The position numbers and the translations under genes are program-made. Source: Blautia schinkii DSM 10518 (GTDB taxonomy: Bacteria > Bacillota > Clostridia > Lachnospirales > Lachnospiraceae). From it: a stretch of DNA of 64,000 bases. The DNA lies in the NCBI GenBank assembly GCA_000702025.1, contig JNKJ01000032.1:1-64000 (forward strand), in the 5' to 3' direction. Under the pieces are notes generated by a model. That model worked only from the letters and a program-made list of their open reading frames with translations, had not been told where the DNA came from and made no database searches. This document shows positions 1 to 64,000 of this stretch, piece after piece. Position 1 is the first letter of the stretch; every line of letters begins with the position of its first letter.

Positions 1-54
1 AGGGTTCTGGCGCAGTATCAGCATCTGCTCATTGGTAAAGGGTTTTCTGCTCAT
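1..54 (-). CDS. IS3-type orfA-like HTH protein, N-terminal fragment (runs off the left edge)
   Basis: Eighteen codons are visible, reading MSRKPFTNEQMLILRQNP from an ATG at 54. A strong Shine-Dalgarno (AGGAGG, complement of 62-67) lies 7-8 bases upstream. From memory of Lachnospiraceae genomes, this N-terminus resembles the small helix-turn-helix protein encoded ahead of IS3-family transposases, which binds element ends. The rest of the gene, and any transposase, lies outside the window. The gene may mark one end of an insertion sequence whose other boundary I could not locate between 55 and 300. The existence of a translated gene here is well supported by the start signals; the family call is tentative. 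Confidence 0.5.
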   Translation of the reverse strand, partial: MSRKPFTNEQMLILRQNP

Positions 55-299
55 GATATTCCTCCTATTGTTCTTGATCTAAGAATACCATAGGGACGGT
101 GGATATGTCTAAAGAAAACAGGGCCGGGGCAGAACTCCGTGGGGCCAGTCCAAAAAAACGGGTACATCTGCAGAGGGTGTACATTATAAGGGGACGGGAA
201 TGCAGGGGGATGTTTAGATTTAAGGGTCAGACGAGAAGGTCTGTCTAAAGAGAGGGGCCCCCCACTTTTCAATGTGTCCACACTTATGGGTACATTATA
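55..299. other. Non-coding stretch upstream of the IS-like gene
   Basis: No convincing gene is seen on either strand. Short sequences recur: GTACATTATA appears near 179 and again near 290, and TGTCTAAAG near 104 and 243, so this may be the decayed end of a mobile element. The GGGACGG word near 93 and 192 resembles words found in REP-like repeats of other Firmicutes, but nothing more can be built on it. Confidence 0.3.
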
Positions 300-396
300 G
301 ACACTGCCAACACCCCGCCCCGGATTTCCTTCCCCTCACCTTCTTCTACTTTTTCTCCCCCCTGTACGGTGGATGTCGCTTTCGCCGGAAGATTTT
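300..396 (-). repeat. Structured repeat, copy 5: left flank and 5' arm only
   Basis: Read on the minus strand, 396 down to 300 matches the left end of the full repeats: a CTTCCGGCGAAA start, a run of G, then AGTAGAAGAAGGTGAGGGG, and an arm that begins like copy 3 (GGAAGGAAATCCGG). The match stops near 300. The loop and the pairing arm are absent, so this is a truncated copy. Confidence 0.55.
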
Positions 397-454
397 TAAC
401 GCGGGAGGTTATACTGGCGTAGGGCTGTGGCGGCCTAGCGGCAGTCCAGTGGTA

Positions 455-535
455 GTGCTGTAGTAGTATTATTGCGGTAGTACTTAGTAGCATTTAATAA
501 TATTTAGTAGTGCTTAATAGTATTGTTACTTTTTG
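455..535. repeat. Degenerate TTAGTAG/TTAATA repeats
   Basis: About five imperfect units of TAGTAGTGCTTAATA-like sequence follow each other (for example TTAGTAGCATTTAATAATAT, then TTAGTAGTGCTTAATAGTAT). The tract is AT-rich and no gene overlaps it convincingly. It is a short direct-repeat tract of unknown role between two copies of the large structured repeat. The remainder of the gap (536-727) shows nothing I can identify. Confidence 0.5.
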
Positions 536-727
536 GAGGTAAAAAAGGTTATGGAGATTTGAGCTGTTCACTGTTATGAGTAGGTTATAATGAAATATCA
601 AAGGCACGCTATACAGCGCACTATCCAGCGAACCCTCATACTACGTACACATAGCACAGTCACAATTAAGAGCCAACAATTATAAGTACGGCCAAGACAG
701 CAGCCTTTTTTCCGACCTCAACAAATC

Positions 728-1020
728 TTCCGGTGTAGGCCACAGCCTTCAGGAAGGGGGTGGGAACGTGGAGGTAGGTGAGAGGGAGGAACTTGGGGAC
801 CTGGGCAGGTGTTGTCCGCGTTGGGCGGATTTTGCGGAAGCGCGCCTGAAAATCCAGCGCTTACGGAGACTTAAGCGCGAACGCTCTTCGTGAGCGCTTT
901 AGTCGCAGTTAGCGATTAGTTGAAGGCAAGCGAGCATCCGCCCAACGCGGACAACACCTGCCCCGGCCCCCAAGTTCCTCCCTCTCACCGTTCAACACCT
1001 TTCCGGGGAATCCCTTCCCC
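728..1020 (+). repeat. Structured long-hairpin repeat, copy 1 (full)
   Basis: The arms at 777-830 and 936-989 are inverted repeats of 54 bases with only two mismatches; the loop is 831-935. The loop is nearly the same as in the copies at 9437 and 57554, while the arm sequence is different in each. The left flank (728-776) begins CTTCCGG and contains GGAAGGGGG. The right flank (990-1020) reads GTTCAACACC, then TTCCGGGGAATCCC. The element ends on the stop codon of the minus-strand alcohol dehydrogenase at 1020. It could fold as RNA or single-stranded DNA and may end that operon's transcript. It carries no open reading frame of its own. Confidence 0.85.
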
Positions 1021-2171
1021 TACCAAAGATTTCTGTATATTTGTTCTACGTCCTTAACCGTAACTTCTCTCTGTGTATTCTGCGGACTGCCGCTGTCCAT
1101 GGCGTCGGAGGCCATTTTTTCGATTACGGAGAAGAATTTTTCTTTGTCAATTCCGAACTCTTCCAAGGTTGGAGTCTCCAGCTCTGCGCAGATGTTTTCC
1201 ACTGCTTTTAGGAATTTCTCTGACGCTTCTTTGTCGCTGTCCTCTTCTTTGGCTGCGCCCACTGCTCTGCCAAGCTGTGCGAAGCGTTCGTACGCGCCTT
1301 CCAGTGCAAAGGTGAGACATTCTTTCAGCAGCATGGCGTTGGAAAGACCATGGGCTACATGGAAAAGTGCTCCGATCGGTCTGCTCATTCCGTGTACGAT
1401 TGTAACGGATGCATTGTTAAATGCAATGCCTGCCTCCAATGCGGCAACGGACATCTGCTCTCTTGCTGTCACGTTTTTTCCATCGTGGAAAGCAATGGGA
1501 AGGTACTCAAAAATTCGTTTCACAGCCGACAATGCGAAGGTATCGGAAAGTGTCTGGGTTTTTCTGGAGGTATATGCTTCGATGGCATGGGTCAGTGCAT
1601 CCAGTCCTGTTGCTGCCGTGATTTTTGGCGGCGCGGTCATGGTAAACTGGGGATCGATCACTGCCAGGGAGGGCATGAGCACCTGTCCTTTCAGGAGCAT
1701 TTTGATATCTTTTTTTGTGTCGGTGATGATGGTGAACTGGGTAGCTTCAGAGCCTGTTCCCGCTGTGGTGGGGATGGCAACCATAGGGGGTGTGGGTATG
1801 GAAATCACTTTGCCCATGTAGTCGGAAATGCTGCCGCCGTTTGTCACCAGTGCGCCGATTGCTTTCATGGAATCAATAGGGCTACCACCGCCAAGAGCAA
1901 TGAGGAAATCGCAGTTTTCTTCTTTGTAGAGTGCAAGTCCGGCCTCAATCATGGTGTCGGTAGGTTCGCCGTTAATCTCGGAATAGATTACGTAATCTAC
2001 ATCCTGATTTTTAAGTGCGGTCTCTACTGCTGCCGCGTTGCCTAATTGTATCATTACTTTATCGGTTACAATCAAGGCCTTTTTTCCTAAGGTTTTTAAT
2101 TTGGACTCGGCCATATCTAGTGCGCCGGATCCGCTGATAATCTGTCCGGGTATAATAAATTCTCTTGCCAT
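1020..2171 (-). CDS. Iron-containing alcohol dehydrogenase of the inositol operon
   Basis: A 383-residue group III metal-dependent alcohol dehydrogenase that should interconvert an aldehyde and an alcohol with NAD(P)H in the cytoplasm. GGGSPIDSMKA near residues 93-103 is the nucleotide-binding loop, followed by TTAGTGSE. The metal ligands fit Asp in AVIDPQF, His in GLDALTHAIEAY, and the two His in VHGMSRPIGALFHVAHG. I start at ATG 2171 because AAGGAG lies nine bases upstream; an in-frame start at 2264 has no ribosome binding site and a non-conserved extension. It is the last gene after iolC-iolD-iolB, which suggests reduction of malonate semialdehyde to 3-hydroxypropionate; that substrate is inference. 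No iolA-type dehydrogenase is seen. A large hairpin repeat abuts the stop codon. Confidence 0.9.
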   Translation of the reverse strand: MAREFIIPGQIISGSGALDMAESKLKTLGKKALIVTDKVMIQLGNAAAVETALKNQDVDYVIYSEINGEPTDTMIEAGLALYKEENCDFLIALGGGSPIDSMKAIGALVTNGGSISDYMGKVISIPTPPMVAIPTTAGTGSEATQFTIITDTKKDIKMLLKGQVLMPSLAVIDPQFTMTAPPKITAATGLDALTHAIEAYTSRKTQTLSDTFALSAVKRIFEYLPIAFHDGKNVTAREQMSVAALEAGIAFNNASVTIVHGMSRPIGALFHVAHGLSNAMLLKECLTFALEGAYERFAQLGRAVGAAKEEDSDKEASEKFLKAVENICAELETPTLEEFGIDKEKFFSVIEKMASDAMDSGSPQNTQREVTVKDVEQIYRNLW

Positions 2172-2296
2172 AATTTTATTCTCCTTTTCTGGGGGGCGAA
2201 GCGGATTATGCGAATCCGCCTCGCTATTTATTCCAAGCAGTTGCAAGTAGATATTACAATCCACATCGGTATTTGCTTTGAGCAGATATTCACAAT

Positions 2297-2434
2297 CTAC
2301 TTCATTATCTGCATTATGCAGATAATCCTACTCTGCTTCATTACTTGCATTACGCAGATATTCCTACTCTGCTTCATTACTTGCATTATGCAGATATTCC
2401 TACTCTGCTTCATCACTTGCTTCTAGCAGATATT
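2297..2434. repeat. 36-bp tandem repeat array between iolB and the dehydrogenase gene
   Basis: About four units with a 36-base period: TACTCTGCTTCATTACTTGC followed by ATTATGCAGATATTCC, with a few substitutions between units. Units are contiguous, so this is not a CRISPR array. The tract fills most of the 291-base gap 2172-2462, which holds no gene. It lies within the inositol transcription unit and would be transcribed. The word GCAGATATTC is shared with the 16-base array at 6901-7038. Confidence 0.85.
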
Positions 2435-2462
2435 TTCATAGCTCCTGTGCTGTGTGACGAGT

Positions 2463-3251
2463 TTAAAACTGTGCATCGTGCAGCCACACGTAACGGTCAT
2501 CCTCGCAGCGGTCAGTCTGCAGCCAGGGGTTGCCCTCAAGGTGGCGGATCATCCAGCAAGTGTACATCTGGAAGCCGGGTGCTACGGCCTGGGGGTGAAG
2601 CTCTCCTCCCGGAATGGCGGAAAAGCTGCCGTCTGTGCTTTTGAATACCTGGTCGCCTACGAAGCTTGCACCGAAGCCTTCCGGACGGTCAAATTTAAAG
2701 TAATAGGTCTCTGGCTGGGGATGTCTGTGGGGCAGATAGCCGGACCAGTTTCCTCTGTCGTTGAGTACTTCGCCAAGCACCATGTTGGACCAGGGTGCAA
2801 TGTCGTGGTCGAAAATCGTGTTTACTCTTCTCTTTGCCACATTTCCGAATTTGCCTACGCTTGAATAATTCCAGGGGGCATCGTCCGGCGCATAAAGCTT
2901 TGGTGCAAAGACTGTATCATTTTTTGTGGCCTGTACGAGTATCTCTGCGTCAGCTTTCGCTTTCACGGTCACGGTATACTCTGTGCTTACATGTACGCAC
3001 CAGGGGCCTTCGGTAAATACATCTGTTCTGGATACCTCCTTTTCCTGTCCGTCCCATGCATAGGTCACGGTTCCGCTCAGGAGGAGTACAGCCACCTCTT
3101 CGCCTTTTCTTCCGAAGGTTCTCACGTCTCCGTCCTTCATGCGGTATACGCGGATATCCATCAGCATATCGCTATATTCATTATCATATGTGGTTAAAAT
3201 CTGTTCCCCATTAGCATCAAACTCCGGGTAGCCGAATACTTTTTTCTCCAT
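2463..3251 (-). CDS. iolB: 5-deoxy-glucuronate isomerase
   Basis: IolB converts 5-deoxy-D-glucuronate to 5-dehydro-2-deoxy-D-gluconate, the step between IolD and IolC in myo-inositol breakdown. At 262 residues it has the usual length. The double-cupin fold is indicated by the metal-binding stretch HRHPQPETYYFKF near residues 176-188, plus the later GGELHPQAVAPGFQMYTCWM with a further His. The ATG at 3251 follows an AGAGG ribosome binding site. It lies third in the operon after iolC and iolD; the gaps on both sides of it are filled by tandem repeats rather than by promoters I can recognise. Family assignment is secure from overall sequence and context. Confidence 0.96.
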   Translation of the reverse strand: MEKKVFGYPEFDANGEQILTTYDNEYSDMLMDIRVYRMKDGDVRTFGRKGEEVAVLLLSGTVTYAWDGQEKEVSRTDVFTEGPWCVHVSTEYTVTVKAKADAEILVQATKNDTVFAPKLYAPDDAPWNYSSVGKFGNVAKRRVNTIFDHDIAPWSNMVLGEVLNDRGNWSGYLPHRHPQPETYYFKFDRPEGFGASFVGDQVFKSTDGSFSAIPGGELHPQAVAPGFQMYTCWMIRHLEGNPWLQTDRCEDDRYVWLHDAQF

Positions 3252-3298
3252 AATTCATACCTCTTCTCTATGTCTCTATGGCTCATTTAGTCATTTCA

Positions 3299-3455
3299 CA
3301 GTTCGCTTATGTTTCGCATAGTCCGCTTATGTTTAATCGCAGTTCGCTTGGGTTTCGTATGGTCTGTTTAAGCTTAATCGCAATTCGCTTGGGTTTCGTA
3401 TGGTCTGCTTAAGCTTAATCGCAATTCGCTTGGGTTTCGCATGGTCTGCTTAAAC
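3299..3455. repeat. 41-bp tandem repeat array between iolD and iolB
   Basis: Three good copies and a degenerate fourth of a 41-base unit that starts CTTAATCGCAATTCGCTTGG and ends GGTCTGCTTAAG. The copies differ by a few substitutions. It occupies most of the 228-base gap 3252-3479, inside the inositol operon. Its unit shares no clear similarity with the 36-base array in the next gap. No gene or promoter is evident in the gap. Confidence 0.85.
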
Positions 3456-3479
3456 TTTCACACAGCTCACTTTATTGCA

Positions 3480-5411
3480 TCAATAATCTCTTGCTGCTTT
3501 TCTTCCTTCGAGCACACCCTCGTACGCTTCACGCACGCTCTCTTTGTCAGAGGTGGTGGCGATTCCTACGTTCCACCAGGACTCATATCCGTCTGTCATG
3601 GTCTTGGGGATTACTTTTAAGTCAAAGAGGCAGGCGATATCCTGTTTTTTTGCGTCTTGGAGTGCTGCCTCCAGCTCGGCAATGGTCTTGCAGGTGTAGG
3701 TCTTAAGACCGTAGCCTTCGCCAATCTTTGCATAGTCTACAGGAATCAGATCTCCGCAGGGCTTTTTGCCGTCGGTGTAGCGGAATTCTGTAGCCAGGCT
3801 GCCGATTCCGTGGTTCATCTCCAGGTTGTTGATGCAGCCAAAGCCGCAGTTGTCGAATACAAGGATGTTGACCTTCTGGCGCTCCTGCATAATGGTCATG
3901 ATCTCGCTGTGCAGCATCTGGAAGCTGGAATCTCCCACTACGCAGTAAACTTCGTTTTCTGGCTCTGCAAATTTCACGCCTAAGGTCGCCGCTACCTCGT
4001 AGCCCATGCAGGAATATCCGTACTCTGCGTGGTATCCGCCGCGTTTGTCTGTGGTCCATACACGCTGCATGCAGCTTGGAAGGCTGCCGCCGGCAGTGAT
4101 GATGGTCGCGTCCTCGTCAATGCTTCTGCGGATTGCGGCAAGTGCTGCTGTCTGTGTGATTTTTCCATCGGTGAGCTTGACAAATTCCGGAATGGTGCGC
4201 GGGTCTCTGGCTTTGATGTTCGGCTCGAAATCATCGCCTGTGTAAGCAATATTTGCCAAACGCTCCATCTCTTTGTCCCAAACTGCCTTAGCTTCGTGGA
4301 TTTCGTTGGTGTAGGAGGACTTGTAATTTCTCTCTCTGAGCTTAGCAGCCAGAGCTTCTACTGTTGCTTTTGCATCGCCCACTGCCTTTACTGCGTCCAT
4401 TTTGTATGCGTGGTATCTGCAGTTGTTGATGGTGACAAATTTCACGTCTTTATTTAAAAACAGCCTTTTGGAGCTGGTTGTAAAGTCGGATAAGCGGGAG
4501 CCGATAGCAATTACCACGTCCGCATCCTTTGCAATGATGTTGGAAGCGTAGGTTCCGGTCACGCCGATGCCGCCTAAGCAGTACGGATGGCTGGAAATGC
4601 ACGCGCTCTTTCCTCCCTGGGACTCACCGAAGGGGATTTTGAACTCTTCGCAGAATTTTTCGACTGTCTCACCTGCCTCGGAGAAACGCACACCGCCGCC
4701 CACGATCACGATTGGCTTTTTGGCGTTTGCGATAACCTGGGCAATGTCCTCAAGCTCCTCATCCACAGCCACCGGGCGGGTAATGCGGTGAACGCGCTTC
4801 TGGAAAAAGTAGTCCGGATAATCGTAGGATTCGCCTTCGACATCCTGGCAAAGTCCGATGCAGCACGCACCTGTTTCAGCCGGATCCGTGAGTACACGCA
4901 TAGCATTGATCAAAGCGGTCATAATCTGCTCCGGGCGGGTGATGCGGTCCCAATATTTGCACACGGGCTTGAACGCATCGTTGGTGGTCACTGCCAGGCT
5001 GCTGCTCTGCTCAAGCTGCTGCAGTACCGGGTCAGGCTGACGGGAGGCAAAGGTATCTGCCGGGAAAACAAGCAGTGGGATGTTGTTTACTGTAGCGGTG
5101 GCACAGGCGGTTACCATGTTGGCAGCTCCCGGTCCCACAGAGGATGCGCAGGGAATGATTTTCCTGCGGTTATTCTGCTTTGCAAAAGCGGTTGCCACGT
5201 GGCACATGCCTTGCTCATTTCTCCCCTGGAGTACACGCAACTGTCCAGGATTGGTATCTAAGGCTTCACCGAGGCCAACTGCGATTCCGTGACCGAAGAT
5301 AGTGAAAAAACCTTCTACAAATTTTGTCTCTTTTCCGTCAAAGGAAACGTACTGATTATCTAAAAATTTCACAATTGCCTGTGCAACTGTCATTCTTGTT
5401 GTATCTGCCAT
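3480..5411 (-). CDS. iolD: 3D-(3,5/4)-trihydroxycyclohexane-1,2-dione acylhydrolase
   Basis: IolD is a thiamine-diphosphate enzyme that opens the ring of 3D-trihydroxycyclohexane-1,2-dione to 5-deoxy-glucuronate. The protein has 643 residues, typical for the family. The acetolactate-synthase-like layout is clear: N-terminal pyrimidine-binding domain with GRNEQGMCHVATAFAKQ near residue 63, a middle domain around VGGGVRFSEAG near 238, and the C-terminal ThDP motif starting GDSSF near 468 and ending at ..GCINN. The start at ATG 5411 has AAGGAAGT about ten bases upstream and follows the iolC stop by 18 bases, so translation is probably coupled. Assignment is secure. Confidence 0.96.
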   Translation of the reverse strand: MADTTRMTVAQAIVKFLDNQYVSFDGKETKFVEGFFTIFGHGIAVGLGEALDTNPGQLRVLQGRNEQGMCHVATAFAKQNNRRKIIPCASSVGPGAANMVTACATATVNNIPLLVFPADTFASRQPDPVLQQLEQSSSLAVTTNDAFKPVCKYWDRITRPEQIMTALINAMRVLTDPAETGACCIGLCQDVEGESYDYPDYFFQKRVHRITRPVAVDEELEDIAQVIANAKKPIVIVGGGVRFSEAGETVEKFCEEFKIPFGESQGGKSACISSHPYCLGGIGVTGTYASNIIAKDADVVIAIGSRLSDFTTSSKRLFLNKDVKFVTINNCRYHAYKMDAVKAVGDAKATVEALAAKLRERNYKSSYTNEIHEAKAVWDKEMERLANIAYTGDDFEPNIKARDPRTIPEFVKLTDGKITQTAALAAIRRSIDEDATIITAGGSLPSCMQRVWTTDKRGGYHAEYGYSCMGYEVAATLGVKFAEPENEVYCVVGDSSFQMLHSEIMTIMQERQKVNILVFDNCGFGCINNLEMNHGIGSLATEFRYTDGKKPCGDLIPVDYAKIGEGYGLKTYTCKTIAELEAALQDAKKQDIACLFDLKVIPKTMTDGYESWWNVGIATTSDKESVREAYEGVLEGRKAARDY

Positions 5412-5429
5412 GATTTTCTACTTCCTTTC

Positions 5430-6464
5430 TTATACTCTGGCGATCATTTCGCCGAATTTTTCTTTTTCTTCTTTGATAAAGGCGTGTACTGCGTCCGGTC
5501 CCGGGAGGGAGTCAGAGCAGTTGTTGCTGCGTACCATCATAGATGCCTCTGCGGAGCCGAATTCCAGGCAGTCAATGACTTCCCAGCCTTGGTACAATCC
5601 GTATAAAAAGCCGGAGCCGTATCCGTCGCCGCCGCCGAAGCCTTTTCTTGCCTCTACGGGGAAGGGCTTGATGGAGAATTTCTGTCCGTCGTTTGTGTAG
5701 GCGGTGGAGCCTTTCATACCGTGTTTGATCACGACGATTTTTGCCTTGCAGCTCTGCCAGTACTGTGCGGATTCCTCATCGCTCATGCCAGGCTGGATCA
5801 GCTTTTCTGTAAGGTCGAATTCCTCTCTGGAACCCATGATGATGTCGGCTTCCTTGGCAATGATGGAGTAGTAAATGGAAATCTCATCGCTGTTTTTCCA
5901 GTTATATTCACGGTAGTCAATGTCGAAAATCACCTTGGTATCGTTCTTCTTTGCCAGAAGCATTGCCTTGATTGTTGCTTCTCTGGAAGGACTTTCTGCC
6001 AGTGCGGTTCCGGAGATGAGGATGGACTTCGCAGATTTGATGTAGTCCTCGTCAATGTCATCTACAGAGAGCTGCAGGTCTGCGATTTTGTTTCTGTACA
6101 TGAGGATGCTGCTTTCCTTTGGGGAGAGCATTTCAGTAAAGGTAAGTCCCAGCTTCTCGCCGCCGGTGCATTTGCTAATGTGGGAAGTGTCAATGCCCTG
6201 CTCGTCAAAGTAGTCAACCACATATTCGCCGAACTGGTCGTCAGATACTTTTCCGATAAAGCCGGCCTTCAGACCATGTCTTGTGACGCCTACTGCAATG
6301 TTCGCCGGGGAACCGCCTACGAATTTCTCAAAGGTATGTACTTTTTTCAGCGGTTTGAATTCTTCCTTTACCTGGTCGTTGTATGCCGGATTGAAATCAA
6401 TGGCAACACGGCCGAGAAGAATGATGTCTAATGGTCTTGATTCGTCAAATGTGATATACCTCAT
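5430..6464 (-). CDS. iolC: 5-dehydro-2-deoxygluconokinase
   Basis: IolC phosphorylates 5-dehydro-2-deoxy-D-gluconate with ATP, preparing it for cleavage by IolJ aldolase. It is a PfkB/ribokinase-family sugar kinase of 344 residues. Signatures: N-terminal LGRVAIDFNP, the substrate-lid stretch FVGGSPANIAVGVTRHG near residues 49-65, and the C-terminal GFGGGDGYGSGF with the catalytic Asp near residue 277. ATG 6464 is preceded by AAAGGAGA. It is the first gene of the operon; a sigma-A promoter with an overlapping palindrome lies about 165 bases upstream. No iolG, iolE, iolA or dedicated iolJ adjoins it, so those steps must be encoded elsewhere. Confidence 0.95.
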   Translation of the reverse strand: MRYITFDESRPLDIILLGRVAIDFNPAYNDQVKEEFKPLKKVHTFEKFVGGSPANIAVGVTRHGLKAGFIGKVSDDQFGEYVVDYFDEQGIDTSHISKCTGGEKLGLTFTEMLSPKESSILMYRNKIADLQLSVDDIDEDYIKSAKSILISGTALAESPSREATIKAMLLAKKNDTKVIFDIDYREYNWKNSDEISIYYSIIAKEADIIMGSREEFDLTEKLIQPGMSDEESAQYWQSCKAKIVVIKHGMKGSTAYTNDGQKFSIKPFPVEARKGFGGGDGYGSGFLYGLYQGWEVIDCLEFGSAEASMMVRSNNCSDSLPGPDAVHAFIKEEKEKFGEMIARV

Positions 6465-6625
6465 AATGGTCTCTCCTTTTTTCTGGTAATTTTCTTGGTT
6501 ATTATGATTGTGTTATTGTGGTTGTGTTATTTAAGTGACGTTATTGGGTGTTGCTTTTGAAGTAATATTTTTAGTGTGCTTTCTTTTAAATTATGTGCTT
6601 TTAATGTGCTTTTCTTTATATACAC

Positions 6626-6654
6626 ATATTAGCACACTTCCATAGTGTGTGCAA
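6626..6654 (-). promoter_or_regulatory. Sigma-A promoter of the inositol operon
   Basis: On the minus strand TTGCAC (6654-6649) is separated by exactly 17 bases from TAATAT (6631-6626). The start point would fall near 6619, giving a leader of about 155 bases before iolC. The spacer is palindromic (see the operator entry). Both boxes are close to consensus and no other promoter candidate of this quality lies in the gap. Confidence 0.75.
6632..6652. promoter_or_regulatory. Palindromic operator candidate within the inositol promoter
   Basis: GCACAC (6632-6637) and GTGTGC (6647-6652) form an inverted repeat around a nine-base centre. It fills the spacer between the -35 and -10 boxes, where a bound repressor would block polymerase. 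Three TGTGCTTT-like words follow downstream (6574-6613). No iolR gene adjoins; the LacI-family protein at 12718-13749 is one possible partner, but that link is speculation. Confidence 0.5.
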
Positions 6655-6834
6655 GCACTTTATCAAACACGGGCAATAGTTCTCTGATATGCACAAGAAT
6701 ACAGATATTGTTTTGTGGGACTTTCACAAATGCATAGGCACGCAAAAGCACATTTCAAATGTATCTGGGTAGGAAATTCAGTGGAAGAGTACTTCCCCAA
6801 AAGTAATCATTTTCACCTCAGGGTTTCTTGAACG

Positions 6835-6876
6835 TAAAAATAGCCGAATGGCTTAGTTTTACCATTCAGCTATTTT
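6835..6876 (-). terminator. Intrinsic terminator of the GntR/ABC operon
   Basis: The minus strand folds AAAATAGCTGAATGG against CCATTCGGCTATTTT with a short loop, followed by a T run. It lies about 150 bases after the ABC permease stop at 7028 and beyond the 16-base tandem array. It separates this operon from the inositol promoter. Confidence 0.7.
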
Positions 6877-6900
6877 CGGATACTGTTAAGGCAGTCCATG

Positions 6901-7038
6901 CTCAGTAGATATCGCCTCAGCAGATATTGTCTCAGCAGATATTCATCTCAGCAGATATCCTTCTCAGCACATATCCGTCTCAGCAAATATTCATCTCAGC
7001 AGATATTCATCTCAGCAGATATCCGTTTCAGCAGATAT
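6901..7038. repeat. 16-bp tandem repeat array at the 3' end of the ABC permease gene
   Basis: Nine contiguous units of CTCAGCAGATATTCAT or close variants; the first two are 15 bases, the rest 16. The last unit overlaps the end of the permease gene, encoding its final Cys-Asp-Ile-Cys and stop. The array therefore lies in the 3' untranslated part of that operon, before its terminator. No spacers are present, so it is not a CRISPR array. It shares GCAGATATTC with the 36-base array at 2297-2434. Confidence 0.88.
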
Positions 7039-7663
7039 CACAATTGTCATAGCACCTGATAGAAATACGACAGGAAACTGCAAAGATAAGGAATACCAGC
7101 AGGAGATTTATAAGTGACAGGATTATTTTGTTAAAATCGAGCGGAGCTGCAGCCAGGTTGAGTAGTTTGGCGAACCCAATTACAATGAGTGCCGCTCCGG
7201 CGTATGCGAAGATAATTATTAATTCTATCTTTTCTGGACCTCTGTGAGTAATGTAAAGAAACGCAAGTGATAAGCTGCCCGCACATAGGGCAATCGACGC
7301 TGAAAAAAGAGTCATATTCACAAAGGCAGTGATTGTTATGGCTTTTGTGAATATGACAGGCAGTGCGAACACAGTTCCGGTGCCGATTCCCACAGCAATG
7401 ATCAAAAGCAGGAGCATATATTTACTTTTCACAATATCACTCCGCTTAAGCGGGGCCGGAACAGCGAGTTTATCCCACTTCACACTGTTGTCCATGGAAA
7501 ATGTGGAGGTGATGGTGGTACTGAAAATCAGTATGGGATTTATGGAAACAAAGCTGCTCTTATTCGTAAATGCACAATAGGCTGACAAAATGATTGTCAT
7601 GATCACGTATACAGTCATCGTCTTTTTAAGGTTGTAAAAATCCTTGATCAATAATCCTCTCAT
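7028..7663 (-). CDS. ABC-2 type membrane permease
   Basis: A 211-residue membrane protein with about six hydrophobic segments (near residues 15-33, 45-55, 85-110, 112-132, 146-168 and 180-200), starting MRGLLIKDFYNLKK, a typical N-terminus of short ABC-2 permeases. It should pair with the ATPase encoded just upstream; the start overlaps the ATPase stop by four bases (ATGA), so the two are translationally coupled. The substrate cannot be told from sequence. In this GntR-ATPase-permease layout the family usually exports peptides or drugs, or senses envelope stress. Its last four residues and stop lie within a tandem-repeat unit. Confidence 0.82.
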   Translation of the reverse strand: MRGLLIKDFYNLKKTMTVYVIMTIILSAYCAFTNKSSFVSINPILIFSTTITSTFSMDNSVKWDKLAVPAPLKRSDIVKSKYMLLLLIIAVGIGTGTVFALPVIFTKAITITAFVNMTLFSASIALCAGSLSLAFLYITHRGPEKIELIIIFAYAGAALIVIGFAKLLNLAAAPLDFNKIILSLINLLLVFLIFAVSCRISIRCYDNCDIC

Positions 7664-8520
7664 ACTTTTTCCCCCTTTGCCAGAATGAGCATGATTTCTT
7701 CGATAGTGGGCTTCTCGGTTAAGCTTGCATTCGGAGGCATTTTGCAGGCGGATTCTTTCTCTATTAAAATATCCACATAGCTCTCCTGCGCACGGTAGGC
7801 AATCAATTCGTTTTTATCAATCTCATGAAATGCCGAGGCCTTGCAGCGCACAAGCGTGTAGTTGTAGAGAAGTTCATCCTTCTCTTTGCTGAATACCACT
7901 TGTCCGTTATTTATGAAGGTAATATAATCCGCTATTTTCTCTAAATCTGTAATGATATGAGAGGAAAACAGTATGCTTCTGCTCTCGTCTTCTATAAATT
8001 CAAGAAAAAGGCTTAATATCTCTTCTCTCATAAGAGGGTCCAGGGCGCTTGTAATCTCATCCAGGATGAGCAGGCGCGGATGGTGGGAAAGAGCCACAGC
8101 CAGATTCATCTTTATCTTATTTCCCTTTGACATGTCCCTGACCGCTGTTTTCTGTGGGATTTCCAAGCGCTCCATATATTCCTGGAATATCTGCGCGTCC
8201 CAATTTGGATAAATCCTTTGAAAAATTTTGCCTATTTCTTTAGCGGCAAGATAGGCGGGAAGGCAGTTATCATCATATACAACGGCTATCTGGGCTTTTT
8301 CCTCCATGGACAAATCATGCCTGTCTTTTCCGAATATTCGCACGCTGCCTCCGTCCAGTTTTATAACATCCAGAATGGAGTGAATGATGGTGGTTTTCCC
8401 CGCACCGTTCGGTCCAATGAGACCCATAATACTGCCTTGCGGACACGCGAAGCTCACCTGATTCAGAGTAAAGGCCTCGTAGTTTTTTGTTATATTGTTA
8501 AGTTCCAGTATATTTTCCAT
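7660..8520 (-). CDS. ABC transporter ATP-binding protein
   Basis: A 286-residue ATPase powering the ABC-2 permease that follows. Walker A is GPNGAGKTT near residues 37-45. The signature motif is the variant MSKGNK near 133 rather than LSGGQ, as is common in YtrB-like and Nat-like exporters. Walker B is LLILDEITSALDP near 151-163, and the switch His is in SSHIITDL near 186. The C-terminal 80 residues form the extra domain usual in this subfamily. It sits second in a GntR-ATPase-permease operon, 20-odd bases after the regulator gene. Confidence 0.9.
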   Translation of the reverse strand: MENILELNNITKNYEAFTLNQVSFACPQGSIMGLIGPNGAGKTTIIHSILDVIKLDGGSVRIFGKDRHDLSMEEKAQIAVVYDDNCLPAYLAAKEIGKIFQRIYPNWDAQIFQEYMERLEIPQKTAVRDMSKGNKIKMNLAVALSHHPRLLILDEITSALDPLMREEILSLFLEFIEDESRSILFSSHIITDLEKIADYITFINNGQVVFSKEKDELLYNYTLVRCKASAFHEIDKNELIAYRAQESYVDILIEKESACKMPPNASLTEKPTIEEIMLILAKGEKV

Positions 8521-8539
8521 ATGACACCTCGATTCAAAA

Positions 8540-8911
8540 TCATTCTTCGTACAAAAGCTTGAGCAGATTTACCAGTTCCTCAAGTCCCACGCCATATTTT
8601 TGGGCAAGGTCGATAAGCTCCTCTGCCTTGCTTTCTATCAGCTTGTTTTTCTGGTCCTCAAAGGCGGCGGTGTTTTTGGCGGTTATATAAGTGCCCTTGC
8701 CCACCACGGTTTCTATGACGCCCTCGCGCTGCAGCCTGTCGTAAGCCTTTTGTACAGTTAATGCGCCGATTCCTAATTCCTTTGCCAGTGCTCTGACTGA
8801 GGTGATCATGTCACCCGGACTTAGCTCTCCGGTGAGGACCATGTCTTTAATTTGTGTGCAAATCTGCTCATAAATCGGTTGGCTGCTTTTATGGCTGATT
8901 AAAATTTCCAA
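8540..8911 (-). CDS. GntR-family regulator, YhcF/YtrA type
   Basis: A short GntR protein of about 123 residues with an N-terminal winged helix (PIYEQICTQIKDMVLTGE, then SVRALAKELGIGALTVQKAY) and only a short C-terminal dimerisation helix, as in the YtrA subfamily. Such proteins repress the ABC operon they begin and respond to cell-wall-active compounds. Start: a GTG at 8926 sits directly on the Shine-Dalgarno AAGGGGTGA, leaving no spacing, so a TTG at 8911 giving MEILISHKSS is more plausible. The choice is uncertain by five residues. It is the first gene of the operon. Confidence 0.85.
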   Translation of the reverse strand: MEILISHKSSQPIYEQICTQIKDMVLTGELSPGDMITSVRALAKELGIGALTVQKAYDRLQREGVIETVVGKGTYITAKNTAAFEDQKNKLIESKAEELIDLAQKYGVGLEELVNLLKLLYEE

Positions 8912-9020
8912 TGTATTTTTTCTCACCCCTTTTTGTGTTTATGCCGCCTGTTTCGGTATACTCCAGTGTTCCTCGGTGTAACATCAATATGCTCTGATAT
9001 ACTTTTCCAACACTGATGCT

Positions 9021-9347
9021 TCAAAGAAAGAGCAGCGGCACTATGATACAGAGAAGAATAACAGCCAGCATTATCCATCCCAGGATCATCTGGCCCTTTG
9101 GCAGCCGGCCGCGGGGAACAGCGTCGGATCTGACAGGCTGGAAGTCTTTGAGTATACGGCTTGCTGTATCAATGTCTTTTTGTGCTACCATGATATTGTG
9201 TTCTTCCATGGAGTTTCCCATGTATACGTCCATGATACCACTCTGGCTGTAGGATGCGATTTTGTGCTCTTTTAAGACACGGATAATTTGCTCTGCTTCC
9301 AGGGTAGTCCTGGCGGAAGCTATTTTTACGAAATCTTCTTTACCCAT
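9021..9347 (-). CDS. DUF2007-like small membrane-anchored protein
   Basis: A 108-residue protein. Residues 1-65 (MGKEDFVKIASARTTLEAEQ onward, with QIIRVLKEHKIASY and VAQKDIDTASRIL) resemble the DUF2007/putative signal-transducing domain, which looks like a degenerate ferredoxin-like sensor fold. A single membrane helix near residues 86-108 ends the protein, so the domain is probably cytoplasmic. ATG 9347 has GGAGGGTG nine bases upstream; an earlier in-frame start at 9407 has none. It stands alone behind its own promoter. Function unknown. Confidence 0.75.
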   Translation of the reverse strand: MGKEDFVKIASARTTLEAEQIIRVLKEHKIASYSQSGIMDVYMGNSMEEHNIMVAQKDIDTASRILKDFQPVRSDAVPRGRLPKGQMILGWIMLAVILLCIIVPLLFL

Positions 9348-9405
9348 AATACACCCTCCATTCTGTTGGATTGAGGTTGGTTTTTTGGTTGTGTTTATAT
9401 AATAC

Positions 9406-9434
9406 ACTATAATACACTACGATACACTTGTCAA
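9406..9434 (-). promoter_or_regulatory. Promoter of the DUF2007-like gene
   Basis: TTGACA (9434-9429) and TATAGT (9411-9406) are spaced by 17 bases on the minus strand. The interval contains three near-direct repeats of AATACACTA. The -35 box lies three bases from the end of the structured repeat at 9437, so the repeat abuts the promoter. Confidence 0.75.
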
Positions 9435-9436
9435 GT

Positions 9437-9724
9437 GGGGAAGGGGATTCCCCGAAAAGTTTTCGTACGGTAAGCGGAAGGAGCTGGGGCAGCGGGGGTG
9501 GCGGTGGCTTTGGCAGGCATTGCTCGCTTCCCTTCAACTAATTGCCAACTGCGACTAAGACGCTCACGAAGAGCGTTCGCGTCTAAGTCTCCGTAGGCAA
9601 TGGATTTTCAGGCGCGCTTCCGCAAAATGCCTGCCAAAGCCACCGCCACCCCCGCTGCCCCAGCTCCTTCCGCTTACCTTCTTCTACGTTTTCACCCCTT
9701 CCTGGAGGTTGTGTTTTTCTCCGG
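9437..9724 (-). repeat. Structured long-hairpin repeat, copy 2 (full)
   Basis: A perfect 52-base inverted repeat (9469-9520 with 9627-9678) encloses a 106-base loop. Read on the minus strand, the loop is closely similar to the loops of copies 1 and 3, whereas the arms share almost nothing with theirs. The flanks match too: GGAAGGGGTGAAAACGTAG on one side and TTTTCGGGGAATCCCC on the other. The left end runs into the hydrolase gene, supplying its final codons and stop at 9692. The other end abuts a promoter. No open reading frame within. Confidence 0.88.
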
Positions 9725-10531
9725 TTGGTTTAGAAAGTTTAAGATGTGGTCGTTGAAGTCCTTTGCCTCTTCATAGGCGGCATGGCCAAGGCCTTGGTAT
9801 ATAAGCAATTCGCTGTCTTTTATTTTAGATGAGAGTTCTGGAGCGGAATTTGGACCGACGATTTTATCGTTGTCGCCTCCGATAATTAGAGTTGGGCAAG
9901 TGATTTTATTTAATTCAGGGTAGGAATTATGTGTAATGCATGTTTCGGCTTGTATAAGAAATCTTTCAAAGTCCTTTGGTTTTCCGAAATTTCCAAGAAG
10001 CCGGTAGAGAAGGCGTGACTTTTTTAGATATTTTTCTGAATATGATTTTTCTGCTGTATCCATCATTAAGCCTTTATAGTTGCCTTGTTTAGCCATTTCT
10101 ATCCAGGTATGAATCACTTTGGCTGTGGTTTCGTTTTGTTTTGATAGAGTTACTGCCAACACGAGTTTATTTACCAATTGGGGATAATCAATCGCCAGGT
10201 ATTGGGCTATCATTCCGCCTTGTGATACTCCTAAAATGTTTGCGTTTGAAATTCCAAGGGTTTTCATCGCTTCGGCTTGGTCTTTGGCCATATCTCTGGT
10301 AGTATAGCCCGCTTCTAAGTGATTTTTCCTGCTGAACAGATACACTTTAAACCTCTTGGCAAATTGCTTATAGCTTAATGCAAGGGCGATTGCTTGTGTC
10401 TGCCCGTGAACAGGAGATAGACCATCCCCCAAACCTGGTAAGATAATCAGTGCCTGCTGGCCTTGTCCAAACTCAATATAATTCATTGTTTCTCCGATTA
10501 CTACTTGATGGCATTTTGAACCGTAAAACAT
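9692..10531 (-). CDS. Alpha/beta hydrolase
   Basis: A 279-residue alpha/beta-hydrolase-fold protein of unknown substrate. The nucleophile elbow is GVSQGG near residue 102, the oxyanion region is LPGLGDG near 31, the acid is probably the Asp in GGDNDKIVG near 223, and the catalytic His is in GLGHAAYEE near 252. ATG 10531 is preceded by GGAGAGG. It follows a TetR regulator by four bases and is presumably controlled by that protein through two palindromes upstream, suggesting a role in handling the compound TetR senses. Its last eight or so residues (about EKNTTSRKG) are encoded by the end of the structured repeat, so the original C-terminus may have been replaced. Confidence 0.88.
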   Translation of the reverse strand: MFYGSKCHQVVIGETMNYIEFGQGQQALIILPGLGDGLSPVHGQTQAIALALSYKQFAKRFKVYLFSRKNHLEAGYTTRDMAKDQAEAMKTLGISNANILGVSQGGMIAQYLAIDYPQLVNKLVLAVTLSKQNETTAKVIHTWIEMAKQGNYKGLMMDTAEKSYSEKYLKKSRLLYRLLGNFGKPKDFERFLIQAETCITHNSYPELNKITCPTLIIGGDNDKIVGPNSAPELSSKIKDSELLIYQGLGHAAYEEAKDFNDHILNFLNQPEKNTTSRKG

Positions 10532-10535
10532 AATT

Positions 10536-11171
10536 TTACCTCTCCTTTTTTAAAAGTCCATATTTTAAAATCTCCAAATAATCTGTAAGGCTTTTCACAT
10601 ATTTCTGTTTTATGAGATCAAGGTTTGTATTATCCTGTATTTGAATACTGGATAAGAAGTCATTATTAAAACCTGTTAAAAACCATTTTAAAATGGCAAT
10701 GGCTTTTTCTTTTTCACAATTAAGTATTGATAAGTCTATGTCTTTTACCAACTCATAATAAATGCTCTGCCCTTCCAAACCATATCGTGCTTCAATTTTT
10801 TGATAGATTTCCGTGTCGCTTTTTGTAAATGCAGTTGTAATTAGTTTGCATTTATCAGGATACTTAACATACCATGAAAACTCCAACTCGGAATATTTGA
10901 TAATTCTTTCAAATAGTCCATGGGGAAGAGTAGCTATTTCCTGTGACAGACTTGTCGTAAGCTCTTGTACAACGTAGTTGAGTATATAAAAATATAATTC
11001 ATCTTTATTCTTAAAGTATTTAAAAAGACTTCCCTTACTTATATTTGCTATTTGGACAATCCTATTTGTAGAGCTGTTTTCATATCCATATTTGGCAAAT
11101 TCGGTTATGCAGACTTCAATAATCTTATTGCGTTTTTCTTCATTTAATTCAAGAAACATATTTGTTGGCAA
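10536..11171 (-). CDS. TetR-family repressor
   Basis: A 211-residue TetR protein. The helix-turn-helix is near residues 25-50 (YGYENSSTNRIVQIANISKG, then SLFKYFKNKDELY). The C-terminal ligand-binding part is alpha-helical and not recognisably close to a known sensor. The start is most likely TTG 11171, seven bases after AAGGAG, giving MPTNMFLELNEEKR; the internal ATG is 12 bases further. Two identical 14-base palindromes flank its promoter, pointing to autoregulation. It is encoded just ahead of an alpha/beta hydrolase whose expression it should control. Confidence 0.9.
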   Translation of the reverse strand: MPTNMFLELNEEKRNKIIEVCITEFAKYGYENSSTNRIVQIANISKGSLFKYFKNKDELYFYILNYVVQELTTSLSQEIATLPHGLFERIIKYSELEFSWYVKYPDKCKLITTAFTKSDTEIYQKIEARYGLEGQSIYYELVKDIDLSILNCEKEKAIAILKWFLTGFNNDFLSSIQIQDNTNLDLIKQKYVKSLTDYLEILKYGLLKKER

Positions 11172-11190
11172 ATCCTTACTCCTTTCCGAA

Positions 11191-11238
11191 TGACCACGTG
11201 GTCACACGTTTATCATAATTTTAGTGACCACGTGGTCA
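11191..11238. promoter_or_regulatory. Twin TetR operators and promoter
   Basis: The perfect palindrome TGACCACGTGGTCA occurs at 11191-11204 and 11225-11238. On the minus strand TTGTGA overlaps the distal copy and TATGAT lies between the two copies, about 18 bases apart, giving a promoter bracketed by operators. This is a classic arrangement for a self-repressing TetR gene, with no other regulator gene near. Confidence 0.85.
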
Positions 11239-11244
11239 CAATTG

Positions 11245-11547
11245 CAAGTATATTCCTTTTTTCACATACTTGTCAACACCCTTGTAGTGTATTAACAAGC
11301 GTCCAAAACCTCTCTAAATAAAGAGCATCATACATGAGAGGGTAAATACAATGTTATTTGAGAAAATAAGTTTTATAATTAGTCCGGTTTGCATGGGTGG
11401 GACAATGGGTGGGACTGTATCCACCGCTCAATATAAGGGAGCCAACGATGAGCTTCCGACATGGGGCATGGGGCTGAAAGTAAACACTACCTTCGCAAGG
11501 AATGCCATGCTGGGCCATCGGTCAGGCAGTGTCTCCTGTTTTGCCTT
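11245..11547. other. Gap without a convincing gene
   Basis: A plus-strand frame of 68 codons at 11351-11557 exists but has a poor ribosome binding site and no recognisable product; it contains the duplicated word ATGGGTGGGAC. The minus strand shows only short fragments. The stretch may be the join between an old insertion and the remnant at 11548. Confidence 0.3.
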
Positions 11548-11661
11548 TCAGGTATAGGGTAGTGAAGCTCCAACAGCCCAAGTAATATGTTCTTTGTTAA
11601 AATACTCAGCAACAGTTGATAATATTTCCAATTTATGCTCCAAATCGTTGATACAATCATC
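11548..11661 (-). pseudogene. Nucleotidyltransferase-like remnant
   Basis: Read on the minus strand from about 11661, the frame gives DLEHKLEILSTVAEYFNK, then EHITWAVGASL and a stop at 11548-11550. This resembles the N-terminus of small nucleotidyltransferase-like proteins of Firmicutes (helix, then WAVGAS leading into the active-site strand). No start codon with a ribosome binding site is in frame, and the remainder of the domain is missing. It is probably a decayed gene. The family call is from memory and moderate at best. Confidence 0.4.
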
Positions 11662-11677
11662 TCCTCAAATTACAATT

Positions 11678-12388
11678 TCATTCTTCTGAATAAACACTTA
11701 TTCTTTCTGCATTATTGATACTGATAACAGGCTTCCCCGAACCCAATTCAAGTCCGTCCTTCTCAAGTATGCTGTCTAAATCGTCTATTGTACCACCATC
11801 AATTAAATTTAAATCCATTTTAACATTCTCCGGCAATTTATCAAAATAAACAGAAACATTTCTAAACGCATTTGCTTCTGAACCATCCAGCGTGATATCA
11901 TGATCCAAAAGATCAGCCTCAATATCAAGATTCACTGACGAACTAATGTCATGAATAAACACGTCCGAGTTCATCGTATGCAAAAAAACCTGTTTAAAAT
12001 CCCCTGTCACCTCAATAATTTCAAATTCTTTCTGAGGAATCTCAAGCACCACAGAACCAAGAATATTATTATCCTCCTCCGCATTTTCCATCATAATCCT
12101 AATATCAAGCACATCCTTATTCTCATCACAACTAACCTCATATACATGCGCATCATTCAAATCCCTATTATAAAATTCAAAATAATCATCTACACTCTGC
12201 TCTATAACAATAGACCTGGCATTACCACTAATACTAACACGCCCAATATCTCTCGCCGCAATATCCTCATATAACTTTTCCCCATGCTCCCCAACCGATG
12301 CAGCCACAATCTTCGTACCATCCTTCAAACCAACCGCCAAAACAGCCATACCTACAAACATAAAAAATAAACCTACTACCTTTTTCAT
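11678..12388 (-). CDS. Exported protein of unknown function
   Basis: A 236-residue protein beginning MKKVVGLFFMFVGMAVLAVG, a signal peptide or signal anchor. The rest (from about residue 45) is a repetitive beta-strand-rich region with acidic character (for example VSISGNARSIVIEQSVDDY and VNLDIEADLLDHDI), reminiscent of DUF4097-type adhesin-like beta-helices, though I do not claim that family. ATG 12388 follows GAGAGG; a longer frame back to 12487 has no ribosome binding site and overlaps a small gene. It begins 16 bases after a 33-codon ORF with a strong start, so both are probably co-expressed. Confidence 0.75.
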   Translation of the reverse strand: MKKVVGLFFMFVGMAVLAVGLKDGTKIVAASVGEHGEKLYEDIAARDIGRVSISGNARSIVIEQSVDDYFEFYNRDLNDAHVYEVSCDENKDVLDIRIMMENAEEDNNILGSVVLEIPQKEFEIIEVTGDFKQVFLHTMNSDVFIHDISSSVNLDIEADLLDHDITLDGSEANAFRNVSVYFDKLPENVKMDLNLIDGGTIDDLDSILEKDGLELGSGKPVISINNAERISVYSEE

Positions 12389-12404
12389 AAACCTCTCCCT
12401 CACC

Positions 12405-12506
12405 TTACCCTTTCCTAAATTTACACACAAACTTACGCACAGTCCTCGTAATCCAAGGTTCCACAATCCCCGAAATAAAATCACCAATAAAATCCAACAT
12501 ATCCAT
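12405..12506 (-). CDS. Small peptide, 33 residues, amphipathic with a cationic tail
   Basis: The ATG at 12506 follows GGAGGAGA by only one or two bases; the second ATG at 12500 has better spacing and would give 31 residues. The peptide starts MDMLDFIGDFISGIVEPW, is hydrophobic and amphipathic up to about residue 20, and ends in a basic tail (TRTVRKFVCKFRKG). There is no signal peptide. It lies 16 bases before the exported-protein gene, suggesting an operon. The size and charge pattern resemble membrane-active peptides such as leaderless bacteriocins or phenol-soluble modulins, but no homology is claimed. A longer frame upstream runs through the repeat remnant and is disregarded. Confidence 0.55.
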   Translation of the reverse strand: MDMLDFIGDFISGIVEPWITRTVRKFVCKFRKG

Positions 12507-12582
12507 TCTCCTCCTACTAACTAATACCTGCATTAAAAGTATTATAACTATACGTCTCTCAAAACTTCCTCCCTCAACACCC

Positions 12583-12717
12583 CTTCCGGCGAAAACTCCA
12601 GCCTCCAAGAAGGGGGCTAAAACGTAGAAGAAGGCGAGGAGAAGAAATTCCGTCTCCCCCCGCCCACAGACTCCTTCTCCTCGCCGTTCAACACATTTCC
12701 GGGGGCCCTCTTTCCCA
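12583..12717 (+). repeat. Structured repeat, copy 4: core deleted
   Basis: Both flanks match the full copies (left CTTCCGGCGAAAAC, AAGAAGGGGG and AAAACGTAGAAGAAGG; right GTTCAACACATTTCCGGGG). Between them only a short hairpin remains: GGCGAGGAGAA (12633-12643) pairs with TTCTCCTCGCC (12675-12685), and the conserved loop is absent. It ends next to the stop codon of the LacI gene at 12718. Confidence 0.75.
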
Positions 12718-13749
12718 CTACAAATTATACTTCGTCCGTACACTAATCTCCGTATACCGAAACTCCTTCTCAATCTCCACTCCCTTCAACAACCTATCTG
12801 CCAACAAAAACGGCGGCCGATACCCCTGCTCATAACCATTCTGGTCGATCAGAAAATCCACCACATCCTCCTCCAGCGCCCGTCTGCTCACAGGCGTAAG
12901 GTCATAAATAATCACATAAGGCCGCTTCTCCAGCTTCATCTTGTCAAAAGCACGCTGCACACCCGCCTGTCCTCCTGAGACCACAAAAATCCCATTAATC
13001 TCCGGAAACGAAAGCATAGCATTGGTAATAATTCGCTCGACCTCCTCACTCTGGTCAAAGCTGCTCTGCACACCCACCAGCTGCATCTGAGGAAAAGCAG
13101 TTTTCATCTCCTCCACAAACCCATCCACACGCTGGCTGTTAACACTATTTGAGAAATACCCGGTAATCACCAGAATTTTCCCCCGCTCCCTGGTCATGAG
13201 CGCCATCAGCCCGGCAGCCGTACGTCCACTCTTGCGGTTATCAAGCCCCACATAGCAGGAACGTTTCGTTCCGATAATATCCGAGTTAAAAGTCACAATC
13301 GGAATATCCTTCTCCACTGCAAGCTCATTGAGCTTTTCCCGCACGCGGTCACTTTCCACTGGCATGATAGCCAGACCCTCCATACCGGCAGCCTCCAGCT
13401 CTGCAATAGCCTTAAGCTGCTCTTCCTCATTTACACCCTCACTCTCCCTTAACAGAAGCTCCACACCGCGGTCCTTAAGCTCTTTCTGTGCGTCCTCGAT
13501 TCCCTTTCTCACATCCTTGATAAACGCAGTTTCTGATAATTGAGTGATCACACCAATCTTACGCACAGCGCCTGGCACCCTTCCGCTTCTGCGGCGCTGG
13601 CTTTTCGGCACATATCCAATTTCGTCGGCAATCGCCCATATCTTCTCTGAAACCTCGGGATTTACCCTTCCTCTCTGATTTAAAGCACGGTCCACGGTCC
13701 CTCGTGAAACCCCTGCCAATTCTGCAATCTGCTGAATTGTCCCAGCCAT
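12718..13749 (-). CDS. LacI-family transcriptional regulator
   Basis: A 343-residue repressor or activator. The N-terminal helix-turn-helix is TIQQIAELAGVSRGTVDRAL (residues 3-22), with the hinge region near 45-60. The rest is a periplasmic-binding-protein-like sugar sensor (type 1, with IGVITQ, LAIMPVESD, IVTFNSD and FVVSGGQAG), indicating a sugar or polyol effector. ATG 13749 is seven bases after AGGAGGAAG; an earlier in-frame start at 13866 has no such signal. It stands alone. Candidate targets in the window are the inositol operon or the aldolase/MFS operon, but neither link is shown. A core-deleted structured repeat follows the stop. Confidence 0.9.
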   Translation of the reverse strand: MAGTIQQIAELAGVSRGTVDRALNQRGRVNPEVSEKIWAIADEIGYVPKSQRRRSGRVPGAVRKIGVITQLSETAFIKDVRKGIEDAQKELKDRGVELLLRESEGVNEEEQLKAIAELEAAGMEGLAIMPVESDRVREKLNELAVEKDIPIVTFNSDIIGTKRSCYVGLDNRKSGRTAAGLMALMTRERGKILVITGYFSNSVNSQRVDGFVEEMKTAFPQMQLVGVQSSFDQSEEVERIITNAMLSFPEINGIFVVSGGQAGVQRAFDKMKLEKRPYVIIYDLTPVSRRALEEDVVDFLIDQNGYEQGYRPPFLLADRLLKGVEIEKEFRYTEISVRTKYNL

Positions 13750-14037
13750 GATCTTCCTCCTGCAACCAATAATGAGCGGCCATATGCACGCAATATCATG
13801 CACAAACGCACGCATTTTTTCTTTATTATAGCCTGTTTTCCAATATATGTCCACGCAAATCCACACGTTTCATCTCGTGATATTATACAGTTTTCGTTCC
13901 CATTTTTCATTAAAAATGCACAATTCATAATTTTGATTTTTTTCTGAGATTGTACAACTTCCCATAAAAATCTGGGTCGATTGTAATTTTACCTATAATT
14001 CACATTGTCAGAGTTTAAATTTTATCAAATTTCCCAA
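13750..14037. other. AT-rich divergent intergenic region
   Basis: No gene is seen. A TATAAT on the minus strand near 13880-13885 is a candidate -10 box for the LacI gene, with only a weak -35 partner. The plus strand leads into the promoter of the 46-codon ORF. Confidence 0.4.
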
Positions 14038-14066
14038 TAGTCAAATGAAAATTTTCACCGTAAAAT
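14038..14066 (+). promoter_or_regulatory. Candidate promoter of the 46-codon ORF
   Basis: TAGTCA (14038-14043) and TAAAAT (14061-14066) are spaced by 17 bases, about 45 bases ahead of the ATG at 14111. Confidence 0.45.
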
Positions 14067-14110
14067 AAGCCCATACAAAACAACGACACATCAAGAAAGG
14101 GGAATATCTT

Positions 14111-14251
14111 ATGTTTGATTTTCTTCAAAAATTAATCGCAGTAAGAATGAACGAGCTGCAGGCAAGCCCCGTAAAAGCAGAAACTCCCACCTCGAAGACA
14201 GAGCGGCAGAGCGCATCCGCCCCGCGGAAGAAATCAGCCCTGTCCTGTTAA
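14111..14251 (+). CDS. Small hypothetical protein, 46 residues
   Basis: ATG 14111 follows AAAGGGGAATATCTT, a fair ribosome binding site. The product starts MFDFLQKLIAVRMNELQASP and continues into a Ser/Thr/Lys-rich basic tail ending in Cys. There is a promoter candidate upstream and a strong intrinsic terminator 18 bases after the stop, so the unit looks like a complete small gene. No family is recognised. It could also be a small RNA with incidental coding. Confidence 0.5.
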   Translation: MFDFLQKLIAVRMNELQASPVKAETPTSKTERQSASAPRKKSALSC

Positions 14252-14267
14252 TAGATACCTCCAAAAA

Positions 14268-14322
14268 TGAAAAGGAAAAAGAGCCGCCGCTAACTGAAGC
14301 GCCGGCTCTTTTTCCTTTTCTG
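14268..14322. terminator. Strong bidirectional terminator
   Basis: AAAAGGAAAAAGAGCCG pairs with CGGCTCTTTTTCCTTTT around a short inner loop, giving T runs on both strands. It serves the 46-codon ORF on the plus strand and the metallophosphoesterase gene (stop at 14364) on the minus strand. Confidence 0.88.
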
Positions 14323-14363
14323 AATTTCCTTTTCTAAAAAACAGTAATTCTGTTTACATATCT

Positions 14364-15473
14364 CTACTTCTCTTCCACTGAGATCACCACATATTCTGAG
14401 TGTCCTCCCGTCCTCACAGGATATCCCCAGCCTGCAATGCCTGAGCTGACAATTGCCTGAAACTCACCAATCTTTTCCAATCCGTAGTTCTTCTCCACAA
14501 TGCCGAATGCCTCGCTAAGCTGTCCCGTAGGCCAAATCTGTCCTGCGTGCGTATGTCCGGAAAGCTGCAGGTCAACGCGTAAGGCCGCATTTTCCTCTAG
14601 CTCTACAGGCTGATGGTCTAAAACCAGCAGAAACTTATCCTCACTGCCCTCAGGAATCAGGGAGGAAAGCTCTGCGCGCACCTCTCTCATAGATGCGTCC
14701 CGCCGGCCTGCCACAAGAATCCCGTCACCTGCCGGAACAGTCTCATCCTCAAGCACATGCACGCCAACACGCTCCAGCTCGGCACGCAGCTCCGACGCCG
14801 TATAATAAGCGGTACTTCTGTAATGGTTATAGTCATGATTTCCATACACATAAAACACACCGTAGGTCGTGTCCACGCTGCCCAAAAGCTCTGCCGCGGC
14901 TTCCATCTCCTCTCTGGTGGTATGCTCGTCGAAAATGTCTCCCGTGAGCAGAAGCATATCTGCATTCTCCTCACTGACTGCATCGCAGATTTCCCTCAGC
15001 TCGTCCACGCCGAGGGTGGTTCCCATATGGAGGTCGGAAATCTGCACAAACTTCTTCCCGCCGCCCAAATCCTTGGAAGTCTCAATCTGATACTCTGTTC
15101 GCACGATATTGTGGATATTAAAATACCCGTAAATAAGAGCCGTACATAAAATGGCAACGCTTATAATCCCGCTCCGGTAAAGGAAATCCCATCGCTTAAG
15201 AGTGTTTTCCGACTTCACAAAACGCCGGATAATAAATCCCGCAATCTCCATTAAAAGACAGCATGCCAGGAAATACAGCACGATTACCGCCCCAAAGCCA
15301 TACACCCTCCACCCCGCAGCCACCATACAGAGCACAACGATAAGGGATAATGCCTTTCGGATTCTCTTCTGCCTTATGGGGAAAAGGGAGAAGAATCTTT
15401 GAAACCAAAAATAAAAATATATTCCCACTGGCAAATATACCACCAACGGAAGCAGATAAAATAGTGATCGCAT
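14364..15473 (-). CDS. Membrane-anchored metallophosphoesterase
   Basis: A 369-residue protein of the YaeI/YkuE-like calcineurin phosphoesterase group. Four hydrophobic helices cover about residues 1-125 (near 3-28, 42-60, 62-82 and 98-118), anchoring the catalytic domain to the membrane. Metal-binding motifs appear in order: VQISDLHMG near 146, LLTGDIFDEH near 175, YGNHDYNHY near 210, and LSGHTHAGQIWP near 298. Relatives hydrolyse lipid or nucleotide phosphodiesters such as UDP-diacylglucosamine-like substrates; the actual substrate is unknown. ATG 15473 is preceded by AAGGAGC. It has its own promoter candidate and shares a terminator with the small ORF downstream. Confidence 0.88.
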   Translation of the reverse strand: MRSLFYLLPLVVYLPVGIYFYFWFQRFFSLFPIRQKRIRKALSLIVVLCMVAAGWRVYGFGAVIVLYFLACCLLMEIAGFIIRRFVKSENTLKRWDFLYRSGIISVAILCTALIYGYFNIHNIVRTEYQIETSKDLGGGKKFVQISDLHMGTTLGVDELREICDAVSEENADMLLLTGDIFDEHTTREEMEAAAELLGSVDTTYGVFYVYGNHDYNHYRSTAYYTASELRAELERVGVHVLEDETVPAGDGILVAGRRDASMREVRAELSSLIPEGSEDKFLLVLDHQPVELEENAALRVDLQLSGHTHAGQIWPTGQLSEAFGIVEKNYGLEKIGEFQAIVSSGIAGWGYPVRTGGHSEYVVISVEEK

Positions 15474-15521
15474 AAATGTTTATGCTCCTTTTGTAATCCT
15501 TAGATTTTCGTTCGTATCACT

Positions 15522-15550
15522 ATTATAAAGGAATTGCTCCGGTGTGTCTA
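15522..15550 (-). promoter_or_regulatory. Promoter of the metallophosphoesterase gene
   Basis: TAGACA (15550-15545) and TATAAT (15527-15522) are spaced by 17 bases on the minus strand, directly after the aldolase stop at 15553. The start point would lie near 15515. Confidence 0.6.
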
Positions 15551-15552
15551 CG

Positions 15553-16395
15553 CTACCTGCTGCATTTTTCAGAGAACACCTCAATATGGTGTCTCACATT
15601 ATCATAAGTTCCGCGCACCATGGCTTCGTTTAATGCGAAATAATTGTGTTTTCCTTCAGATTTCAGATATTCTTCCGCATACATGGTCAGCTTGTTGAAG
15701 CTGGCTGTCGCGATATTTACCTTACAGATGCCCAGAGAGATTGCTTTCTGGAAGTCCTTGTCTGTGATACCGCTTCCCCCGTGAAGTACAAGCGGCTGCG
15801 GAACGGTTTTATGGATTTCTTCCAGGACGTCAAAAGCAAGCTTCGGTGCAACCGGATAATTGCCGTGAGCGTTTCCGATTGCCACAGCCAGGGCATCAAT
15901 CCCTGTCTCCCGGCAGAAAATCTCCGCATCCTCCGGCTTTGTGCACTGGATGCCGTGGTCGCTGCTGCCGTCCTCGCTCCCGCCTACCAAGCCAAGCTCA
16001 GCCTCCACTGTAGCTCCGTATTCCGCTGCCAGCTCGACTACCATTTTCGTCTTTGCTATATTTTCCTCAAAGGGAAGGGTGGACGCGTCAAGCATTACCG
16101 ATGTAAAGCCAAGCTCCAGGGCCTTGCGTACTGTCTCAATGGTCAATCCATGATCAAGATGGACCGCAATATCTACCTTCGCCTCCCTGGCAGCCTGTAC
16201 CATCATAGGTCCCATCAAAGCCAATGGAGAATGTTTCAGTCTCACTTCCGCAATCTGCAGAATGATCGGACGGTTCAACTCCTCCGCGGCCTGTACCGCA
16301 CCTTTTACCATTTCCATGTTTCCCACACTGAACGCTCCGCAGCCGATTCCCTCAGAAGCCGCACGTTCTAATAATTTTTTCATTTCTACTAACAT
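15553..16395 (-). CDS. Class II ketose-bisphosphate aldolase
   Basis: A 280-residue zinc aldolase of the FbaA/GatY/KbaY/IolJ family that cleaves a ketose (bis)phosphate to dihydroxyacetone phosphate and an aldehyde. Zinc ligands: His in AVHLDHGLT near residue 81, Glu in EAELGLVGG near 132, His in GNAHGNYP near 178, and His in VLHGGSGI near 206. ATG 16395 follows GGAGG. Fructose-bisphosphate, tagatose-bisphosphate and IolJ-type enzymes cannot be separated by eye. The neighbour is an MFS carrier and the divergent gene a DeoR regulator, which favours a peripheral sugar over glycolysis. IolJ would complete the inositol route, but it is not in that operon. Confidence 0.88.
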   Translation of the reverse strand: MLVEMKKLLERAASEGIGCGAFSVGNMEMVKGAVQAAEELNRPIILQIAEVRLKHSPLALMGPMMVQAAREAKVDIAVHLDHGLTIETVRKALELGFTSVMLDASTLPFEENIAKTKMVVELAAEYGATVEAELGLVGGSEDGSSDHGIQCTKPEDAEIFCRETGIDALAVAIGNAHGNYPVAPKLAFDVLEEIHKTVPQPLVLHGGSGITDKDFQKAISLGICKVNIATASFNKLTMYAEEYLKSEGKHNYFALNEAMVRGTYDNVRHHIEVFSEKCSR

Positions 16396-16464
16396 TTTTT
16401 CCTCCTTACAGCAATGTACAACATATTTATAGTAGTATCCTTTTTAATAGTGTCTCTTTTTACT

Positions 16465-16510
16465 AATAGCCCTTACAATTAATATCCCTTACAATTAATA
16501 TCCCTTACAT
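16465..16510. repeat. Short triplicated word between MFS and aldolase genes
   Basis: CCCTTACAATTAATAT occurs twice in tandem with a partial third copy, ending at the MFS stop codon. The unit is about 17 bases. Confidence 0.6.
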
Positions 16511-17736
16511 CAGCAAGGATTTACCCCTGCTTCTGTTCCACTCTCTGCTTTTATTTCTCTCTCCAGCAGCAGAAGCGATAGGAATGAGAGCACTGCCGAC
16601 ACTGCGCCTGCTGCAAACGCTACGTTTACATCAAGACCCGCGCTGTTCACTACACCGGTGATTGCCGGAGCTGCGAACGTGGCAATCACGATACCAATCA
16701 TGACAAATCCATAGTTTTCCCCGGAATGCCTGATTCCGAAAATGGAGCTGGTAAGGGACGGAAAGCTTCCCATAATCCCGCCATAACAGCCATACATCAG
16801 AATCACACAGACAGTAGTCAAGGGGGCCGGACCTACGATCAAAAGAGCCATAGCCGCCACTGACACCAGCAGTACGGCCTTGATGCATCCGATTCTGCCA
16901 ATTTTATCCGCCAGCGTTGGCAGAATCAGACGGGTACCCGCATTGCACACAGACCCGATCATTACCGCACTCACTGCTATGGAGGCGGAAATTCCTCTTT
17001 CAATCTGTACCGTCTGTGACAAAGGAGACAGAATCAAATAGGAAATCAATCCAAAAAGCATGGTGGACAGCAGATAATAAAACTTTTTCGTCCGCACCAT
17101 CTCCCCGGAAGTATACTGGTGTGCCTTTTCCCCTGAGCTTTGGGCAGTTGATTTCACACTGCTTACAGGGTTCTTAATGAATTTCCAGCCCAACAGCCAG
17201 GAGACCGTCACCATCACGCCTACAATAAGAAGAGTTTGGGAAATTCCAACCTGTGCCAAAAGCATCCTGGAAAGGGGAGCAAGGAAAAATCCACACAACC
17301 CATTGGCCGTAACCACGATTCCGGATGCCAGCCCCGGCCTGTCCGGAAACCATTTCTGTGCAGTGGAAATGATGGTGGTATAAATCATACCCTGTCCAAA
17401 ACCTTGCATCACACCGTAGGTAAGATAAATCATGACCGGAGAAGGCAGCATACAAAATGCAGAGAGCAGGATACCCGCTGCAAAAATCCCGCCTCCGATG
17501 GAAACCGCGAGCCTTGGACTATATTTATCCTGCAGCCTGCCCCCGAAAATGTTCCCAAATACAAAGGTGGCCATAGCCAGATAAAAGCACATAGATGTCT
17601 GCCCCTGGCTCCAGCCGGTAAGCTCCATGGCATAGGGCTGGTAAATAGACCATACATGAGGAAAGCCCGTAAAAAAGATGGCAAAGGCTCCACATACCAT
17701 CATCATTGTCCTCACAAATTTCGTTCCTTTTTCCAT
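16510..17736 (-). CDS. MFS transporter, OFA (oxalate/formate antiporter-like) family
   Basis: A 408-residue carrier with twelve predicted membrane helices. The N-terminus FPHVWSIYQPYAMELTGWSQ is typical of the OFA family of monocarboxylate carriers. The conserved loop between helices 2 and 3 is GGRLQDKYSPR near residues 61-71. It should move an organic acid across the membrane in exchange or with protons; the substrate is unknown. ATG 17736 follows AGGAGGAG. It is transcribed with the class II aldolase gene downstream and divergently from a DeoR regulator. Confidence 0.85.
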   Translation of the reverse strand: MEKGTKFVRTMMMVCGAFAIFFTGFPHVWSIYQPYAMELTGWSQGQTSMCFYLAMATFVFGNIFGGRLQDKYSPRLAVSIGGGIFAAGILLSAFCMLPSPVMIYLTYGVMQGFGQGMIYTTIISTAQKWFPDRPGLASGIVVTANGLCGFFLAPLSRMLLAQVGISQTLLIVGVMVTVSWLLGWKFIKNPVSSVKSTAQSSGEKAHQYTSGEMVRTKKFYYLLSTMLFGLISYLILSPLSQTVQIERGISASIAVSAVMIGSVCNAGTRLILPTLADKIGRIGCIKAVLLVSVAAMALLIVGPAPLTTVCVILMYGCYGGIMGSFPSLTSSIFGIRHSGENYGFVMIGIVIATFAAPAITGVVNSAGLDVNVAFAAGAVSAVLSFLSLLLLEREIKAESGTEAGVNPC

Positions 17737-17856
17737 AATCTCCTCCTTTTGTTTTATGTTGGTATTGTTTTGGTTATCTTTTGATTATATTTTTATCATA
17801 TTTTGGTATATAAGTCAACGTAAAATTGCTATTTCTCACTTTTACACAAAAAAAGC

Positions 17857-17885
17857 TTTGCAATTTACCCAAAATCTACTATACT
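17857..17885 (+). promoter_or_regulatory. Promoter of the DeoR gene
   Basis: TTTGCA (17857-17862) and TATACT (17880-17885) are spaced by 17 bases, 50 bases ahead of the ATG at 17935. A divergent promoter for the MFS gene probably overlaps this AT-rich stretch (TTGACT near 17817 on the minus strand). Confidence 0.65.
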
Positions 17886-17934
17886 TTTAATCAGAATAAT
17901 AACCATCCTTCAAGGGAAAACATCAGGGGGAAAC

Positions 17935-18702
17935 ATGAGAACAAAAAGAATTGATTTAATAGAAGAATACATCCTCTCAGAGAAATCCGTTTCGCTGGAC
18001 ACGCTCTGCGAGAAATTTCAAGTGTCCAAAAACACGGTCCGCCGCGATATCGAAGAGCTGGTAAACCGTGGCAGTGTAAAGAAAGTGTATGGCGGCGTGA
18101 TGAGTACCGCAGCGGAGAGCACACAGAAGCTTCTACCCTACGAGCAGCGCACCACCAGCCTCCAGCGGGAGAAGGACGCCATCTGCGCTCTGGCGGCTGA
18201 ATTTGTCAATGACGGGGACATCATCTACCTGGATACAGGCACCACCTGCCTACCCATGGTCGAACATTTAAGCAGCCGCACCTGCACCATTCTCACAAAT
18301 AGTCTGCAGGTATGCATTAAGGCAATCCCTTACCCAAACCTACAGGTAATCTCCCTGCCAGGCACACTTAAACGGGAAACACTCTCCTTTGTGGGCAGCG
18401 ATATTGTGGAATATCTCAATACCTTTAACATCCAGAAAGCGTTTATGGCCTCTACCGGAATTTCGCTTGAAAGCGGCCTCACCAACGCCTCCATGGAGGA
18501 ATACTACATCAAAAAGGCAGTGATCAAAAACAGCCATATCCGCCTGCTGCTCTCTGATCACACGAAATTTGGCCGGGTGTCCCTGATGACCTACAGCTCT
18601 CTGCACGACATCCAGCACATCATCACCGATGCAGAGCCGGAACAGTCCTACCGCACCTTTTGCACGGAAAACAAAATCGGTCTGCACATAGCCATACAAT
18701 AA
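17935..18702 (+). CDS. DeoR-family regulator
   Basis: A 255-residue DeoR/GlpR protein. The N-terminal helix-turn-helix is SVSLDTLCEKFQVSKNTVRR near residues 18-37, followed by DIEELVNRGSVKKVYGG. The C-terminal sugar-phosphate sensor domain includes YLDTGTTCLPMV near 99, the signature LTNS near 120, and SDHTKFG near 205. It most likely represses the divergent MFS-aldolase operon and is released by a phosphorylated sugar. ATG 17935 follows AGGGGGAAAC. The next gene, a membrane sensor protein, starts only 15 bases after the stop, so the regulator seems joined in one transcript with a signalling pair. Confidence 0.9.
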   Translation: MRTKRIDLIEEYILSEKSVSLDTLCEKFQVSKNTVRRDIEELVNRGSVKKVYGGVMSTAAESTQKLLPYEQRTTSLQREKDAICALAAEFVNDGDIIYLDTGTTCLPMVEHLSSRTCTILTNSLQVCIKAIPYPNLQVISLPGTLKRETLSFVGSDIVEYLNTFNIQKAFMASTGISLESGLTNASMEEYYIKKAVIKNSHIRLLLSDHTKFGRVSLMTYSSLHDIQHIITDAEPEQSYRTFCTENKIGLHIAIQ

Positions 18703-18717
18703 ACACTCAGGAGGTTC

Positions 18718-19596
18718 ATGATGACTGTATTTACAAAACTATACTTAGTATATATGATTATTTATCTTTTCATGCAGACCCATTTCTACTGTAAACTCCT
18801 TAAGCCCAAAACGTTTCTGCGTCACCCCTTTTGGCAGTGCTATTTCTTGGCAGTTATCTTTACGCTGCCCAGCATTCTGCTTAAGGACACAAACAAGGCA
18901 TTCGCTACCATTTATATCAATGTATGCTCGTTGCTGTTCTCGCTTGTATTATTTCAGAATCCTGTTCCTAAACGTGTAAGCTGCTTTATTGCATGGTTCA
19001 TCACCAGCACGGTAGGGGAAAGTCTGGCTGGTTTTAGTTATACTTTAATCTATCATCTTACCGGTATCGAATTACTCCCCCTAAACCTCTCTGGAAGTGA
19101 TGACATTCTACCTATTGCGGCAAGCCTTGTAATTGATTTCCTTTTCATTTTTGCGGCGTATATGGGATCTTTATACCTTCTGAGCTCCAGATTCAACTAC
19201 ATAAGCTCTCTCCTGCTTTTAGAGCTGTCTTCTCCTATCATCATATCTCAGATGGTTCTGTCGGTCTTATACGCCAGCGGCTCAAAAAAACAATACTATA
19301 TACTCGCAGCTGTTACAATCCTTGCCTACATCGCCTCATTTTTCCCGCTACAAAAAGGCATGCGGCAATTAAAAAAGCAGGAACGAATACGTCTCAGCAA
19401 TGAATCATTAAAATCATACGCTCAGAAACAGGCCGACCAATTCAAGAATCTCGAATCAGAATACAGCAATTTAAGGAAATGGAATCACGATATGTCAAAC
19501 CATCTGATATCTCTTTCCTATCTCTTCACCCAGAAACATTACAAGGAGGCAAAAGAATATGCAGATACCCTTCTTCAAAAAACCAAAACAGAGTAA
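18718..19596 (+). CDS. AgrC/VirS-like sensor half: membrane domain plus phospho-acceptor His, no ATPase
   Basis: A 292-residue protein with six or seven membrane helices over residues 1-205, then a coiled linker (SLKSYAQKQADQFKNLESEY) and the His box WNHDMSNHLISLSYLF near 258-273. The usual GHKL ATPase domain is absent: the frame stops about 25 residues after the His box. The tail KHYKEAKEYADTLLQ is the second dimerisation helix typical of AgrC-like kinases. Either the gene was truncated, or it works with the next protein, which has an ATPase domain. Starts at 18718 and 18721 are both possible after AGGAGG; the second has better spacing. Confidence 0.7.
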   Translation: MMTVFTKLYLVYMIIYLFMQTHFYCKLLKPKTFLRHPFWQCYFLAVIFTLPSILLKDTNKAFATIYINVCSLLFSLVLFQNPVPKRVSCFIAWFITSTVGESLAGFSYTLIYHLTGIELLPLNLSGSDDILPIAASLVIDFLFIFAAYMGSLYLLSSRFNYISSLLLLELSSPIIISQMVLSVLYASGSKKQYYILAAVTILAYIASFFPLQKGMRQLKKQERIRLSNESLKSYAQKQADQFKNLESEYSNLRKWNHDMSNHLISLSYLFTQKHYKEAKEYADTLLQKTKTE

Positions 19597-20446
19597 TAAC
19601 TCGACCACTATGAAACTCAAATACGCAGGGCTGTATATGGGCTATATTATGCTTCTCTTAGTTACACTTCGATTGAGCTATTATTATTGCTTTGAGGATA
19701 ACGCCCCTGTAACCGGAGCAATCGTAATGTTCCTTGACGGAATCTCACTATTTATCTTCTCTTTTTCTGTTATACTCTTGGTTAAGGACACCCTCGTCGC
19801 TGCCAGAACAGAGCAAGAGGTCCGTACCCTGAAACAGCAAAGCGCACTGGAGGAGGCCCACGCTCAGGAGGTAGCTTCTCTGCGTACCGCAGCCAAGGAT
19901 TTCCAGGAGGAGATGATGGTCCTCCTCCAATCAATCAGCTCAAGTATTGACCAGGAAGATTACAAACGTGCAGAAGATGTGTTCAGTGTTTTTCAAAAAC
20001 GATTCCAGGAGCTTCCCTATCGCTCCTATTGTGAAGACGGACTTCTGAATACCATCCTCCTTAGAAAAGAGCAGGCAGCATCCGCGTTAGGAATCGAAAC
20101 GGCATACCGCATCCTTCTACATGGCAGCTTAAATCTGAATCCGGTCATGATCACGAGCCTTTTCACAAATCTTCTGGACAACGGAATTGAGGCCTGCGCT
20201 GCAAGCCACTGTGACAAACCGTTTTTGGATCTGACTGTTAAGCTTGAAAAATCGTGTCTCATCATACAGATGATAAACAGCAAGGATCCCGACATAAAAT
20301 TTGACCGCACCTCCACAAAGGTAAACGCCGCTGACCATGGATTCGGTTTATCTCTTATGGAAGGAATTGCAAAGGAAACTGACGGTGTATGCGAATGGAC
20401 AGACCTGGGACAACGCTTTGTCTCAACGATCATGTTATATGTGTGA
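19559..20446 (+). CDS. GHKL-domain sensor half: ATPase domain with a degenerate His box
   Basis: A 295-residue protein overlapping the previous gene by 38 bases in another frame, with its own AAGGAGG nine bases before ATG 19559. Two membrane helices lie near residues 24-45 and 52-75, then a coiled coil. Where AgrC-like kinases carry HDxxNHL this protein reads AKDFQEEMMVLLQSI (near 112-126), without His or the Asn-His. The GHKL ATPase domain follows: N box NLLDNGIEAC near 206, G box DHGFGLSLMEG near 263. This complements the preceding protein, which has the His but no ATPase. Trans-phosphorylation between the two is an inference. Confidence 0.75.
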   Translation: MQIPFFKKPKQSNNSTTMKLKYAGLYMGYIMLLLVTLRLSYYYCFEDNAPVTGAIVMFLDGISLFIFSFSVILLVKDTLVAARTEQEVRTLKQQSALEEAHAQEVASLRTAAKDFQEEMMVLLQSISSSIDQEDYKRAEDVFSVFQKRFQELPYRSYCEDGLLNTILLRKEQAASALGIETAYRILLHGSLNLNPVMITSLFTNLLDNGIEACAASHCDKPFLDLTVKLEKSCLIIQMINSKDPDIKFDRTSTKVNAADHGFGLSLMEGIAKETDGVCEWTDLGQRFVSTIMLYV

Positions 20447-20521
20447 TAATACCAGCAATTTACCTCTGCAATAAGTGTCCATTCTGTGTCAATTACTGCT
20501 GTTTCTCATCTTTCTCTTGTG

Positions 20522-20550
20522 TTGAGGAGAAATCCCGGATAAAATAGATA
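20522..20550 (+). promoter_or_regulatory. Candidate promoter of the LytTR response regulator gene
   Basis: TTGAGG (20522-20527) and TAGATA (20545-20550) are spaced by 17 bases, about 49 bases before ATG 20599. The regulator could thus be transcribed apart from the upstream sensor genes. Confidence 0.45.
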
Positions 20551-20598
20551 TGTTTGTGCTGACACGAACAATAGCTTTGAAATAAAGGGGATTTCTTA

Positions 20599-21303
20599 AT
20601 GTTGAAAATAGCCATTTGTGAAGACAATGCCATTCACGCTGAAAGGCTGAGACAGGTCACTGAAATGCACATTACCGTGCCCTCTGAAATAGATATGTAT
20701 TCCACTGCCCAAGAGTTTGAAGAAGCCGTAAAAAAGCAGAAACTGCCCTATGACCTGGTATTTATGGATATTGACCTGCACGGTGATTCTGGTATTTCCC
20801 TGGCGCAAAAAATCAATTTCTGGAATCCGGCAACCCAGATTATTTATATCAGTGAGTATTTGAAATATGCCACAGAGGTGTACGAGACAGAACATGTCTA
20901 TTTTATCGACAAATCTCATATAGAGGAATATCTGGAAAAAGCGCTTGAGAAAGCACTGAAAAGGGTGGAGGATAATAAACAACAATTTCTTTTTTTCCGC
21001 AAAAGGCAGGTGCAGTACAGTCTCCTGCAAAATGATATTATATATATGGAGCGCATCATACGTAAGACAGAAATCCACACCACACAGGGCATTTACGATA
21101 CCACAGAACGCCTGCCCGTGCTGATGGAGCAGCTGTCACCCGCATTCGCACTCTGCCACCGCAGCTTCCTGGTGAATTTCAGGAGAGTAAAGAGCCTGAG
21201 CCGGGAGGAGCTCACTATGTACGATGACACCGTGATCCCCATCGGCCGCTCCTATTATGAAAATACAAAGAAAACCTTCGCAAAGGTCATGATTCGTAAA
21301 TAA
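20599..21303 (+). CDS. LytTR-family response regulator
   Basis: A 234-residue AgrA/VirR-like regulator. Receiver domain, residues 1-125: acidic pocket ICEDN near 6-10, phospho-acceptor Asp in DLVFMDIDLHG near 57, conserved Lys in FIDKSH near 110. LytTR DNA-binding domain, residues 135-230: NDIIYMERIIRKTEIHT and FALCHRSFLVNFRRVKSL are the diagnostic strands. It should accept a phosphate from the sensor pair encoded upstream. ATG 20599 follows AAAGGGG. Targets are unknown; no peptide-pheromone gene (agrD-like) or agrB is seen nearby. Confidence 0.9.
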   Translation: MLKIAICEDNAIHAERLRQVTEMHITVPSEIDMYSTAQEFEEAVKKQKLPYDLVFMDIDLHGDSGISLAQKINFWNPATQIIYISEYLKYATEVYETEHVYFIDKSHIEEYLEKALEKALKRVEDNKQQFLFFRKRQVQYSLLQNDIIYMERIIRKTEIHTTQGIYDTTERLPVLMEQLSPAFALCHRSFLVNFRRVKSLSREELTMYDDTVIPIGRSYYENTKKTFAKVMIRK

Positions 21304-21306
21304 TAG

Positions 21307-21666
21307 TCAAAACTTCTCTAAAGACTCTAAATCTACCACAAACATTGTCGCGCCGCCCACATTTACCCGAAGCGGTATCGCCATATTCGCGCCTGAACAG
21401 GCGGTACCCACATTGGTGGCGGCAGGCATGGAATAAATGAGCTCTTCCCTCTTACCCGCGCAGGTCTTAAAAATGTCCCGCACCGTGTCAAGCTGGTCCT
21501 CTTCAATCCCAAGCATGATCGTGATATTCTTTTTCCTCAAAAAACCGCCGCTTGAGCTCAGCTTTGTCACAAAAATCTTGTGCTCGTTGAGGCTGGATAT
21601 AATCTCTTCATAGTCGTCCTCATGGAGGACTGCAAATACTAATTTTTTCTTCTTATTCTCTTCCAT
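21307..21666 (-). CDS. darA: Cyclic-di-AMP receptor, DarA/PstA family
   Basis: A PII-like protein of about 119 residues that binds c-di-AMP as a homotrimer; its downstream partner is unknown in most Firmicutes. Family marks: KLVFAVLHEDDYEEIISSL at the N-terminus, KLSSSGGFLRKKNIT near residues 34-48 (ligand loop), and the C-terminal NVGGATMFVVDLESLEKF. The start at ATG 21666 (MEENKKKK) has AGGGG six bases upstream; ATG 21672 would touch that Shine-Dalgarno. It ends three bases from the convergent response regulator and precedes the RNase P RNA region. c-di-AMP normally governs osmolyte and potassium balance. Confidence 0.9.
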   Translation of the reverse strand: MEENKKKKLVFAVLHEDDYEEIISSLNEHKIFVTKLSSSGGFLRKKNITIMLGIEEDQLDTVRDIFKTCAGKREELIYSMPAATNVGTACSGANMAIPLRVNVGGATMFVVDLESLEKF

Positions 21667-21713
21667 GGCCATCCCCTTCTTTCTAAACAGACATTACCAA
21701 TCTTGAAAATGAA

Positions 21714-22075
21714 AATGCGCAACCAGACCGATAAGCCGGGTTATGTCGTTGGGTGATCATCTATCTAGGCCAACCGTTGCCGGCTGGCTCAAGCGACCCA
21801 CCTGAAAGCACGACGGGCAGCCGTATCGCTTTCTTTTCGGTCTTGCTTCGAATGGAGTTTACATGTGCCCGTCCTGTTACCAGGACGGCGGTAGTCTCTT
21901 ACACTGCCTTTCCACCCTTACCCTGGGCTTTAGCCCGGGGCGGTTTATTTCTGTTGCACTGGTCTGGGAGTCACCTCCACCGGACGTTATCCGGCATCCT
22001 GCCCTATGAAGCCCGGACTTTCCTCGTCTGAACCCTTTCGTCTGTCCAGCCGCGATCACCTGGCCTGCTTGCGCA
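21714..22075 (-). ncRNA. rnpB: RNase P RNA
   Basis: The minus strand contains GAAAGTCCGGGCTTCATAGG (near 22024-22005), the 5' P4 strand of bacterial RNase P RNA. Near the 3' end, AACCCGGCTTATCGGTCTGG (near 21743-21724) matches the conserved terminal region. The ends pair: TGCGCAA near 22075 with TTGCGCA near 21716 forms P1. The RNA is about 360 nt, in the normal range, and matures tRNA 5' ends. A consensus-like promoter lies directly upstream. The exact ends are estimated from P1. Confidence 0.95.
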
Positions 22076-22080
22076 AATGT

Positions 22081-22109
22081 ATTCTATCACGGATTCCGCC
22101 GAATGTAAA
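22081..22109 (-). promoter_or_regulatory. Promoter of rnpB
   Basis: TTTACA (22109-22104) and TAGAAT (22086-22081) are spaced by 17 bases on the minus strand; the expected start point coincides with the 5' end of the RNase P RNA near 22075. Confidence 0.8.
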
Positions 22110-22135
22110 GGACGGGGTTTTATTATTCAGAAGCC

Positions 22136-23371
22136 TTATCTACCTCGCCGGGCTTCTTTTTTCTTTTCCATGGCATCTACACAGATGGTACATGCAGCGT
22201 CACCAGTGATGTTGACACAAGTACGGCCCATATCCAGGATACGGTCAATACCTGCTACCAGAGCAATACCTTCAAGCGGAAGGCCTACACTCTCGAGCAC
22301 CATTGCAAGCATGATCATACCGGAACCCGGTACACCTGCTGTTCCGATGGAAGCAAGTGTAGCTGTAAGGATGATGGTAAGCTGCTGCGGAATGGTCAGG
22401 TTAAAACCGAAAATCTGTGCGATAAAGATAGCACAAACACCCTGATAGATTGCGGTACCATCCATATTGATGGTTGCTCCTAATGGAAGAACGAAGCTTG
22501 CCACTTCCTTTTTCGCGCCTAATTTCTGGGTGCATTCCAGGTTAAACGGAAGCGCGCCCACACTGCTTGCACTGGAGAAAGCAAAAATCATAGCCGGACT
22601 CATGCCTTTGAAAAACTTGAGCGGACTCATACCGGAAATGCCTTTTACGGACGTGGAGTATACGACCACCATATGTATGATATATACCAGGTATGCTACG
22701 CCGATCACCTTCAGAAGAGGCAGAAGTACAGACGGGCCATTCGCTGCCACAACCGGAGTGATGAGGGCAAATACACCGATAGGTGATAATTTAATGATCA
22801 TGCCCATAACCTTAAAGCTTACTTCTGAAAAGCTGTCTACCACATCCTTGGCAATCTTGCCCTTTTCACCGGCAACAATAATACCAAAGCCGAAGAACAG
22901 CGCGATCACGATCACCTGCAGCATGGTGGCACTTGCCAGAGGCTGGATGGCATTGGATGGGAAAATATTCACCAACGTGTCCATGAAGCTTGGAGCCTCA
23001 GCGGCTTCATACACCAACTCCTCTGTACCAAGATTAAAACCCGCGCCTACATTCAGCAGATTCGCAAAAATCAGTCCCAGCGTTACCGCAAATGCGGTGG
23101 TACACAGATAGAATACGATGGTCTTCACACCAATAGAGCCTACCTTACGCACATCCTGCAGAGAAATGATACCCTGCATGATGGAAAGCAGCACCACAGG
23201 TACGACTACCATTTTGATGAGATTGAGGAAAATGGTTCCGAACGGCTTGATGTAATTCTCCGCAATCTCGGCATTTCCCTGCATGAGCAGACCCACGATA
23301 ACGCCCAATACCAGCGCACCGAAAATCCACATGGTTAATGATACTTTTTTCTTTCCTGTTGTTTCACTCAT
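22136..23371 (-). CDS. Dicarboxylate/amino acid:cation symporter
   Basis: A 411-residue member of the DAACS (GltP/SstT) family importing glutamate, aspartate, serine/threonine or C4-dicarboxylates with protons or sodium. It has eight membrane helices and two re-entrant hairpins. Diagnostic stretches: the serine-rich hairpin FAFSSASSVGALPFN near residues 262-276, NMDGTAIYQG near 300, and GTAGVPGSGMIML near 345. ATG 23371 follows AAGGGGG; the frame extends to 23467 without a start signal. Substrate choice cannot be read from sequence alone. It is a single gene ahead of rnpB. Confidence 0.9.
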   Translation of the reverse strand: MSETTGKKKVSLTMWIFGALVLGVIVGLLMQGNAEIAENYIKPFGTIFLNLIKMVVVPVVLLSIMQGIISLQDVRKVGSIGVKTIVFYLCTTAFAVTLGLIFANLLNVGAGFNLGTEELVYEAAEAPSFMDTLVNIFPSNAIQPLASATMLQVIVIALFFGFGIIVAGEKGKIAKDVVDSFSEVSFKVMGMIIKLSPIGVFALITPVVAANGPSVLLPLLKVIGVAYLVYIIHMVVVYSTSVKGISGMSPLKFFKGMSPAMIFAFSSASSVGALPFNLECTQKLGAKKEVASFVLPLGATINMDGTAIYQGVCAIFIAQIFGFNLTIPQQLTIILTATLASIGTAGVPGSGMIMLAMVLESVGLPLEGIALVAGIDRILDMGRTCVNITGDAACTICVDAMEKKKEARRGR

Positions 23372-23473
23372 AAAAATCCCCCTTTTCAAATTAGTTTTTT
23401 GGTATATCTTGAGTGTAACACCAAACATAATTAGGATAGATGGTCCCGGGCGGACAAAGCCGCCCACATAGAA

Positions 23474-25141
23474 TCAAACGTTGAAGCAGCTGCCGCCGAT
23501 AAATTCTCTCAAAATAGAATTGTGCGGCACCTGTTCGCTTGGAACACCCACAAAATAATCAAAAAATTTTAAAAGCCGTTTCGCCTCCACATACTCCGGC
23601 TCGTCTTTGTCAATGCCGAACAGCAGCGGTTCCGCATATACCTTGAGACAGGCCAGCTCATAGATGAGCGCAGAATTAAACATCACATCGGCCTCTTCCT
23701 GGAATGGGAAAATATTCTGCTCCTCTCCTCTTCGCACCGACGGCCAGCGGGCAATGGTATCCTTTGCCGTGATGCCTCTGGTACGGGAATCGCGCACGAT
23801 CCGGCGGATCAGACGGCCGTCTGTGGTGGGAATACGGTTGTGCTCGTCAATGTTTAACTGCGTGAGCGCGCTGATATATATCTTAAACTTGCTTTCCTTA
23901 GGAAGTGCATAGCTCAGCTTGTCATTCAACCCATGGATGCCCTCGATCACCAGGATGTCATCCTTCCCGAGCTGGAGAAAATCTCCACGGTACTCTCTCT
24001 GCCCGGTCTTGAAATTAAAGACAGGCATTTCCACACGCTCGCCCTTCAGCAGCGCCAGCATATCCCGGTTAAACTGCTCCACATCAATGGCTTCCAGACA
24101 CTCGTAATTCTTTTCACCGAATTCATCCCGGGGCGTTTTTTCCCTGTCCACAAAGTAGTTATCCACAGCAATGGGATGGGGCTTGAGCCCGTGCGCTGAA
24201 AGCTGTATGGAAAGCCGGTGGGAAAAGGTTGTTTTACCCGAAGAGGAAGGTCCGGCGATCATGACAAACTTTTTATTTCCTGTCTCCGCAATCTGCTCGG
24301 CGATTTTAGAAAGCTTCGCCTCCTGCAGAGCCTCCTGAATGAGCAGAATGTTCTGGATGCCTTCCTTGGTTATCCTGTCGTTGAGCTCACCCACTGTAGA
24401 GATATCCAGCTTATCGCTCCATTCCTCAGATTCCTTCTGGACCTGAAAAATTTTTTCCTGCGGCTCAAAGGGAGCGATTTTCTCCGGCGCATTCTGCTCC
24501 GGAAAAACCAGCACAAAGCCGTCATCATAGAGCTGCAGGTCAAAGTATTTGATATATCCGGTATGGTACGCCATAAAGCCGTAGAAATAATCCTCGAAAT
24601 TCCCGATGCCGTACAGGTTCACCTTGGATACGCGGCGATAGCGGAAAAGCTTCTCCTTGTCATACATTCTATATTTATGAAAAAGTTCAATAGCCTCATC
24701 CGTACTGACGCTGCGCTTAATGATCGGAATCTCCTGCTCCACAATCTCCTGCATCTTAGCCTTCACATCGTCGAGAAAAGCCTGGTTCAGCACAACACTG
24801 CCTTTCATTGTAAAATAGTAGCCTGCGCCCAGGGAATAATGGCACATCACCTTTTCGATTTTTTCCTTCCCTGCCACATCATAGATTGCTTTCAAGAGAA
24901 TCAGACTGGCGCTTCGCTTATAGGTCTTATGCCCGATGGTATCCTTGGTAGTCACAAACTCCACTGTACAGTCGCTGTTCATCCGCTTGTGCAGCTCGCG
25001 CAGCTTACCGTTGGAGGTGACGAGAATGATCGGCGCGTCTGTGGTGCCCTGGTAATCCTTGACGACCTCGGCATAGCACGCGCCCTGAGGATATTCTCTT
25101 GTCTCCCCGGCAACTGTCACTTTTACAGTTTTTGCTTCCAT
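23474..25141 (-). CDS. Nucleoside (uridine) kinase-like protein with an N-terminal TGS-like domain
   Basis: A 555-residue protein common in Clostridia. Residues 1-60 resemble the TGS fold, and the next part the threonyl-tRNA-synthetase-type second domain (KRSASLILLKAIYDVAG). The C-terminal half is a phosphoribulokinase/uridine-kinase P-loop domain: Walker A AGPSSSGKTTFSHR near residue 288, substrate region DNYFVDREKTPRDEFGEKNY, then LVIEGIHGLN. It probably phosphorylates uridine or cytidine, but the fusion leaves room for another role. ATG 25141 follows AAAGGAGG. It ends a run of genes from dgt through rpoD. An inverted repeat lies just before its ribosome binding site. Confidence 0.85.
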   Translation of the reverse strand: MEAKTVKVTVAGETREYPQGACYAEVVKDYQGTTDAPIILVTSNGKLRELHKRMNSDCTVEFVTTKDTIGHKTYKRSASLILLKAIYDVAGKEKIEKVMCHYSLGAGYYFTMKGSVVLNQAFLDDVKAKMQEIVEQEIPIIKRSVSTDEAIELFHKYRMYDKEKLFRYRRVSKVNLYGIGNFEDYFYGFMAYHTGYIKYFDLQLYDDGFVLVFPEQNAPEKIAPFEPQEKIFQVQKESEEWSDKLDISTVGELNDRITKEGIQNILLIQEALQEAKLSKIAEQIAETGNKKFVMIAGPSSSGKTTFSHRLSIQLSAHGLKPHPIAVDNYFVDREKTPRDEFGEKNYECLEAIDVEQFNRDMLALLKGERVEMPVFNFKTGQREYRGDFLQLGKDDILVIEGIHGLNDKLSYALPKESKFKIYISALTQLNIDEHNRIPTTDGRLIRRIVRDSRTRGITAKDTIARWPSVRRGEEQNIFPFQEEADVMFNSALIYELACLKVYAEPLLFGIDKDEPEYVEAKRLLKFFDYFVGVPSEQVPHNSILREFIGGSCFNV

Positions 25142-25155
25142 AAATTCCTCCTTTC

Positions 25156-25198
25156 GGCTCAATGTTTTTTGAGCTTAATGGTATTTCAACGTTGAGCC
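25156..25198 (-). other. Leader hairpin before the nucleoside kinase gene
   Basis: GGCTCAACGTT (minus strand, 25198-25188) pairs with AACATTGAGCC (25166-25156), 10 of 11 positions, around a 21-base loop. It begins right after the nif3 stop and ends before the AGGAGG of the next gene. There is no T run directly after it, so an mRNA-stability or attenuation role is more likely than termination. Confidence 0.45.
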
Positions 25199-25981
25199 TT
25201 ATAGAATAGTATATGGGCTTTTTACCTGCGCACATGAAACTTTTAAGGCAGGAAATGCCTTTTTCAGCTCCGTCTGCATCGCGCCCATAAAAATGTATTC
25301 TGTACCGTAATGTCCGGCGTCGATCAGAAAAAGCCCGCGGGCCACCGTATCAATACCAGTATGGTGGTCAATATCGCCGGTCACATAAACCTGTGCTCCA
25401 GCAGCAATGGCCTCGTCGATCATACTTTTCCCGGAACCGGTACACACTGCCGCAGTCTCTACCTCTGCTTCCAGATCACCATATACCTTCACATCTCCCA
25501 AACAGTAAGCTTCTTTAACAAACTCCGCACATTCCCGGAGTGTCATTCTGCCGGGCAGCTTCCCCACCCGTCCGAAGCCCTGCACGCCGTCCTCATCCTG
25601 CTCCGTTACGGAGAGCACCTTCGTATCGGCAAGTTTCAGATAACCTGCGCTTAGCTCAGCCATGCCGAGCACATCATAATTGGTGTGCATGGCATAATAG
25701 GGGATATCCTGACGAATCAGGGAAAGAATCTTCCTCCCCACAAACGTATGGTTATTGATCTTCTTAATCCCGGAGAAAATCATGGGATGATGTGTCACGA
25801 TCATATCCGCTCCCGCTTCCACAGCCTCGTCAAGTACCTCCTCTGTCAGGTCCAGAGCGAGAAAAATATGGGAAATCTCTTTTTCGTCGTCACCCACCAG
25901 AAGTCCGACATTATCCCATTCCTCTGCGGCTTTGGCGGGATAATGCTCCTCCAGATAAGATATTAAATCATATGCTTTCAT
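25199..25981 (-). CDS. Nif3-like dinuclear metal centre protein (GTP cyclohydrolase I type 2 family)
   Basis: A 260-residue NIF3/YqfO-family protein, which forms a toroidal hexamer with a dinuclear metal site; its cellular role is not settled. Motifs: AEEWDNVGLLVGD near residues 19-31, metal ligands in THHPMIF near 65 and HTNYDVLGMAE near 99, and the C-terminal DAGHYGTEY near 222. The start ATG at 25981 overlaps the end of trmK by 14 bases, so the two are translationally coupled, an arrangement widespread in Firmicutes. Confidence 0.93.
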   Translation of the reverse strand: MKAYDLISYLEEHYPAKAAEEWDNVGLLVGDDEKEISHIFLALDLTEEVLDEAVEAGADMIVTHHPMIFSGIKKINNHTFVGRKILSLIRQDIPYYAMHTNYDVLGMAELSAGYLKLADTKVLSVTEQDEDGVQGFGRVGKLPGRMTLRECAEFVKEAYCLGDVKVYGDLEAEVETAAVCTGSGKSMIDEAIAAGAQVYVTGDIDHHTGIDTVARGLFLIDAGHYGTEYIFMGAMQTELKKAFPALKVSCAQVKSPYTIL

Positions 25982-26729
25982 ATTTTTTGAGAGCAGCCTT
26001 GATCAGCTGCCTTTCCTCCTCTACTTCCGTCAAACGCTTCCATGCTGCCTCTCCCGGAGCTGCTTTAAGCTTCACAAGGATGTCCTCTCGTATACGCAGC
26101 TCCCGTTCCAGATATCTTTTCAGAATAGGATGCAGCTGCCTCAGCAGAATCGGGCCAAACCATTCCTCTTCTGTGGTATAGGGCTGCGGCAGAGAATCCA
26201 CGGTATCATGCGGCAGTTGGCTTTCTCCAATATCGTGCAGCAGCGGTGCATCCTTGGCCTTCACTGCTTTCATAAGCGGATAGAACTTCCCGTCCTCCTC
26301 CACCATCTCCTCAGCCACGATCTCATACCCCTCGCTCCGGATAAAGCGCCGGAAATGAGGGATGTCCGACTGAGGCTGGAGTATCAGTTCGCGGAAAGAA
26401 TCCCGCACAGCAGCACCGTCGGTAAGTATCCTCTCCATAAGAGGCCCGCCCATTCCCGCGATTACCAGGGTATCCCCTTCTCCGGCTGTCAGGGCCTCCA
26501 GACCGTCGGATAAGCGGGTGTGTATGTAACCCTCAAGACCAAATTGGGCAATATGCTCCTGTGCCCTGGACAGTGGTCCTTTTCGAACGTCCATGGCTAT
26601 GGCTTCCGGGATTTTTTTATTCAGCAACAGGTACACCGGCAGATATCCATGATCACAGCCCACATCTACCAGCCGGTTCCCCTCCGTCACCATCTCTGCG
26701 ATGGCAGTCAAACGTAAGGATAACTGCAT
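25968..26729 (-). CDS. trmK: tRNA (adenine22-N1)-methyltransferase
   Basis: TrmK methylates N1 of adenosine 22 in the tRNA D-arm using S-adenosylmethionine. It has 253 residues: SAM-binding motif VDVGCDHGYLPVYL near residues 22-35, the family motif VIAGMGGPLM near 89, and LQPQSDIPHFRRF near 112. The C-terminal coiled-coil region (LRIREDILVKLKAAPG) is typical. It lies between rpoD (10-base gap) and nif3 (overlap), its usual neighbourhood. Confidence 0.93.
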   Translation of the reverse strand: MQLSLRLTAIAEMVTEGNRLVDVGCDHGYLPVYLLLNKKIPEAIAMDVRKGPLSRAQEHIAQFGLEGYIHTRLSDGLEALTAGEGDTLVIAGMGGPLMERILTDGAAVRDSFRELILQPQSDIPHFRRFIRSEGYEIVAEEMVEEDGKFYPLMKAVKAKDAPLLHDIGESQLPHDTVDSLPQPYTTEEEWFGPILLRQLHPILKRYLERELRIREDILVKLKAAPGEAAWKRLTEVEEERQLIKAALKKYESI

Positions 26730-26739
26730 GAGATACTCC

Positions 26740-27867
26740 TTAATCCAAATAGTCCTTAAGCTTACGGCTGCGGCTCGGGTGGCGCAGCTTGCGCAGAGCC
26801 TTGGCCTCTATCTGGCGGATACGCTCTCTGGTAACGTTAAATTCCTTACCTACCTCCTCCAGAGTGCGGGCACGTCCGTCGTCCAGGCCGAAGCGCAGGC
26901 GGAGCACCTTCTGCTCTCTCTCTGTCAGCGTGCCAAGTACCTCCACAAGCTGCTCCTTCAAAAGTGTGAATGCAGCCGCGTCAGCCGGCACCGGAACATT
27001 GTCGTCCTGGATGAAGTCGCCCAGATGGCTGTCCTCCTCCTCACCGATCGGTGTCTCCAGGGATACCGGCTCCTGGGAGATTTTCAGAATCTCACGCACA
27101 CGATCCACAGACATATCCATCTCCTCGGCAATCTCCTCCGGGGTAGGTTCACGTCCTAACTCCTGGAGTAACTGACGGGAAACACGGATCAGCTTATTGA
27201 TCGTCTCTACCATATGGACCGGGATACGGATAGTACGTGCCTGGTCTGCGATAGCCCTGGTAATAGCCTGGCGGATCCACCAGGTCGCATAGGTACTGAA
27301 TTTATAACCCTTACGGTAATCAAATTTCTCCACAGCCTTGATAAGGCCTAAATTTCCCTCCTGGATAAGGTCCAGGAAAAGCATACCGCGGCCCACATAG
27401 CGCTTAGCAATACTTACCACAAGACGAAGGTTCGCCTCTGCCAGACGCTTCTTGGCAGCCTCGTCGCCCTCCTCCATTCTCTTGGCCAGCTCAATCTCTT
27501 CCTCTGCGGAAAGCAGGCTGACCTTACCGATTTCCTTGAGATACATGCGGACAGGGTCCTCAATACTTACGCCCTCGGGAACAGAGAGGTCAATTTTATC
27601 AAGCTCAACCTCTTCCTCCTCATCCAGCTTGTCGATATCCACATCGTCATCGAGGATCAATTCATCCACGCCGCTGTCTGTAATTCGCAGTACGTCCACA
27701 CCACTGGCCTCCAGGAAGTCAAAGACCTTTTCCATCTGCTCAACCTCTAAAGGCTGGTCCTTAAAAAAATCGTTGATTTCCTGGTATTCCAATACATTTT
27801 TCTTCTTTTTTGCAAGTTCCAGAAGTTCTACCAGTTTCTCACTGAATTTGCCCATATTCATTTCCAT
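26740..27867 (-). CDS. rpoD: RNA polymerase primary sigma factor
   Basis: The 375-residue vegetative sigma factor (SigA). Region 1.2 begins near residue 100 ([11 protein letters not shown]), region 2 contains [20 protein letters not shown] near 195 for -10 recognition and melting, region 3 has the [11 protein letters not shown] helix, and region 4.2 near the C-terminus ([20 protein letters not shown]) binds the -35 element. Region 1.1 is short, as in other Firmicutes. ATG 27867 has GGAGG twelve bases upstream; in-frame ATGs two and four codons later are alternatives. It follows dnaG by 39 bases, the classic macromolecular-synthesis operon. Confidence 0.97.
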
Positions 27868-27906
27868 AGGTGCTCTATACCTCCATATAGTGTTTATATT
27901 TTATCC

Positions 27907-29700
27907 TTATTCAAAAGAAATATGCAGTTCCTGCCGTTTTCTTCCAAGCTCTTCCAAATCCTTCTTCGATTTGACCAAATCCTGCAGAGCCGCCATGTCT
28001 GTAGGGTCCCAGTTACGGTTCCTCTCCGCCAGGCTTTCCTCCTTGATACGAAGCAGCGCGTCTGCAAAGGCACGGTCCTGCTCTTCCTTTGTCTCGAGAT
28101 GGATGGTGGCATTAAACAGCGATGCCACTTCTCTCTGCTCCTCACTGTCTGTGAAAGCATTCAGAAGCTTGGCCGGATTCATCTCTCCCTCTTTTCTCTG
28201 TTCAAACAGCATCCCCGCCACCTCACGGTAAAGAGGAACTACAAAATCCGACGGCGTGATGTATTTTTCCACAGTTTCAAAGATACCGGGATAGGTGACC
28301 AGCCAGGTGAGCATCAGCTTCTGCGATTTTTCTGCAGCGGTCTCCCTTTTCTTTGTTTCAGGGCTGCCGCTTTTCGGCTGTACCCTTCGTTCTGCCCGGG
28401 TGCCCTTCATAGCCAGCGTATTCACCCTCTTACGAAGGTCCTCGTTACTGATGCTGTAACGCCTGTACTGCTTGACGATCGCCTCGATGTAGAGGTTCCG
28501 CTCCAGCTCGTCCTCAAGCTCCAGCAACATCTGCGCACAGCGCTCAAAGAAACGATTCTGTCCCTGAGGCTCCTCCATGGGAAACTCACTCTCTGCCACA
28601 CTCACCCGGAACATAAAGCTGTCCATAGCCTGTCCCAGGCGTTCCTCAAAGGCTTCCGGTCCCATATTCTTGATGAATTCGTCCGGATCCTTGTAGGGTC
28701 TTAAATTCACTACCCTTGAATTCACCCCGGCCTCCCGCAGTATGGGAATGCCTCGAAGTGCAGCTTTCACTCCAGCCTCATCGCTGTCATAGAGAAGGAG
28801 CACCTCCTGGGTGTATCGCTTAAGCAGGCTGGCATGGCCGGAAGTAAGCGCGGTTCCCAGGGAGGCCACCGCATTGGTGAAGCCTGCCTGGTGCATGGAA
28901 ATTACATCCATATAGCCCTCACAGAGTATCAGAAAATTCTTCCTCGTGGTCCTGGCTACGTTGAGTCCGTAAAGATTACGGCTCTTGTCAAATATTTTCG
29001 TCTCCGGGGAGTTCAGATACTTGGGCTTACCGTCCCCCATCACACGTCCTCCGAAGCCGATGACCCGGTTGTTCACATCCATGATGGGGAAAATCACCCG
29101 GTTCCAAAATTTGTCGTACATGCCGTGGCGCTCGTCCACATTGAACAGCCCGGATTCCCGCAGCAGTTCATCGCTGTAGCCCTTGGCCTTCAGAAATTTG
29201 TAAAGGTCATCGCTGTACTTATCTGAATAGCCCAGGCCGAATTTCTTGATCGTCTCTTCACTTAAACCTCTGTCCGTGAGATACGCATAGGCTGTACGGC
29301 CGCCCTCCCTGCGGAGCTGGTAATAAAAATACTGGGCTGCCTGCTTGTTGATCTCCAACAGCGTGGCCTTGCGCTCCGCCTTTTCTCTGGCTTCTTTGGA
29401 GTATTCCATCTTAGGAAGCTGTACGCCTGCACGCTGTGCCAAATGGGAAAGCGCCTCCCCGAAGGAAAAATTCTCATACTCCATGACAAAAGTAAATACA
29501 TTGCCTCCCGCTCCGCAGCCGAAGCAGTAATACATCTGCTTGGAGGGCGTCACGGAAAAGGAAGGTGTTTTTTCATTATGGAAGGGACAGAGCCCGAAAT
29601 AGGAGCTTCCCTTCCTGGTCAGTTTTACATACTGAGATATCACATCCACAATGTCATTTTTCATTCTGACTTCTTCAATGATATCATCTGAATAGCGCAT
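27907..29700 (-). CDS. dnaG: DNA primase
   Basis: DnaG makes RNA primers for DNA replication. At 597 residues the length is normal. The N-terminal zinc-binding domain shows CPFHNEKTPSF near residue 38 and CFGCGAGG near 59. The catalytic core has the Toprim motifs LCEGYMDVISM near 260 and LLYDSDEAGVKAA near 305. The C-terminal region (from about 440) would be the helicase-binding domain. ATG 29700 follows AGGAGG. It lies between a dgt-like HD hydrolase and rpoD. Confidence 0.97.
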   Translation of the reverse strand: MRYSDDIIEEVRMKNDIVDVISQYVKLTRKGSSYFGLCPFHNEKTPSFSVTPSKQMYYCFGCGAGGNVFTFVMEYENFSFGEALSHLAQRAGVQLPKMEYSKEAREKAERKATLLEINKQAAQYFYYQLRREGGRTAYAYLTDRGLSEETIKKFGLGYSDKYSDDLYKFLKAKGYSDELLRESGLFNVDERHGMYDKFWNRVIFPIMDVNNRVIGFGGRVMGDGKPKYLNSPETKIFDKSRNLYGLNVARTTRKNFLILCEGYMDVISMHQAGFTNAVASLGTALTSGHASLLKRYTQEVLLLYDSDEAGVKAALRGIPILREAGVNSRVVNLRPYKDPDEFIKNMGPEAFEERLGQAMDSFMFRVSVAESEFPMEEPQGQNRFFERCAQMLLELEDELERNLYIEAIVKQYRRYSISNEDLRKRVNTLAMKGTRAERRVQPKSGSPETKKRETAAEKSQKLMLTWLVTYPGIFETVEKYITPSDFVVPLYREVAGMLFEQRKEGEMNPAKLLNAFTDSEEQREVASLFNATIHLETKEEQDRAFADALLRIKEESLAERNRNWDPTDMAALQDLVKSKKDLEELGRKRQELHISFE

Positions 29701-29749
29701 GCCGATCCTCCTTTTTCATCTTGTGAGCAGATAAAGCTCCCATACTTGA

Positions 29750-30760
29750 TCAATAGACCTCCCATGCTTTTGGTATGTAGATTTCCCGGAATTTGTCCAT
29801 AGAATACTGGTCGGTCATGCCGGATAGGTAGTCGCAGACCACCTGGGATTTTTTCTCTCCCTTGAGCACGACCAGCTCCCGGTATTCCCGGGACATGGCC
29901 TCCGGGTGCTCTATGTAATATTGGTACAATTCTGTAAGCATCTTAATCGCTTTCTGTTCTTCTTTTTTCGCCACAGGATTCTCGTAGACATTGCGGAACA
30001 TGATTGCCCGCAGGTCCATAAGAGCTTCCTGTATCTCCTTGGACATCTGGATGGATTCCCGCTCCAGGCTGTTCTCGATAATGTCGTGGACGAAGGTGTT
30101 GAGCCTCTCTCTGGTGGTATAACCCAGCAGCATCCGCAGTGTGATGGGAATATCATCCTCTGTGATAATCCCGGCACGCTGGGCATCGTCCATGTCGTGA
30201 TGGATATAGGCGATTTTGTCAGAATAACGCACCACCTGGCCTTCCAGTGTGGAGGGCGCGCCGCTGGTGCGGTGGTTTAGAATGCCGTCCCTCACCTCCC
30301 AGGTAAGGTTTAAGCCTTCTCCGTCCTTCTCCAGCACCTGAACAACCCGGATACTCTGCTTATAATGGGCAAATCCATCCGGATGTACATCGTTCAGCGC
30401 CCGCTCTCCCGCATGGCCAAAAGGCGTGTGCCCAAGGTCATGGCCCAGGGCGATCGCCTCCACCAGGTCCTCGTTCAAGCGCAGTGCCTTGGCAATGGTG
30501 CGGGCAATCTGTGACACTTCCAGAGTGTGGGTCAGACGGTTCCGGTAATGGTCGCCCTGAGGCGCCAGAAATACCTGTGTCTTATCCTTTAGCCGTCGAA
30601 ACGCCTTACAATGAAGAATCCTGTCACGGTCTCTCTGGTAAACCGTGCGCACATCGCACTCCTCCTCAGGCCGGTCCCTGCCCTTGGAATTACCGCTGTG
30701 AGCGGCATAAGGACTTAACAACTGCAACTCCCTTTGTTCCATGCTCTCCCTGATATTCAT
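29750..30760 (-). CDS. dgt: dGTPase-like HD-domain triphosphohydrolase
   Basis: A 336-residue deoxynucleoside triphosphate triphosphohydrolase, cleaving dGTP (or other dNTPs) to the nucleoside and triphosphate. The HD metal site is spread over RNRLTHTLEVSQIARTIAKA near residues 75-94, then ALGHDLGHTPFGHAGE near 105, and a later Asp in VVRYSDKIAYIHHDMDD near 180. ATG 30760 has GGAGG eight bases upstream; ATG 30784 is possible but has a poorer signal. The position just before dnaG is common in Clostridia and suggests a link between dNTP pools and replication. Confidence 0.88.
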   Translation of the reverse strand: MNIRESMEQRELQLLSPYAAHSGNSKGRDRPEEECDVRTVYQRDRDRILHCKAFRRLKDKTQVFLAPQGDHYRNRLTHTLEVSQIARTIAKALRLNEDLVEAIALGHDLGHTPFGHAGERALNDVHPDGFAHYKQSIRVVQVLEKDGEGLNLTWEVRDGILNHRTSGAPSTLEGQVVRYSDKIAYIHHDMDDAQRAGIITEDDIPITLRMLLGYTTRERLNTFVHDIIENSLERESIQMSKEIQEALMDLRAIMFRNVYENPVAKKEEQKAIKMLTELYQYYIEHPEAMSREYRELVVLKGEKKSQVVCDYLSGMTDQYSMDKFREIYIPKAWEVY

Positions 30761-30899
30761 AAGCATTTCCTCCACAGACTGCATAACGACAAAATACCTC
30801 TTATTAATTATATTCTACACAAAGTTTCAAATTCCTCTTTTTTTCAAAAAAATGTTGAAACATTTTGTTTGCATACGCATATAATACGCATATACTGTA

Positions 30900-30928
30900 T
30901 TGACTTATACGCATAAGATGCGTATAAT
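30900..30928 (+). promoter_or_regulatory. Promoter of the hicB-like gene
   Basis: TTGACT (30900-30905) and TATAAT (30923-30928) are spaced by exactly 17 bases, the best promoter match in the window. The spacer is the palindrome described in the operator entry. The leader would be about 90 bases. Confidence 0.88.
30905..30927. promoter_or_regulatory. Palindromic operator in the hicB promoter
   Basis: TTATACGCAT, three bases, ATGCGTATAA: a perfect 10-base inverted repeat covering the spacer and -10 box. Further half-sites (TACGCATAT) lie at about 30873-30894. HicB-type antitoxins bind such palindromes at their own promoters, so autoregulation is likely. Confidence 0.75.
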
Positions 30929-31027
30929 ATAATTATACAATAGATAAAAAATTCATTTATAACTTGATATTTTCTTTAATCTGTTGCTGACATATATAAA
31001 TGTATCGTAAAATTAAGGAGGAATACT

Positions 31028-31435
31028 ATGTTTGAAAAAGGAGCATATCCGATTATCTTAAAACGCACAATCGACGGCTATTATGTTGAAATCCCAGATT
31101 TCGATACTGGAACACAAGGAAATTCTATTGCTGAAGCAATGGAAATGGCAAGAGATGCTATCGGTTTAGTAGGAATTGATATGGAGGACGATGGAAAAAA
31201 AATCCCCGAGCCATATACCGTACCATTTCAAACCGAAAAAGAAGATATTGTAACCTTGGTGGATATCGATTTTTCAGAATACAGAAAGAAAGTCGATAAT
31301 AGGGCAATCAGAAAGAACTGTACAATCCCGTATTGGATGAGTGTCGAAGCTGACAAAGCCGGGGTAAATTATTCACGGCTTTTACAGGATGCCATTACCA
31401 GCTTTTTGGGACTTAACAAAACAACCGTTAACTAA
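31028..31435 (+). CDS. HicB-family antitoxin-like protein without an adjoining hicA
   Basis: A 135-residue protein. The N-terminal HicB domain is YPIILKRTIDGYYVEIPDF near residues 7-25 and NSIAEAMEMARDAIGL near 33-48, the degenerate RNase-H-like fold. A C-terminal DNA-binding segment (YWMSVEADKAGVNYSRLLQD near 102-121) resembles a ribbon-helix-helix or HTH tail. HicB normally neutralises the HicA mRNA interferase; no HicA-like gene of about 60-85 codons is found on either side. It may be solitary, or its partner was lost. ATG 31028 follows AAGGAGG. Plus-strand orientation against the flanking genes suits an acquired unit. Confidence 0.87.
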   Translation: MFEKGAYPIILKRTIDGYYVEIPDFDTGTQGNSIAEAMEMARDAIGLVGIDMEDDGKKIPEPYTVPFQTEKEDIVTLVDIDFSEYRKKVDNRAIRKNCTIPYWMSVEADKAGVNYSRLLQDAITSFLGLNKTTVN

Positions 31436-31436
31436 A

Positions 31437-31475
31437 TTATAAAAACACCTTGCTTTAGCCGGGTGCTTTTCAAGT
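31437..31475 (+). terminator. Weak terminator after the hicB-like gene
   Basis: AAAAACACC pairs with GGGTGCTTTT with one mismatch around an eleven-base loop, ending in four T. The position, just after the stop, fits a terminator. Confidence 0.5.
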
Positions 31476-31529
31476 AAAAAAAACGGAAAGCCCTAATAAA
31501 ATCAAGGCTCCCCGCTCCTAAATCAGTCA

Positions 31530-31614
31530 TGCGGAAGATGGGACTTGAACCCACACGAGCGCATTGCTCACAAGATCCTTAGTCTTGCTCGTCTGCCAGT
31601 TCCGACACTTCCGC
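31530..31614 (-). tRNA. tRNA-Leu with anticodon AAG
   Basis: The minus strand folds as a class II tRNA: acceptor GCGGAAG with CTTCCGC, a long variable arm (GAGCAATGCGCTC), and a T loop GGTTCAAGTCC. The anticodon stem CAAGA/TCTTG closes the loop CTAAGGA, so the anticodon is AAG (codon CUU, and others if A34 is edited to inosine). CCA is not encoded. Leu identity agrees with the D-arm (AACTGGCAGACGAGC). A consensus-like promoter lies upstream. Most bacterial Leu tRNAs start with T, C or G in the anticodon. Confidence 0.93.
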
Positions 31615-31661
31615 ATATCGCATTTCGTAGGATTTTTTTCTTTTCCCTCGCGACAAATGGT

Positions 31662-31690
31662 AGTATATCAAATGTAAAATAGAAAGTCAA
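31662..31690 (-). promoter_or_regulatory. Promoter of tRNA-Leu
   Basis: TTGACT (31690-31685) and TATACT (31667-31662) with a 17-base spacer on the minus strand, 48 bases before the mature tRNA 5' end. Confidence 0.82.
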
Positions 31691-31755
31691 CACCTTTTTT
31701 GAATTTTTTTCAAATTCCACCAATTTTTTTCCACTACCTTAATTCAGGCTGGTCA

Positions 31756-31804
31756 GACGGGCCATGGTGCTGCCCCTACAGCAGCATTCCCTTGGCCCGT
31801 CTGA
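31756..31804. other. Long GC-rich hairpin after the peptidoglycan-binding gene
   Basis: CAGACGGGCCA (31756-31766) pairs with TGGCCCGTCTG (31794-31804), and an inner TGCTGC/GCAGCA stem extends it. It follows the minus-strand stop at 31823 by 19 bases. No T run follows on either strand, so it may stabilise the 3' end of the mRNA rather than terminate by itself. Confidence 0.55.
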
Positions 31805-31822
31805 TTCTACATTGTCTATTTT

Positions 31823-33100
31823 CTATCCCAGCTCCGCAATCCTGCTAACCCCCACATATATCTCCTGTATTTTATACCACGTAGGATAATCCACAACCCC
31901 TGTCGCAGGCAGCCCGAACACATTTTGGAATTTCCGCACTGCTTCCTTGGTCCGTTCCCCATATATGCCGTCCACACCAATCTGTGGAAGCGCAGGATAA
32001 GCTTCTGCGATGACATTCAGCTGCTCCTGTATCTGCACCACAGCTTCGCCTGTAGAACCAATATCCAAATCATACCCGGGCCAGGAGGACGGTATACCGG
32101 ATACCTCCTCGGCAACATTAATGTACATATCATTACCGTAATAATAACGCAGAATCTCAATCGGCGAGTATCCCCGGTCACCCAGATTCTTACTGCCCCA
32201 CTGTGTCATCCAGCCTCTGTCCCTGCACTGGACCTGCTGCCCATCACAGTATTGGGTAAGGATCGGCTGGCGCACATTCGGCCTGGAAAGATAATTCTCA
32301 AACAGTTCATCCACAATGCGGCTGATGCTTTCAAATATGTTCCTGCCCTGAATCCATTTATGGTCATATGCAGTGGATGAAGTAATGGTAAAGTCGTATC
32401 CTTTATTTCTATACCATTCCGTATAAACCCTGTTTAATGTAAAGGACATGATTGCCAGCACATTCGCCCGGATGGTATCATCCGGCCAGGTGGCATATAT
32501 CTCACTGCTGGCCACATTCTTAATATAATCCCGGTAGCGCACATAATAGTTGTCTGCTGCATTGTCGCCGACCGGCCCGTCGTGAACCACAACATACTCG
32601 GGAATGACCACCTTACGCAGAACAATCTCTCCGCTTTCATCAATCGGCTTGATCTCAGCCTCCTCGATTTTAGGCGGATAATTGCCAAATAGAGTATGGG
32701 GCGGAATCACGATCCGCTGGAAGCTGTCCGCGGGGAATGGTTCAGGCCGCAGATTCGCAGGCTGTCTCGACACCACCTCGGGCAGAATTTCCGAACCTGC
32801 CACTTCCTTTGGCTCATAACCCTCCGCATCAATCTGTACCGTATATTCTGCATAAGGCTGCTGTTCCACAGGCTCCATGCTGTACTCGATGGGAGGCGCC
32901 GCAAGGTTAAGTACCGGCGTCTGCCCCGAGGAGTCTGTCCTCACCTCTTCAACAACACTGTCTGGGTCCCCGGAATAAGAAATCCGTACCCGTGCATTCT
33001 CCACCGGACGGTTGTTGTCACTGTTGAGGACCGTCACCTGCAGCATACCCTGGTCTACATTATTGTCCTGCTGCGCACGTATCCTTCCATATTGATACAT
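31823..33100 (-). CDS. Peptidoglycan-binding, probable cell-wall/spore-associated protein
   Basis: A 425-residue protein in three parts. Residues 15-110 look like a carboxypeptidase-regulatory or prealbumin-like beta domain (LQVTVLNSDNNRPVENARVR). Residues 185-335 include RANVLAIMSFTLNRVYTEWY and ITSSTAYDHKW, a weak resemblance to SpoIID-type lytic transglycosylase domains. Residues 345-415 form a PG_binding_1 domain (VVQIQEQLNVI and GVDGIYGERTKEAVRKFQNV). No signal peptide is evident with ATG 33100, which follows AGGGGAA; a longer frame to 33199 lacks a start signal. A role in sporulation or germination is plausible but not shown. Confidence 0.7.
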   Translation of the reverse strand: MYQYGRIRAQQDNNVDQGMLQVTVLNSDNNRPVENARVRISYSGDPDSVVEEVRTDSSGQTPVLNLAAPPIEYSMEPVEQQPYAEYTVQIDAEGYEPKEVAGSEILPEVVSRQPANLRPEPFPADSFQRIVIPPHTLFGNYPPKIEEAEIKPIDESGEIVLRKVVIPEYVVVHDGPVGDNAADNYYVRYRDYIKNVASSEIYATWPDDTIRANVLAIMSFTLNRVYTEWYRNKGYDFTITSSTAYDHKWIQGRNIFESISRIVDELFENYLSRPNVRQPILTQYCDGQQVQCRDRGWMTQWGSKNLGDRGYSPIEILRYYYGNDMYINVAEEVSGIPSSWPGYDLDIGSTGEAVVQIQEQLNVIAEAYPALPQIGVDGIYGERTKEAVRKFQNVFGLPATGVVDYPTWYKIQEIYVGVSRIAELG

Positions 33101-33269
33101 AGAATTCCCCTCAATCTTGCTCTCATAGGATTCTATGCAGAATCCCCGGCTGTCATGCGAAATCTTTTTCCGCATGCCGCCGGGGACTCTCTTACCCATA
33201 CATGACTGTGTGAAGCCGCAAGCAAAATTGCTTTTCCATACAGTTATCTGACGGGACTTTCATAGGAAT

Positions 33270-34556
33270 TTAGAATATCTTCAAGATATCATTATACATT
33301 ACCACAACCATCAATACCATGAGCAGCATCAATCCGGCAAAGTGTATCATACCCTCCACCTGACGGTTCACAGGCTTGCGCCGTATAGCCTCCACAATGA
33401 GGAATACAAGCCGTCCGCCGTCCAGAGCCGGGAAAGGAAGCAGATTCATCACACCTAAGTTAGCAGAAAGCAGCACGACCATGTTCAGCATGTTCATCCA
33501 CACCATCAGCGTACCTTCACTCTTACTCTGTTCGTAAGTGTCTCCAATCGCATCCACCACGCCTACAGGCCCGCTCAGATCCTTGACTCCCAGTCCTCCG
33601 GTAAACAGTTTCTGCAGACTGAGCACAGTGGTACGGATCATATATTTTACTTCTAAAGCCCCGTACTTGATCACATTGAACCCTTCTGCCTTGGTACAGC
33701 CCACATTGCAGGCAAAGCCAAGCTGCGGCGTACGGTACTCTTTCGGCGTGATCACCGCGTCATACTCCAGCCCGTCACGCATATAAGTGATCTGTACCGG
33801 CTCATCCGTGAGCGGGTGTTCGGCAGTATATTTGTCATAAGCAGCACCGTCCGGAATCTTCACACCATTGATAGAAGTGATCACATCACCGGGTTTCACG
33901 CCTGCATCCGCCAGCGGCATCCCTTCGATCAGAGACTCCACCTTCATGGAATCCGCACCGCTTCTGTTAAAGCCCAGGAGATAGCGTACATTGACATCTG
34001 GATTATAGGTGATCTGCTGTTTTTCCCCGTCGCGCTCAATAGTCAGATTCACAGGCTCCTCAGTAAGCTCATTTAAAAACGTATAGACGTACAAATCCTT
34101 GCCCAGGTCAATATGGTAGCCCTGATACTCCGTGATGATATCACCTTCTCTAAGCCCTGCTGCCTCAGCCGCGGAGTCCTTGCCTACCTCAAGGACCACA
34201 GGAGGGTCATAACCCACTGCCCCCACAATGATCACCGCCATGGCAAAGGCGAGGATAAAGTTAAAAATCGGTCCAGCAGCAACCACAGAAATACGGCCCC
34301 ACACAGGAGCGGCATTAAACGTGCCCGGCTGCTCATCCTCCCCGGTATCCTCGCCAAGCATGGCGCAGGAGCCTCCGATGGGAAACGCCTTAATGGAATA
34401 ACGGGTTCCGTTTTTCACAGTGCTTATGAGCCGCGGTCCCATACCAAGGGAGAACTCCGTGACCACAATGCCATTCTTTTTCGCCAGCAGGAAATGTCCC
34501 AGCTCGTGAATCAGAATCACCACACTGAATATGATAATTGCAATAATTATTTTCAA
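33270..34556 (-). CDS. rseP: Site-2 intramembrane metalloprotease RseP/RasP
   Basis: A 428-residue M50 zinc protease that cuts anti-sigma factors and leftover signal peptides within the membrane. The zinc motif HELGHF sits in the first membrane helix near residues 16-21; the third ligand is in NLLPFPALDGGR near 380. Two PDZ-like regions (GLREGDIITEYQG and AGVKPGDVITSING) lie between helices. The start seems to be TTG 34556, immediately after the dxr stop and four bases from AGGTGG; an earlier TTG at 34574 has no ribosome binding site. The dxr-rseP order is usual in Firmicutes. Confidence 0.94.
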   Translation of the reverse strand: MKIIIAIIIFSVVILIHELGHFLLAKKNGIVVTEFSLGMGPRLISTVKNGTRYSIKAFPIGGSCAMLGEDTGEDEQPGTFNAAPVWGRISVVAAGPIFNFILAFAMAVIIVGAVGYDPPVVLEVGKDSAAEAAGLREGDIITEYQGYHIDLGKDLYVYTFLNELTEEPVNLTIERDGEKQQITYNPDVNVRYLLGFNRSGADSMKVESLIEGMPLADAGVKPGDVITSINGVKIPDGAAYDKYTAEHPLTDEPVQITYMRDGLEYDAVITPKEYRTPQLGFACNVGCTKAEGFNVIKYGALEVKYMIRTTVLSLQKLFTGGLGVKDLSGPVGVVDAIGDTYEQSKSEGTLMVWMNMLNMVVLLSANLGVMNLLPFPALDGGRLVFLIVEAIRRKPVNRQVEGMIHFAGLMLLMVLMVVVMYNDILKIF

Positions 34557-34557
34557 T

Positions 34558-35700
34558 TTACCACCTGCTTTCAATCCATTGATAAGTCTCTTCCTCTACT
34601 GCCAGGATCTCCTCCAGGCCAGGCTTGTCAATGACCGTATGTCTGCCCATAGACTGCCCGATAATTTCATAAATATCCAGAAATCCGATCTTCTCCTGTA
34701 AAAATTTCCTCACTGCCAGCTCATTGGCAGCGTTAAACACAGTCGGCATACTGCCGCCCTTTCTCGAAGCCTCCATAGCCATAGGCAGGCCGAGAAACGT
34801 GTCCATATCCGGTTCCTCAAAGGTGATCTGTTTCAGCTTGCTAAAATCCAGACGTTCCCCATCCAGATATCTGCGGTGCGGATAATACAGCGCATACTGG
34901 ATAGGCAGCCGCATATCCGGTGTTCCTAACTGCGCCATCACCGCTCCGTCCTTAAATTCTACCATGGAATGGATGATGCTCTTAGGCTGCACGACCACCT
35001 CAATATGATCTAAGTCCAGACCGAACAGCCACCTTGCCTCCATTACCTCCAGGCCCTTGTTCACCAGAGTAGCAGAATCCACGGTTATCTTCTGTCCCAT
35101 CACCCAATTCGGATGCTTCAGCGTATCTGCAAGAGTGACCTTCGTAAGCTCTTCTCTTTTCTTTCCGCGGAATGGGCCGCCTGAAGCAGTGATCAAAAGC
35201 TTATGTATCTCATCCTTACGCTCTCCATGGATTGCCTGAAAAATCGCGCTGTGCTCACTGTCAACAGGGAGGATCTGAACCCCGTATTTCTCTGCCATAG
35301 GCATGATCAGATGTCCCGCAGTCACAAGCGTCTCCTTATTGGCAAGGGCGATATCCTTACCTGCACGGATTGCTTCCATGGTCGGACGGATTCCAATCAT
35401 TCCCACAATGGCGGTGACCAAGATTTCTGTCTCCGGCATCCGCGCCAGCTCAAGAAGTCCCTCCATGCCGCTTACCACCCTGGTGTCTGTATCCGCTATA
35501 CGAACTGCCAGATCTGCGGCAGCTCTCTCATCCCACACAGCAACAAGCCTGGGATTAAACTCCCGCACCTGTTTTTCAAGCTTCTCCACATTACTCCCCG
35601 CACTCAGGCCTAAAACCTCCAAATCACCATTGGCACGCGCCACATCGAGGGTCTGAGTACCTATGGAACCCGTGGAGCCTAATATTGCTATTTTTTTCAT
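34558..35700 (-). CDS. dxr: 1-deoxy-D-xylulose 5-phosphate reductoisomerase
   Basis: Dxr makes 2-C-methyl-D-erythritol 4-phosphate, the first committed step of the non-mevalonate isoprenoid pathway, using NADPH. It has 380 residues. The nucleotide-binding motif is GSTGSIGTQTLDVAR at residues 8-22; LANKETLVTAG near 118 and the metal site with LPVDSEHSAIFQ near 144 (Asp and Glu ligands) are diagnostic, as is ITASGGPFRG near 170. It sits between cdsA and rseP. Its product supplies the undecaprenyl chain built by UppS, encoded in the same block. Confidence 0.97.
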   Translation of the reverse strand: MKKIAILGSTGSIGTQTLDVARANGDLEVLGLSAGSNVEKLEKQVREFNPRLVAVWDERAAADLAVRIADTDTRVVSGMEGLLELARMPETEILVTAIVGMIGIRPTMEAIRAGKDIALANKETLVTAGHLIMPMAEKYGVQILPVDSEHSAIFQAIHGERKDEIHKLLITASGGPFRGKKREELTKVTLADTLKHPNWVMGQKITVDSATLVNKGLEVMEARWLFGLDLDHIEVVVQPKSIIHSMVEFKDGAVMAQLGTPDMRLPIQYALYYPHRRYLDGERLDFSKLKQITFEEPDMDTFLGLPMAMEASRKGGSMPTVFNAANELAVRKFLQEKIGFLDIYEIIGQSMGRHTVIDKPGLEEILAVEEETYQWIESRW

Positions 35701-35769
35701 TATAATTCCTTTCTAATCGAACATGTCTGGCAACAGTTCAGACATGTCTGCGCATTGGCTGCGCAAGCA

Positions 35770-36564
35770 CTATATCCCCAGCACCATTTTTGCCAGAAAA
35801 TAAATCACCGGCGCAGTAAAGATCACACTGTCAAAACGGTCCAGGATGCCGCCGTGCCCGGGTATCAGTCTGCCATAATCCTTAATCTCCTGATTTCTCT
35901 TAATGGCAGAGGCGGCAAGATCACCCACCATGGAGATCAACGCGCCCACGGCACAGATAACGGCATATTCCGCCATTTTACCGCCGGTAGCCGCAGCGTA
36001 TGCCACACCCAGAAGCGCAGCCCCTGCCACGCCGCCCACAGCACCCTCCACGGATTTCTTCGGGCTTAAAACCGGCGCCATCTTGTGCTTACCGATGAGC
36101 ATGCCCACACAGTAAGCGCAGGTATCGCAGCCCCAGGAACAAATGAAAATCAGCCACACGATAAATTTACCGTCCGGCAGGTTCCTGGTAAGATAGATGA
36201 AGGACAGCATCACCGCCACGTAAACCACGCCGAAAAACGCAGCCATCACCTGCTCTGCCCTGTACTTCGGGTACGAAAACACATAGACAAACATTAACAG
36301 CACTAAAGCTATGATCACAGCCATTGTCCCATACCGCTCAAAATCTATGAGGACCGCCGTATAAAAGAGCACCGCGCTTAAGTAACCGGCAATCTCAAGA
36401 GTATTGAAGCTGTCCTCCCGCACCTTCATAGCACGGTACAGCTCCTGCATACCAATGAGGGAAACGCAAAGCAGTGTAAAAAACAGTACATAATCTCCGC
36501 TGAATATTGTCAGAAACGCAATCGCCACAAGCAGGATTCCGCTTAAGAGCCTGGTCTTAAACAT
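35770..36564 (-). CDS. cdsA: Phosphatidate cytidylyltransferase
   Basis: CdsA forms CDP-diacylglycerol from phosphatidate and CTP, the branch point of phospholipid synthesis, in the membrane. The 264-residue protein has seven or eight membrane helices. The family signature ends the protein: SAIKRNQEIKDYGRLIPGHG, then GILDRFDS near residues 216-243, carrying the catalytic acidic residues. It starts two bases downstream of the uppS stop, so translation is coupled. Confidence 0.95.
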   Translation of the reverse strand: MFKTRLLSGILLVAIAFLTIFSGDYVLFFTLLCVSLIGMQELYRAMKVREDSFNTLEIAGYLSAVLFYTAVLIDFERYGTMAVIIALVLLMFVYVFSYPKYRAEQVMAAFFGVVYVAVMLSFIYLTRNLPDGKFIVWLIFICSWGCDTCAYCVGMLIGKHKMAPVLSPKKSVEGAVGGVAGAALLGVAYAAATGGKMAEYAVICAVGALISMVGDLAASAIKRNQEIKDYGRLIPGHGGILDRFDSVIFTAPVIYFLAKMVLGI

Positions 36565-36566
36565 CC

Positions 36567-37274
36567 TTACCCCTCCTTTATTCCCCCGTATCTTCTGTCT
36601 CTCTCGTTATATTTCTCAATAGCCTTCACAAGCTCTGCCTTGTTGAAATCCGGCCAGGCCACATCTGTAAAATAAAACTCTGTGTACGCCATCTGCCAGA
36701 GCAGATAATTAGAAAGCCTCAGCTCCCCGCTGGTGCGGATCAGCAGATCAGGATCCGGCAGCCCCGCGGTATCCAGATAGCTCTCGAATACCCCCTCGTC
36801 AATATCCTCTGGTTTCAGCTTCCCGTCAACTGCATCCTGGGCAAGCCTGCGCACGCCTCTCACCATCTCGTCACGACTCCCGTAATTCAGAGCGATCTGG
36901 AAATGCAGCTCATCGTAATCCTTGGAAAACTCCTCCAGCTCTACGATACGTCTGCGGATATCCTCATCAAAGGCAGTGATATCGCCGATGACTTTTACTT
37001 TCATCTTGTTACGCTCGGCAATCTTCAGACATTTCTTGAGGTAATTGCGGAAAAGCTTCATCAGCCCCTCAACCTCTTCCCTGGAACGCTTCCAGTTCTC
37101 CGTGGAAAAAGCATAGACTGTGAGGTACTTCACCCCCAGCTCCTTCATGTCGTCACAGATGGTTTCCAGATTGGCACAGCCCTTCACATGGCCGTAACTG
37201 CGGGGCATACCCTTGGCCTTTGCCCAGCGCCCGTTGCCGTCAAGAATGACAGCTATATGATTCGGTACGTTCAT
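36567..37274 (-). CDS. uppS: Isoprenyl transferase (undecaprenyl diphosphate synthase)
   Basis: UppS condenses isopentenyl diphosphate onto farnesyl diphosphate to build the C55 carrier lipid for wall synthesis. It has 235 residues. Active-site stretch AVILDGNGRWAKAKGMPRSY (residues 8-27, with the Mg-binding Asp), AFSTENWKRSREEV near 69, and the C-terminal DPDLLIRTSGELRLSNYLLW near 179 are classic. ATG 37274 follows AAAAGGAG; the longer frame to 37319 is unlikely. It lies after frr and a hairpin. Confidence 0.96.
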   Translation of the reverse strand: MNVPNHIAVILDGNGRWAKAKGMPRSYGHVKGCANLETICDDMKELGVKYLTVYAFSTENWKRSREEVEGLMKLFRNYLKKCLKIAERNKMKVKVIGDITAFDEDIRRRIVELEEFSKDYDELHFQIALNYGSRDEMVRGVRRLAQDAVDGKLKPEDIDEGVFESYLDTAGLPDPDLLIRTSGELRLSNYLLWQMAYTEFYFTDVAWPDFNKAELVKAIEKYNERDRRYGGIKEG

Positions 37275-37317
37275 AGCAACTCCTTTTCGTTTATCATCCG
37301 GCAAGCCGTTCACGCGC

Positions 37318-37347
37318 AAAGAGAGCTCTTATGATGGAGCTCTCTTT
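37318..37347. terminator. Hairpin between frr and uppS
   Basis: AAAGAGAGCTC pairs perfectly with GAGCTCTCTTT around an eight-base loop. On the minus strand only three T follow, so termination is likely to be partial, reducing read-through from frr into uppS. Confidence 0.6.
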
Positions 37348-37361
37348 TCTGCCGGTCCTGC

Positions 37362-37913
37362 TTATACGGTGAGGATTTCTTTTGATTTCTTCTCTACTGC
37401 TGCATCGATTTCCTTAACGTATTTATCTGTCACCTTCTGGATCTTTTCTTCAAGTTCTTTTACTTCGTCCTCGGAAACATCCTGCTTAGTCAGCTTCTTA
37501 AACGCATCGTTAGCGTCACGGCGGATATTACGGACCGCCACCTTAGCAGCCTCGCCCTTTTTCTTAACGTCCTTCACAAGCTCCTTACGGCGTTCCTCTG
37601 TAAGCTCAGGGAACACAAGGCGGATCACCTTGCCGTCGTTGTTCGGATTCAGGCCTAAATCTGAGGTGAGGATTGCCTTCTCAATCCCTTTGATCAGGCT
37701 GGACTCCCACGGCTGGATCTGGATCATGCGGGCTTCCGGAACTGTCACATTAGCAACCTGCTGAAGCGGTGTAGGGCTTCCATAATAGTCTACGGTAATT
37801 TTATCAAGAATATGCGGATTCGCACGGCCTGCACGGATTGTTACCAGCTCAGCTTCTAATCCGCCCAGAGTTTTTTTCATTTTGTCTTCATATTTCTGAA
37901 TTCTTTCATCCAT
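37362..37913 (-). CDS. frr: Ribosome recycling factor
   Basis: RRF splits the post-termination ribosome together with EF-G. At 183 residues it has the standard size. The N-terminus ([20 protein letters not shown]) and the C-terminal helix ([20 protein letters not shown]) are well conserved, as is NLPEARM-like [15 protein letters not shown] near residue 60. ATG 37913 follows GGAGAGGGAG. It follows pyrH, its usual partner. Confidence 0.97.
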
Positions 37914-37992
37914 TTGTTTAATCTCCCTCTCCTGTTTTTCATTAAGTGGTCATATCATAACAACGCATGCTTGTGCGCTGCCACTTTCATTG

Positions 37993-38694
37993 TCATACAG
38001 TCACTTTCGTACCGGAAAATCTGCCGTGTACGGCTCCGATAATACTGTCCTTCTCCTCCAGGCCGAATACAAGCATGGGCATCTTCTGCTCAAGACACAT
38101 AATAGACGCGGTGAGATCCATAGCGGCAAGCTTCTTATCCACTACTTCCTCAATCGTGATCTCATCGTACTTCACAGCATTCGGATTAAGCTTGGGATCG
38201 CTGTCATAAATACCGTCCACAGCCTTGGCCAGAAGGATGGCGTCCGCCTCAATCTCCACCGCACGCAGCACGGTAGCTGTATCTGTTGAAAAATAAGGGT
38301 GTCCCGTACCTCCGGCAAAGAAAACAACCTTGCCCTGCGCGAAGCTCTCCTCCACCGCATCCTTAGAATACAGGCTGGTGAACGTACCACACGCAAACGG
38401 TGTGAAAATCTCTGTTTTCAGTCCCACATATCTGCAGATGTCGGACACATAAATACAATTCATAATGGTAGCCAGCATGCCAATCTGATCCGCCTTATTG
38501 CGGTTGATGGTCTCACTTGTACGCCCTCTCCAGAAATTACCGCCGCCGATGACAATCCCTACTTCCAGGCCTTCCTCTGTAATCGTACGGATCTGTGTGG
38601 CAACCTCAATAACCGTTGCCTCGTCAAAACCTGTCTTTTTCTCACCGGCGAGGGCTTCCCCGCTCAATTTTAATAACACTCGTTTCATATCCAT
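37993..38694 (-). CDS. pyrH: UMP kinase
   Basis: PyrH phosphorylates UMP to UDP with ATP; in bacteria it is a hexameric amino-acid-kinase-fold enzyme. The 233-residue protein shows LLKLSGEALAGE near residues 7-18, VIGGGNFWRGR near 53, and FAGGTGHPYFSTDTA near 133. ATG 38694 has GAGG eight bases upstream; a second ATG two codons later is possible, and the frame back to 38748 lacks a start signal. It starts the pyrH-frr-uppS-cdsA-dxr-rseP run. The usual rpsB-tsf pair does not precede it here; a lipoprotein gene does. Confidence 0.96.
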   Translation of the reverse strand: MDMKRVLLKLSGEALAGEKKTGFDEATVIEVATQIRTITEEGLEVGIVIGGGNFWRGRTSETINRNKADQIGMLATIMNCIYVSDICRYVGLKTEIFTPFACGTFTSLYSKDAVEESFAQGKVVFFAGGTGHPYFSTDTATVLRAVEIEADAILLAKAVDGIYDSDPKLNPNAVKYDEITIEEVVDKKLAAMDLTASIMCLEQKMPMLVFGLEEKDSIIGAVHGRFSGTKVTV

Positions 38695-38741
38695 GTTTCC
38701 TACCTCAGTTTCGTATTTTATGCTTCTGTTGCTTTTGTATC

Positions 38742-39686
38742 TTACCATACACCGGCTACTACTTCGTTGCCGCTCTCATCCACAGTGGTGGATACGGTGA
38801 AGTTATCATAATAATGGTATCCTGTCTCCCCGGTCTCCGGCTCATTCTGATAATCATGTCCGGTTGGCTCTCCGCATGCCGCGATGAGCTCCTGCAGAGA
38901 TTTACCGATGTAACCCTCCGCTACCTTGGACGGATCGTCTGATGGATTTGGATCCTCTCCCCCCGGAGCTTCGGTGGGCTCGGGAGCTGTGGTAGCCGCA
39001 GGCGCCTGCGTAGGCTGGGATGTATCTCCATCGTGGTCATCGTCCTCATCATTACCGCTGTCAGAGCTGCTGTCGTCCGTCAGTCCGAGACGCTGCTTCA
39101 CCTCCTGCAGGGTGGATACTTTTTTCTTACTTGTGCTTGTGAGATATTCGGCAAAGGGGATTGCGTCCTCGCCCTTTCCGTCCATCAAAAGGCTGATCTC
39201 CGTGACTGTAGTCAGCGGGATTTTTCTGAAAAAGCACTCGCTCAGTTCTTCGTCTGTATATGCGATACGTATATCGTAATTTGTTACCTGCTTACCATCA
39301 TCATCTTTTAGATTCTTGTCATAGTAGTATAATGCCTTGTCCCCGTTCTTGAGGGTAAACATTCCCTGAACAAGCTCATCGCCCCAGTCCTCGTCATCGC
39401 TGTTGGGCCGGATATAAATAGATGACACCTCGGAGCCTGTCTTATTGATCAGCACCAGCTTGGAAGCTGTGTCAGTCTTCGTACCAATGACATTCTTAAT
39501 ATCGGAATCTTCTCCTGTGGACTTCTGCATATTTACCAGATTACCGCCCGCTCCATCATCTGCAGCCGGAGCAACAGTGGCCTGCGGCGTCTGCGTGTTG
39601 TCTTTTGGGTCCTCTTTCTTGCCGCAGCCTGTGGCCGCAATGGTCAGGGCCAAAATACCGGCCAATATTAAATATCGTTTTTTCAT
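38742..39686 (-). CDS. Lipoprotein of unknown function
   Basis: A 314-residue lipoprotein. The signal ends in the lipobox IAATGC (Cys near residue 21), so the mature protein is anchored to the outer face of the membrane. A low-complexity linker rich in Thr, Pro, Ala and Asp (near 215-250) separates two parts. The region near 60-160 (KLVLINKTGSEVSSIYIRPN) resembles small beta domains of extracellular Firmicutes lipoproteins. The C-terminal piece (SLQELIAACGEPTGHDY) resembles the SmpA/OmlA/BLIP-like fold start. ATG 39686 follows TTGGAGGG. It has its own promoter. Confidence 0.8.
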   Translation of the reverse strand: MKKRYLILAGILALTIAATGCGKKEDPKDNTQTPQATVAPAADDGAGGNLVNMQKSTGEDSDIKNVIGTKTDTASKLVLINKTGSEVSSIYIRPNSDDEDWGDELVQGMFTLKNGDKALYYYDKNLKDDDGKQVTNYDIRIAYTDEELSECFFRKIPLTTVTEISLLMDGKGEDAIPFAEYLTSTSKKKVSTLQEVKQRLGLTDDSSSDSGNDEDDDHDGDTSQPTQAPAATTAPEPTEAPGGEDPNPSDDPSKVAEGYIGKSLQELIAACGEPTGHDYQNEPETGETGYHYYDNFTVSTTVDESGNEVVAGVW

Positions 39687-39778
39687 TTATATTCCCTCCA
39701 AAAATGGACTCTCAGTCAGTGACTATCATAGTACTATCAACAGCCTTAAGCCAGGTAATAGTACGGCTTATATTCCTC

Positions 39779-39807
39779 ATTATTGCAGAGTATGCCATTC
39801 TTGTCAA
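39779..39807 (-). promoter_or_regulatory. Promoter of the lipoprotein gene
   Basis: TTGACA (39807-39802) and AATAAT (39784-39779) are spaced by 17 bases on the minus strand, leaving a leader of about 85 bases. Confidence 0.75.
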
Positions 39808-39854
39808 CTAACGGTCGGAGGATTTCATACAATTTTTAGACTTTTCTAAATGTT

Positions 39855-40595
39855 TTATAGCTTAGTATTTCTATATTCATTGGCGGAAATTCCTTCTAAT
39901 TTCTTAAATACCCGGGAGAAATGCGCCACATCCGTAAATCCCACCATTTCCGAAATATCTACAATGCGGTAGGACGGCTCCCGCAGAAGCTCCTTGGCAT
40001 GGTCAATGCGGATCTGATTCAAAAGCTCGGAGAAATTCTTACCCTCCTGTTTATTTAGAAGCTTGCTCAAATGCCACTGGCTCACATACGTCTTCTCCGC
40101 TACCTTGTTAAGGGAAAGCTTTTCCTCGTAGTGCTCCTCCATGTATTGAAGCGCATTCTTCACAATAAAGCTGCCGGCAGGACTGTCCTCCTGCTCCTCA
40201 TCCTCGTGGACAATATTCTTTTTCTTTAAATTAGCCACCATCACAGAGAGGGCTTCCTCAATCTCCTCAAGCTTGGAGGGCTTGAGCAGAAATCTGGTGA
40301 CACCCAGGCGGATGGCCTCCTGACAGTAATCAAAATCCCGGTAGCCTGTGAGTATACTGATCTGCATATCCGGAAATTCCACCTTCAAAGCTGCGATCAT
40401 TTTAAGCCCATCCAGCCCCGGCATGGCGATATCTGAATAAATAATGTCCGGCTGTGCCTTGCGGATCACCTCCAAGCCCTCCTTGCCGCTGTACGCACAT
40501 GCAGCAACGCGGCAGTCATATTTCTCCCATGGCACAAGCTTGGAGATACCCTCCACGATTATCGGTTCGTCATCTATGATCACAACACTGTACAT
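39855..40595 (-). CDS. YesN-type response regulator (receiver plus AraC domain)
   Basis: A 246-residue regulator. The receiver has VVIIDDEPIIVEG (acidic pocket near residues 4-16), phospho-acceptor Asp in DIIYSDIAMPGLDG near 54, and the conserved Lys in FLLKPSKLEE near 104. The C-terminal AraC/XylS domain has two helix-turn-helix units (LNKVAEKTYVSQWHLSKLLN near 165 and IVDISEMVGFTDVAHFSRVF near 215). It should be phosphorylated by the YesM-like kinase at 43972-45720 and activate the sugar ABC operon between them. ATG 40595 follows GGAGGAAG. It has its own promoter after the ABC operon terminator. Confidence 0.92.
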   Translation of the reverse strand: MYSVVIIDDEPIIVEGISKLVPWEKYDCRVAACAYSGKEGLEVIRKAQPDIIYSDIAMPGLDGLKMIAALKVEFPDMQISILTGYRDFDYCQEAIRLGVTRFLLKPSKLEEIEEALSVMVANLKKKNIVHEDEEQEDSPAGSFIVKNALQYMEEHYEEKLSLNKVAEKTYVSQWHLSKLLNKQEGKNFSELLNQIRIDHAKELLREPSYRIVDISEMVGFTDVAHFSRVFKKLEGISANEYRNTKL

Positions 40596-40634
40596 TTTCT
40601 CTTCCTCCACCATACAACTGTACTAGTTGTTCTC

Positions 40635-40663
40635 ATTATACCAGAAAAATGGGCATCCGTCTA
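40635..40663 (-). promoter_or_regulatory. Promoter of the YesN-type regulator
   Basis: TAGACG (40663-40658) and TATAAT (40640-40635) are spaced by 17 bases on the minus strand; the -35 box lies within the preceding terminator hairpin. Confidence 0.5.
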
Positions 40664-40682
40664 TGTAACGGATACCCATTTT
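40645..40682 (-). terminator. Terminator of the sugar ABC operon
   Basis: The minus strand folds AAAATGGGTATCCGT with ACGGATGCCCATTTT around a seven-base loop, followed by a T run. It lies 18 bases after the MalG-type permease stop at 40701. Confidence 0.85.
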
Positions 40683-40700
40683 GTGTAATAAAATATATTT

Positions 40701-41561
40701 TCAGCCTTTGACAGCTCCTGCTGTCATACCTTTTATTATGTACTTCTGGAGACACACATATACAATTAAAAGCGGAACAACGACCAGTGTTACAACCGCT
40801 GCCATCAGACCATAGTTGGTACCCTCTTTGGAGGATATCTCCAGCAGAAGTCTGGTGATAGCCCATTCCTCTTTATTACGGAGGAAGAACTGCTGGGTAA
40901 ACAAGTCATTGTAGCTCCACAGGAAGCTGAAAATACCTACTGTGGCAAAGGACGGTTTGGTCAGCGGCATGATCACCTTGAAGAAAATCTGGTAAGGATT
41001 GCAGCCTTCCATAAATGCCGCTTCCTCAAGCTCGATGGGAAGACTCTTGATATAACCGGTCAGCACCACGATGGCAAATGCCATATTACCTGCTACCTGC
41101 GGCAGTATTACCGACAAGAGGGCCAACGGAACACTTCCTGAACCTGCGATCCCCCAATTATATTCCATACGGAATACCGGAATAATGGTGGAGAATACCG
41201 GGAACATCATAGCTGCGATAACCAGGTTATACAGAGTGCTGTTCAGTTTGAAACGATAACGTACCAGCGCATAAGAAGCCATTCCTGCCAGAAGGATGAC
41301 CACAAGCGCCACACATCCGGAAATGATGATACTGTTACGGTAAGCAGTGAGCATATTTACCTTCTCAAAAGCTTCCGAATAGTTTGAGGTTGTGAACAGT
41401 TTGCCCAGCGGCACACTGAAAGCATCGGACATGATCTTACGTTTGTCCTTAAATGAATTCATGATCACCCAGGCAATGGGGTAAATAGTCGTCAGCGCCC
41501 ACACAATGAGAACCACATAAATGACCCCAGTGCTGACAGATGCACTTTTCTTCTTACTCAT
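40701..41561 (-). CDS. Sugar ABC transporter permease, MalG type
   Basis: A 286-residue inner subunit with six membrane helices of a carbohydrate-uptake (CUT1) ABC importer. The EAA loop that docks the ATPase is LPIELEEAAFMEGCNPYQIF near residues 180-199. The N-terminus WALTTIYPIAWVIMNSFKDK is typical. It follows the MalF-type gene by 15 bases; together they form the membrane channel fed by the binding protein. No ATPase gene is in this cluster, so a shared MsiK-type ATPase elsewhere must power it. Confidence 0.94.
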   Translation of the reverse strand: MSKKKSASVSTGVIYVVLIVWALTTIYPIAWVIMNSFKDKRKIMSDAFSVPLGKLFTTSNYSEAFEKVNMLTAYRNSIIISGCVALVVILLAGMASYALVRYRFKLNSTLYNLVIAAMMFPVFSTIIPVFRMEYNWGIAGSGSVPLALLSVILPQVAGNMAFAIVVLTGYIKSLPIELEEAAFMEGCNPYQIFFKVIMPLTKPSFATVGIFSFLWSYNDLFTQQFFLRNKEEWAITRLLLEISSKEGTNYGLMAAVVTLVVVPLLIVYVCLQKYIIKGMTAGAVKG

Positions 41562-41576
41562 TTCTATCTCCCCCTT

Positions 41577-42440
41577 TTAATAGTCTCTCTCTTTGAATAT
41601 CTTGTTAACTACCTTGGACAGAACCACACCCAGGATTACAATGATGAGAGCGATTGCCGAGCTGTAGTCGATGTCAGGTGACTGCATGGTCTTATAGTAC
41701 ATATAAGTACCGGTAAGCCATGTCTTTCCAAGCGGCGCTCCGTTGGGGAACATTACCCACGGAAGGTCGAATACCTTCAGTGCTCCGGTCACTGCCAGCA
41801 CGGAACAGGTACAAACTACATTGTGCAGCAGCGGCCAGGATATGTAACGTACTCTCTGCCATCTGGTGGCACCGTCGATAGAAGCGGATTCATATAGTTC
41901 ATCTGAAATATTATTAAGTCCCGTCACCAGGATGATGAAGTAGAAGCCTACATACTGCCAGGTTACCGGCGTCATCATCACCGTAAGCGGAAACGATTCT
42001 TTCCAATTCACGTTATGTCCGACAAGCTGGCTTAACATACCGCCGTCAAACTGGAAGATCAAGTTAAAAAGTACACCTAATGCGGTAGCGGAGATAACAA
42101 TCGGGAAAAAGTAAACAATACGGAAAAACTTAGCGCCTCTTTTGATATTGTCGACAAGCATAGCCAGGATAATGGCAATCCCCACCTGCCCTACAAGAGT
42201 CACAATAATCATGATACCTGTGTTTTTCAGAGCGATCAGTACATTTTCATCTGTCAAAAGCTTCAGATAGTTTTTGTAGATTGGGTCATTTAAACCCTTA
42301 GCCGCTCCTCCCAGATTTTTAATTTTCATAAAACTGTTTAAGATATTCTGGAAAAATGGATAGTAGAGAAACACAATCATGAAAAGAAAGGCCGGGATAA
42401 GAAAGAACAATGCTGGTTTTTTATTCTTGTAAATATTCAT
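41577..42440 (-). CDS. Sugar ABC transporter permease, MalF type
   Basis: A 287-residue CUT1 permease with six membrane helices. The N-terminus ALFFLIPAFLFMIVFLYYPF is typical of the short MalF/UgpA class. The EAA loop is ISDELYESASIDGATRWQRV near residues 177-196. It is encoded between the binding protein and the MalG-type permease. A GC-rich hairpin precedes it, which could lower its expression relative to the binding protein. Confidence 0.94.
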   Translation of the reverse strand: MNIYKNKKPALFFLIPAFLFMIVFLYYPFFQNILNSFMKIKNLGGAAKGLNDPIYKNYLKLLTDENVLIALKNTGIMIIVTLVGQVGIAIILAMLVDNIKRGAKFFRIVYFFPIVISATALGVLFNLIFQFDGGMLSQLVGHNVNWKESFPLTVMMTPVTWQYVGFYFIILVTGLNNISDELYESASIDGATRWQRVRYISWPLLHNVVCTCSVLAVTGALKVFDLPWVMFPNGAPLGKTWLTGTYMYYKTMQSPDIDYSSAIALIIVILGVVLSKVVNKIFKERDY

Positions 42441-42465
42441 AATAACACCCTCTTTGCCTGAAATG

Positions 42466-42489
42466 GGCCGGAGGAGCGTTCCTCCGGCC
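42466..42489. other. GC-rich hairpin between binding protein and permease genes
   Basis: GGCCGGAGGA (42466-42475) and TCCTCCGGCC (42480-42489) form a perfect 10-bp stem with a tetraloop. No T run follows on the minus strand. Such hairpins after binding-protein genes usually stabilise the upstream mRNA segment and help set the high ratio of binding protein to permease. Confidence 0.75.
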
Positions 42490-42523
42490 GCTGGTTTAAT
42501 CGTCCTAAACTATATTCTGTTGC

Positions 42524-43816
42524 TTATTCAGCATTTTCCTCTACTGCATCCAGTACGCCCTGGAGTGCGTCTTCGATGGAAGTCTGGCCTTCAACGATCT
42601 GAGGCATGTTATCGAAGATCGGGGATCTTTCGTCCTGAGTCAGCAGGTCCTGAGCTGCTCCTGTAACACCTGATGCGCTTTTCAGCATAACCAGAGCATC
42701 TTTTTCCAGGCTTGTCAGAGCGCTTTCGTCAATGGTAACACCATTTTTCAGAGCTGTTGTTGCGGTTCCTGCAAACTGAGAAACTGTTTCGTCATTGATA
42801 AAGAAGTTGATGAAATCCATTGCTGCTTCACGTTTGGTCTCGTCTTCCCAGCATTTCTTGGAGATGTACCATCCGGAAGATAAGCCTGCGATCAAATCGG
42901 TAGATTTACGCTCGCCTTTTCCAGGAACAAATGTAACTGTGAAGTTTTCAATATTGTCAGAACCATCTCTGATACCGCCCATTTTCCAGGAACCATCTAC
43001 ATAGAATGCGGATTTGCTTTCCAGGAAGCTCTGGAATACTTCGTCTGCTGTTGCAGAGTTTGTGTTCTCAGAAAAGAAGCCTTTATCATAAAGATCTTTG
43101 ATATCTGCCATACCTGCAGTCCATTTTTTACCAATCTCATCATCAATTGCTGCCGGAAGTTTTGCATGGTCTGCCGGTGTTCCCTGATTGTAGATACAGA
43201 ACTCGAACCAGTAGTGCGGCTCTTTTGCAAGAGAAGCAGCGATCGGTGTGAAGCCTGCGTCTTTAATCTTCTGGCAGTCCTCTAAGAACTGATCCCATGT
43301 GGTGTCTGCTGTAGGAACTTCTACGCCAGCTTTTTCAAGAACTTCTTTGTTGCAGTATAAGCCTTCCCAATAGCCATAGAACGGAACTGCATATTTCACG
43401 CCGTCAACCGGAGATGCCGGAATCATGTCGTCGCTCATATTGGAAGCGTAATCCGGATATTCTGCACGGATTTCATCAATGGACATTACCTTGCCGGATT
43501 CAATGATCGGGTTGGAGTCGTTGCCGTTGAAGTAGAACATTACGTCCGGTTCTGCACCTGTCTCAAAGTCAGAGATGACACGAGCTTTGAAAGTCTCATC
43601 AGCACTTCCTGAGGAATCCTCTACCTTATTGCCTGTCTTGTCTTCCCATGCTTTTACAGTGTCCTGATATAACTGAACGTTGCTCTCAGTTCCTGCAAAA
43701 GTGGTGGTTACGTTTAAGGAAACGCCGCCGTCAGCCATAACGCTTACTGCTCCTACCGGAATCATTGTTGCTGCCATTGCGCCGCATAATAACGCGCTTA
43801 AAACTTTTTTCTTCAT
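42524..43816 (-). CDS. Extracellular sugar-binding protein of the ABC importer
   Basis: A 430-residue family 1 solute-binding protein. The signal peptide covers about residues 1-28 (MKKKVLSALLCGAMAATMIP, then a small-residue stretch); the Cys at residue 11 is inside the hydrophobic core and not clearly a lipobox, so anchoring is uncertain. Family marks include VKAWEDKTGNKVEDSSG near residue 50, YYNGNDSN-like MFYFNGNDSNPI near 90, and FYVDGSWKMGGI near 265. The ligand is probably a mono- or oligosaccharide. The gene sits first in the ABC operon, just after the YesM-like kinase gene, with a promoter between. Confidence 0.92.
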   Translation of the reverse strand: MKKKVLSALLCGAMAATMIPVGAVSVMADGGVSLNVTTTFAGTESNVQLYQDTVKAWEDKTGNKVEDSSGSADETFKARVISDFETGAEPDVMFYFNGNDSNPIIESGKVMSIDEIRAEYPDYASNMSDDMIPASPVDGVKYAVPFYGYWEGLYCNKEVLEKAGVEVPTADTTWDQFLEDCQKIKDAGFTPIAASLAKEPHYWFEFCIYNQGTPADHAKLPAAIDDEIGKKWTAGMADIKDLYDKGFFSENTNSATADEVFQSFLESKSAFYVDGSWKMGGIRDGSDNIENFTVTFVPGKGERKSTDLIAGLSSGWYISKKCWEDETKREAAMDFINFFINDETVSQFAGTATTALKNGVTIDESALTSLEKDALVMLKSASGVTGAAQDLLTQDERSPIFDNMPQIVEGQTSIEDALQGVLDAVEENAE

Positions 43817-43887
43817 TTCTTTCCCTCCTGAATGAATTTGATTTTTCTTGTTCGTTCCTTACACCCCGGAACTCATCTTGTAGCTAT

Positions 43888-43916
43888 ATAATACCCCTTC
43901 CCCCTGAAAATTTGAA
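43888..43916 (-). promoter_or_regulatory. Candidate promoter of the ABC operon
   Basis: TTCAAA (43916-43911) and TATTAT (43893-43888) are spaced by 17 bases on the minus strand, about 70 bases before the binding-protein ATG. The weak -35 box fits an activator-dependent promoter, as expected for YesN control. Confidence 0.45.
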
Positions 43917-43971
43917 TAACTAAACATGCCATTTGTTGTATTTTATTGGTCCATTTGCACTACAAAAAAAG

Positions 43972-45720
43972 TCAACTGTGAGCAAGAATCGTCAATGTGG
44001 AGACAGTTTTTAATTCTCCGCACCTGCGTATGGTCAAACCGCATGATTCCCCGTAGAGTATACGCAGTCTCTGGTTCACATTAGCAATGCCCATATTACC
44101 GGAGGATTCCTTACTTGTATCGTAATCCGGCGCCAGCAGCCTGGCCACTCTCTTTTCATCCTCTTCGGTAAAATCCCCGTCATTAAATACATCAAGACAA
44201 AGATTATCACCTTCCCGCCTGCCGCAGATGCGCACACACCCGCCGCCAAGGGGAACTACGCCGTGCTCAATGGCATTTTCAATGATGGGCTGCATGATAA
44301 GCCTCGGTACTTTCAGGTTCATAATCTCCGGAGGCAGCTCCTTCTCAATCGTAAGCCGCTTGCCCAGACGCTCGGAAGTAATATAAAGATATGCATTCAC
44401 ATATATCATCTCCTCAGACAAAGGCACCTCCGGCAGTTTCTTCCTGTCAATGGCCGCATCCATGAGCGTGGAAAGAGAGCTGATCATCTTAGAAACCTTC
44501 TCATTGCCGGAAAGCCGCGCCTCCCAGTTTATGATTTCCAGTGTGTTATTCATAAAATGTGGATTGATGTGGGACTGAAGCGCCATGATCTTCGCATCCC
44601 GAAGCGCCAGCTCCTCCTCGTAAATGTGGTCAAACTGGTATTTTAGTCTCTCTGACATATGGTTCATGGCTTCTCTCAGATACTCGAATTCCAGACTCCC
44701 GGTGTCACCCTCCATCTGATAGCCAAGATTTCCGCTCTCAATCTGACCCGCACTGTCCATCATCCGTTCCACAGGGCGGGACAGATATTTCCTTGAAAGC
44801 CAGAAGAACAGGAGCAGCATGGGAATAAGAAAGAGTACCATGACCAGAACAAGATACATATACCCGTATAACGGAGTAAATAAATCCGTCTTTTTGGCGT
44901 TCAGCACCAGTTCAAGATTGAAATCATTGTTTTTCACCCTTTGAAAGGTATAAACCCGGTCCTTATGGAACTGATAATTTCCTTTTCTCTCAAATGCTAA
45001 TTCCGGCATATTTTCCCATTCGCCCTCACCACCGGAACGAATGACCGGAGTTCCGTTCAGAGCAACCGATACATTATAGTCGTTCTCAAAATTAATCAAC
45101 GATTCAAAACAATACTCCACATTAACGCGGTTAACCAATATTCCCCAGGGACGGAAATTCTTGTCCATCATGTTTCGAACCAAATATAATCTGTCCTCAC
45201 AGAGTACAAAGCCCACAGATGTGTCCAGCTCCTCCGAGACTGACAGAACCTCCTCGATGTCGTTATTAAAGAAGGTCTGTATCTGGCTGTAGCTCCCCCC
45301 GGTGCTGAAATTATAGCTGCTGTAGTTCCTTTCCTTGGGATTTGACCTGAGCATGAGAACTGCGATGGAGTTATTCTTTTTCTGACTGTATTGGGCATCC
45401 AGATAATTCTGCGCCGCACTATAAAAAACCCTCTCCGCAAGCTCTCCCTCCTGCGCATACTTATATGTCCGATAGTTATCGTAAAGAATCTTGTCATATG
45501 TTGCCTGCCTGGAATCAGCGATCAGCATCCGAAGCCGTTCCACACACATATTATTATTCATTTCCACCTGGGAAACAAGCCGCTCCATCTGGTTCTGCTC
45601 CTGACTGGTGAACATGTACACCCCGATGGTCCCGATGATCACAAGAAACGGCAGCACCCAATATAAAAGCATGATGCTGATAAGCTTCCACTTTAAAGAT
45701 TTTCTGTTTTTCTTTTTCAT
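43972..45720 (-). CDS. YesM-type sensor histidine kinase
   Basis: A kinase of about 582 residues. One membrane helix lies near residues 8-32, then an extracellular sensor domain to about 275, a second helix near 280-305, a HAMP segment (RPVERMMDSAGQIESGNLGY), the His_kinase domain with QSHINPHFMNNTLEIINWEA near 382, and the ATPase domain with MQPIIENAIEHGV near 486. It should sense a carbohydrate or its binding protein and phosphorylate the YesN-type regulator at 39855. Start is ambiguous: ATG 45720 (MKKKNRKSLKWK) fits the family, while ATG 45738 has the better AAGGG spacing. Confidence 0.9.
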   Translation of the reverse strand: MKKKNRKSLKWKLISIMLLYWVLPFLVIIGTIGVYMFTSQEQNQMERLVSQVEMNNNMCVERLRMLIADSRQATYDKILYDNYRTYKYAQEGELAERVFYSAAQNYLDAQYSQKKNNSIAVLMLRSNPKERNYSSYNFSTGGSYSQIQTFFNNDIEEVLSVSEELDTSVGFVLCEDRLYLVRNMMDKNFRPWGILVNRVNVEYCFESLINFENDYNVSVALNGTPVIRSGGEGEWENMPELAFERKGNYQFHKDRVYTFQRVKNNDFNLELVLNAKKTDLFTPLYGYMYLVLVMVLFLIPMLLLFFWLSRKYLSRPVERMMDSAGQIESGNLGYQMEGDTGSLEFEYLREAMNHMSERLKYQFDHIYEEELALRDAKIMALQSHINPHFMNNTLEIINWEARLSGNEKVSKMISSLSTLMDAAIDRKKLPEVPLSEEMIYVNAYLYITSERLGKRLTIEKELPPEIMNLKVPRLIMQPIIENAIEHGVVPLGGGCVRICGRREGDNLCLDVFNDGDFTEEDEKRVARLLAPDYDTSKESSGNMGIANVNQRLRILYGESCGLTIRRCGELKTVSTLTILAHS

Positions 45721-45840
45721 AACCCTGCCCTCACCCATTGTTCCCTTCTCTCTTTCCATGAAAATTTCGAGAAATCCATCTATATCTTAACATGTCCTGT
45801 GCAGAAATTCATTACCTTTCCAGCAGAAATACAATCCTGG

Positions 45841-45900
45841 AAAAAAAAGCTGCCGGAAAGCTGCCGGCGGCAATTTATCCGCACAGCACCTTCCGGCAGT
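45841..45900 (-). terminator. Terminator after the acetyltransferase gene
   Basis: On the minus strand CTGCCGGAA pairs with TTCCGGCAG (outer stem), with an inner GCCGCCGGC fold, followed by eight T. It closes the phosphorylase-mutase-acetyltransferase unit about 28 bases after the stop at 45928. Confidence 0.85.
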
Positions 45901-45927
45901 ATAATATTCATGTAACTATTCCGTACC

Positions 45928-46410
45928 CTACTCTGCCTCCACCATATTGGCATAAATCCCCGGATGAGAATCCGGGATGACCATTGCATGGAAATTACGT
46001 TCGTACATGGGCATCGCCTTTTCCGCTGCCCAGCCGATGATCGCGTACCCATATCCCTCGTCCCGCATGGCAAGCATACACTTGCGCATTAATGCCTGGC
46101 CGATACCCTGGGAGCGTTCCTTCTCGTCCACACCCAGCGGTCCCACGAAATCCCTGTAAGTGGCATCATAGGAGCAAAAGCCAATCACCTTCTTCTCCTT
46201 CACTGCCACATAACATTTGGAAGGCTGGCTCATCAGCGCCACGCGGCATTCATCCACCCAGCCCTGATGAAAATGTTCAGCCACAAAGTCAAGCACCTTG
46301 GTCGTATCCATGCCCAGTGCACGTTTCACACGGATGCCTGCATTTTCAAGTCTCTCGTACACCTCCGGCATCTCGTCGATTTCATATAGCTTCACTAACA
46401 TATCTGACAT
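45928..46410 (-). CDS. GNAT-family N-acetyltransferase
   Basis: A 160-residue GNAT protein. The acetyl-CoA-binding motif A is GVDEKERSQGIGQALMRKC near residues 93-112. The substrate is unknown. It lies 28 bases after the phosphohexomutase gene and before a strong terminator, so it belongs to the phosphorylase operon. An acetylated amino sugar as a pathway intermediate would fit but is not shown. Confidence 0.85.
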   Translation of the reverse strand: MSDMLVKLYEIDEMPEVYERLENAGIRVKRALGMDTTKVLDFVAEHFHQGWVDECRVALMSQPSKCYVAVKEKKVIGFCSYDATYRDFVGPLGVDEKERSQGIGQALMRKCMLAMRDEGYGYAIIGWAAEKAMPMYERNFHAMVIPDSHPGIYANMVEAE

Positions 46411-46438
46411 TTTGTTCTGCCTCGCTTTCCGGTCACAA

Positions 46439-47869
46439 TTATTTCAATTCCAGATATTTTTCAAATATTTCGCACAGTTTAATTGCCTCCGGCTGGCTCT
46501 TCATCTCGCAGAAGATACGCAGCAGCGGTTCTGTCCCCGAGAAACGGGCAATGATCCATCCGCCATTCTGGAAATAAACCTTACAGCCGTCCAGATAAGA
46601 TACCTTGTCAATGGCATAAGGCATTTCCGGAAGGAGCTTATCTTCCATGAGAGTTTTAAAAATCTCCACCTTTCTCTCCGGACTGAATTTATAGTCACGC
46701 TCCTCCATGTAGATGGAGCCGTATTCTTCTTCAATATCCCGGGCAATCTCAGAAAGGCGCTTGCCTGTCACCGCGATCATCTCCACCAGAAGGGCAGCCG
46801 CATAAATGCCGTCCTTGCCGTTGATATGACCCTTCACTGTCAGGCCGCCGGAAGACTCACCGCCGATGATGGCGTTCGTCTCCTGCATCTTGGAGGAAAT
46901 ATATTTAAAGCCTACCGGAACCTCATAGCACACCTGTCCAAAGCTCTCAGCCACACGGTCCAGCATGTGGGTGGTTGCAACGTTACGCACAGCCGGGCCT
47001 GACCAGCCTTTGTATTTCACAAGATAATAGTACAGGAGCACCAGGATGTCATTGGGATGGAGGAAACGTCCCGTATCATCGATCACACCGATTCGGTCCG
47101 CGTCACCGTCTGTGGCGATACCGATATCACAATAGCGGTCCAGCACATAGTTCTGCAGGGAGCGCAGGGTAGCCGCGTTAGGAGCGGGGAGCTTGCCGCC
47201 GAACAGCGTATCATGGCGCTCATGGATTGTCTCTACCTCACATCTCGCGATGGAAAGAATGGTCTTAAGAGAGGTCTGGCTCACCCCGTACATAGGATCA
47301 AGCGCAACCCGAAGCCCTTTTTCACGGATGGCATCCATGTTTGTCTGGGAAATAATATTGTCAATATATTCGTTCAGTGGATTAAATTCTACTACCAGTC
47401 CTGCCATGCGCGCCTTGTCATAAGGCATGGTCACAATCGGAGTTCCCTTTTCAATGTTCTCCTCCACCAGTGCAAAGTAGCGCTCAATCTCCTTTGTCTG
47501 TTCTTCGTTGGCATCTCTGCCGCCTTTGGTAAATACTTTAATACCGTTATAGATAGCGGGGTTATGGCTGGCGGTAACCATCATGCCGTAAGGCAGGTCA
47601 TGAGCCATCACATAATACATGATAAGCGGTGTGGGAGAAGAACGGTCCACGAACCAGCAGCGGATACCCTCGGCTGCAAAAACCTCGCACGCCCACATCA
47701 CTGCTTCTTTCGCCAGGAAGCGGCGGTCATAGCCAATGCAGATGCCTTTCTCGGTCTCGCCCTCATCCTCCATTTTCAACGCCAGAGCCTTTGCCAGCTT
47801 CTGGATATTTACCTTTGTAAAATCATCTCCGATAATGGCTCTCCAGCCACCGGTACCAAATTTAATCAT
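46439..47869 (-). CDS. Phosphohexomutase (phosphoglucomutase/phosphomannomutase family)
   Basis: A 476-residue alpha-D-phosphohexomutase moving phosphate between C1 and C6 of a sugar. Catalytic Ser in MVTASHNPAIYNGIK near residue 98; metal loop ATDGDADRIG near 239; sugar-recognition loop GGESSGG near 335; phosphate-binding loop ARFSGTEPLLR near 440. Starting 13 bases after the GH94 gene, it should convert the sugar 1-phosphate released by that enzyme into the 6-phosphate for glycolysis. Whether the sugar is glucose or N-acetylglucosamine depends on the phosphorylase. ATG 47869 follows GAGGAGG. Confidence 0.92.
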   Translation of the reverse strand: MIKFGTGGWRAIIGDDFTKVNIQKLAKALALKMEDEGETEKGICIGYDRRFLAKEAVMWACEVFAAEGIRCWFVDRSSPTPLIMYYVMAHDLPYGMMVTASHNPAIYNGIKVFTKGGRDANEEQTKEIERYFALVEENIEKGTPIVTMPYDKARMAGLVVEFNPLNEYIDNIISQTNMDAIREKGLRVALDPMYGVSQTSLKTILSIARCEVETIHERHDTLFGGKLPAPNAATLRSLQNYVLDRYCDIGIATDGDADRIGVIDDTGRFLHPNDILVLLYYYLVKYKGWSGPAVRNVATTHMLDRVAESFGQVCYEVPVGFKYISSKMQETNAIIGGESSGGLTVKGHINGKDGIYAAALLVEMIAVTGKRLSEIARDIEEEYGSIYMEERDYKFSPERKVEIFKTLMEDKLLPEMPYAIDKVSYLDGCKVYFQNGGWIIARFSGTEPLLRIFCEMKSQPEAIKLCEIFEKYLELK

Positions 47870-47881
47870 CGTATTTCCTCC

Positions 47882-50272
47882 TCATCCCATCACAACTTTG
47901 ATCATATGGGTACTGCCCTCTTCCTGTACAGGAATCGAGGACACTGCTTTGTCATCTAAATACAATTCCTTTACACCTTTTGAAACATGCTCCGGATTCT
48001 CCACCCGGATCTCATACTCTGCGCCGCGCCATTTCCTGGTGAGGGTAAATCCGTCCCAGTCCTTCGGGATACACGGGTCGATCTCCAGAGAGTCAAGCTG
48101 CGGCCTCACGCCCAGCATATAATGTGTGGCGGAAAAATATGCCCATCCGCCTGTACCTGTCATAAACGGGTGTCTGGCCCTGCCGTAAGCACTGTGGTCC
48201 TTGCCCATGATGAACTGACAGTAGGAATACGGCTCTGCCTCACGGATTTCAATCATATCATTCTGATAATACGGACAAAGCGCATTATAAAACTCCATTG
48301 CTCTGTCGCCGCGGCCAAGCTTACACTCCGCTGCCCATGCCCAGGGATTCGGATGGCTGAAAATAGAAGCATTCTCCTTCAGTCCCGGGTAAACTCTGGT
48401 AACAAAACCGATATCGTCATCCGGTTTGGTATAGGCCGGTCCGTTGAGCATGATTCCGTACGGTGTGAAAAGCTGCTCATAAATACTGTCCATAGCCTTG
48501 ATGCCCTTATCATAAGGAGCGGCACCGGAAAGCACTGCCCAGGCATTGGATTCCAGATGGATTTTTCCCTCCTCATCCTTGGAGGTGCCGACCTTTCTGC
48601 CGTTCTTGGTGATACCGCGGATGTACCAGTCCTCGTCCCAAAGCTCTTTGTCGCATACTTCCTTGACATGAGCAGCCATCTCGCTGTATTTCTTCACATC
48701 CGCTTCCTCGCCTCTGTATTTCGCAAGCTCAAGGAAGTTCTCAAGTGCCCAGTAGTGGAGGAAAGAAACCATGGCGCTCTCTCCGCCGCCCAGGTTCAGG
48801 CAGTCGTTCCAATCAGCCCGGAGTCCCTTGCAGACACCGTCCGCTCCCACCTGCTCGGCTGAGAAATCAAGGATGCGTTTCATGTGCTCGTAAACCGTTC
48901 CCTCGCCACCGTCCGCATAGGTGTAAACCTCATCGAGGAATGAAAGCTCACCTGTCTCTTTCACATACTCGGTGATGGTCGCGATCAGCCAAAGCGCGTC
49001 GTCAGAGCAGGTATCCTCAAGTCCGTGGATCATGTCCCCAAGCTTCGGTGTCGGCACAACGGTAGGAGATTTAAAGGGCTTCACTTCCTCATCCGGATTA
49101 AACCATTCCGGCTGGAAGAGATGGAGGCCGTACCCCTGTTTCACCAGACCACGCAGAAGCTCCACGATTCTCTGGCGGCATTTGTCAGGATTGGAATGCG
49201 GTACGGTCATAGCGTCCTGGGAAGTATCCCGGTAGCCAAGTCCTGTACGTCCTCCCACCTCGATAAAGGAGGCAAATCTGGAAAACATGACGTTAATCTC
49301 TGCCTGGTACAAGGTCCAGATATTGATCAAGGTGTTCATTCCTTCGTTCGGTGTATCGATATGCAGCTTAGCCTGTTTCTCTGCCCAGAAGTCTGCAAGC
49401 TGTCCATAAACCTTGTCTACCTGCGCCGGATCTCCGTATTTGGCGCGCATCTTTGCTCCGTTCTCTCTTTTTCCCTCGCCGAGAAGGAAGATTAACCGCA
49501 CTTCCTCACCCGGAGCAATCTCAAGAGCCTTGTGCAAAGCGCCGCAGTGGTTATTCCCAAGCTCACTGCTGCCGCTTAAAGTGCCGCGCTCCACGCCCAC
49601 CGGATTGTCCTCTGTGTGGTATAATCCTATGAAATCATCCCGCAGGGTATCATAGCTGTCCGGCTGGAAATTCGCTGTGAAATACTGAAATCCAAACTCC
49701 TCATAGAACAAGTCGTGCTCAATGATGCCATCCTCATAGGAGGAACCTGTAGCGTACATGCTCATCTGGAAATTCTTATTGTCCATCTCAATGTGATGGA
49801 AGGAAAACTCCAGGTAGGAGAACACGCTCAGCTTACGGGGGCGGTCATCCTCATTCTTGATACGCACATCCCAGATTTCCACCGGGTCGTCCATGGCAAT
49901 GGACATCTTCTGTGACGCGTGGATCTTACTGTAGTCACACTCATACACGGTGTAGGACATACCATGACGGCAGGTGTACTTCGCCTGGTCAAGCGGCTTG
50001 CCCACAGGCTGCCAGGAAACGCTCCAATAATCTCTGCTCTCATCGTCGCGCAGATAAACATAATGTCCGGGGCGGTCCATGGGAACAGCGTTTGCCCGGA
50101 ATCTGGTGATACGGTGGTATTCCGGTGATTTATAGAATATGTAGCCTCCTGCCGTGTGGTTGAGCACCGCGCACATATCCTTGACTCCCAGGTAATTTGT
50201 CCAGGATGTGGGCAGGTCTACACGGTCAATTACGTACTCTTTGTTTTCATTATCAAAATGCCCGTACTGCAT
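47882..50272 (-). CDS. GH94 glycoside phosphorylase (cellobiose/chitobiose phosphorylase-like)
   Basis: A 796-residue GH94 enzyme that splits a beta-linked disaccharide with phosphate to a sugar 1-phosphate and a free sugar. The N-terminal beta-sandwich (1-270) is followed by an (alpha/alpha)6 barrel with GRTGLGYRDTSQDAMTVPHS near 342 and the catalytic acid Asp in LRADWNDCLNLGGGES near 488. From memory the barrel sequence is closer to N,N'-diacetylchitobiose phosphorylases than to cellobiose phosphorylases; the phosphate-site His are present (TGTGGWAYFSATHYMLG). ATG 50272 is preceded by AGGAGG, which lies inside a 14-bp hairpin. It is co-transcribed with a phosphohexomutase. Confidence 0.92.
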   Translation of the reverse strand: MQYGHFDNENKEYVIDRVDLPTSWTNYLGVKDMCAVLNHTAGGYIFYKSPEYHRITRFRANAVPMDRPGHYVYLRDDESRDYWSVSWQPVGKPLDQAKYTCRHGMSYTVYECDYSKIHASQKMSIAMDDPVEIWDVRIKNEDDRPRKLSVFSYLEFSFHHIEMDNKNFQMSMYATGSSYEDGIIEHDLFYEEFGFQYFTANFQPDSYDTLRDDFIGLYHTEDNPVGVERGTLSGSSELGNNHCGALHKALEIAPGEEVRLIFLLGEGKRENGAKMRAKYGDPAQVDKVYGQLADFWAEKQAKLHIDTPNEGMNTLINIWTLYQAEINVMFSRFASFIEVGGRTGLGYRDTSQDAMTVPHSNPDKCRQRIVELLRGLVKQGYGLHLFQPEWFNPDEEVKPFKSPTVVPTPKLGDMIHGLEDTCSDDALWLIATITEYVKETGELSFLDEVYTYADGGEGTVYEHMKRILDFSAEQVGADGVCKGLRADWNDCLNLGGGESAMVSFLHYWALENFLELAKYRGEEADVKKYSEMAAHVKEVCDKELWDEDWYIRGITKNGRKVGTSKDEEGKIHLESNAWAVLSGAAPYDKGIKAMDSIYEQLFTPYGIMLNGPAYTKPDDDIGFVTRVYPGLKENASIFSHPNPWAWAAECKLGRGDRAMEFYNALCPYYQNDMIEIREAEPYSYCQFIMGKDHSAYGRARHPFMTGTGGWAYFSATHYMLGVRPQLDSLEIDPCIPKDWDGFTLTRKWRGAEYEIRVENPEHVSKGVKELYLDDKAVSSIPVQEEGSTHMIKVVMG

Positions 50273-50276
50273 AGAA

Positions 50277-50321
50277 AAACCTCCTATAATTCCAATCTTA
50301 TGGTTTCATTATAGGAGGTTT
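50277..50321 (-). promoter_or_regulatory. Hairpin masking the GH94 ribosome binding site, with an internal -10 box
   Basis: AAACCTCCTATAAT (minus strand, 50321-50308) pairs perfectly with ATTATAGGAGGTTT (50290-50277) around a 17-base loop. The second arm contains the AGGAGG of the GH94 gene and runs into a T tract, so it can both occlude the ribosome binding site and act as a terminator for the gene upstream. The first arm also contains TATAAT, with a possible TTCCTT -35 box 17 bases earlier. A transcript begun there would lack the first arm and leave the ribosome binding site open. Confidence 0.7.
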
Positions 50322-50359
50322 CCGCCCGCGAAGGAATGCTTCCTTGTGGGAAAAATTGT

Positions 50360-50965
50360 CTAATGTTGTGCACTCTTTATCATCTGGTAAATGATGTCAA
50401 CACAGCCCTCATAGCCCAGGGTTGAGGTGTTCAGACAGAGATCATAATTTTCCTTTTTGCCCCACTCCTGGCCGGTGTGGAAGTAATAGTAATCCTTGCG
50501 CTCACGGTCCCTCTGGGAAATCCGCGCAGGGGCCTCCCGCTGGGAAACCTGGTCTACCTTCATGATGCGGCTGATACGCTCCTCCATGCTGGACGCATAG
50601 ATAAATACACGGAGCAAGTCACATTCATCCTTCAATATCTGGTCGGCGCATCTGCCCACAAAAATGCACGGGCCTTCCTCAACCAGCCGCTTCATGGCGT
50701 CCATCTGAGCCTGATAGAGCTTATAGGGCAGCATGATCCTGTCCTGGTTGGTATAACCGTCCGCAAGCATGGCAATGCCGTAAAGAAAGCTGCTGTTTTT
50801 GCGCTCGTCATACTCTTTGAGAAGTCCCGGATTAATCCCGTATTTCTCGCCTGCGATCAGTAGTAAATTGCTGTCATAGTAGGGTATGCCCAGCTTCTCC
50901 GACAGCATAGCCGCAACCTGCCGCCCTCCGCTTCCGTATTGTCTGCTGATGGTAATCGTTTTCAT
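50360..50965 (-). CDS. Cytidylate kinase-like protein
   Basis: A 201-residue member of the cytidylate_kin2 family found widely in Clostridia. The P-loop is ITISRQYGSGGRQVA (residues 3-17), a Gly-rich variant without the usual GKS/GKT. Further marks are FVGRCADQIL near 104 and the Lid-like region with KVDQVSQREAPARISQRDRE. Function in nucleotide metabolism is not established for this branch. ATG 50965 lies nine bases after AGGAGC; a GTG two codons earlier is too close to it. It is followed by the hairpin before the GH94 gene. Confidence 0.82.
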   Translation of the reverse strand: MKTITISRQYGSGGRQVAAMLSEKLGIPYYDSNLLLIAGEKYGINPGLLKEYDERKNSSFLYGIAMLADGYTNQDRIMLPYKLYQAQMDAMKRLVEEGPCIFVGRCADQILKDECDLLRVFIYASSMEERISRIMKVDQVSQREAPARISQRDRERKDYYYFHTGQEWGKKENYDLCLNTSTLGYEGCVDIIYQMIKSAQH

Positions 50966-51127
50966 ATGCACCGCTCCTTTCGTCTGCTGTGGATTGCTCC
51001 AATCCCCGCATAGGTAACTTTATTTAGTATGAATGGTCTTTGGTTGTGCGAGGATTTAGGTATATTATACAAATAATTTGTGGTTTTGGCAATAGATATG
51101 GTGATTTTTAACCAATTTTTAAGATTG
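50966..51127. other. Intergenic gap between divergent units
   Basis: No gene. A minus-strand promoter for the kinase-like gene should lie here (TATAAT-like sequence near 51060-51067), but I could not settle on a pair of boxes. Confidence 0.3.
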
Positions 51128-51160
51128 GAAGGGGCACCGCGAAGGTTGTTGAACGGTAGG
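51128..51160 (-). repeat. Structured repeat, copy 6: right-flank remnant
   Basis: On the minus strand this reads ACCGTTCAACAACCTTCGCG, then GTGCCCCTTCC, which lines up with the right flank of copy 1 (ACCGTTCAACACCTTTCCGG, then GGAATCCCTTCC). The loop and arms are missing. It lies in the gap before the Bce-type operon. Confidence 0.45.
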
Positions 51161-51166
51161 TGTGGG

Positions 51167-51190
51167 TACACTTTCAAAACTGTAAGTGTA
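51167..51190. promoter_or_regulatory. Inverted repeat upstream of the Bce-type ABC operon
   Basis: TACACTT (51167-51173) and AAGTGTA (51184-51190) are perfectly complementary around a ten-base centre. It lies 78 bases before the ATPase gene and just ahead of a TATAAT at about 51209-51214. By analogy with BceR-type systems this could be the response-regulator binding site. Confidence 0.5.
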
Positions 51191-51267
51191 ATTTAATATT
51201 GTCCTTGGTATAATTTATATTGTATTTTGGAACGGATTAATACGTTGGGTAGAAAGGGGCGTTTTTT

Positions 51268-52038
51268 GTGGAGCGTATTTTAGATATTGAGCAATTAAAA
51301 AAGTATTATGGCAGCGATGCGGGGAATATCACGAAGGCTGTCGATGGGATTTGTATGTATGTTGACCGGGGGGAATTTGTAGCGATTATGGGGGCAAGTG
51401 GTTCTGGGAAGACTACGTTGTTAAATTGTATCTCAACGATCGACACAGTGACCAGCGGGCATATTATAGTCAATGATCAAGATATTACGGAAATGAAAGA
51501 GAAAGATTTTGCAGACTTTAGACGTGAAAATCTGGGGTTTATTTTTCAAGATTTTAATCTTTTGGATACTTTGACGATTGAGGAGAATATTTCTTTATCA
51601 TTGATCATTAATAAAAAGGACCCTGCCGATATTGGGAAAAGAGTCCATGTTATCGCTGATAAATTGGGGATTGGAGATGTTTTGTCGAAGTTTCCTTATG
51701 AAGTTTCAGGAGGGCAAAAACAGCGTTGTGCTTGTGCGAGGGCTTTAATCAATGAACCAAAACTGATTTTAGCTGATGAACCGACGGGAGCTTTGGACTC
51801 TAAATCTTCCAGATTGTTACTGGAAATAATGTCTGACATCAACAAGAAAATGCAGGCTACGATTTTAATGGTGACACATGACCCGTTCAGTGCGTCTTTT
51901 TGCAAACGTATTCTGTTTTTAAAAGACGGTAAGATATTCAATGAGATTTTCAGAGGAGAAAAAAGCAGAAAAGATTTTTTCAATGAGATACTGGATATAT
52001 TAACCTTGCTCGGAGGTGAAGTGGGAAATGTTAGGTAA
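51268..52038 (+). CDS. Bce-type ABC transporter ATPase
   Basis: A 256-residue ATPase of the MacB/BceA group. Walker A GASGSGKTTLLN near residues 38-49, signature VSGGQKQR near 146, Walker B LILADEPTGALDS near 166, switch His in MVTHDPFS near 200. It starts at GTG 51268 after AAAGGGG. With the large permease that follows it would form a peptide-antibiotic sensing and detoxifying pump. The gene ends 11 bases into the permease gene, so translation is coupled. The plus-strand, AT-rich module differs from its neighbours. Confidence 0.93.
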   Translation: MERILDIEQLKKYYGSDAGNITKAVDGICMYVDRGEFVAIMGASGSGKTTLLNCISTIDTVTSGHIIVNDQDITEMKEKDFADFRRENLGFIFQDFNLLDTLTIEENISLSLIINKKDPADIGKRVHVIADKLGIGDVLSKFPYEVSGGQKQRCACARALINEPKLILADEPTGALDSKSSRLLLEIMSDINKKMQATILMVTHDPFSASFCKRILFLKDGKIFNEIFRGEKSRKDFFNEILDILTLLGGEVGNVR

Positions 52039-54004
52039 ATTAGCGGTCAGGAACACAAAACGAAATTTAAAAGATTATTTGCTTTACCTCATAACGATTA
52101 CCATCTCATTTTCCCTGATACTTGCATTTAATCTGGTGGCAAGCTCCAAGGAGGTGGTGGAGTTCTCTTCCAGTATGGGGGCGTTTAAGGGAGTTTTAAC
52201 TTTTGTTAATGTCATCATTGTATTTGTTGTCTGTTTTCTGATAAACTATACTACAAGATTTATGTTTGAAAAACGAAGCAAAGAATTCGGAACATATATG
52301 CTTCTGGGAATCAAGAAAAAGGATATTGCCCGTTTGCTGGTGACAGAGAATATACTCTTAGGCTTTTCGGCACTTGTATTATCTGTTCCTCTTGGCTTCC
52401 TGTTCAGTCAGTTTTTATCATTGGTGATTGTAAAAATGCTGGTCATTCCGAAAGTTATCTTTATTTCCTTAAATTTTGTGTCTGTCGGATTGCTTGCACT
52501 TTACTTCTTGGCAATTTATGTCTTAGTTTTGCTTAATCTTTTAAGAAGAATCAGAAAAATGACGGTGCATGATTTTCTTTATTTCGATAAGCAGAACGAA
52601 AAGAAAATGTTCCGCAGTAACAAAAAGAGAAATATCATCTTTGTTTTAAGCGTTATACTCGGTATTGCTTCTCTTGTTCTTTGGCATTCACGCTGCAATA
52701 TGGACAAGTTTGGCATTCAAGAAACGCTTACTTATTTAATCATTGCCGTAATCATGCTGATCATCAGTATTTATGGAGTATCTGCAACTTGTGCTGATAT
52801 CATGTTGTCGGTTTTATTAAAAAGCAAAAAAATCAAATACCAAAAAGACAACCTATTCGTTACAAGAACCTTTGCGTCAAAAGCAAGAACCATGAGCTTT
52901 ACATTTGGAACTCTGTCTACGCTGATATTATTATCTTTGCTCTGCTTGAATTTTTCAAGTATCAATAAAGGTGTATACCGGACAAGTATAGAGAACACGG
53001 CGCCATATGATGTTCATATTTACGACTCTGAGCAGCCATTTGATAATTTTGATGAATATGTTAAGGTGATAGATGAGGATTATACAATCAACGAGATTAT
53101 TGAGTATGCGATTTACGGGGAACCGGCTCATCAAATACAGGATTATTATGACGTGGAGTTTTATAAATTTGACCCGGTTATGAAGTTAAGCGATTATAAC
53201 AAATTACTAAAATTACGGAACATGGATACCATAGAATTAAAAGACAATGAGTATTACCTTGTAACCCGGAATCAATCATTATATAAGGTTAAAGATAATG
53301 ATGATATACAAACCATTCAATTTGCTGATAAAAAACTACATTTAAAAGCCATTGATACTAAGTCTCACTGGAATAATATTACGAATTCAGGCAGATTTGT
53401 TGTGATTGTTCCAGATAAATATGTGCAGGAATTAGCAATATATGAACGACATTTAATCGTAGATACAGTAGAAGAAACAACAGCAAATTTAAGGGATAAA
53501 ATAAAAAAAGATATGGAACCTCAATTAGTTTGGATAGACGAAGATGGGACAAAACATGACAGCTATTATAGGGTTTCTGTAAGGGGCGCTGTTATTGAAG
53601 AGCAAAATGCTATGACAGCTATGCTTGCAAGCACCTGTTTATATCTTGCCTTTATTCTAACCTCTGCAGTTGGTACCGTGCTTGCTGTCCAATCATTAAG
53701 TGATTCAATGAAGCATAAATATCGTTATCTGACTCTACGAAGATTAGGAGTAAATGACATAGCCTTATTTAAGACAATCAGAAAACAACTATTCGTCTTA
53801 TTTGGAGTTCCCGTGGTTTATTCTGTTCTTTCCAGTTTCTGTATGCTTGCTTCACTTAATAATGTTTATCAAACATTTTTACAAAGTAGGTCTGTTTATC
53901 TGCTTTATTTTGCAGGCAGTTTGGCAATTTTCTTCTTTATATACGGAATTTATTGGATTGCAGCGTATATCGGCTTTAAGAGAAATATTAATGGGGAGGG
54001 CTAG
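52028..54004 (+). CDS. Bce-type ABC transporter permease
   Basis: A 658-residue FtsX/MacB-domain permease with ten membrane helices: one near 20-40, three near 55-155, a pair near 195-215 and 230-250, a large extracellular domain of about 220 residues (near 305-525), then helices to the C-terminus. The extracellular domain between helices 7 and 8 is the hallmark of BceB-type transporters, which bind peptide antibiotics such as bacitracin or lantibiotics and signal to the cognate kinase. I start at ATG 52028, eleven bases after GGAGG; a GTG at 52016 overlaps that site. Confidence 0.92.
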   Translation: MLGKLAVRNTKRNLKDYLLYLITITISFSLILAFNLVASSKEVVEFSSSMGAFKGVLTFVNVIIVFVVCFLINYTTRFMFEKRSKEFGTYMLLGIKKKDIARLLVTENILLGFSALVLSVPLGFLFSQFLSLVIVKMLVIPKVIFISLNFVSVGLLALYFLAIYVLVLLNLLRRIRKMTVHDFLYFDKQNEKKMFRSNKKRNIIFVLSVILGIASLVLWHSRCNMDKFGIQETLTYLIIAVIMLIISIYGVSATCADIMLSVLLKSKKIKYQKDNLFVTRTFASKARTMSFTFGTLSTLILLSLLCLNFSSINKGVYRTSIENTAPYDVHIYDSEQPFDNFDEYVKVIDEDYTINEIIEYAIYGEPAHQIQDYYDVEFYKFDPVMKLSDYNKLLKLRNMDTIELKDNEYYLVTRNQSLYKVKDNDDIQTIQFADKKLHLKAIDTKSHWNNITNSGRFVVIVPDKYVQELAIYERHLIVDTVEETTANLRDKIKKDMEPQLVWIDEDGTKHDSYYRVSVRGAVIEEQNAMTAMLASTCLYLAFILTSAVGTVLAVQSLSDSMKHKYRYLTLRRLGVNDIALFKTIRKQLFVLFGVPVVYSVLSSFCMLASLNNVYQTFLQSRSVYLLYFAGSLAIFFFIYGIYWIAAYIGFKRNINGEG

Positions 54005-54034
54005 GACTTAGGATTTTCCGGCGCTCCTACCATG

Positions 54035-54103
54035 AGTTTATTATCGCCATGAATTTATCCCTGCCATTCGTTTATTATTGCCATCCGTTTATTATTACCA
54101 TCT
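54035..54103. repeat. Short direct repeats between permease and response regulator genes
   Basis: Four imperfect units of about 17 bases, best seen as GTTTATTATTGCCATCC then GTTTATTATTACCATCT. They fill most of the 132-base gap between 54004 and 54137. No terminator is evident, so the module may be one transcript. Confidence 0.65.
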
Positions 54104-54136
54104 GCTAATATAATGAAAAATCAAGGGGGTGCTGGA

Positions 54137-54796
54137 ATGAAGATAGCTGTTATTGAAGATGATGAAGTCACTCGTCTGGAGCTTTCTAAATTACTGAATG
54201 CACAAGGCTATCAAACGCTCATATTGACTGACTTCGAAAATCCAACAGCGGAATTAAAACAACATTCCCTGGAATTGGTCCTGCTTGATATTAACCTGCC
54301 ATATGAAAACGGATATGAGATATGCAAAAAAATAAAACAGGTCATGCCGGTACCTATCATCTTTGTGACAAGCAGAGATACAAATGCCGACGAATTGAAA
54401 AGTATTCAGGCAGGCGGGATTGACTTCATCACAAAGCCATATGACACACTTATTCTTCTTGAAAAGATCAAGCGTGCATTACAGCTGTCTAACCCCAATA
54501 ATTTCCGCGAACTTGTAAAAAAAGATTGTACTCTGGATCTGCATTTATCTATTCTCAAGTATCAAACGAAAAGCATTGAATTGACAAGAAATGAATTCCG
54601 CATTTTGTATTACTTCTTTATGAATGACGACAAAATCATCAGCAAAGAAGAATTGCTGGAAAAACTGTGGAACGACAAATATTATTTGGACGAAAATGTG
54701 CTGCTGGTCAATATGACCCGTCTAAAAAAGAAAATGAAAGAAATCGGTATCATCCATCTGTTAGAAAATATACGGGGAAAGGGTTGGAAACTGTGA
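54137..54796 (+). CDS. BceR-type response regulator (OmpR family)
   Basis: A 219-residue regulator. Receiver: AVIEDDEVTRLE near residues 4-15, phospho-acceptor Asp in LVLLDINLPYENGYE near 52, conserved Lys in DFITKPYDTL near 101. C-terminal winged helix: LTRNEFRILYYFFMNDDKII near 149, then DENVLLVNMTRLKKKM. It should activate the ABC operon upstream after the kinase that follows detects a peptide antibiotic. ATG 54137 follows AGGGGGTGC. Its stop overlaps the kinase start (GTGA). Confidence 0.92.
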   Translation: MKIAVIEDDEVTRLELSKLLNAQGYQTLILTDFENPTAELKQHSLELVLLDINLPYENGYEICKKIKQVMPVPIIFVTSRDTNADELKSIQAGGIDFITKPYDTLILLEKIKRALQLSNPNNFRELVKKDCTLDLHLSILKYQTKSIELTRNEFRILYYFFMNDDKIISKEELLEKLWNDKYYLDENVLLVNMTRLKKKMKEIGIIHLLENIRGKGWKL

Positions 54797-55797
54797 GCTT
54801 TTTTACATTTTTAGAAGAAAAAACATTAGAGTTATTATTTCAGCTTTTCTTTCTTGCCCTGGCTGCACTCCTCTTGATTTTCTACGGTGTAGATTTCATG
54901 TTTGTTATTTTACTGTCTATACTTTTCATCAGCATACAGGCTCTATTTCAATGGTGCCTGTATCAGAAAAAACGTAAGGCTTCACAACACATCATTGATT
55001 TAGCAGACGGGCTGGAAGAAAGCTACTATATTGCAGACATTTTACCAAAACCAAAAGAATTCCAAAACCAAGCCTACTACTATGCATTAAAAAAAGCCTG
55101 CAAATCCATGAATGACGAAATCAGCAAAATACAACAGGAAAAACAAGACTATCAAGAGTATGTGGAAAGCTTCGCGCATGAAATCAAAATACCGATAGGT
55201 GCATTGTCTCTGACTTTTGACAATACAAAAAACTATACACTCAAAAAAGAAACGGACAAGATATTTCAGCTAGTAGAACAAATGCTCTACTACGCAAGAA
55301 GCGAAAACACCGAAAAAGACTACTTTGTAAAAGAACTGCACTTAGAGGAAGTCGTTCACAGTATCATTTTAAAATTCCGTCATTCCCTTATAGAAAGCAA
55401 AGCCGTCATCAATATCCATGACCTGGACAATACGGTCTATACGGATATAAAATGGCTGACATTCATTCTCTCCCAAATCGTACAAAATGCGATCAAATAT
55501 TTCGATAAGCCCGAAAACAAACTGACCATATACAGTCAAGCGAACCGTACAAACATACTTCTTACAATTGAAGATAACGGCTGCGGCATAAAAGCCTCCG
55601 ACCTCCCCAGAGTATTCGAAAAAGGCTTTACCGGTTCAAACCGAAACAAAGCAAATACAACCGGCATGGGACTATACCTCTCCAAAAAACTGTGCAGCAA
55701 ATTAGGATTAAAACTAGCTATCTCTTCAAAAGAACATGAATATACAAGATTGACCATCACCTTCCCCAAAGGAACCCTCCACAATTTCTCAGAGTAA
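54793..55797 (+). CDS. BceS-type intramembrane-sensing histidine kinase
   Basis: A 334-residue kinase with two membrane helices near residues 14-32 and 36-54 and almost no extracellular loop, the hallmark of intramembrane-sensing kinases that take their signal from a Bce-type permease. His box ESFAHEIKIPIGALSL near 124, N box QIVQNAIKYF near 228, G1 IEDNGCGI near 256, G2 GMGLYLSKKL near 288. The start GTG 54793 overlaps the regulator stop; a frame extending upstream into the regulator gene is not translated sensibly. It completes the four-gene module. Confidence 0.92.
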   Translation: MSFFTFLEEKTLELLFQLFFLALAALLLIFYGVDFMFVILLSILFISIQALFQWCLYQKKRKASQHIIDLADGLEESYYIADILPKPKEFQNQAYYYALKKACKSMNDEISKIQQEKQDYQEYVESFAHEIKIPIGALSLTFDNTKNYTLKKETDKIFQLVEQMLYYARSENTEKDYFVKELHLEEVVHSIILKFRHSLIESKAVINIHDLDNTVYTDIKWLTFILSQIVQNAIKYFDKPENKLTIYSQANRTNILLTIEDNGCGIKASDLPRVFEKGFTGSNRNKANTTGMGLYLSKKLCSKLGLKLAISSKEHEYTRLTITFPKGTLHNFSE

Positions 55798-55831
55798 TTC
55801 TATTACTCCAAAAGATAATTTCCAGCTCAGC

Positions 55832-56551
55832 TCATTTCCACGGTCTGGTTTTGCCAAGCCAGCCTTGCTCTGCCCAATATTTCCCATCGAGATATTCCGG
55901 GTCATTTTTATGAAGTGTTCGCTGCATCAAACGGCAAGCAAAAAACTTAATCTTCGTAATCAAATTTGCGTATGCAGGCTTTGTATAATCAATTTGTGCA
56001 AACTTTTGAGAAAGCTTTTTCACTTTTCTTGTCAGTTTTGCCCGCTTCTTTTGAGAAAGTCTTTCCCAAGCAATATCGCCCATCAATGCACCGGTGAAAA
56101 TTCCGATTTTAGAAATTCCCCACCAAGATAAGCTGTGCTTTATGTCCTTTGCCGCAGATTTTGCTCCTGCACCTAAGCACTGCGTAATAATCGCTGCCCG
56201 CTTTCCAAACATTTCAGGAGCAGGGCGGTGGGGAAGCCAGCGATAAGCAAAATGGTCGAGCAACACTTTCATCGCTCCCGTGGCGTGAAATACATATGCA
56301 GGAGAGGTCATTACAATTAAATCCGCTTCCAAAAGCGATTTTTCAATTTTTTCGATGTATTCTGCGTCTTTGCAGGTGTTTTCGCCTTTTATGACACAGT
56401 TTACACAGCCATTGCAGAAATGGGGACAATCTTTTGGAAGATAATATTCCGTAATGTTTGCATGCTCCCTAAAATCGTTTAAAAACATTTCTTTTAACCG
56501 AAAGGTTACACCGTGCTTTTCTGTTCCGTTTATAACCGTTATGTTCATCAT
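55832..56551 (-). CDS. Flavodoxin-like NAD(P)H-dependent oxidoreductase
   Basis: A 239-residue flavoprotein of the FMN-dependent NADPH reductase/flavodoxin fold. FMN phosphate site INGTEKHGVTFRL near residues 7-19, a Cys-rich segment CPHFCNGCVNCVIKGENTC near 43-61 as in iron-sulfur flavoproteins (though spacing may not bind a cluster), and TSPAYVFHATGAMKVLLDHF near 83. Some members reduce quinones or electrophiles. Its start overlaps the TetR stop by four bases, so both are translated together; TetR presumably controls it. Confidence 0.85.
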   Translation of the reverse strand: MMNITVINGTEKHGVTFRLKEMFLNDFREHANITEYYLPKDCPHFCNGCVNCVIKGENTCKDAEYIEKIEKSLLEADLIVMTSPAYVFHATGAMKVLLDHFAYRWLPHRPAPEMFGKRAAIITQCLGAGAKSAAKDIKHSLSWWGISKIGIFTGALMGDIAWERLSQKKRAKLTRKVKKLSQKFAQIDYTKPAYANLITKIKFFACRLMQRTLHKNDPEYLDGKYWAEQGWLGKTRPWK

Positions 56552-57123
56552 GCTACCTCCAGAATATCGTGTAAAATTTGTTTATGCCACGCCCTGCGGT
56601 TTTCCTTTTGACTCAAATCCATATCAAATGTCGTTGATGTGGTTTCATACCGAAGAAAGCTCTGCTGCATAACCGAAATCAAGCAAAAAGTCTTTCTTTT
56701 TACAGTAGGTTCATCCCAATCGGGACAGCAGGCAGCGACTAGAGGAAGATATGCAGCGTAAGTTCTGTGAGTGTTATCGTCTGGCTTCGGATTTTCCATA
56801 TCGGCAAGCACTGAAATTCTGGAAACTGCATAATGCTCGAACAAAAAATCAAAAGTCATGTTTCCCAGATATTCTAATTTCTCAAAAGGCGTAAAGCCCT
56901 CTGTTTTCTCCCGAATCCCCTGAAATTGCTCAACAATCCTGTTTATGATACGCTCAACACATAAATCAATAAGTTTATCTTTATTCCCAAAATGATAATT
57001 CACAAGACCTAACCCAACTCCTGCCTTTTTAGCAATTTCACGGACGGTGATCGTATCCAACTCTTCCCCTTTTTCCTCAATAAGCGCAATCGTTGTCTGT
57101 ATTATTGTTTCTCTATTATCCAT
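56548..57123 (-). CDS. TetR-family repressor of the flavoprotein gene
   Basis: A 191-residue TetR protein. Helix-turn-helix near residues 20-45: TITVREIAKKAGVGLGLVNY, then HFGNKDKLI. The rest is the helical ligand-binding domain with no clear relative. ATG 57123 follows AGGAGGTGC; the frame back to 57156 overlaps the operator and is not used. Two TGAAC/GTTCA palindromes bracket the -10 box of its promoter, so it represses itself and the flavoprotein gene. Confidence 0.9.
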   Translation of the reverse strand: MDNRETIIQTTIALIEEKGEELDTITVREIAKKAGVGLGLVNYHFGNKDKLIDLCVERIINRIVEQFQGIREKTEGFTPFEKLEYLGNMTFDFLFEHYAVSRISVLADMENPKPDDNTHRTYAAYLPLVAACCPDWDEPTVKRKTFCLISVMQQSFLRYETTSTTFDMDLSQKENRRAWHKQILHDILEVA

Positions 57124-57135
57124 ATACGCACCTCC

Positions 57136-57183
57136 TGAACAACGTTCAAAGCTCATTATACTGAACAGCGTTCAAAAAGTCAA
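57136..57183 (-). promoter_or_regulatory. TetR promoter with twin operators
   Basis: TTGACT (57183-57178) and TATAAT (57160-57155) are spaced by 17 bases on the minus strand. TGAACAACGTTCA (57136-57148) lies just downstream of the -10 box, and TGAACAGCGTTCA (57162-57174) fills the spacer. Both are palindromes with a three-base centre, 26 bases apart. Confidence 0.88.
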
Positions 57184-57341
57184 TAAACAATACACACGCA
57201 TTAAAAATATCACTCTTTTGGTTATCAAAATCACCTATTTTAAGCCGCTTAAGAAACAAAAAATACGGCAAGTAAGGAAATATTCCCTACCCACCGCATT
57301 ATTAAACCTATAAGCACTAAATTTGATTGATTACAAATTAA
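57184..57341. other. AT-rich intergenic stretch
   Basis: Nothing recognisable; no gene and no hairpin stand out between the TetR promoter and the tnpV remnant. Confidence 0.3.
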
Positions 57342-57540
57342 TTAAACATTTATGATTTCTCTCGCCCTTCCCTGCATCTCATCCATTCTGCCAATCCGCA
57401 ACATAGGATTTTCTGCCTCTAGCTACTCTGTAATACCCTCTTGTGTTCCTGTAAATAGCGTTTGTACCACTTTCCCCATAAGCCGATACGCTTGCTCTTT
57501 CCTTTTAGACTGTTAAAGCAAGTAAAGGGTAATAACCAAG
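57342..57540 (-). pseudogene. Decayed tnpV (transposon-encoded protein) remnant
   Basis: Reading the minus strand in shifting frames gives GYYPLLALTV, then KSKRIGLWGKWYKRYLQEHK and RVLQSS, then EAENPMLRIGRMDEMQGRAR and EIIN, with stops and frameshifts between. These match, in order, the N-terminal, central (IGxWGxxxxRYLxEH) and C-terminal (AENxMLxxxxMNxIRxRAxEI) parts of TnpV proteins of clostridial mobilisable transposons, recalled from memory. The middle of the gene is deleted. The start is missing; a structured repeat begins at 57554. This is evidence of an old transposon insertion. Confidence 0.72.
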
Positions 57541-57553
57541 AAAAATATTAAAA

Positions 57554-57842
57554 CTTACGGCGAAAGGAACAATCCAACTAGAAGGGGACGGTAACGTAGC
57601 GGAAGGTGGCGGAAGGAAATCCGGTGTGGGAGCGTTGGCGCTGGCCTTGTCAGGCATTTTGCGGAAGCGCGCCTGAAAATCCATCGGTTACGGAGACTTA
57701 GCTGCGAACGCTCTTCGTGAGCTGCTTAGTCGCAGTTAGCGATTAGTTGAAGGGAAGCGAGCAATGCCTGACAAGTACAGCGCCAACGCTCCCGCACCGG
57801 ATTTCCTTCTGCCACCGTTCACCACGCTTCCAGGGGCCCCCT
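57554..57842 (+). repeat. Structured long-hairpin repeat, copy 3 (full)
   Basis: The arms at 57605-57657 and 57764-57816 (53 bases) are complementary except at four positions, two of which are G-T wobbles. The 106-base loop is nearly the same as in copies 1 and 2; the arms differ from both. The left end resembles copy 4 (CTTACGGCGAAAGGAAC) and the right flank reads ACCGTTCACCACGCTTCCAG. It ends on the stop codon of the thioesterase gene at 57842 and begins near the tnpV remnant. Confidence 0.86.
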
Positions 57843-58330
57843 TAAAACCCATTCTTAGACCTATCTAATCTCATAGCCTTCCTCTGCATCCCCGCCTCAT
57901 ACCGTGCCTTCTCCGCCTCCCCTGAAATCTCAAGCCCCGGCACAGTAAGCGGCTTTTCCTCCGCATCCATAGCCACCATCACCAGAAACGCCCGGTTCAC
58001 AGAATACCGCATCCCATCAGACCGCTCCACATACGTATCAATTTCCACCTCCATGGACGACCTGCCCACACAGGTAACATAACCGATGAGCACCAACAGC
58101 TCGCCCTCATAGGTAGGCTCCTTAAACTGCAGGTTGTCAATCGCTGCGGTTGTCACACGTTTCGTCCCGGCATGGCGCATAGCCACCACTCCGGCCACTT
58201 CGTCAATCCACTGCATGAGGATACCCCCAAACAGCCGCCCTCCGGAATTCAAATGCTGGCGCATGATCAAATGCACCTGCTCTGTACGGGAATCCTCCAC
58301 TTTTCGGGTCTGCCTTACACTTTTTTCCAT
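57842..58330 (-). CDS. Acyl-CoA thioesterase, hotdog fold
   Basis: A 162-residue thioesterase of the YciA/BACH-like group that hydrolyses acyl-CoA. The catalytic region is RLFGGILMQWIDEVAGVVAM near residues 32-51 (with the Asp in WIDE), followed by TAAIDNLQFKEPTYEGELLV. ATG 58330 follows GGAGGAGG; the frame extends to 58414 without a good start. Length and layout are those of single-domain family members. It stands as a unit between malic enzyme and a structured repeat that abuts its stop. Confidence 0.88.
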   Translation of the reverse strand: MEKSVRQTRKVEDSRTEQVHLIMRQHLNSGGRLFGGILMQWIDEVAGVVAMRHAGTKRVTTAAIDNLQFKEPTYEGELLVLIGYVTCVGRSSMEVEIDTYVERSDGMRYSVNRAFLVMVAMDAEEKPLTVPGLEISGEAEKARYEAGMQRKAMRLDRSKNGF

Positions 58331-58400
58331 AAATACCTCCTCCGCAGAGGATACGCTTATGCCGCAGTAATCCCCCGCAGTGACAATGGCCTGCATATTT

Positions 58401-59573
58401 TTATATCCGTGCAACTCCGGTATCTCTTGCTGCTTTCGCCACAGCCTTCGCTACTTCCTGCACCACTCTCTTATCAAATGGATTCGGAATTATGTAATCC
58501 GGGTTGAGGTCTTTTTCGTCAATGAGGCCGGCAATCGCATAAGCGGCAGCTACCTTCATCTCGTCATTGATATCCCTGGCACGTACATCCAGCGCTCCGC
58601 GGAAAATCCCCGGGAAAGCCAGAACATTGTTGATCTGGTTCGGGAAATCGCTGCGTCCTGTTCCCACAACTGCGGCTCCTGCTGCCTTGGCCTCTGCAGG
58701 CATGATCTCCGGCACCGGATTTGCCATTGGGAAAAGGATGGGGTCCTTAGCCATAGATGCCACCATCTCCGCTGTCACAGTGCCCGGAGCAGAAACGCCC
58801 ACAAACACATCTGCGCCCTTCAGCATCTCGCTGAGAGTTCCTTGCTTCTTACTGCGGTTGGTGATCTTCGCCATCTCTATCTTCTCTGCATTCAGACCCT
58901 CACGGCCCTCATAGATAGCACCGGTACGGTCACACATGATCACGTTCTTAAGTCCCAGACTCACCAGAAGCTTGATGATCGCAATTCCCGCCGCACCCGC
59001 GCCGGAGGTCACCACCGTAACCTCGTCCAGCTTCTTGCCGGTAAGCTTGAGCGCATTAATAAGCGCCGCACACACAACAACAGCAGTTCCGTGCTGGTCA
59101 TCGTGGAAAATCGGAATATCACAGCATTCCTTCAGTCTGCGTTCAATCTCAAAGCAGCGCGGTGCGGAAATATCCTCCAGGTTTACACCGCCAAAGCTTC
59201 CTGCCAGCAGGCTTACCGTCTTTACGATTTCATCCACATCCTTGCTGCGGATGCAAAGCGGAAAAGCATCCACATCGCCAAAGCATTTAAAAAGTGCACA
59301 TTTTCCTTCCATAACCGGCATCCCGGCCTCAGGACCGATGTCGCCAAGTCCCAGCACGGCGGTACCGTCAGTGACAACTGCCACCATATTATGACGGCGG
59401 GTATATTTATAAGAAAGATCCACGTCCTCTGCAATTTTCAGGCACGGCTCCGCTACACCCGGAGTATAAGCTACGGAAAGCTCTTCCGGAGTACTTATCT
59501 CTGAACGGGTGATGACCTCAATCTTACCGCCCCATTTTTCATGCTGCTGCAATGCAAATTCTTTTTTATCCAT
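58401..59573 (-). CDS. NAD(P)-dependent malic enzyme
   Basis: A 390-residue short-form malic enzyme that decarboxylates malate to pyruvate with reduction of NAD(P). Marks: SVAYTPGVAEPCLKIAED near residues 33-50, the catalytic region VVTDGTAVLGLGDIGPEAGM near 66, metal-ligand stretch IPIFHDDQHGTA near 150, and nucleotide motif SGAGAAGIAII near 188. The form lacking the phosphotransacetylase domain is usual in Firmicutes. ATG 59573 follows AAAGGAGC. It lies between the thioesterase and smpB as a single gene. Confidence 0.95.
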   Translation of the reverse strand: MDKKEFALQQHEKWGGKIEVITRSEISTPEELSVAYTPGVAEPCLKIAEDVDLSYKYTRRHNMVAVVTDGTAVLGLGDIGPEAGMPVMEGKCALFKCFGDVDAFPLCIRSKDVDEIVKTVSLLAGSFGGVNLEDISAPRCFEIERRLKECCDIPIFHDDQHGTAVVVCAALINALKLTGKKLDEVTVVTSGAGAAGIAIIKLLVSLGLKNVIMCDRTGAIYEGREGLNAEKIEMAKITNRSKKQGTLSEMLKGADVFVGVSAPGTVTAEMVASMAKDPILFPMANPVPEIMPAEAKAAGAAVVGTGRSDFPNQINNVLAFPGIFRGALDVRARDINDEMKVAAAYAIAGLIDEKDLNPDYIIPNPFDKRVVQEVAKAVAKAARDTGVARI

Positions 59574-59667
59574 GGTTCTGCTCCTTTTCCTACTGTTTTC
59601 TCACTGCTTATCTTTTATCGCTGCTTTATTCATCGCAGCTTCTCTGTCTCAAATGATAAAATACACT

Positions 59668-59703
59668 AAAAAACCTTGCCCTATTAAATAATCCTTTGGC
59701 AAG
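59668..59703 (-). terminator. Terminator downstream of smpB
   Basis: The minus strand folds CTTGCC with GGCAAG around a 17-base loop, followed by TTTTTT. It lies 64 bases after the smpB stop at 59767. The short stem makes it moderate. Confidence 0.55.
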
Positions 59704-59766
59704 CGCACTTTCATCATTCTCCGAACAGATATGTTGATTTCAGTATAAACGCTAGCAAGCCTAAGG

Positions 59767-60237
59767 TCAATACAGATTTCTGACCTTAAAGTCCCGCTCT
59801 GCCTCGCGCCGCTGGTCTTTCTTGGCGATATCCTGACGTTTATCGTACAATTTCTTACCACGGGCCATACCGACCTCCACTTTCACCAGACTGTCCTTAA
59901 AATATACCTTCAAAGGTACAAGCGTCAGCCCCTTTTCCTTAAGCTTACCTTCAATTTTGTTAATCTCATAGCGGTGAAGCAAAAGCTTGCGCACACGCAG
60001 CGGGTCCTTGTTGAAAATGTTTCCCTTTTCATAAGGACTGATATGCATACCATAGATGTATACTTCCCCATTTTGTACCTGTACAAAAGATTCCTTGATG
60101 CTGCACTTACCCGTGCGCAGGGACTTTACCTCCGTCCCTGCCAGGGAAATACCGGCCTCATAGGTATCCTCGATAAAATAATCATGAAAAGCTTTTTTAT
60201 TATTGGCTATCAGTTTTATGCCGGATTTTTTTGCCAT
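59767..60237 (-). CDS. smpB: SsrA-binding protein
   Basis: SmpB delivers tmRNA to stalled ribosomes for trans-translation. The 156-residue protein has the OB-fold core with [20 protein letters not shown] near residues 12-31, [19 protein letters not shown] near 32-50, and the C-terminal basic tail [22 protein letters not shown] 60237 begins 12 bases after rnr, the usual partner. The tmRNA gene itself is not in the gap downstream. Confidence 0.97.
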
Positions 60238-60249
60238 ATGATCCTCCCT

Positions 60250-62451
60250 CTATTGCTCCACTTCATCCTCTGCCAGAGTAAAATCCACCGTTTTCAGCAA
60301 CGGGTCCGCGTCCTCCACCCTGACGCGTACCTTCTGTCCCAGACGGTAAGTTTTTTTCGTCAAATCTCCACGCAGCTCATAGCTCTCCTGGTCAAAGGTA
60401 TAGTAATCGTCTCTCAGAGTATTTACATGCACGAGCCCTTCCACCGTATTCGGCAGTTCCACGTAAAGCCCCCAGCCCGTAACACCGGAAATGATCCCCT
60501 CGAATTCCTCTCCAAGATGATACGACATATACTCTGCTTTTTTGAGCTTGTCAGACTCTCGCTCGGCCTCATCTGCCCGTCTCTCACACACGCTGGATTT
60601 CTGCGCTACCTCGTCAAGAATCCCACGGTAGTGCTCTGTCCTTCCCGGACGGGAAAGCCTGCCCCGCAGATTGTCCTTAATGATACGGTGTATCTGCAAA
60701 TCCGGATAACGGCGGATAGGCGAGGTGAAATGGCAGTAATATTTAGCCGCAAGGCCGAAATGCCCGCTGCACTCTGTGGTATATTTTGCCTGCTTCATGG
60801 TACGCAGGGTGAGACGGCTGATCTGCGCTTCATTGGGCAGACCCTCGATTTTCTCCAATATACTCTGGATTTCCTTTGGAGAAATCTCTTCCTTTGTTTT
60901 GCGGACATCTACTCCCTGATTGTGAAGAAGTGTCAAAAGACTCTCCACCTTCTCGGGGTCAGGATTCTCATGGGTACGGTACACAAAAGGAATTTCATCT
61001 TTACAGTATTCCTGAGCCACAGTCTCATTTGCAAGCAGCATAAAGTCCTCGATGATCTTCGTGGCTACATTGGCCTCATAGGGCTTGATATCAATAGCCC
61101 TGCCTGCCTCATTCAATATTATTTTACTCTCCGGGAAGTCAAAGTCAATAGAGCCTCTGTGATGTCTGCTGTTTCTCAAAATCCCGGACAGCTCCTTCAT
61201 CTGGAAAAACATGGGTATCAAATGGGCATAGCGGCTCTTCGCTTCCGCATCTGTGTCCTCGAGAATATTTTTCACATCTGTGTAGCTCATACGCTCGTCC
61301 ACACAGATCACCGTCTCCGCGATCCGGTGGGACACCACATTTCCGTCCGCATCCACATCCATCAGACAGCTAAGCGTCAGACGGTCCTGTCCTTGATTGA
61401 GGGAACAGATGCCGTTAGAAAGCCGCTCAGGCAGCATAGGGATGACCCTGTCCGCCAGATACACACTTGTCCCTCTCTTCAACGCCTCTTTATCAAGTGC
61501 ACTGCCGCCCTGGACATAATTGCTCACATCCGCGATATGCACGCCCAGATGATAAATATTTCCTTCTTTCGTGAGGGAAATAGCATCGTCCAAATCCTTA
61601 GCATCCTCACCGTCAATAGTAACGGTCAAAAGACTGCGCAGATCAAGCCTTCCCTCCATGTCTGCTTCCAGCACATGATCCGGCACACGCTCTGCCTGGC
61701 CGATCACACGCTCCGGGAACTCACTGGGTATCCCGAAGCTTTTCACAATGGCGAGGATATCTGTGCCCGGAGTGCGGCAGTTGCCCAGGATTTCCTTAAT
61801 CCGTCCCTCAGGGCTTTTATTGTTGGTGCCGTAATCCGTGATCTCCACCACGACCTTATCACCATTTTTCACACCCTTGGAATCTTTCTTCGGAATAAAC
61901 ACATCCTTGGAAAACTTAGGATTGTCACAGATCACAAAGCCGTAGTCCCGGTTGGACTGATATGTTCCGATAATCTCCGGCATTCCCCGCTCCAGGACTT
62001 TCAGTACAACACCCTCCCGGCGTCTGCCCTCTTTTTGTCCGTCTTTTATGAGAATCCGCACACAGTCCTGGTGCATCGCTGAAGCAGTGTTCTCCTCCGG
62101 AATAAATACATCCTCCTCCGCGCCCTCAATCTCCACAAAACCAAAGCCTTTATTATGGCCGATGAATATACCCTCTGCTGTGTCTCCCTTCGTATTTCTC
62201 CCAGCGTCTTCCGTGTTTTTCTTTTTCATTTTCCATTTACCTGTTACTTTCTCGTATCTGCCTTTGGCGTCCATGGATACTTTCCCCTCCACAGACAGCT
62301 CGTCAAGCACATCATACAGCTCCTTGCGCTGCTCCTTCTTAAGCCGCAGAAGCGTGGCCAGCTCCCTTAAGCGCATGGGCCGGTACACCGGGTCGCCAAG
62401 GAGCTCTAATATAAACTTTTTTCTCTTCTCTAAATCTCTTTTTTTCTTCAT
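60250..62451 (-). CDS. rnr: Ribonuclease R
   Basis: RNase R is a 3'-5' exoribonuclease that degrades structured RNA and helps SmpB/tmRNA remove faulty mRNA. At 733 residues it is of normal length. An N-terminal winged helix (RPMRLRELATLLRLKKEQRK), two cold-shock domains, then the RNB catalytic domain with Asp residues in TIDGEDAKDLDDAISLTKEG near 280, FTSPIRRYPDLQIHR near 582, and a C-terminal S1 domain (GIISGVTGWGLYVELPNTVE) near 660. It lies between secG and smpB, a conserved Firmicutes order. Confidence 0.97.
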   Translation of the reverse strand: MKKKRDLEKRKKFILELLGDPVYRPMRLRELATLLRLKKEQRKELYDVLDELSVEGKVSMDAKGRYEKVTGKWKMKKKNTEDAGRNTKGDTAEGIFIGHNKGFGFVEIEGAEEDVFIPEENTASAMHQDCVRILIKDGQKEGRRREGVVLKVLERGMPEIIGTYQSNRDYGFVICDNPKFSKDVFIPKKDSKGVKNGDKVVVEITDYGTNNKSPEGRIKEILGNCRTPGTDILAIVKSFGIPSEFPERVIGQAERVPDHVLEADMEGRLDLRSLLTVTIDGEDAKDLDDAISLTKEGNIYHLGVHIADVSNYVQGGSALDKEALKRGTSVYLADRVIPMLPERLSNGICSLNQGQDRLTLSCLMDVDADGNVVSHRIAETVICVDERMSYTDVKNILEDTDAEAKSRYAHLIPMFFQMKELSGILRNSRHHRGSIDFDFPESKIILNEAGRAIDIKPYEANVATKIIEDFMLLANETVAQEYCKDEIPFVYRTHENPDPEKVESLLTLLHNQGVDVRKTKEEISPKEIQSILEKIEGLPNEAQISRLTLRTMKQAKYTTECSGHFGLAAKYYCHFTSPIRRYPDLQIHRIIKDNLRGRLSRPGRTEHYRGILDEVAQKSSVCERRADEAERESDKLKKAEYMSYHLGEEFEGIISGVTGWGLYVELPNTVEGLVHVNTLRDDYYTFDQESYELRGDLTKKTYRLGQKVRVRVEDADPLLKTVDFTLAEDEVEQ

Positions 62452-62518
62452 GCTTTCTCCCTATATCAGGATTTTTGGATTGAAGCGCATTTGTGGTACG
62501 GGACTTAATTCCCAGTAT

Positions 62519-62552
62519 ATAAAAAACACTCTTGCGATTAACAAGAGTGTTT
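62519..62552 (-). terminator. Terminator of secG
   Basis: The minus strand folds AAACACTCTTG perfectly with CAAGAGTGTTT around a seven-base loop, followed by a T run. It lies 21 bases after the secG stop at 62574, before rnr. Confidence 0.88.
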
Positions 62553-62573
62553 CCAATTTCCCGAAAATTTTTC

Positions 62574-62810
62574 CTAGAAATTCATGTTTAAAACTACTGC
62601 CAGTACAAAGAACAGAACTGCCATCACAGTAGTCGCCTTCACCAGGCCGCCTTCCATGGAACGTCCCTTGTTCTTTCCCCAGTAGGTATCTGCTACACCG
62701 GCAATCGCACCAAGTCCCTGCTGCTTACCTTCCTGCATTAATACCACAACTGTGAGGGCAATGCAATCTATCGCAAATATGACTGTCAATATAATTTTTA
62801 AAATCTCCAC
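62574..62810 (-). CDS. secG: Preprotein translocase subunit SecG
   Basis: SecG is the small third subunit of the SecYEG channel. The 78-residue protein has two membrane helices near residues 3-25 and 53-75, with the conserved loop LMQEGKQQGLGAIAG near 24-38 and YWGKNKGRSMEG. The start is GTG 62810, seven bases after GGAGGTG; an ATG-initiated frame at 62831 would include the Shine-Dalgarno itself. It lies between eno and rnr, the usual setting. Confidence 0.94.
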   Translation of the reverse strand: MEILKIILTVIFAIDCIALTVVVLMQEGKQQGLGAIAGVADTYWGKNKGRSMEGGLVKATTVMAVLFFVLAVVLNMNF

Positions 62811-62865
62811 GTAGTTACACCTCCTAATCAACTAGAGGTTATTGTAACATAGGAAACGACGGATT

Positions 62866-64000
62866 TCAACTGTTTTTACAGGAATTTTCGTTGTTTTCAA
62901 ACGGATTTTCATATACGGAAAGTGCGCCCAGATATTCATGGATACGCAGAAGCTGGTTATACTTGGCATTTCTGTCGGAACGGCACGGCGCGCCAGTCTT
63001 AATCTGACCGGCTCCTGTGGCAACAGCGAGGTCCGCGATAAACGGGTCCTCCGTCTCCCCGGAGCGATGTGAGATCACTGCCTTGTATCCTGCACGGTGA
63101 GCCATTTCCACTGCATCCAGAGCTTCTGTGAGCGTGCCGATCTGATTGACCTTTACAAGAATCGCATTTGCCACCTCGAGCTTGATGCCGCAACGCAGGC
63201 GCTTGATATTGGTCACAAAGAGGTCGTCGCCTACTAGCTGTATGCGATTTCCCAGACGCTCGGTCAGCATTTTCCAGCCTTCCCAGTCATCCTCCTGAAG
63301 TCCGTCCTCAATAGAGACAATGGGGAATTCATCGATCAGCTTCTCGTAATAATCCACCATCTCCTTCGCATCGCGGAATACTTCTTCCCCTTTCATCTTG
63401 CTCTCTCCCGGGAAATAATATACGCCTCTTTCCTCATCATACAGCTCGCTGGCAGCCGCGTCAATGGCAATGCTGATGTCCTTTCCAGGCTCATAACCAG
63501 CCTTCTCCACAGCTTCCATGATCAATTGCAGCACATCCCTGGATTCCTTAAGATCCGGCGCAAAGCCGCCCTCATCCCCCACACCCGTGGAAAGATTTTT
63601 GTGCTTGAGAATGATTTTTAGGAACTGATAAACCTCTGCGCACATACGGACTGCATCCGCAAAGCAGCCCGCGCCCACAGGCATGATCATAAATTCCTGC
63701 AGGTCCACCGTATTATCCGCGTGCTTTCCTCCGTTCAGAATGTTCATCATAGGTACCGGCATACGGTTCGTGTGGCAGCCCCCCAGATATTGATAGAGCG
63801 GAATGCGCAGAGCCTGTGCTGCCGCGCGGGCCACAGCGATAGACACACCAAGAGTTGCGTTCGCTCCCAGGTTGCTTTTATTATCCGTGCCGTCCATCTC
63901 AATGAGAAGTGCATCGATATATGACTGGTTAAGGGCATTTTCTCCCAGCACCACTTCCGCCAGTTTTGTATTTACATTGTTGACCGCTTTCTCAACACTT
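62866..64000 (-). CDS. eno: Enolase, C-terminal part (5' end beyond the window)
   Basis: Enolase converts 2-phosphoglycerate to phosphoenolpyruvate. About 377 residues are visible; the frame remains open to the right edge ([20 protein letters not shown]), so some 50-60 N-terminal residues are missing. Marks: [20 protein letters not shown] near the visible N-terminus, the metal ligands in [30 protein letters not shown] and [11 protein letters not shown], the catalytic Lys in [13 protein letters not shown], and [18 protein letters not shown] few positions (for example [11 protein letters not shown]) follow the Firmicutes form. Confidence 0.97.

Follow-up and report, generated by a model that had tools for sequence, protein, structure and literature searches.

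A high-copy hairpin repeat with variable, mutually complementary arms and a conserved tip in Blautia schinkii and other Lachnospiraceae

REPINs have been described as inverted doublets of palindromes (PMC3116915), and the REP sequences themselves are reported to measure 20-40 bp (PMC3733652). IS110/IS1111 elements are reported to target REP and attC structures (PMC11187229), and template switching has been proposed for RNA genes as the process that keeps stems paired (PMC8794818). The hairpin repeat described here, found by motif and model searches in about 100 copies in the 6.68-Mb genome of Blautia schinkii DSM 10518, resembles REPINs and BIMEs, as these are portrayed in PMC3116915 and PMC3733652, in its intergenic position, its many copies, its inverted palindrome doublets, the compensatory changes in its stems, and the presence of IS110-type insertions. 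It differs from them in that each half is a long hairpin with a structured tip, the stem sequence varies between copies, and no link to a Y1 gene was found. Similarly, it shares with MITEs a dispersed, non-coding unit with inverted terminal repeats, in which no transposase of its own was found, whereas each terminal repeat is here a long hairpin, the spacers are mostly unrelated, and neither a parent transposon nor a target duplication was found at the loci and sites compared. The likeness to the template-switch hairpins treated in PMC8794818 lies in one arm apparently being copied from the other in a single event; those hairpins belong to RNA genes, whereas here the process would act on the stems of a dispersed repeat, with the tip resisting it. 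We rate the element as a variant form of dispersed palindromic repeat, with REPINs as the closest kind.

The window, that is, the whole 64-kb stretch of DNA that was analysed, is contig 29 of a source genome of 6,679,327 bases. The three copies announced by the first-pass annotation were found where it had placed them, copy 2 lying on the minus strand; a conserved 5' flank prolongs each of them, and three remnants were detected in addition (Table 1). Each of two core motifs occurs three times in the window, a number reached by no shuffle. In copy 1, a variable left arm precedes the tip and the complementary right arm follows it. The inverted repeats of copies 1 (762-830 with 936-1004, 69 nt, 87%) and 3 (57590-57658 with 57763-57831, 69 nt, 86%) extend at this length into the non-pairing feet. 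The arms of copy 2 form a perfect inverted repeat of 53 nt (100%), and its predicted folding energy is -186.2 kcal/mol as RNA (z -15.9) and -111.4 kcal/mol as DNA (z -16.1). On its outer side, copy 1 adjoins a minus-strand gene for an iron-dependent alcohol dehydrogenase (1020-2264; Pfam) at the stop codon, and the outer end of copy 3 runs into the 3' end of a minus-strand ORF of the thioesterase family (57842-58414). Copy 1 faces its truncated partner, which has an arm remnant upstream and in which the core motif is absent, over the 300-bp spacer. Copy 2 faces the shortened copy over 2.8 kb containing three ORFs, which encode an alpha/beta hydrolase, a TetR-type regulator, and a third product without a Pfam match. 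Intergenic tandem arrays also occur in the window (2270-2449, 3255-3459, and 6913-7056, with units of 36, 41, and 16 bp) and show no apparent relation to the hairpins.

Table 1. Positions of hairpin copies, their parts, and remnants in the window
Feature	Position	Strand	Parts	Basis
Left foot of the truncated partner of copy 1	339..408	-		HMM match, 300-bp spacer, sequence
Copy 1	708..1018	+	5' flank and left foot 708-778; tip 829-936; right foot 988-1018	Foot HMM matches, inverted repeats, core motif, ORF, Pfam
Copy 2	9439..9743	-	Right foot 9439-9470; arms 9469-9521 and 9626-9678, tip between arms; left foot and flank to 9743	Inverted repeats, foot HMM matches, fold
Shortened copy, tip not recognisable	12569..12715	+	Left foot 12569-12634; right foot 12684-12715	HMM
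Isolated right-foot remnant	51125..51156	-		Weak HMM match, E 7e-4
Copy 3	57546..57847	+	Left foot 57546-57606; tip 57656-57763; right foot 57815-57847	Repeats, core motif, HMM, Pfam

Across the genome, an 18-nt core motif gave 97 matches at up to two mismatches and its reversed control none; one of these matches (C1:216143) corresponds to locus L087, which has neither core end. A right-foot motif gave 102 matches at up to three mismatches, again with none for the control. Among the additional copies in this genome, some have a core that has diverged or a tip that has been lost. Six contigs (C1, C2, C24, C33, C34, and C43) start within a hairpin tip or arm, and thus the repeat breaks the assembly.

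Read from 5' to 3', a hairpin consists of a conserved flank, an outer pairing, a conserved foot, a variable arm, the tip, the complementary arm, and the right foot. The outer pairing lies near GAAGGGG/CCCCTTC and, as judged by eye, its two sides vary in concert in several copies. The conserved foot, GGAAACGTAGTGG.AGG facing CCGTTCAACACCTTTCCGGGG, is interrupted by internal loops, and the hexamer ACGTAG is conserved in its left part, within the longer conserved foot and not beside a simple stem, where the GTAG or CGTC of a REP would stand. The average aligned length of the arms is about 57 nt, and the tip, of about 105 nt, has conserved helices and loops of its own. Eight copies of this genome accommodate a palindromic domain of about 165 nt in one tip helix (for example, L004:2078-2245); elsewhere this domain was found only as two fragments, one of them in the truncated copy L047, and it had no Rfam match at E values up to 1 (L004, L050). 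At four places the right foot occurs in tandem with a spacing of about 34-35 bp (C12:50586/50621, C54:668/703, C19:100894/100928, and C56:11398/11433), perhaps as nested ends or through slippage.

The distribution of the element is patchy. Counting the own genome in both cases, the model search detected it in 20 out of 60 genomes of the genus and in 18 out of 299 of the family; 24 genomes sampled from other families of the order gave no match. In data holding one genome per species, the exact pattern matched 73 stretches, whose titles are mostly Lachnospiraceae, Clostridia, or Eubacteriales. The same pattern had no match in IMG/VR, and a BLAST search of plasmids and phages with copy 3 returned none. 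The family had not been recognised in the first-pass annotation. In the comparison with Rfam, no hairpin match reached the gathering score for the window or for copy 1, L004, L050, and L072. Permissive Rfam matches to microRNA, CRISPR-repeat, and IRES models lay far below their gathering scores and were discarded as chance matches on a palindrome. The sole Rfam matches in the window were RNase P RNA class A (21716-22071, minus strand) and a tRNA (31530-31614, minus strand). In the open-licence literature, preprints excluded, no account of a repeat of this kind was found for Blautia or Lachnospiraceae.

Most often, two hairpins stand back to back as one unit. Neighbouring cores less than 1.6 kb apart in the own genome, in a list with some rounded positions, were oriented (-,+) in 28 out of 28 cases, and so were all 49 pairs of left feet less than 1.5 kb apart, which derive from overlapping loci and represent 40 distinct spacers under 3 kb. 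In relatives, (-,+) neighbours were found at eight loci and (-,-) neighbours at three (L162, L176, and L182). Single hairpins exist too. The spacers are mostly unrelated, with four weak similarities among them. At five orthologous intergenic sites (L136, L189, L150, L133, and L188) the element is missing in a relative, and at three such sites (compared with L005, L041, and L007) the own genome carries a pair where the relative lacks pair and spacer alike. The idea that the spacer is host DNA trapped between two separate insertions was dropped as a general account of the spacers because of this joint lack at three sites. A unit missing in a relative could also represent a loss, and no target-site duplication was seen at the compared sites, where flanking genes are just 66-81% identical. 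No recurrent neighbouring protein family was found among the loci examined, the largest clusters of neighbouring proteins being, by eye, transporters and regulators. RVT_1 has six matches in the genome, a reverse transcriptase having been considered as the mover.

Pairing of the arms is general. The own-genome loci contain 99 motif stretches, of which 11 (L087 among them) are without a core end and eight are cut at a contig edge; the remaining 80 copies, in which both core ends and the complete flanks are present, all pair, none having been removed for poor pairing and arm values at contig edges being excluded. Within these 80 copies, complementarity of the arms over the 45 nt beside the tip is 97.1%, with a minimum of 91%. 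A long stem beside the tip was likewise present in 83 out of 87 copies examined in relatives and absent in four, in a set from which duplicate, self-complementary, and near-contig-end hits were left out and in which partial hits were widened. The first-pass annotation had proposed that the arms pair in every copy, and had named copies with unpaired arms as the observation that would speak against it; the proposal holds for copy 2 (53/53) and for every testable copy of the genome, none of the 80 failing to pair. It had also described the arms as nearly unrelated between copies. They do differ, although this wording slightly overstates the case: left arms are on average 60% identical between copies, versus 52% for shuffled arms, some pairs reach 80-91%, and one pair is identical (100%). 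Copies of the same genome are related, and so the shuffle tests overstate significance.

Two processes could keep such arms complementary, and the annotation had offered them as alternatives: a functional structure, or the copying of one arm onto the other. If the arms were selected as RNA, G-U would be expected to be tolerated more than A-C on the transcribed strand. The arm mismatches exhibit no strand bias, since wobbles number 31 on one strand versus 27 on the other in the own genome, where 27 further mismatches are transversional, and 89 versus 80 in relatives. When similar copies were compared, 247 substitutions were mirrored in the opposite arm versus 80 single ones, and 37 indels were mirrored versus 34 single, these counts coming from 37 comparisons that reuse copies and are hence non-independent. 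Five symmetric columns of the tip are normally unpaired; among 75 copies, 69 pair at one of them, four at none, and two at all five, with no copy in between. In one of the two exceptional copies (L059) the 3' strand of the tip is a rewritten complement of the 5' strand, and in the other (L025) the rewriting runs in the opposite direction. Copying all at once in both directions accounts for these tips, and stepwise compensation does not; they are two copies in an assembly broken at these repeats, and may reflect assembly error. Altogether, the data suggest arm-to-arm copying at the DNA level.

Paired hairpins resemble each other no more closely (0.589, 14 pairs) than random copies do (0.602), and therefore copying takes place within a single hairpin; the same figures led to the rejection of an exchange of arm sequence between partners. 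Ten young copies in isolate S27M_St_58 carry 47 single changes and 13 mirrored ones, indicating that correction is not fast. At two linked sites in this isolate, the changes are both mirrored in three copies and both single in two, a small sample that fits a conversion tract. The long arms look to be kept by arm-to-arm copying and not by base-by-base selection.

The tip behaves differently. In 75 own tips, 98.6% of cells pair and double changes occur at 16 out of 29 pairs, and pairing falls to 23-42% when the partners are slid by one to three columns. The tips of relatives, in an alignment fitted to the structure of the model, have double changes at 29 out of 29 pairs and 95.9% of cells paired, versus 27-45% when slid. 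Mismatches are kept in 73 out of 75 tips despite the copying pressure and, together with covariation, this is read as selection on a folded strand, either RNA or single-stranded DNA. The two explanations offered at the outset thus seem to apply side by side, the tip being a conserved structure and the arms a product of copying.

The tip also hosts foreign sequence. In L084 it is broken after TTAG, where the gene of an IS110-family transposase (Pfam) follows, and L057 has its break at that point too, followed by a frame that looks similar but is too short for a Pfam assignment. In L212 a foreign junction lies at the corresponding position on the opposite side of the tip, and L077 and L219, both near contig ends, share the same foreign coding-sequence end before AATCC. 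An IS110-family element in a conserved tip, as in L084, is in line with the REP and attC targets of IS110/IS1111 elements described in PMC11187229, with the difference that the host structure is here a hairpin repeat.

Among other explanations, a structured non-coding RNA or an mRNA 3'-end element, for example one protecting upstream transcripts, whose pairing is maintained by selected compensatory mutation, appears unlikely. It would agree with the covariation of the tip, with the prevalence of single changes at low divergence, and with the position of the hairpins, as 20 out of 46 listed gene ends have an outer end within 12 bp of the stop codon (distances here and below come from a crude ORF caller, and the list of 46 includes a few doubtful or repeated rows). 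The own tips, one invariant U-G pair set aside, contain 17 G-U cells versus one A-C; however, seven of the 17 fall at one pair, and relatives have 87 G-U and 44 A-C cells. The unbiased arm wobbles, the mirrored indels, and the tips changed all at once also speak against this explanation. A transcription terminator or insulator at gene 3' ends is improbable. The median distance from an outer end is indeed 13 bp for 41 gene 3' ends versus 113 bp for 70 gene 5' ends, but the profile of the right foot, built from 87 copies, ends without a T run after the hairpin, presence is patchy, and relatives are without the element at the five compared sites. The first-pass annotation had considered an unusual transcription terminator; a plain intrinsic one is made unlikely by this conserved right end.

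Relationship to known mobile palindromes was weighed in the same manner. A giant REPIN or BIME, i.e., inverted palindrome doublets moved as single-stranded DNA by a RAYT (REP-associated Y1 transposase), would account for the inverted doublets at all 28 core and 49 left-foot pairs, the intergenic spread, the IS110 insertion, and the GTAG inside the foot, and compensatory changes are reported in REPIN stems as well (PMC3116915). Nevertheless, it is hardly probable: the Y1 family is represented in the own genome by two fragments only, a PF01797 match is absent in five out of the 20 bearers of the genus (G003, G006, G014, G029, and G380) and present in 23 out of 40 element-free genomes, and arms and tip far exceed the REP length given in PMC3733652. 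Two of these five, the draft assemblies G014 and G380, hint at recent-burst bearers without any Y1 gene. Membership among REPINs thus fails, and a REPIN-like working with another enzyme is possible. The integron attC is a folded-strand site recombined by an integrase within a cassette array. A site of this type, acted on by a tyrosine recombinase, would fit the combination of a variable stem and unpaired features that are conserved on one strand; the repeat is instead dispersed and not in a cassette array, no gene recurs beside it among the loci examined, and we consider this explanation very improbable.

On balance we incline to regard the element as a non-coding repeat that lies between genes in high copy number, in Blautia and in some further genera of its family, with stems maintained by template switching, a tip that is recognised, and movement in trans. 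The unit, two hairpins around a short and mostly unrelated spacer, would act like a non-autonomous mobile element depending on a trans-acting mover. During DNA synthesis or repair the strand would fold and one arm would serve as template for the other, so that a change in one arm would be written onto the other in one step, as in the correction of a quasipalindrome by template switching, and the sequence of the stem could drift freely. The tip would meet the same correction yet retain its mismatches, which we propose are kept because the imperfect folded shape is recognised, either in RNA or in single-stranded DNA while the element moves. From the sequence comparisons above we infer template switching, mobility, and the role of the tip as the recognised form. 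A bolder reading, which we hold tentatively and think unlikely, is that the repeat represents a mobile element of a new class, spreading in the form of a folded strand, in which the covarying tip would be the handle for an enzyme and one arm would be regenerated at each movement or repair by fold-back-primed copying. Were this true, a stem could change its sequence with pairing kept.

Long matching stems are usually taken as proof of structural selection. The roughly 100 copies in one genome allow two causes to be separated, in paired stems without bias and in a tip that keeps its mismatches, and caution that RNA function can be overestimated from covariation when stems are long. The origin and upkeep of long hairpins thereby become testable in one organism. 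For the bacteria themselves, the repeat makes up a sizeable share of the intergenic DNA in some Blautia, where it is also a landing site for an IS110-family element and a breakpoint for assemblies.
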